Source: Bacteroidia bacterium
Lineage (GTDB): Bacteria > Bacteroidota > Bacteroidia > Bacteroidales > Azobacteroidaceae
Reading direction: 5' to 3'
Assembly: GCA_025996895.1 (NCBI GenBank)
Contig: BNTW01000062.1
Span: 1 to 15,312 of the forward strand
DNA length: 15,312 bases
The notes beneath the pieces were generated by a model. The model was not told the DNA's origin. It worked only from the letters and a program-made list of their open reading frames with translations, and ran no database searches. Below, in pieces: positions 1 to 15,312 of the stretch; the stretch's first letter is position 1; the number at the start of each line of letters is the position of its first letter. Made by a program: the position numbers and the translations under genes.

Positions 1-1
1 T

Positions 2-127
2 TCGCTTTTTTCTTATAGAATATTTGATAATGAGGTGTTGAAATTTAAAGGCAGTAAGTTGATTTTTAAAGATAGTGAGAAAAACAACAAGACAAGTAAA
101 TTACAATTAAAAAATAAATCAAAATGA
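2..127 (+). CDS. possible 3' end of a plus-strand gene cut by the window edge
   Basis: From base 2 a plus-strand frame stays open for 41 codons and ends at TGA 125-127. The peptide is lysine-rich and hydrophilic (it includes RIFDNEVLKFKGSKLIFKDS and ends KNKSK), as the C-terminus of an AT-rich Bacteroidales gene would be. The stop overlaps the ATG of the next short frame in an ATGA arrangement, which is typical of translationally coupled genes and is the main support. The start lies outside the window and no family is recognised. It would be the only plausible gene here transcribed rightward, converging on the minus-strand block. A short open frame in AT-rich DNA can arise by chance, so confidence is low. 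Confidence 0.35.
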   Translation, partial: SLFSYRIFDNEVLKFKGSKLIFKDSEKNNKTSKLQLKNKSK

Positions 128-252
128 GAAAAATAATTTTAAGTACATTAATACCTGCCATTTCGGTATATCCTATCATTGGGTATATAATACAGGTCGC
201 CTACATCATTATTGCCTTCATTCGATGCAAAGGTGCAACTATAAAGTATTAG
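124..252 (+). CDS. possible small membrane peptide, perhaps the 5' stub of a broken gene
   Basis: ATG 124-126 overlaps the TGA of the preceding frame. It opens a 42-codon frame (MRKIILSTLIPAISVYPIIG at its start, ending GATIKY) that stops at TAG 250-252. The product is nearly all hydrophobic with one early Arg-Lys pair, so it could be a one- or two-span membrane peptide or the signal-anchor part of a longer protein. Its last third overlaps a stretch (about 225-240) whose minus strand carries a promoter-like CACCTTTG. That would fit a junction where the original gene was cut and unrelated sequence joined. I recognise no family. The ATGA coupling is the only positive evidence. Confidence 0.28.
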   Translation: MRKIILSTLIPAISVYPIIGYIIQVAYIIIAFIRCKGATIKY

Positions 253-440
253 AGAATCCGCCCGTAAAATCCGGCATTCCGTTTCCGATGATTTGTCGAT
301 ATAAAAGGTCGCGAGTAACTCGGTTGTATGTTTATAATAAGCAGGGGAGTTTATTTGCTAAATTTGAAAAACAAAATACAATTGTAATACAGATAGTTAC
401 GGTTGTTTATTTACTAATTTTTCTACTATGATTTACTAAA
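253..440. other. intergenic stretch without a convincing gene
   Basis: This stretch lies between the short plus-strand frames and the stop of the minus-strand regulator gene. A 68-codon plus frame (225-431) runs through it, but it has mixed composition, no recognisable domain and no supporting context. The part nearest the regulator gene is AT-rich and repeats TTTACTAA-like words (about 408, 432 and 444). No clear terminator hairpin was found for the gene that ends at 441. Confidence 0.5.
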
Positions 441-1922
441 TTATTTACTAACTACCCACACGGAATCCTTTGTTGTACCGGTATTGGCTATTTCATTTTT
501 AGATTTCAATTCAGACAATAAATTTCTGATTTTGTTCTTTTTTTGTTCATCGCTCATCCATTCCGGCAGTTTATTCCACAATAATTCATCCACTTCTTTA
601 CGCGAAGCAGACTTGTGTATTTTTAAATGCCTTAGAATCAAGTCTAAATAATATTGTTTGTCTAAAGCCGCATTTTTTGTGTATTCTGCTTTTTGGTCTG
701 TCTTTTCGGCAACGCCGAGCGAAACATAATAGTTCGGCTTTCGCCCTTCAATGAGTTTCAGTTTCCTTAAATGCTTTTCTTCTTCAATAGTAAGCAATTG
801 CTGTTTTTGTACTTTGTCAAGCATCAATACTTCATCCAACGTTAAGTTGGGAAGTAATTCGAGTGCTTTGGCATATTGTGAATCAATCACTCGTCCTGTA
901 ATCGTCACTTTGACCTTGTCGTCAGCAAAATCATAATCCGGCATAGGAAAGAAACGCTGTCTTTGGAAATTGAATATCTTTTTTATCCCGCTTCCAACCG
1001 TATCTACCATATTGAGATTGAACATTGCCCTTGCCAAAAATGGATTCCGGTATTTTTCAGAGGGTGCATCTTCATCAATTACGCTTTTGATAGTTTCTGG
1101 TATAAACGTTCCTAAATTAGTAAAAACCAACCGGTCATCAAATTCTATAACATTGATTACTCCACCTGTTTCAAAATTTTGATGGGCAAGCGCATTATTA
1201 ATGGCTTCCCGAATCACAAAGGGTTCGTATGTGTCCAACTCATCAGGAAAAACACTGTCGCCCCGCATAAAGCGGTATTTGATATTACGAATTTTTTGGT
1301 ATATCTTGTCCACTGACAATAACATCGGACAACCAACAATCAGATAGTCCCGTTCCTTATTATGATTGTCTTTTAATATCCAACGAATTTTCAAATTGGC
1401 AGGGGCCAATAAATAGTCGCTTTCTTCCCTGCCAAGTAATATCAAGGCTGCTCTTGTGATTTTTCCATTGACAGTTACTTTTGCCTTGTTCAGAAACGTA
1501 ATATCGTTCCAACCATCAACTTCTTCTGCCAAATGTGGAAATTTCAACTTGAAATTTTTCCGGGCAACGACAATGGCTTCCGGATCTAAATTGAACAAAT
1601 CGGCTTGGGGAATAATAGTGGTACTCCAATCTTCCAAAGCATGTTGTTGGCGAATACTTTCATACTCCTGTATATTTAGTGCAACTAAAGATTCGCCATC
1701 CCTACCGTAATAATGTCCTTCAAACGCTATTGGTATCCCTTTGGGAGCAGCCGGAATTTGAAACATAACGACACGCCCTTCTTTTTTTTGCAATTCGTAT
1801 ATCTCAATAAAAGTTAGGCGATTGGTTGTCTTGTCTGCAATTTCCTTTTTCAAATTGTCCAATTTCGTTCTATCCGTTCGGTAACGACTGCCGACAATTT
1901 TATCTGTTGAATTTGAGGACAA
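441..1922 (-). pseudogene. AlbA/RecG-like ATP-binding regulator, 5'-truncated
   Basis: This matches the Bacteroidetes family annotated as ATP-binding or RNA-binding domain proteins (AlbA_2 plus HATPase_c_4, often called RecG-like regulators). Visible are the last part of the AlbA_2 domain (residues about 1-90, with QIPAAPKGIP and GHYYGRDGES), the ATPase-like part (REAINNALAHQ at 238-248, NPFLARAMFNLNMVDTVGSG at 293-312) and a C-terminal winged-helix-like segment ending VWVVSK at TAA 441-443. Family members, as I recall them, carry about 60 further residues before KIVGS, including the first AlbA strand. Here the frame reaches back only to a TTG at 1922 and meets a TAA a few codons further upstream, so the 5' end is missing. 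The TTG also lies inside a promoter-like box. Most likely a decayed gene cut by recombination at about 1,922. An N-terminally shortened protein is possible but less likely. Confidence 0.75.
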
Positions 1923-1950
1923 AGGTACAATAAATTGGCGGGTTCCACAA
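1920..1950 (-). promoter_or_regulatory. Bacteroidetes-type -33/-7 promoter candidate
   Basis: Reading the minus strand, TTG (1950-1948) is followed after 20 bases by TACCTTTG (1927-1920). This fits the Bacteroidetes sigma factor consensus TTTG / TAnnTTTG in sequence and spacing. A transcript from it would begin a few bases inside the truncated regulator frame, past its TTG. The promoter therefore seems to belong to another gene and to have been joined here. This is a motif match only. Confidence 0.35.
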
Positions 1951-1952
1951 CT

Positions 1953-2075
1953 TTATTTCCGAAAGGGTTGCCGATCATCGCTTTCCATCCGGCTCACCAA
2001 TGTCCGTTTGAGTTTATCCAAGAAATTCGTCCGGTCGCCTTTCACTCGGTTTTTGATGCTTGCCGGTCCATCCAT
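1953..2075 (-). CDS. possible 40-residue basic peptide, or a gene relic
   Basis: The minus strand is open from ATG 2075 to TAA 1953, starting inside the last codons of the CotH gene in another frame. The peptide (with RTNFLDKLKRTLVSRMESDD and ending RQPFRK) is strongly basic and amphipathic. It does not read like random AT-rich sequence, and the DNA from 1,960 to 2,045 is visibly richer in G+C than its surroundings. It may be the 3' remnant of a gene lost in the rearrangement that truncated the neighbouring regulator. No family is recognised, and the ATG may not be real because the frame could have come from further upstream. Confidence 0.22.
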   Translation of the reverse strand: MDGPASIKNRVKGDRTNFLDKLKRTLVSRMESDDRQPFRK

Positions 2076-3352
2076 TCCAACCTCTCCTTCAACCAATTTT
2101 TTAGATAGCCGACTTCTCCTGCATAACTGCCGGGTAAAATGGGATTAAACCAGACTACTTTGTCTAAGACAGGCCAGCGTTTAAAATTATTTTGCTGTGA
2201 CATTTCCATTTTTTCAGCCCACTCGTCTATAAACGGATTTAAATCGTCCAGTTTTCCACTGCGCAGTTCTTTCCAACGGTCATTGAACATTTTTTCAAAT
2301 TCGGGATGAGAGAAAAATTGTTGATACCATGCCGCATCTCTGGCTCGCCAGCCGCTTGTTTTTTCACAATCGAGATAGTTGACATTTCCAAACGCAATAT
2401 CATAATCCCAAACAGGACCGAAGTATAATTTATCGTCATTTCGATTTTTATAAACAAAGGTACTTAAATGCAGTTGCCCATCTACATTTTTCGATAATTC
2501 GTTTACTAACAGATAATCTATAAAAGATTTTAAATCCAGATATTTAGGCAGTTCGGTTACGGTATTTATTCCGTCTTTACCATACAGTATATCCTCTATT
2601 TTTTGGATATAATTTTTAATATAGTTTTTTTGATAGGCTGTAATATCTTCCGGAGTTTTGATGCAAAATACCATATCCGCTCTCGCCGGTTTAAACCATT
2701 CCGGTTCGCCGTAACGTCCGTCTATCTCTAATAAATAGCCTCCTGTAATATTTGCATCCGTCGGTTTCAACTCAGGGATGTTTACCCGGTCTTTATCTAC
2801 TCTTATCTGCTCGCATAACAAATAATTGCCGATATAATCACCATTAAGAATGACATCTACATATTGATTGCGGGGCGTATAAGCAAAATCCATACGCCGG
2901 CTCACTTCAAATGCAAGCTGGTTGCGCATCAGGGTTTTATCCGAATAATTTGCCAACAGCACCCAATGTTTGCTTTTTGGCATACCTAAAATTTCAGCAG
3001 ACTTGCTTAACTTCAAACGGTAGGGTTTCTTTGCTAACGTCCAAGAGGTGTTTCCCCGACCTTTTATCTCGGTTTCCGCTTCAAAAAGTTTTTCAGTAAT
3101 CTCTCCCTTGTTGTTTCGATTCTCTATGCTTATAACAGCGTTTAGATAGACTTCTTTTGACACTATCGGAGAAGCATTGGTGGTATTGATTGTCAAAAGA
3201 GGAAAATATAAGTTTAATTCAGTTTTATTGACGCTTAAAGTATCTTCTTTGACGCTTAAAGTATCTTCTTCTTTTTCATCAATGCTATCCGAACAAGCAA
3301 TGATTGAAAGGAATGGGAAGAGTATAATCAGAGATAATATCCGTTTGTCCAT
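2042..3352 (-). CDS. CotH-kinase-family lipoprotein
   Basis: CotH proteins are atypical protein kinases first described in spore coats; many bacterial homologues are exported. The 436-residue product begins with a lipoprotein signal (LSIIAC, Cys20) followed by an acid-rich stretch (SDSIDEKEED), the pattern that sends Bacteroidetes lipoproteins to the cell surface. The CotH domain is visible from about residue 65: GRGNTSW at 98-104, KKPYRLKL at 108-115, LLANYSDKTLMRNQLAFEVS at 132-151, GNYLLCEQIRVDKDRVNI at 175-192, GGYLLEIDGRYG near 204, FIDYLLVNELSKN near 277 and the acidic GPVWDYDIAFG at 312-322. A 7-residue unit (EDTLSVK) is tandemly repeated near residue 30. It starts 38 bases after the stop of the transglutaminase-like gene, so the two are probably co-transcribed. 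The substrate is unknown; the family call is firm. Confidence 0.88.
   Translation of the reverse strand: MDKRILSLIILFPFLSIIACSDSIDEKEEDTLSVKEDTLSVNKTELNLYFPLLTINTTNASPIVSKEVYLNAVISIENRNNKGEITEKLFEAETEIKGRGNTSWTLAKKPYRLKLSKSAEILGMPKSKHWVLLANYSDKTLMRNQLAFEVSRRMDFAYTPRNQYVDVILNGDYIGNYLLCEQIRVDKDRVNIPELKPTDANITGGYLLEIDGRYGEPEWFKPARADMVFCIKTPEDITAYQKNYIKNYIQKIEDILYGKDGINTVTELPKYLDLKSFIDYLLVNELSKNVDGQLHLSTFVYKNRNDDKLYFGPVWDYDIAFGNVNYLDCEKTSGWRARDAAWYQQFFSHPEFEKMFNDRWKELRSGKLDDLNPFIDEWAEKMEMSQQNNFKRWPVLDKVVWFNPILPGSYAGEVGYLKNWLKERLEWMDRQASKTE
3229..3270. repeat. two perfect tandem copies of a 21-bp unit inside the CotH gene
   Basis: The unit TGACGCTTAAAGTATCTTCT plus a final T occurs at 3229-3249 and again at 3250-3270. 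Being a multiple of three, it adds one seven-residue EDTLSVK unit to the flexible acidic linker after the lipidated cysteine. Copy number could change by slippage without breaking the frame. Confidence 0.9.
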
Positions 3353-3390
3353 ATTTGTTTATTTGTTAGTTATTAATAATTTATACTGCA

Positions 3391-5265
3391 TTATATCCAT
3401 TTTTGATTTCCGTTTTGAAAGATAAATATTCTTCCCCCTCTTTTATCAATTGTTATATTCTTCACATTCAGCAAAGCATTCGTTGGCACTTGATATGTTA
3501 ACGGATATACGGAAGCTTTCTGTTTTCCCAAAGATTGCCATTCTTGACCGTTCCAAAAGAACAACTCATAGATTTGATCCTCATATATACCATGAACATC
3601 TCCGGTACGGGGGAGATAATGTATCTCACTAATTTGTTTCGCCTCTCCCAAATCCAACCCTGTCCATGAATCATTACTATCCGCATCAAAATAAGTACTG
3701 GTATTGCCGTCAAAAGCTTTTTCATAAGTCATAGTCTGATTAGTAGGCCAAACTCCTTTTGTTCCAATTGATATTCCTTGAAGTTGTATTTTATTGTTAT
3801 CATAGAACCTTATTTCTGCCACATTGCAATACGCCTCTTTGTCTTTTGGTGAAACATATCGAACATAACGAAATTTTTTATGATTTTTGATTTTGACCGA
3901 TTGAAAATAATTGCCGGGAACTTCTTTAATAATATGTAATACGTGGGCATCACTAAAATCACTGTGATTAGCTCCCTCGAATATACCTGATACCATTCGT
4001 GGAAATCCCAAAGTATCGGATGGGGCTATTTCACCTATTGAAATCGCTTGACAATGAATTGTATCCGGTTCAAAAAACTTAATTTCATTATTTTCATTCA
4101 ACATAAAGGGATAATTAACAGGAGTTTGTGTTTTATTTGAATAAAACGTGGGCATATATAACACATTTTTATTAACGGAATACCGTATTTTTTGCTGATC
4201 AACGTCTCCCCAACCGATAAGATTCCACTGTTCGATACCCCAAGCAGCAAGCGATCCTTTTTCTGACGGATAGACAGAAGAAAAGCGTATGGGTATTTCT
4301 ATATCCATATATCCGGAGTATTCTAATGATACATCCTTTATGAGGATATTCTCTAATCCCAATGGCAAACAAGTAATACTATTTTCTTGATTCGCAAACA
4401 TTCTACGAAATTTTTTTGTAGTAGATAGCGGCAAACCAGGTCCTATTTCCGTTCCTAAAAAGGGAATATGATTGCCAAGACTATCGGAAACAGTATTCCA
4501 TGTATGTCCGTGATTATAATTATACCATTTCGGAGTAAAATCGATGGTGACCGGAACCCCCAAAGCACGCATAACAAAGACAGCCAAAGTGGATATTTCA
4601 TCACATGTGCCTCGTGTGGTAGCCATCAGCATGGAATAATTCATTTGAGAAAAATCTTTGTCTATTCGGAATGTGGGTAACAACCGGTTTACTTCGGCAC
4701 AAGCTGCCACGGCTGTAATATTGGACTGTTTCTGAAACAAACGGTTGATGTCGGCGAAACTTGCCAGCACTTTCTCCCGCCAATTTTCTAATGGTTCGTT
4801 ATTTACTCTATAAGGCAAAATTTCTTCGCAGAAAGTATTGAATGTAATATATTTTCCCCAAGGTTGTTCCCTCCATACTTTAAACGCCATTTCAATATTG
4901 TTGATCAGATAATCAGCCGTAATATATTTTACGTCTTCTTTTACAATTGGGTTACCTAACTTATAAGTATCCAATACCATTTGTTTGTCGGACGAACTTG
5001 TCCATCGTAAATTGACGGTAGCAACATCATTCCATGGCGCATCGTAGTATTCCGAATATTTGCCCGGCATATTCATTATTAGGAACTCCGTTGCCCGAAG
5101 TTTCAGGCTGTCTGCCGGATCTTGACTGTAATACTTCAACACCTGTTCCAATTCGGAACGGTTATCACCTGCTTGTTGCAGCACGGATGCTATTTCCTGC
5201 GAGTAACGATGATGAGTACAGGAAAACAAAAAATAAGAAATCAAAAGTAAAAAAAGTTTTTTCAT
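3391..5265 (-). CDS. transglutaminase-like lipoprotein with C-terminal discoidin (F5/8 type C) domain
   Basis: The 624-residue product starts at ATG 5265: MKKLFLLLISYFLFSC gives a lipoprotein signal with Cys16, seven bases after the stop of the thioredoxin gene. An in-frame ATG at 5346 lies inside that gene and adds no signal, so it was rejected. The middle carries a transglutaminase-like core with catalytic Cys221 (RGTCDEISTLA), His254 (NHGHTWN) and a possible Asp261. Residues about 425-490 resemble a partial carbohydrate-binding beta-sandwich, and 495-620 a clearer F5/8 type C domain (AFDGNTSTYFDADSNDSW, then DLGEAKQISEI). There are no acidic residues directly after Cys16, so it may face the periplasm. 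Family members act as proteases, amidases or cross-linkers. Its place beside a peptide-precursor locus allows a processing role, but that is inference. Confidence 0.85.
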   Translation of the reverse strand: MKKLFLLLISYFLFSCTHHRYSQEIASVLQQAGDNRSELEQVLKYYSQDPADSLKLRATEFLIMNMPGKYSEYYDAPWNDVATVNLRWTSSSDKQMVLDTYKLGNPIVKEDVKYITADYLINNIEMAFKVWREQPWGKYITFNTFCEEILPYRVNNEPLENWREKVLASFADINRLFQKQSNITAVAACAEVNRLLPTFRIDKDFSQMNYSMLMATTRGTCDEISTLAVFVMRALGVPVTIDFTPKWYNYNHGHTWNTVSDSLGNHIPFLGTEIGPGLPLSTTKKFRRMFANQENSITCLPLGLENILIKDVSLEYSGYMDIEIPIRFSSVYPSEKGSLAAWGIEQWNLIGWGDVDQQKIRYSVNKNVLYMPTFYSNKTQTPVNYPFMLNENNEIKFFEPDTIHCQAISIGEIAPSDTLGFPRMVSGIFEGANHSDFSDAHVLHIIKEVPGNYFQSVKIKNHKKFRYVRYVSPKDKEAYCNVAEIRFYDNNKIQLQGISIGTKGVWPTNQTMTYEKAFDGNTSTYFDADSNDSWTGLDLGEAKQISEIHYLPRTGDVHGIYEDQIYELFFWNGQEWQSLGKQKASVYPLTYQVPTNALLNVKNITIDKRGGRIFIFQNGNQKWI

Positions 5266-5272
5266 CCGGTTG

Positions 5273-6115
5273 TCAAAATAATTTATCAATATAATCACTT
5301 GCATTCTCAATGCTTCCCCTAAAAATAGCGTGTCCATTTTTGTCAAAGATTAATACGGTAGGATACTTATTCACACCCAACTCTATTAAAATAGAATCTT
5401 TCATATTCAAACGATATACAGGAAATGAATAACCTCTCTTTTGGATTGTTTCAAAAGCTGCACTTTCCGTATCCTGTTCTATTTTTGCATTCATCGAAAT
5501 TATGGAAACGGTAGAATTGTCTTTATATTTATCATACAAATCTTGTACTTTAGGGAATTTTCTGAAACAAACGCCACAACCTGTGTACCAAAAATCAACG
5601 ACAACATACTTGCCGGAAAAATCACTTATAGAACACATTTCTCCTTTTTCGTCTGTGAATTGAAAATTTGGAATAACAACCATTTCTATTTTACCGGTAA
5701 ATGTTCCGAAATTTAATTTATGAATCCATATATCATAGCCCTTGAAATAAATAAAAAGACAACTGACAAGGGAAAATGTGAGTACAACTGTTTTACCTGT
5801 TTTGTTTGATTTATAAAACAAGTAACCCATAATAATTCCGAATAAATGAAATAAAAAATCAAGCAGAGAAATTAATGTGTCCGGCATCCACCATATCCGC
5901 AAAGGTATTTGCAAAAGAGAACATCCTATTAATGTGCTTATAAAAATATATTCGGATTTTAATTTTACGGAATATTTTTTTACCAAAATATTTAAAAACA
6001 AAAAGAACAGAATAAATGTAATAACAGAACAAAGGGCAAAAGACCAAAATCTTATCGGACTTGTAACCAGTTCAAGAAGACAAGTCCAAAGGACTATTTT
6101 AAAGAAATGTTTCAT
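5273..6115 (-). CDS. membrane-anchored TlpA-type thioredoxin-like disulfide oxidoreductase
   Basis: The 280-residue product has four probable membrane spans (about 22-45, 56-74, 82-101, 109-125), then a linker and a periplasmic thioredoxin-fold domain (about 148-280). Visible signatures are the redoxin entry FQFTDEKGE, the active site WYTGCGVCF (Cys180 and Cys183) and the cis-proline in NKYPTVLIFD (Pro252). TlpA-type proteins reduce or isomerise disulfides outside the cytoplasm. The gene follows the eight-cysteine peptide precursor, from which a 40-bp palindrome separates it, and ends seven bases before the transglutaminase-like gene. The context makes it a candidate maturation enzyme for that peptide. 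The fold is firm; the direction of the redox reaction and the substrate are inference. Confidence 0.85.
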   Translation of the reverse strand: MKHFFKIVLWTCLLELVTSPIRFWSFALCSVITFILFFLFLNILVKKYSVKLKSEYIFISTLIGCSLLQIPLRIWWMPDTLISLLDFLFHLFGIIMGYLFYKSNKTGKTVVLTFSLVSCLFIYFKGYDIWIHKLNFGTFTGKIEMVVIPNFQFTDEKGEMCSISDFSGKYVVVDFWYTGCGVCFRKFPKVQDLYDKYKDNSTVSIISMNAKIEQDTESAAFETIQKRGYSFPVYRLNMKDSILIELGVNKYPTVLIFDKNGHAIFRGSIENASDYIDKLF

Positions 6116-6205
6116 CTGTTTATATTTTTTTATTTGATATTCAATGAAACATAATCATGCCCTTGTGTGTCGAAATTTAACATGGATGTTTCATTTTTTA
6201 AAAAT

Positions 6206-6245
6206 TATGATTGGACTATCCAAAATTTTGGATAGTCCAATCATA
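6206..6245 (-). terminator. 40-bp perfect palindrome after the peptide-precursor gene
   Basis: Bases 6206-6245 form a perfect inverted repeat with 20-bp arms (TATGATTGGACTATCC with its complement around CAAAATTTTG). One base separates it from the precursor's TGA (6249-6247). On the minus strand it is followed by AATTTTTAAAAAATG, so it can act as an intrinsic terminator, though the T-run is short. The hairpin could instead protect the 3' end of the precursor mRNA or attenuate transcription into the thioredoxin gene. Confidence 0.7.
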
Positions 6246-6246
6246 T

Positions 6247-6915
6247 TCAGATATTTTTGCATAGTCCATTACATGGAGCAAGTCCAAGTAAACCGCATCC
6301 CCAAGACGATCCATCACAATCATCATTACTACAATATTTTGTTACTCCACACCAAGAATCCATTTGATTACAACCGCAACTTGGCTTCTCAGAACCACTC
6401 TTTAATCTAATTCCTGTCGTGTTCATCTGTATTCCACCTTGTTTATCAACCACCTTGTTTCCTGTTAACGCAATAGACCCAACTTGATTGAGAGTCCAGC
6501 CAAGCTCTTCTTGAGCATATTCAATCCACTTGTATTGAAATAAGTCATATTCTTCGGACTCTTCTTTTGTTCTCTCTTTTGAAAACCAGTTCGGATTATC
6601 AATAACTTTTTGAGAAAGGGCTTCGATATGACTTTTTTCTAATTCATTCCAATCCAAGGACAAAACTTCTTGCAATTTTTGCAACCAAAATTCTTGCTTT
6701 TGTTCAGGAGCGAATGCAACATAAGTTGCACGATTAACACTTTCATCCAATTGTAGCCAACCTTCTCTTGTCATTTGTTGAATATCAACTAAATTCTCTT
6801 TTACCCAAGCATTTACCTCTTTATCACAACTATACACTTCTTCATCTTGTGAACAAGAAAATAATGCAAAACACATAACAATAACACACGCTTTAATAAC
6901 AATTTTTAATTTCAT
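6247..6915 (-). CDS. fulvocin C-related peptide precursor, surface lipoprotein leader plus eight-Cys tail
   Basis: The 222-residue product has a lipoprotein signal ending CFALFSC (Cys21) followed by SQDEE, like the Bacteroidetes surface-export signal. A helical, Trp/Glu-rich middle (about 30-165) contains motifs such as TREGWLQLDESVNRATYVAF. The last 46 residues, from KPSCGCNQMDSWC, hold eight cysteines at 180, 182, 189, 195, 200, 207, 215 and 219. The spacing CxC-x6-C-x5-C-x4-C-x6-C-x7-C-x3-C closely follows my recall of the 45-residue myxobacterial bacteriocin fulvocin C (CxC-x6-C-x5-C-x5-C-x6-C-x6-C-x-C), including a WC/YC-like aromatic-Cys pairing and GCG. This fits the Bacteroidetes family named bacteriocin fulvocin C-related. 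Antimicrobial activity is not shown by sequence. The tail may be cleaved off or may stay as a disulfide knot on a surface lipoprotein. Confidence 0.75.
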   Translation of the reverse strand: MKLKIVIKACVIVMCFALFSCSQDEEVYSCDKEVNAWVKENLVDIQQMTREGWLQLDESVNRATYVAFAPEQKQEFWLQKLQEVLSLDWNELEKSHIEALSQKVIDNPNWFSKERTKEESEEYDLFQYKWIEYAQEELGWTLNQVGSIALTGNKVVDKQGGIQMNTTGIRLKSGSEKPSCGCNQMDSWCGVTKYCSNDDCDGSSWGCGLLGLAPCNGLCKNI

Positions 6916-7003
6916 GATTTTTTAATTTAAATTGATTTTTAATAAATAATTTTTTCTCTTAACACTAAATCCTAAATTTTCTATTTTATAAACCCTCCTT
7001 TCT

Positions 7004-7435
7004 CTAAAATAGATTAAATATACCTTTCTCTTTATCTGTAACTTCTCCTTCAATCTTCAATATTATAACATCTTCGGTCGCATTTGATTTTACATAAATG
7101 CTCTTGGAAAATCTGCCTGAAAATCCTTTAGGATTGAAAATGATTTTAACAGACCCTTTATTTCCCGATTCTACCGGCTCCTTAGTCCATTCCGAAACTG
7201 TACATCCACAAGAGGTTGTCACTTTATAAACTATCAAAGGTGCATTTCCCTTGTTTTCAAAAAGAAAAGTAGCATAAACCACAGAATCTTTTTTTAGATT
7301 GATTGTTCCAAAATCATGTTTCTTGCTGTCAAATTGAATGGTTGCTTTTTTTTCTTGTGCCGAAACACAATTCAGCATTAAAACTGCTGTCAGCATCAAT
7401 AACAGCCTCATTCCGCTCTCTTTAATTTTTGTCAT
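7004..7435 (-). CDS. DUF1573 secreted protein
   Basis: The 143-residue product has a signal peptide (MRLLLMLTAVLMLNCVSAQ, cleaved near residue 26) and a single Ig-like DUF1573 domain: FDFG-type entry KHDFGTINLKKDSVVYATF, the conserved TTSCGCTV (Cys76, Cys78), IIFNPKGFSGRFSKSIYVKS and a final IEGEV strand. The ATG at 7435 overlaps the stop of the ligase-like gene (ATGA), supporting translational coupling. An inner ATG at 7411 gives the same signal peptide and could be the real start. DUF1573 proteins are common extracytoplasmic proteins of Bacteroidetes with no settled function. The CGC motif beside a cysteine-rich peptide and a thioredoxin invites a redox or chaperone role, but that is guesswork. 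Confidence 0.85.
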   Translation of the reverse strand: MTKIKESGMRLLLMLTAVLMLNCVSAQEKKATIQFDSKKHDFGTINLKKDSVVYATFLFENKGNAPLIVYKVTTSCGCTVSEWTKEPVESGNKGSVKIIFNPKGFSGRFSKSIYVKSNATEDVIILKIEGEVTDKEKGIFNLF

Positions 7436-9012
7436 AAATCATTTAATTTTTGTTGAATTTCCTGTTGAATATTTTTTATTGTTGGCGACATCACTTTTAC
7501 CGGCTTTTCAATAATCTTATTGGCTATCTCCAAAGCATTTTCTTTTTCTCCCGTAACCTCATAGAGTTTATACAATTGGTATAATGGCATAAACTTTACC
7601 GGACACATATTCGATGCTTTTATATAATGGAATTCTGCTTCTTGATATTGTTGCATGTTTTGATAATTATCCGCCATCAACATCTGCAAATCATAATCCT
7701 CCCAAAGTTTTTCACATTCCTGCGCAATAGCTAAACTTTTATCATACTGCTTGGCAACATTCAACTCGGCTGCATAATTATAGAGAAACAGTTCACTGTT
7801 TGCCAATCTTTTATGTAAATGTTCGTACATGGGCAGCATTTTTTCCGTTTTTCCAAGCAGTGATTGGTTGGCACAATAGCGCCAAAGCATTTCTGCCGAC
7901 AAATGATTGTAAATTTCCGCACAGGACAATATAATGACCGGAATCATCATTAATTTTAATGATTGGATGATTATTGATGGTATTTTGACCGGATATTTTG
8001 CCTGATGAATAATGACAATCAGGCTAAATATTCCCATTATCCATATAAAAGGATAAGTTAAAGGGTACGAGAAAAAAGCAAATACGGCAATGGACAATAA
8101 ACTCCATCCGGCAATCCAAACAAGCATGTTTTTACTCCGGTTTCGATGGAAGGAGTGCCATAAAAACCACACAAAAGCAAGAAACAAAATAAATCCTGCC
8201 AAGCCGTAATTGGTCAGCAGTAATAAATATTCATTAAAAGGACGATTTACATTATCTGCCAGCATTGCGTATTGGCTATCGGGATGTTCAGCAAAATACC
8301 TTGCCTGATAGTTCATGTAATTGGCTTTAAATCCTCCATGTCCGTATCCAAGCAAAGGTTTATCTTGAATCATCTCATAAGTACATCGCCAAATCAGCAA
8401 ACGTCCGTCAGCGGAATCTTTTTTCAGAAAATACAAACCCGAAAGAGCTAATACCAAAGAAACAGACAAAATAATAATTTTCGATTTTGTTTTTATCTTC
8501 AATTGGTAAAATAGCATGAATAAGGCAACGACAAACAGCGCGATTATTCCCGCACGTGAGGCGGATAACACGACTGCTACACCTATTACCGCAACTGACA
8601 CTAAAGCATACCATCGTTGCCAAGTATATGATTTTCTGATAAAATAGAAGGGAATTGGAAATCCGGCGCACAAACAGGCGGCAAATCCGGCAGGATTGTC
8701 AAAACTGCCGGTAATACGAAAGCCGTTAACAGCAGGAAACATTCCCAGATATTGAAAAATCCCATACAGAGCTTGTGCCATACACGAACCGGTAATTATC
8801 AGGCAAAAGAAAAGAATTATCTTTTTTTGTTGTATTCTGCCCGTTGGATAGAAAAAAGAAAATACAATGCCAATCAATATCAAAACCATAGCACAAAACA
8901 GTGTCCAATACCATTTAGGTGCGATTTCTCCATTCACAAAACAGGAAGAATTTAGAAATAAACTTCCTACGCAAAGCATGAATAGTAATATGTACTTAAT
9001 AATTAGTTTCAT
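7432..9012 (-). CDS. O-antigen-ligase-like membrane protein with TPR tail
   Basis: The 526-residue product carries about ten to twelve hydrophobic spans up to residue 365, then a soluble tail with TPR-like helices (about 380-505; QMLMADNYQNMQQYQEAEFH and LYQLYKLYEVTGEKENALEI). Wzy/WaaL (Wzy_C) superfamily features are visible: GSFDNPAGFAA near 102, SASRAGIIAL at 150-159, DKPLLGYGHGGF at 217-228, then a long periplasmic loop and NEYLLLLTNYGLAGF at 260-274. Such proteins transfer or polymerise lipid-linked glycans, and some glycosylate proteins. The usual HN before the NEYL-type motif is replaced by RPFN. It is coupled by ATGA to the DUF1573 gene. It may modify a product of this cluster or simply belong to envelope-glycan synthesis. 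The family is fairly secure and the substrate unknown. Confidence 0.8.
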   Translation of the reverse strand: MKLIIKYILLFMLCVGSLFLNSSCFVNGEIAPKWYWTLFCAMVLILIGIVFSFFYPTGRIQQKKIILFFCLIITGSCMAQALYGIFQYLGMFPAVNGFRITGSFDNPAGFAACLCAGFPIPFYFIRKSYTWQRWYALVSVAVIGVAVVLSASRAGIIALFVVALFMLFYQLKIKTKSKIIILSVSLVLALSGLYFLKKDSADGRLLIWRCTYEMIQDKPLLGYGHGGFKANYMNYQARYFAEHPDSQYAMLADNVNRPFNEYLLLLTNYGLAGFILFLAFVWFLWHSFHRNRSKNMLVWIAGWSLLSIAVFAFFSYPLTYPFIWIMGIFSLIVIIHQAKYPVKIPSIIIQSLKLMMIPVIILSCAEIYNHLSAEMLWRYCANQSLLGKTEKMLPMYEHLHKRLANSELFLYNYAAELNVAKQYDKSLAIAQECEKLWEDYDLQMLMADNYQNMQQYQEAEFHYIKASNMCPVKFMPLYQLYKLYEVTGEKENALEIANKIIEKPVKVMSPTIKNIQQEIQQKLNDL

Positions 9013-9064
9013 TATTCTACGTGCATCAATTGCTTATTATTAACTCCTGCTTGAATAAATTGTT

Positions 9065-9850
9065 TCATCGGAAATCGGTTTTGCCACGTCCTTTTCTCTG
9101 GTTTGACCAATGATCTTGCGGAAGTTTATACTTCTGCACAAATACCCACTGCCGGTAACTTTCAAATCCTGCATACCAACCATATCCCAAAAACAGAACA
9201 TAAGAACCAAGTATTAACATTTTTAGAATACGCATTTTGATTTTTGAGACAATAACATAAATGAGAACACTACATACAGGAATAATTGCTATTGGAAATA
9301 GCATCGATGCTCCGGTACTATTTATTAATGTTGCCCCATATACTAACAGAAAAGGAGCAATGATGACCCAAGGAACATACTTTTGAGTTGCGCCTAACCG
9401 AAATGCAACATAAGGAGCTGCCAAATAAATTATGCCAACAGCAAAAAACTGGAATATCTGATTAAAATCACCCGGCATAAGTGCAAGAATAAAAGAAATG
9501 ACTGTTATTAATGCCAAGACAAAGTGTTTTTGTACTAACTTCCATTTTGATAAGAAATAGCCGGACAAAAAACCGGACAATAGCCATACGGCATAGACAG
9601 TTAACAAAATCCACATCTGTGAATGATAAAACGAGAATCCCCGTGTAATACGAAATGCGATATACATTAATACAGGCAATGCTGCTGTTATATAAATAAT
9701 ATTCCGCTTCCTTTTGTTAATTATCAAAGAATAGATCAAAAAAATCAACATAAGGATTAAACCATACGCTTCTTTGTTCCGCATCTCTGATAAGAAGCCG
9801 GATATTATAATGGTAGATATAGACAATATACAATTGTTATATTTTTTCAT
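9065..9850 (-). CDS. multi-spanning membrane protein, possibly the membrane half of a TlpA-like protein
   Basis: The start at ATG 9850 (MKKYNNCILSISTIII) is preferred. An in-frame ATG at 9937 lies inside the upstream small gene and only adds an out-of-frame reading of it. The 261-residue product has seven or eight hydrophobic spans (about 5-22, 27-44, 50-67, 79-100, 110-126, 132-150, 159-175, 184-202, 209-226), then a short basic tail (GFESYRQWVF, ending KGRGKTDFR). The last span followed by an aromatic linker resembles the junction before the thioredoxin domain in the TlpA-type gene at 5273-6115, but here the frame stops 30 residues later with no thioredoxin fold. It starts 10 bases after the upstream stop and is probably in the same transcript. 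No specific family is recognised. Confidence 0.6.
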   Translation of the reverse strand: MKKYNNCILSISTIIISGFLSEMRNKEAYGLILMLIFLIYSLIINKRKRNIIYITAALPVLMYIAFRITRGFSFYHSQMWILLTVYAVWLLSGFLSGYFLSKWKLVQKHFVLALITVISFILALMPGDFNQIFQFFAVGIIYLAAPYVAFRLGATQKYVPWVIIAPFLLVYGATLINSTGASMLFPIAIIPVCSVLIYVIVSKIKMRILKMLILGSYVLFLGYGWYAGFESYRQWVFVQKYKLPQDHWSNQRKGRGKTDFR

Positions 9851-10198
9851 TTTGATTCGCCTATTCAAGTGTAAAAGTAAATTCATCATACGGTTTTGTT
9901 CGCCATGCAAACTGTTGAGTGGTTGGCGAAGCTGCAAACAGAGGGGAAAATGTTTTTACCTTGACCGTTTTTCCATCGGGTAAAAATTCGAGTATCCGCA
10001 GCCAACCGTCGCCGCCGTTTCCATGCCAGCCACCGCCCAGCGCCTGTGCATTGAAGACCATCGTCCATGAAGCGGGGTCGCTTAATTTCGGTTCGCTAAA
10101 CTTCGTCTGTTGCGCCGAAAGTGTACCAACTGTCAGTAACAGGAATACTGCTACAATACTTTTTTTCAAAAAACAAGTTTTCATATTATTGTTATTTT
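9841..10198 (-). repeat. direct repeat, left member (contains copy A)
   Basis: Bases about 9841-10198 match about 12199-12555 in the same orientation. They differ at roughly a dozen positions within the coding part, with no gaps, and the start codons lie exactly 2,357 bp apart. Similarity fades shortly beyond the start codon on one side. On the other it ends at ATGAAAAAATAT, the first codons of the membrane-protein gene. Confidence 0.85.
9861..10184 (-). pseudogene. copy A: 107-residue secreted remnant of a metallophosphoesterase
   Basis: It has a signal peptide (MKTCFLKKSIVAVFLLLTV, cleaved after LSAQ) and then KFSEPKLSDPASWTMV. This is how the secreted calcineurin-like phosphoesterases of Bacteroidales begin, as I recall, just before their first metal-binding strand. 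It is joined directly to FNAQALGGGWHGNGGDGWLR and ILEFLPDGKTVKVKTFSPLF, which read as the extreme C-terminus of the same family. The whole metal-binding core (probably 250 residues or more) would be missing, yet the frame is kept. A near-identical copy lies at 12218-12541 (105 of 107 residues the same). It starts 16 bases after the LamG gene and ends 10 bases before the membrane-protein gene. It cannot be an active phosphoesterase; whether the short protein has its own role is open. Confidence 0.65.
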
Positions 10199-10200
10199 TT

Positions 10201-12156
10201 TTATAAGTTATTTTGCAGAAATTTATTTATTGACAGTGTACATTTTTTTGTACCTTGCAACGGCAACCAAAGCAACGTTTTGGATTCCGTCAGCCCCTGA
10301 ATCACACTCACTGTCGGTTTTATTTTAGAACCATCGCTTTTGATATTTACTCCTTCATTATCGGTGTTCTCCAACACGATACACACATTGCACAGCGGCG
10401 ATGTTTCCGATGCGTGCAAGACTAATTTCAAAGAAGCCGGACTTGCATCCGTTTTGCGTAAAATGTATGCCCGCTGATACACATCGTATCCTTTGTTTTC
10501 CCAACCGGCTGATAAAACTTCTAATTTCGGCGGCATATTCCAGGAGCGAGCCAATGGAATCACTGTTTTGACATCCTGCGTTGTCGCTCCGATGAGTGAA
10601 CGGTAAATGGTCGTATTGTTCGGACCAAATTCAACATTGAGTAATCGATTGCCGTTTTTGTCATACGGAGTAGCATCCAATGCTGTAGAAGACACCTTGT
10701 CGGGACGCACCGCGTCAATACTACACGAATTGATTTGAGCAAGGGGCCAATGACTCCACCAAGCAAAGTTTGATACCCCCTCCTTTGCCTTTGCTGTCCA
10801 CGGTATCGCAAGCCGCTTTTCGTCGAAGATAAAAAACGGTTTATATTTCGATTTCGTGTTAATCATTTCAATCGGCTGGTATTTCGTTTGATTGAAATCC
10901 AGAGGCGGTTCTTTTTCCCAAGAATACGTTGCCGTATTGCCGTCCAAGTCTGCCATCGTAACCGCCGCCCATTCGAGATTATCTTCGCTTCGTGTACCGG
11001 CAGCGTTGAGCGGCAGAATTTCGTCGAACTCATATCTTAGATTATCCGGCGTGCAGTGCAGCGAATGTAATATCTGTTTCCGCACCGCTACGCCGTCGGG
11101 ATAAATTGTCCAGTATTCATCCGACCAATTCCCCCAGCCGCTTTCGTCTTCCATCGCTATTTTGTTCTGCACGCTTGATACGGCATTACGCCAGTGTATC
11201 ACCGAGCGAACAGGCGTGTTCTCTATGATTCTAACGTGTGAAAAGCGACATTGTTTGTCGCTTAACGCTTCATAACATTCTCCCAGTCCGAGTGCGCTTT
11301 CAGCGCACTGGTCAGTAATCCAGATGTTGTTTTCACTGACGATTGCCGGTACATAACTCGTTCCTCGCCAAAAAACATATTTTACCGGAGAATCCGGGAA
11401 CCGAACGACAACATCGGGATGGTCGGATACCCGCCAGGTATTCTCCCATTCTTCGTCATCGTATTTCAAACGGCTATAAAACGCGCCGAAAGCACCGGGT
11501 TTGATTTCGCTGCCGGGCAGTTTTGGAAACGACAATACCTGCTTCCCGATTCGTTCGTCGGAAGCAACCGTTTTGCTCCAACTCTCGAAATTCGGAAGTG
11601 CTTCCCCGACTTTTACGTTCTCGAACTTTCCTTTGAACGTCATCCAAACTTTGTATTTGTCCAAGTCGTTTCTGTCATAACCGGGAATGAACGTATAAAC
11701 CGGAATTTGTTTGATTTGACATTTTCCGGTTTCAACGGGAATATCTTTGCCTGCGAAGACGGCGGGCTGCGTGAACGGTTTCGTTGCAACGCTCTTTCCG
11801 TTGACGTACAGCGTCATTCCCACTCCTTCGGTGTAGGACATTGCCACGTGCGACCATTTCAGAAGCGGAATATCTTCCGGCGAATAACAGAGTTGCTGTT
11901 TGCCGTCGGCATACATACTGCCAACGAGTTTGCCCTGATAATTCAAACCGAGGCAAAACCCTTTCCAGTCCTGCTCCACTTGATTGACAATCGCATTGAT
12001 GTTAAACGGATACTCCTGCAGAGCAATCCACGCTTCAACAAACAACGTTTTAGGAGATTCCGTTTGTTTTGCCGGTGTTTGTCCCGTCGCTGTAAATGCA
12101 CTGCAAAATGCAAGTGTGCAAAGCGTAGTCAGTTTGATTAAAAATAATAATTTCAT
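10201..12156 (-). CDS. exported LamG-domain protein with an unrecognised large C-terminal domain
   Basis: The start at ATG 12156 (MKLLFLIKLTTLCTLAFCSA) gives a 651-residue product with a signal peptide and AAAAGG six bases upstream; ATG 12162 is an equal alternative. In-frame ATGs further up lie in the upstream small gene and are rejected. Residues about 38-130 form a LamG/concanavalin-like domain (LFVEAWIALQ, WKGFCLGLNYQGKLVGS, WSHVAMSYTE, TLYVNGKSVA). The rest (about 180-650) is probably beta-rich, with conserved-looking WRGTSYVPAIVSENN, ESALGLGECYEAL and SGWGNWSDEYWTIYPDG. This could be a polysaccharide lyase or hydrolase domain, but I cannot name the family. It lies between two copies of the small remnant and downstream of a rhamnosidase, so a role in the same glycan breakdown is likely. 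Confidence 0.7.
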   Translation of the reverse strand: MKLLFLIKLTTLCTLAFCSAFTATGQTPAKQTESPKTLFVEAWIALQEYPFNINAIVNQVEQDWKGFCLGLNYQGKLVGSMYADGKQQLCYSPEDIPLLKWSHVAMSYTEGVGMTLYVNGKSVATKPFTQPAVFAGKDIPVETGKCQIKQIPVYTFIPGYDRNDLDKYKVWMTFKGKFENVKVGEALPNFESWSKTVASDERIGKQVLSFPKLPGSEIKPGAFGAFYSRLKYDDEEWENTWRVSDHPDVVVRFPDSPVKYVFWRGTSYVPAIVSENNIWITDQCAESALGLGECYEALSDKQCRFSHVRIIENTPVRSVIHWRNAVSSVQNKIAMEDESGWGNWSDEYWTIYPDGVAVRKQILHSLHCTPDNLRYEFDEILPLNAAGTRSEDNLEWAAVTMADLDGNTATYSWEKEPPLDFNQTKYQPIEMINTKSKYKPFFIFDEKRLAIPWTAKAKEGVSNFAWWSHWPLAQINSCSIDAVRPDKVSSTALDATPYDKNGNRLLNVEFGPNNTTIYRSLIGATTQDVKTVIPLARSWNMPPKLEVLSAGWENKGYDVYQRAYILRKTDASPASLKLVLHASETSPLCNVCIVLENTDNEGVNIKSDGSKIKPTVSVIQGLTESKTLLWLPLQGTKKCTLSINKFLQNNL

Positions 12157-12198
12157 ATTCATCCTTTTATATTTATTTAATAATTGTCTAGTTTTCAA

Positions 12199-12555
12199 TA
12201 TTTTTTCATAAACTCGCTTATTCAAGGGTAAAAGTAAATTCATCATACGGTTTTGTTCGCCATGCAAACTGTTGAGTGGTTGGCGAAGCTGCAAACAGTG
12301 GGGAAAATGTTTTTACCTTGACCGTTTTTCCGTCGGGTAAAAATTCGAGTATCCGCAGCCAACCGTCGCCACCGTTTCCACTCCAGCCACCGCCAAGCGC
12401 CTGTGCATTGAAGACCATCGTCCATGAAGCGGGGTCGCTTAATTTCGGTTCGCTAAACTTCGTCTGCTGCGCCGAAAGAGTGCCGACTGTCAGTAACAGG
12501 AATACTGCTACAATACTTTTTTCCAAAAAACAAGTTTTCATATTATTTTTATTTA
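12199..12555 (-). repeat. direct repeat, right member (contains copy B)
   Basis: This is the second member of the pair described at 9841-10198. Downstream of the stop it still carries ATGAAAAAATAT, here followed at once by TGA. This reads like the first four codons of the membrane-protein gene left as a scar. Confidence 0.85.
12218..12541 (-). pseudogene. copy B: 107-residue secreted remnant of a metallophosphoesterase
   Basis: It has the same layout as copy A: signal peptide, LSDPASWTMV, then the joined C-terminal tail GGDGWLRILEFLPDGKTVKV and onward to FTFTLE. Only residues 7 (Glu instead of Lys) and 54 (Ser instead of His) differ. The DNA also differs at nine silent third positions, and the stop is TAA instead of TAG. 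It starts 21 bases after the rhamnosidase-like gene and ends 61 bases before the LamG gene, so it is probably co-transcribed with both. Both copies share the identical deletion joint, so the deletion came before the duplication unless gene conversion copied it later. Confidence 0.65.
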
Positions 12556-12562
12556 ATTGTTA

Positions 12563-15304
12563 TTACAATAATTTTACAGGACCCACCATACCCATCGGAT
12601 ACCATTCTTGCCATGACATCCATGAATTATCAATATTGTCTTGGGGGTTCGATTTGAAATAATTGCCCAAGGTGGTGGTAATTTTAATTTGAATCGTTTT
12701 TTTACCTGCCTTTGCCAGATGTTCGGGAATACGGTACAAATGCCGTCCATACCAGCGACAACCTAATTTTTCGCCATTCAGCACGACTTCCGAAATGCCA
12801 TAGACTTTTCCTAAATCCAACCAATTGTACGATTCCGAACCGGCAATGGTTTGTTCATACAACAAGTGACCGGCAAAAGAACGGGTTGTTTCGTCTGTTG
12901 ACAAATCCGACAAGGCGGTAATGTTCCGTTTTTGTGCAGTCCCGTTAATATGCTCCATGCTCAGATGCCACTTTTGCAGTTCTGTGCCCTGAGTTTCGGC
13001 GGGGAGTAGAGGCGCCGGCGTGTCTTCGGCAGTTGTATCGAATACAATCAGTTGCGAAGCGGCCGGTGGTAAATCTAAAGTTAAGGTGTTGCCAACAGCA
13101 GCCGGATAGAGGCAGCGTTCGCCGGTTTCGATATTCCACAACCATGCCCGCCCTTTTGATTCGGGGAAAACGGTTTTCAATACGAACCGCTTGTCGGCGT
13201 TGCAATTGCTTACAAAGAAAATATCCTTGTCTTTTGTCTTTTGGCGTATCTGGTTGACATACAAGTTGGGCCGGTCGATTTCCATATAAGGCTTGATGCC
13301 GCATTTTTGCTGTACGCCTTTAAACCAGGCAATCAAATCGTCGCCGGGCGCTTCCACGGTAAACACCCGTGACGCATGCGTATGCTTTAGGGCGCTAATC
13401 GTCTGCGCCACTTTCCGGTCGTTCTTTTTGTAATCTTTCAGGCCGGGTGATTTATAAGGTTCTTTTCCCACAAAAATCAGTTTTCCTCCTTTTTTCACGA
13501 AATTAGCCAGTTTCTCAGCCGTTGCGGGCATGATGGATTCCACTTCCACCAGGATAAGGGTATGGTATTTTCTGCTGTTATAAGTCAGGAAACCGTTTTC
13601 TACAACACTTTGCCGGATGATGAATTCGCTTGTATAGTCGCAACTGTTCCCATTTTTGTGGATGCTGTCCCACACTCTGTATTGGTATTTCGGATGCTGT
13701 AATTCGGGGTACGGTTCACGTTGCGGACCATAGAGCGTCCACATATCGGCAAGCGGATGCATCACGGCTATGTCGGCAAAGGCTTCACTCTCCTGCAGTA
13801 CAAGAGAAAGGCGGGTTTTGTAAGCCGTGAATAATTTGAACCAGGGCCACCAGAGATTGCGTTCGCTGAGGAACGAGCCATAGCGAACCCATCCGGGAAA
13901 CGGCACTTCCAACGGACTATAGTTGAAGCCATGAAGTATGGAATGATTCACACCGGATAGATTGCTCATGTCGCCCGTGAGTTTCAAACGCTCCAATGTC
14001 GTGTTGAAAAGAGCGCCGGAATTGGTGAGTTCTTCACAACTGATAATTTTCTTGCCGGTATAGTGAGCGGCAGACGCTACATATTTGTTGATACCGCAAT
14101 TGGAAGGTATCTCTCCGAGGTCGGTGTATGCGCCGCGCTTTAACCATGTTTCACACTCGGGAATGTCGATTGAAAGCGAGGCGTCTAATAGATGGAACTC
14201 GCGCCCATAAGCCTGTACTCTTGATTTTAGACCATGCCGGTGACACCATTCATTATAGGTACCCAGAAAACGCTCGTTCATCAGATCCATGCAAGTGGTG
14301 ACAAAATCGTAACGAACGCGGGCTATCTCCTCTTTGGCTGTCCTGTCCAATTGCGTAATTTCGCCTCCTTTAATGGGTACTCCCATAGCGCCGACTTTAA
14401 CCAAAATGAAAGGCAGGTAGGGCAAGACATCGTATCCTTTACGTCTTTTAAATTCTGCTAAAAGGTCATTACACCAGTTGGCGCCTTCCAGTTCCATGCT
14501 GTCGCAAAACATAGACCGGAAGCCGGTTATGCCGGTTAATTTCGGCAAAAGGTTGTCGGAAATACGATTGAGAAAATTCCGTACGACGGTCTTGTCATAG
14601 TGATTCAATACCGGTCCGCTTCCTCCGGGTGCTCCAAAAATAACCGCTTGATAACCGGTGAGTTTTATCAATGCGTATAAGATATGTTCACCGGCAGGCA
14701 CCGTGATCCGGATGGGGTTGGTATTTTTATCAAAAGTCAACCATTCGGGAGCGGCAAATGTATCCATCTGTACAGGAGCCAAACACAAGGCATAGACCTC
14801 TTTGAGAGTGTCTTTGTGTGGAGAATAGATTTCGGGCGATGCTTTCGCGAACAAATCGTCCGCATCAAGGGTAATGGTAGCGGGTCCTTCTACTTTCAGG
14901 CTGGACAAGGTCATCAGTTGCGTTTGCTCGTCACGTGTCAGGGTTTCGGCGCCAAACGGAAATCCGGTGCCAACGAGCATGTCGCAAATCATTCCGCGTT
15001 CTTCTGCGCCTTTCAGCGCAACTTTCACCATTTCTATCCATTCAGGGCTTAACCACTCCATAGAGGGAATAGATAAGTCGTCGCCGCCGGGGAAAGCAAT
15101 AGGATTGATTTCCACACCGCCTATTCCGGCCTCTTTCAGCACATCCAACTCACGGAGAATTTCTTTGGCGTCTAATTTATCGCCGTTCCACCACCAACGT
15201 ACAAAAGGGCGGGCAGTAACCGGCGGGTTACGAAACGACTTGAACAGCATGTCGATGTCTGTTCTTTTTGCGCTTTCTTGCAAAGGAGAAGAATAGACGC
15301 GCAT
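12563..15304 (-). CDS. GH106-like alpha-L-rhamnosidase, probably N-terminally cut by the window edge
   Basis: GH106 enzymes remove terminal L-rhamnose from plant or algal glycans in the Bacteroidetes periplasm. Visible features of the family are FRNPPVTARPFVRWWWNGD (24-42), the barrel start LKEAGIGGVEIN (56-67), RGMICDMLVGTGFPFG (103-118), the acidic FCDSMELEGANW (266-277, probable catalytic region with Glu271/Glu273), FKRRKGYDVLPYLP (285-298), RVQAYGREF (362-370), SIDIPECETW (378-387) and ISCEELTNSG (421-430). A GATase-like segment follows near 590-630 (HTLILVEVES, FVKKGGKLIFVGKE), then a C-terminal galactose-binding-like sandwich ending GPVKLL. ATG 15304 gives no signal peptide, and the frame stays open to the window end (PFMRVY), so the true start and signal peptide are probably outside. 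The exact substrate is uncertain; related clan members have other specificities. Confidence 0.82.
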   Translation of the reverse strand: MRVYSSPLQESAKRTDIDMLFKSFRNPPVTARPFVRWWWNGDKLDAKEILRELDVLKEAGIGGVEINPIAFPGGDDLSIPSMEWLSPEWIEMVKVALKGAEERGMICDMLVGTGFPFGAETLTRDEQTQLMTLSSLKVEGPATITLDADDLFAKASPEIYSPHKDTLKEVYALCLAPVQMDTFAAPEWLTFDKNTNPIRITVPAGEHILYALIKLTGYQAVIFGAPGGSGPVLNHYDKTVVRNFLNRISDNLLPKLTGITGFRSMFCDSMELEGANWCNDLLAEFKRRKGYDVLPYLPFILVKVGAMGVPIKGGEITQLDRTAKEEIARVRYDFVTTCMDLMNERFLGTYNEWCHRHGLKSRVQAYGREFHLLDASLSIDIPECETWLKRGAYTDLGEIPSNCGINKYVASAAHYTGKKIISCEELTNSGALFNTTLERLKLTGDMSNLSGVNHSILHGFNYSPLEVPFPGWVRYGSFLSERNLWWPWFKLFTAYKTRLSLVLQESEAFADIAVMHPLADMWTLYGPQREPYPELQHPKYQYRVWDSIHKNGNSCDYTSEFIIRQSVVENGFLTYNSRKYHTLILVEVESIMPATAEKLANFVKKGGKLIFVGKEPYKSPGLKDYKKNDRKVAQTISALKHTHASRVFTVEAPGDDLIAWFKGVQQKCGIKPYMEIDRPNLYVNQIRQKTKDKDIFFVSNCNADKRFVLKTVFPESKGRAWLWNIETGERCLYPAAVGNTLTLDLPPAASQLIVFDTTAEDTPAPLLPAETQGTELQKWHLSMEHINGTAQKRNITALSDLSTDETTRSFAGHLLYEQTIAGSESYNWLDLGKVYGISEVVLNGEKLGCRWYGRHLYRIPEHLAKAGKKTIQIKITTTLGNYFKSNPQDNIDNSWMSWQEWYPMGMVGPVKLL

Positions 15305-15312
15305 AAACGGGA

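Follow-up and report, generated by a model that had tools for sequence, protein, structure and literature searches.

Introduction

Fulvocin C of Myxococcus fulvus, reportedly described by Tsai and Hirsch in 1981, is a bacteriocin and a free 45-residue peptide. Its cysteines are separated by spacings that we take to be x1, x6, x5, x5, x6, x6, and x1.

Several papers describe further systems that bear on the locus studied here. Fulvocins have been placed among the myxobacterial RiPPs (PMC8708641). Surface lipoproteins of Bacteroidetes carry an acidic lipoprotein export signal (LES) after the lipidated cysteine, with SDDDD in B. fragilis and SDDFE in F. johnsoniae (PMC5080379), and the packing of SusG into vesicles needs a negatively charged motif of the export-signal kind (PMC6222051). 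The BSAP toxins of Bacteroidales are surface lipoproteins, and the C-terminal domain of BSAP-1 is needed for receptor binding and specificity (PMC12853789). For methylamine dehydrogenase, MauE has been speculated to form disulfides and the role of MauD is called unclear (PMC7794033).

Here, we analysed a 15,312-nt stretch of Bacteroidales DNA (the window) that encodes a lipoprotein of the NCBI family NF033852, "bacteriocin fulvocin C-related protein". The family had already been named by NCBI, and what is new here is its gene setting. Searches covered the open literature, with most subscription journals outside their scope; they returned no functional paper on NF033852 or related lipoproteins, the name NVEALA was absent from the texts searched, and by title no paper on Bacteroides bacteriocins and disulfide-bearing surface-exposed lipoproteins, or on the propeller together with PF14055, dealt with these families.

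Results

Architecture and family of the protein

The gene at 6247..6915 on the minus strand encodes a fulvocin C-related lipoprotein of 222 residues. Residues 62-220 matched NF033852 at 112.4 bits (cut-off 35), covering profile positions 2-150 of 150, and on this sequence match the product is a member of the family, which is present once in the window's genome. Pfam returned no family for the protein at E up to 1, so that neither MACPF nor NVEALA (PF14055) was found, and no metal or redox family of NCBIfam or Pfam was matched. The nearest homologue with an organism name (P0004) is labelled "Bacteroidales bacterium".

An earlier note, made from the letters of the sequence, had placed eight cysteines within the last 46 residues, behind a leader of the lipoprotein type and a helical middle, and all three features were borne out. 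The predicted lipoprotein signal peptide (residues 1-21; 6853..6915, minus strand) has a lipobox ending in FSC, whose Cys21, the expected lipidation site, is present in 66/66 aligned homologues. SQDEE (6838..6852, minus strand) stands right after Cys21 and resembles the published LES; counted by alignment column, at least two D/E occupy positions +2 to +6 after Cys21 in 63/66 homologues. AlphaFold2 modelling of the whole protein (66 sequences; mean pLDDT 89.4, pTM 0.81) placed helices at residues 32-150 (6466..6822, minus strand). In the 222-residue translation, the eight-cysteine tail (residues 177-222; 6250..6387, minus strand) has its cysteines at positions 180, 182, 189, 195, 200, 207, 215, and 219, with the spacing C-x1-C-x6-C-x5-C-x4-C-x6-C-x7-C-x3-C. 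In the model of the full protein, the blocks of residues 181-222 had mean pLDDT values of 86 to 92, and the tail modelled by itself (14 sequences) reached a pLDDT of 47. Therefore, the confident tail in the whole-protein model needs to be taken with caution.

An 18-bp terminator-like hairpin followed by a T-rich tail lies just past the stop codon (6206..6245, minus strand), and 0/60 random windows drawn from the window sequence were as stable. The hairpin was considered as a general feature of such loci and rejected, as 4/17 loci (L020 excluded) had one that was equalled by at most 3/60 random windows.

Conserved cysteines and variable loops

A protein search returned 16 proteins and a profile search 73, each including the query. 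After exclusion of seven short or partial hits, 66 of the 73, window protein included, were aligned. Counted from just before Cys180, eight tail cysteines were found in 60/66 homologues, nine in 3, and six in 3, and the eight tail columns were occupied by Cys in 66, 65, 64, 65, 66, 66, 66, and 63 of 66 sequences, respectively. The loss of these cysteines among homologues, which the earlier note had named as the outcome that would speak against it, did not occur, and cysteine conservation exceeds chance. Cys30, Trp77, and His96 are likewise invariant in the alignment (66/66). Not counting Cys21, Cys30 (window 6826-6828) brings the cysteines of the mature protein to nine, an odd number; by eye it is absent in L018, L024, L100, L101, and L104 and is thus not universal despite its presence in all 66 database homologues.

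The residues between the cysteines vary more than the rest of the protein. Among 15 close homologues (the 16 minus the partial P0012), mean pairwise identity was 0.64 for the leader (residues 1-60), 0.46 for the helical part (residues 61-150), and 0.41 for the tail, falling to 0.27 when the shared cysteines were left out of the tail, whose identities here and below are depressed by uncertain loop alignment. Region-wise identity was also compared for nine homologue pairs picked by hand. In six pairs among P0001-P0005, the tail outside the shared cysteines showed 0.22 to 0.44 identity versus 0.57 to 0.70 for the helical part. The pair P0009 and P0011, each on a contig listed at 10,654, had identities of 0.98 in the leader, 0.77 in the helical part, and 0.19 in the tail, whereas the gap was milder for P0014-P0015 and P0013-P0017 (tail 0.65 and 0.63 versus helical 0.82 and 0.86). 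Fixed cysteines combined with variable loops are, as far as alignments can tell, the pattern of diversifying disulfide-rich peptides.

Tail-less proteins consisting of the helical part were found at L023 (9529-9975), L027 (3189-3623), L028 (9869-10315), and L029 (9748-10227), indicating that the helical part also exists without the tail. The tail-less gene of L023 is a second gene beside a tailed one, and the tail-less protein of L029 has, by eye, a plain signal peptide.

Kinship to fulvocin C

A database search for the fulvocin C sequence gave no copy, and the 45-mer used here is a provisional sequence. It matched positions 108-148 of the 150 in NF033852 (E 1.1e-6); the score of 29.5 bits is under the cut-off of 35 that applies to whole proteins. 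A tail model was then made from the 66 database tails plus 17 taken from the fetched loci, leaving fulvocin C out, and on this model the provisional sequence scored 27.8 bits, compared with 16.3 for the best shuffle with fixed cysteines and 13.6 for the best full shuffle (2,000 each). With a model of the 66 database tails alone, it scored 24.4, and none of those 4,000 shuffles exceeded 19.6. As the provisional fulvocin C sequence outscored all shuffles with fixed cysteines, the likeness exceeds cysteine spacing. The interpretation in the earlier note was borne out in part: a relationship between the tail and fulvocin C is supported by this result, by the profile match, and by the curated family name, subject to the provisional fulvocin C sequence. 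In the HMM alignment, 7/8 cysteines of that sequence fell on family cysteines, and one is displaced, Cys38 being extra and the last cysteine position of the family corresponding to fulvocin C Asn43 or lying outside the aligned part.

Distribution and carriage

Distribution was scanned with NF033852 at E up to 0.001 in overlapping samples, the window's own genome being included in the phylum, order, and relatives counts. The family was found in 4/395 genomes of the phylum sample (3 above cut-off), 8/393 genomes of the order sample, 2/58 relatives, the second of which (G807) has the helical part without the tail, and 8/199 genomes of the family of G029 (7 above cut-off). In addition, the contig scan gave one Alistipes contig, and one Bacteroides finegoldii record was found among plasmids. 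The fulvocin-type gene looks accessory and patchy.

Plasmid or phage carriage was considered and rejected. The single matching record labelled plasmid (NZ_OY725911.1; L042 and L043) also bears prfB and many polysaccharide-use genes in several sets, and for this reason it may be a chromosomal piece. Phages gave no match, and no plasmid came close to the window at the DNA level.

Gene neighbourhood in the window

On the minus strand, the fulvocin-type gene is the third of six genes in the order Wzy_C-TPR, DUF1573, fulvocin-type, TlpA-like, transglutaminase-discoidin, and CotH, with successive gaps of -4, 88, 131, 7, and 38 nt. The first (7432..9012) encodes a membrane protein of the Wzy_C type (O-antigen ligase superfamily; PF04932, 1.9e-19) with a C-terminal TPR-like part whose match is weak and below cut-off, and the second (7004..7435) a DUF1573 protein with a CGC motif (PF07610, 3.4e-32). 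Downstream of the fulvocin-type gene lies a gene (5273..6115) for a thioredoxin-like protein of the TlpA/ResA type, with N-terminal hydrophobic segments and a CGVC motif (Pfam AhpC-TSA 2.5e-12, residues 148-261), which had no MauE match in Pfam. It is followed by a gene for a transglutaminase-like lipoprotein with an F5/8 discoidin-like C-terminus (3391..5265), assigned from Pfam matches below gathering scores and a core Cys and His recognised by eye; its start codon was chosen from the leader, the open frame starting further upstream. The gene for a CotH-family lipoprotein (2042..3352; PF08757, 1.4e-52), 38 nt past the transglutaminase-discoidin gene, is a candidate member of the system only. 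Signal peptidase I had no match in the window.

Just upstream of the Wzy_C-TPR gene, window positions 9065-9889 encode a membrane protein of 274 residues that has roughly seven hydrophobic segments and matched no NCBIfam family. The idea that it corresponds to the membrane part of the thioredoxin fusion seen at L130 was rejected, the likeness having an E of only 0.15. A 300-nt direct repeat is present at 9857-10156 and 12214-12513, the copies being 96% identical and 2357 nt apart. Each copy lies inside a near-identical exported ORF of 107 residues, one just upstream of the membrane protein gene and the other just upstream of a large gene.

Linkage to redox genes across tail-bearing loci

Twenty-eight reference proteins served as tblastn queries (E up to 1e-5) for neighbouring genes at 18 tail-bearing loci (the window, L015, L018-L026, L031, and L100-L105); matches ending before the tail (G757, G807, and G861) were excluded. 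The gene of L020 is split over two frames, both pieces being below cut-off, and the open frame of L105 is the second half only. As controls, 20 stretches of 19.9 kb were taken from nine family-bearing genomes, one of which (G757) has tail-less forms only. A thioredoxin-domain gene was found within about 1.3 kb in 14/18 loci versus 0/20 controls (Fisher p 3e-7), a count in which the loci are unequal in length, some lie at contig edges, related loci are non-independent, and five thioredoxin reference proteins come from counted loci, favouring those loci over the controls. The positive loci are the window, L015, L019, L022, L024, L025, L026, L031, and L100-L105, and a CxxC motif is present in all 14 linked proteins. 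Of the remaining loci, L021 matches such a protein in its membrane part alone; L018 has no thioredoxin-domain gene, with DUF1573 adjoining and MauE further off behind two intervening genes; and no thioredoxin-domain gene was found at L020 and L023 under the tblastn threshold used.

A DUF1573 gene was found in 8/18 loci (the window, L015, L018, L021, L031, L100, L101, and L104), and six of the eight proteins carry the CGC motif, which is missing in L018 and L021. With the same queries and threshold, the 20 controls gave no match to thioredoxin, DUF1573, Wzy_C, or transglutaminase-discoidin proteins, while MauE was matched in one and an ABC protein in two. The transglutaminase-discoidin gene occurred in 3/18 loci versus 0/20 controls (p 0.10), which is not significant alone. 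The B. finegoldii record has a discoidin protein, DUF1573, the fulvocin-type protein, TlpA, and, further on, an O-antigen ligase family protein. Like this record, L021 matches the window's families, some of them in broken frames. No immunity gene or receptor was recognised at the loci, and no transporter is common to all of them; ABC transporter genes lie near L019 and L024 and were matched at L018 and L105.

At L025, a gene for an RHS repeat-associated core protein (11636-12925) follows the thioredoxin gene. We also tried to use the TlpA-like protein as a pointer to further cysteine-rich partners. Among 247 genomes of the order, 12 (counting that of the window) had a match with an E of at most 1e-15, and three of the other 11 loci were inspected; the idea was rejected, as the neighbours in G493, whose match spans query residues 13-186, are by eye neither fulvocin-type nor small cysteine-rich proteins.

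A partly common gene set at NVEALA loci

In the window's genome, NVEALA was matched on contigs C12 and C16 only. On C12, the end of a transglutaminase-discoidin gene is accompanied by genes for an NVEALA peptide, a six-bladed propeller, a DUF1573 (Pfam) protein in which a thioredoxin-like CTNC is seen by eye, signal peptidase I, and a Wzy_C-TPR protein; on C16, transglutaminase-discoidin and NVEALA genes occur together with a lipoprotein gene whose propeller match is weak and below cut-off. Ten NVEALA loci were compared, derived from 13 matches above cut-off, with 11 weaker matches left out. The transglutaminase-discoidin gene was present in 5, the C12-type DUF1573 fusion in 6, signal peptidase I in 4, and Wzy_C-TPR in 4, one of the latter being a fragment located where the fetched stretch ends. 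L095 matched no query, and L094 and L098 matched the propeller only. Compared with the same 20 controls, which come from fulvocin-bearing genomes, the p values were 0.002 for transglutaminase-discoidin and 0.0004 for the DUF1573 fusion. The gene set of the window is partly common to the NVEALA loci.

L092 (8217-12667) encodes three NVEALA-type peptides whose leaders are alike and whose cysteine-bearing ends differ. On contig C121 of the window's genome (L086, 1198-5425), a transglutaminase-discoidin lipoprotein lies beside a radical SAM protein, whose best match is the YydG peptide epimerase family with 85 bits, far below the cut-off of 300; a 285-residue protein of the same locus may, by eye, hold a peptide leader. 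Eight transglutaminase-discoidin loci of this genome were counted, leaving out weaker matches on C82 and C50. A peptide-type neighbour is present at four of the eight (C62, C12, C16, and C121); C13 has Wzy_C, and no peptide-type neighbour was seen at C39, C35, and C144.

Discussion

We put it at close to even chances that the tail is a diversifying module rich in disulfides, which a dedicated redox operon folds, which is displayed at the surface, and which is probably aimed at related bacteria. We infer that the protein would be made as a lipoprotein and then exported, and that the TlpA-like (CGVC) and DUF1573 (CGC) thiol proteins may form or shuffle putative disulfides of the tail in the periplasm. 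The acidic export signal would direct display at the surface of the cell or of outer-membrane vesicles. The helical part would serve as a conserved carrier and the eight-cysteine tail as a diversifying, receptor-binding or membrane-active module against relatives of the producer, acting on the surface in the manner of the BSAP lipoproteins or after release in the manner of fulvocin C. In favour of this reading, we count the NF033852 match, the scores of the provisional fulvocin C sequence above all its shuffles, the divergence of the tail outside its shared cysteines, the P0009-P0011 pair, the acidic residues after Cys21, the thioredoxin linkage, and the use of BSAP-type surface lipoproteins as toxins by Bacteroidales. 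Against it, we count the pLDDT of the tail alone, the tails with six or nine cysteines, the odd cysteine number brought about by Cys30, the hairpin's being restricted to a few loci, the tail-less forms, the four loci with no full thioredoxin-domain neighbour, and the loci's lack of a recognised immunity gene or receptor and of a common transporter.

The strongest rival to antagonism is signalling, in which the tail would be a cysteine-rich signal or self-recognition ligand, displayed or shed after the same maturation, with a kin receptor and not a lethal site as its target. The overlap of the gene set with that of the small NVEALA peptides, which are apparently exported, bear cysteines, and have a leader, would suit this role, as would the variable loops and the fact that no immunity gene was seen at the loci. 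However, the sole functionally described relative known to us, fulvocin C, is a bacteriocin, and the patchy distribution (4/395 and 8/393) suits weapons at least equally; we consider signalling somewhat unlikely.

A quieter role, in which the surface lipoprotein is an ordinary one and its tail serves only as a structural or ligand-binding domain stabilised by disulfides, appears improbable to us. It agrees with the conservation of the leader and helical part and with a tail that is modelled well within the whole protein and poorly alone, but the loops between the cysteines diverge beyond the rest of the protein, and the tail matches, on the provisional fulvocin C sequence, a free 45-residue bacteriocin. 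The linked partners are thiol proteins, and Cys30 and His96 are invariant among the aligned homologues, which could point to a redox or metal-handling protein whose tail, with the TlpA-like and DUF1573 proteins as its partners, would be a thiol buffer or a metal site. This reading is set against the loci in which Cys30 is missing by eye, the kinship to fulvocin C, and the window protein's matching no metal or redox family, and we regard it as very improbable.

A redox gene adjoining most fulvocin-type genes offers a testable route to how such peptides fold and are displayed. Should the tails serve as weapons or as ligands in recognition, the means of antagonism of Bacteroidales would gain a disulfide-rich class. 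The partly common gene set would moreover tie fulvocin-type lipoproteins to NVEALA peptides. A wider idea, which we hold as possible yet doubtful, is that Bacteroidota have an interchangeable export-and-folding set, made up of the transglutaminase-discoidin lipoprotein, DUF1573 and thioredoxin-like redox proteins, Wzy_C-TPR, and sometimes a signal peptidase. This set would serve unrelated cysteine-rich peptides (fulvocin-type, NVEALA, and perhaps radical-SAM-modified ones), and the fulvocin-type ones would diversify in a conotoxin-like manner with a fixed leader, fixed cysteines, and hypervariable loops.

Compared with known systems, NVEALA (PF14055) loci are like the window in that they often have transglutaminase-discoidin, DUF1573, and Wzy_C-TPR genes, whereas their products are short peptides with a different leader, and a signal peptidase I gene occurs in 4/10 of them and not in the window. 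The BSAP proteins are lipoproteins with a lipidated cysteine, an export signal, and a C-terminal domain, to which Cys21, the signal-like SQDEE, and the tail of the window protein may correspond; in contrast, they have a MACPF domain that the window protein lacks, and only its leader resembles one BSAP family (E 0.076). MauE did not match the window's TlpA-like protein and was recognised among fulvocin-type loci only at L018, but MauD and MauE resemble the window in providing membrane and thiol-redox-type partners for one exported protein. Fulvocin C is a free 45-residue peptide, whereas the window tail ends a 222-residue lipoprotein with a helical part and has one cysteine placed elsewhere. 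The two are alike in seven of eight cysteines and in the pattern CxC...SDxC...GCG...CNG.
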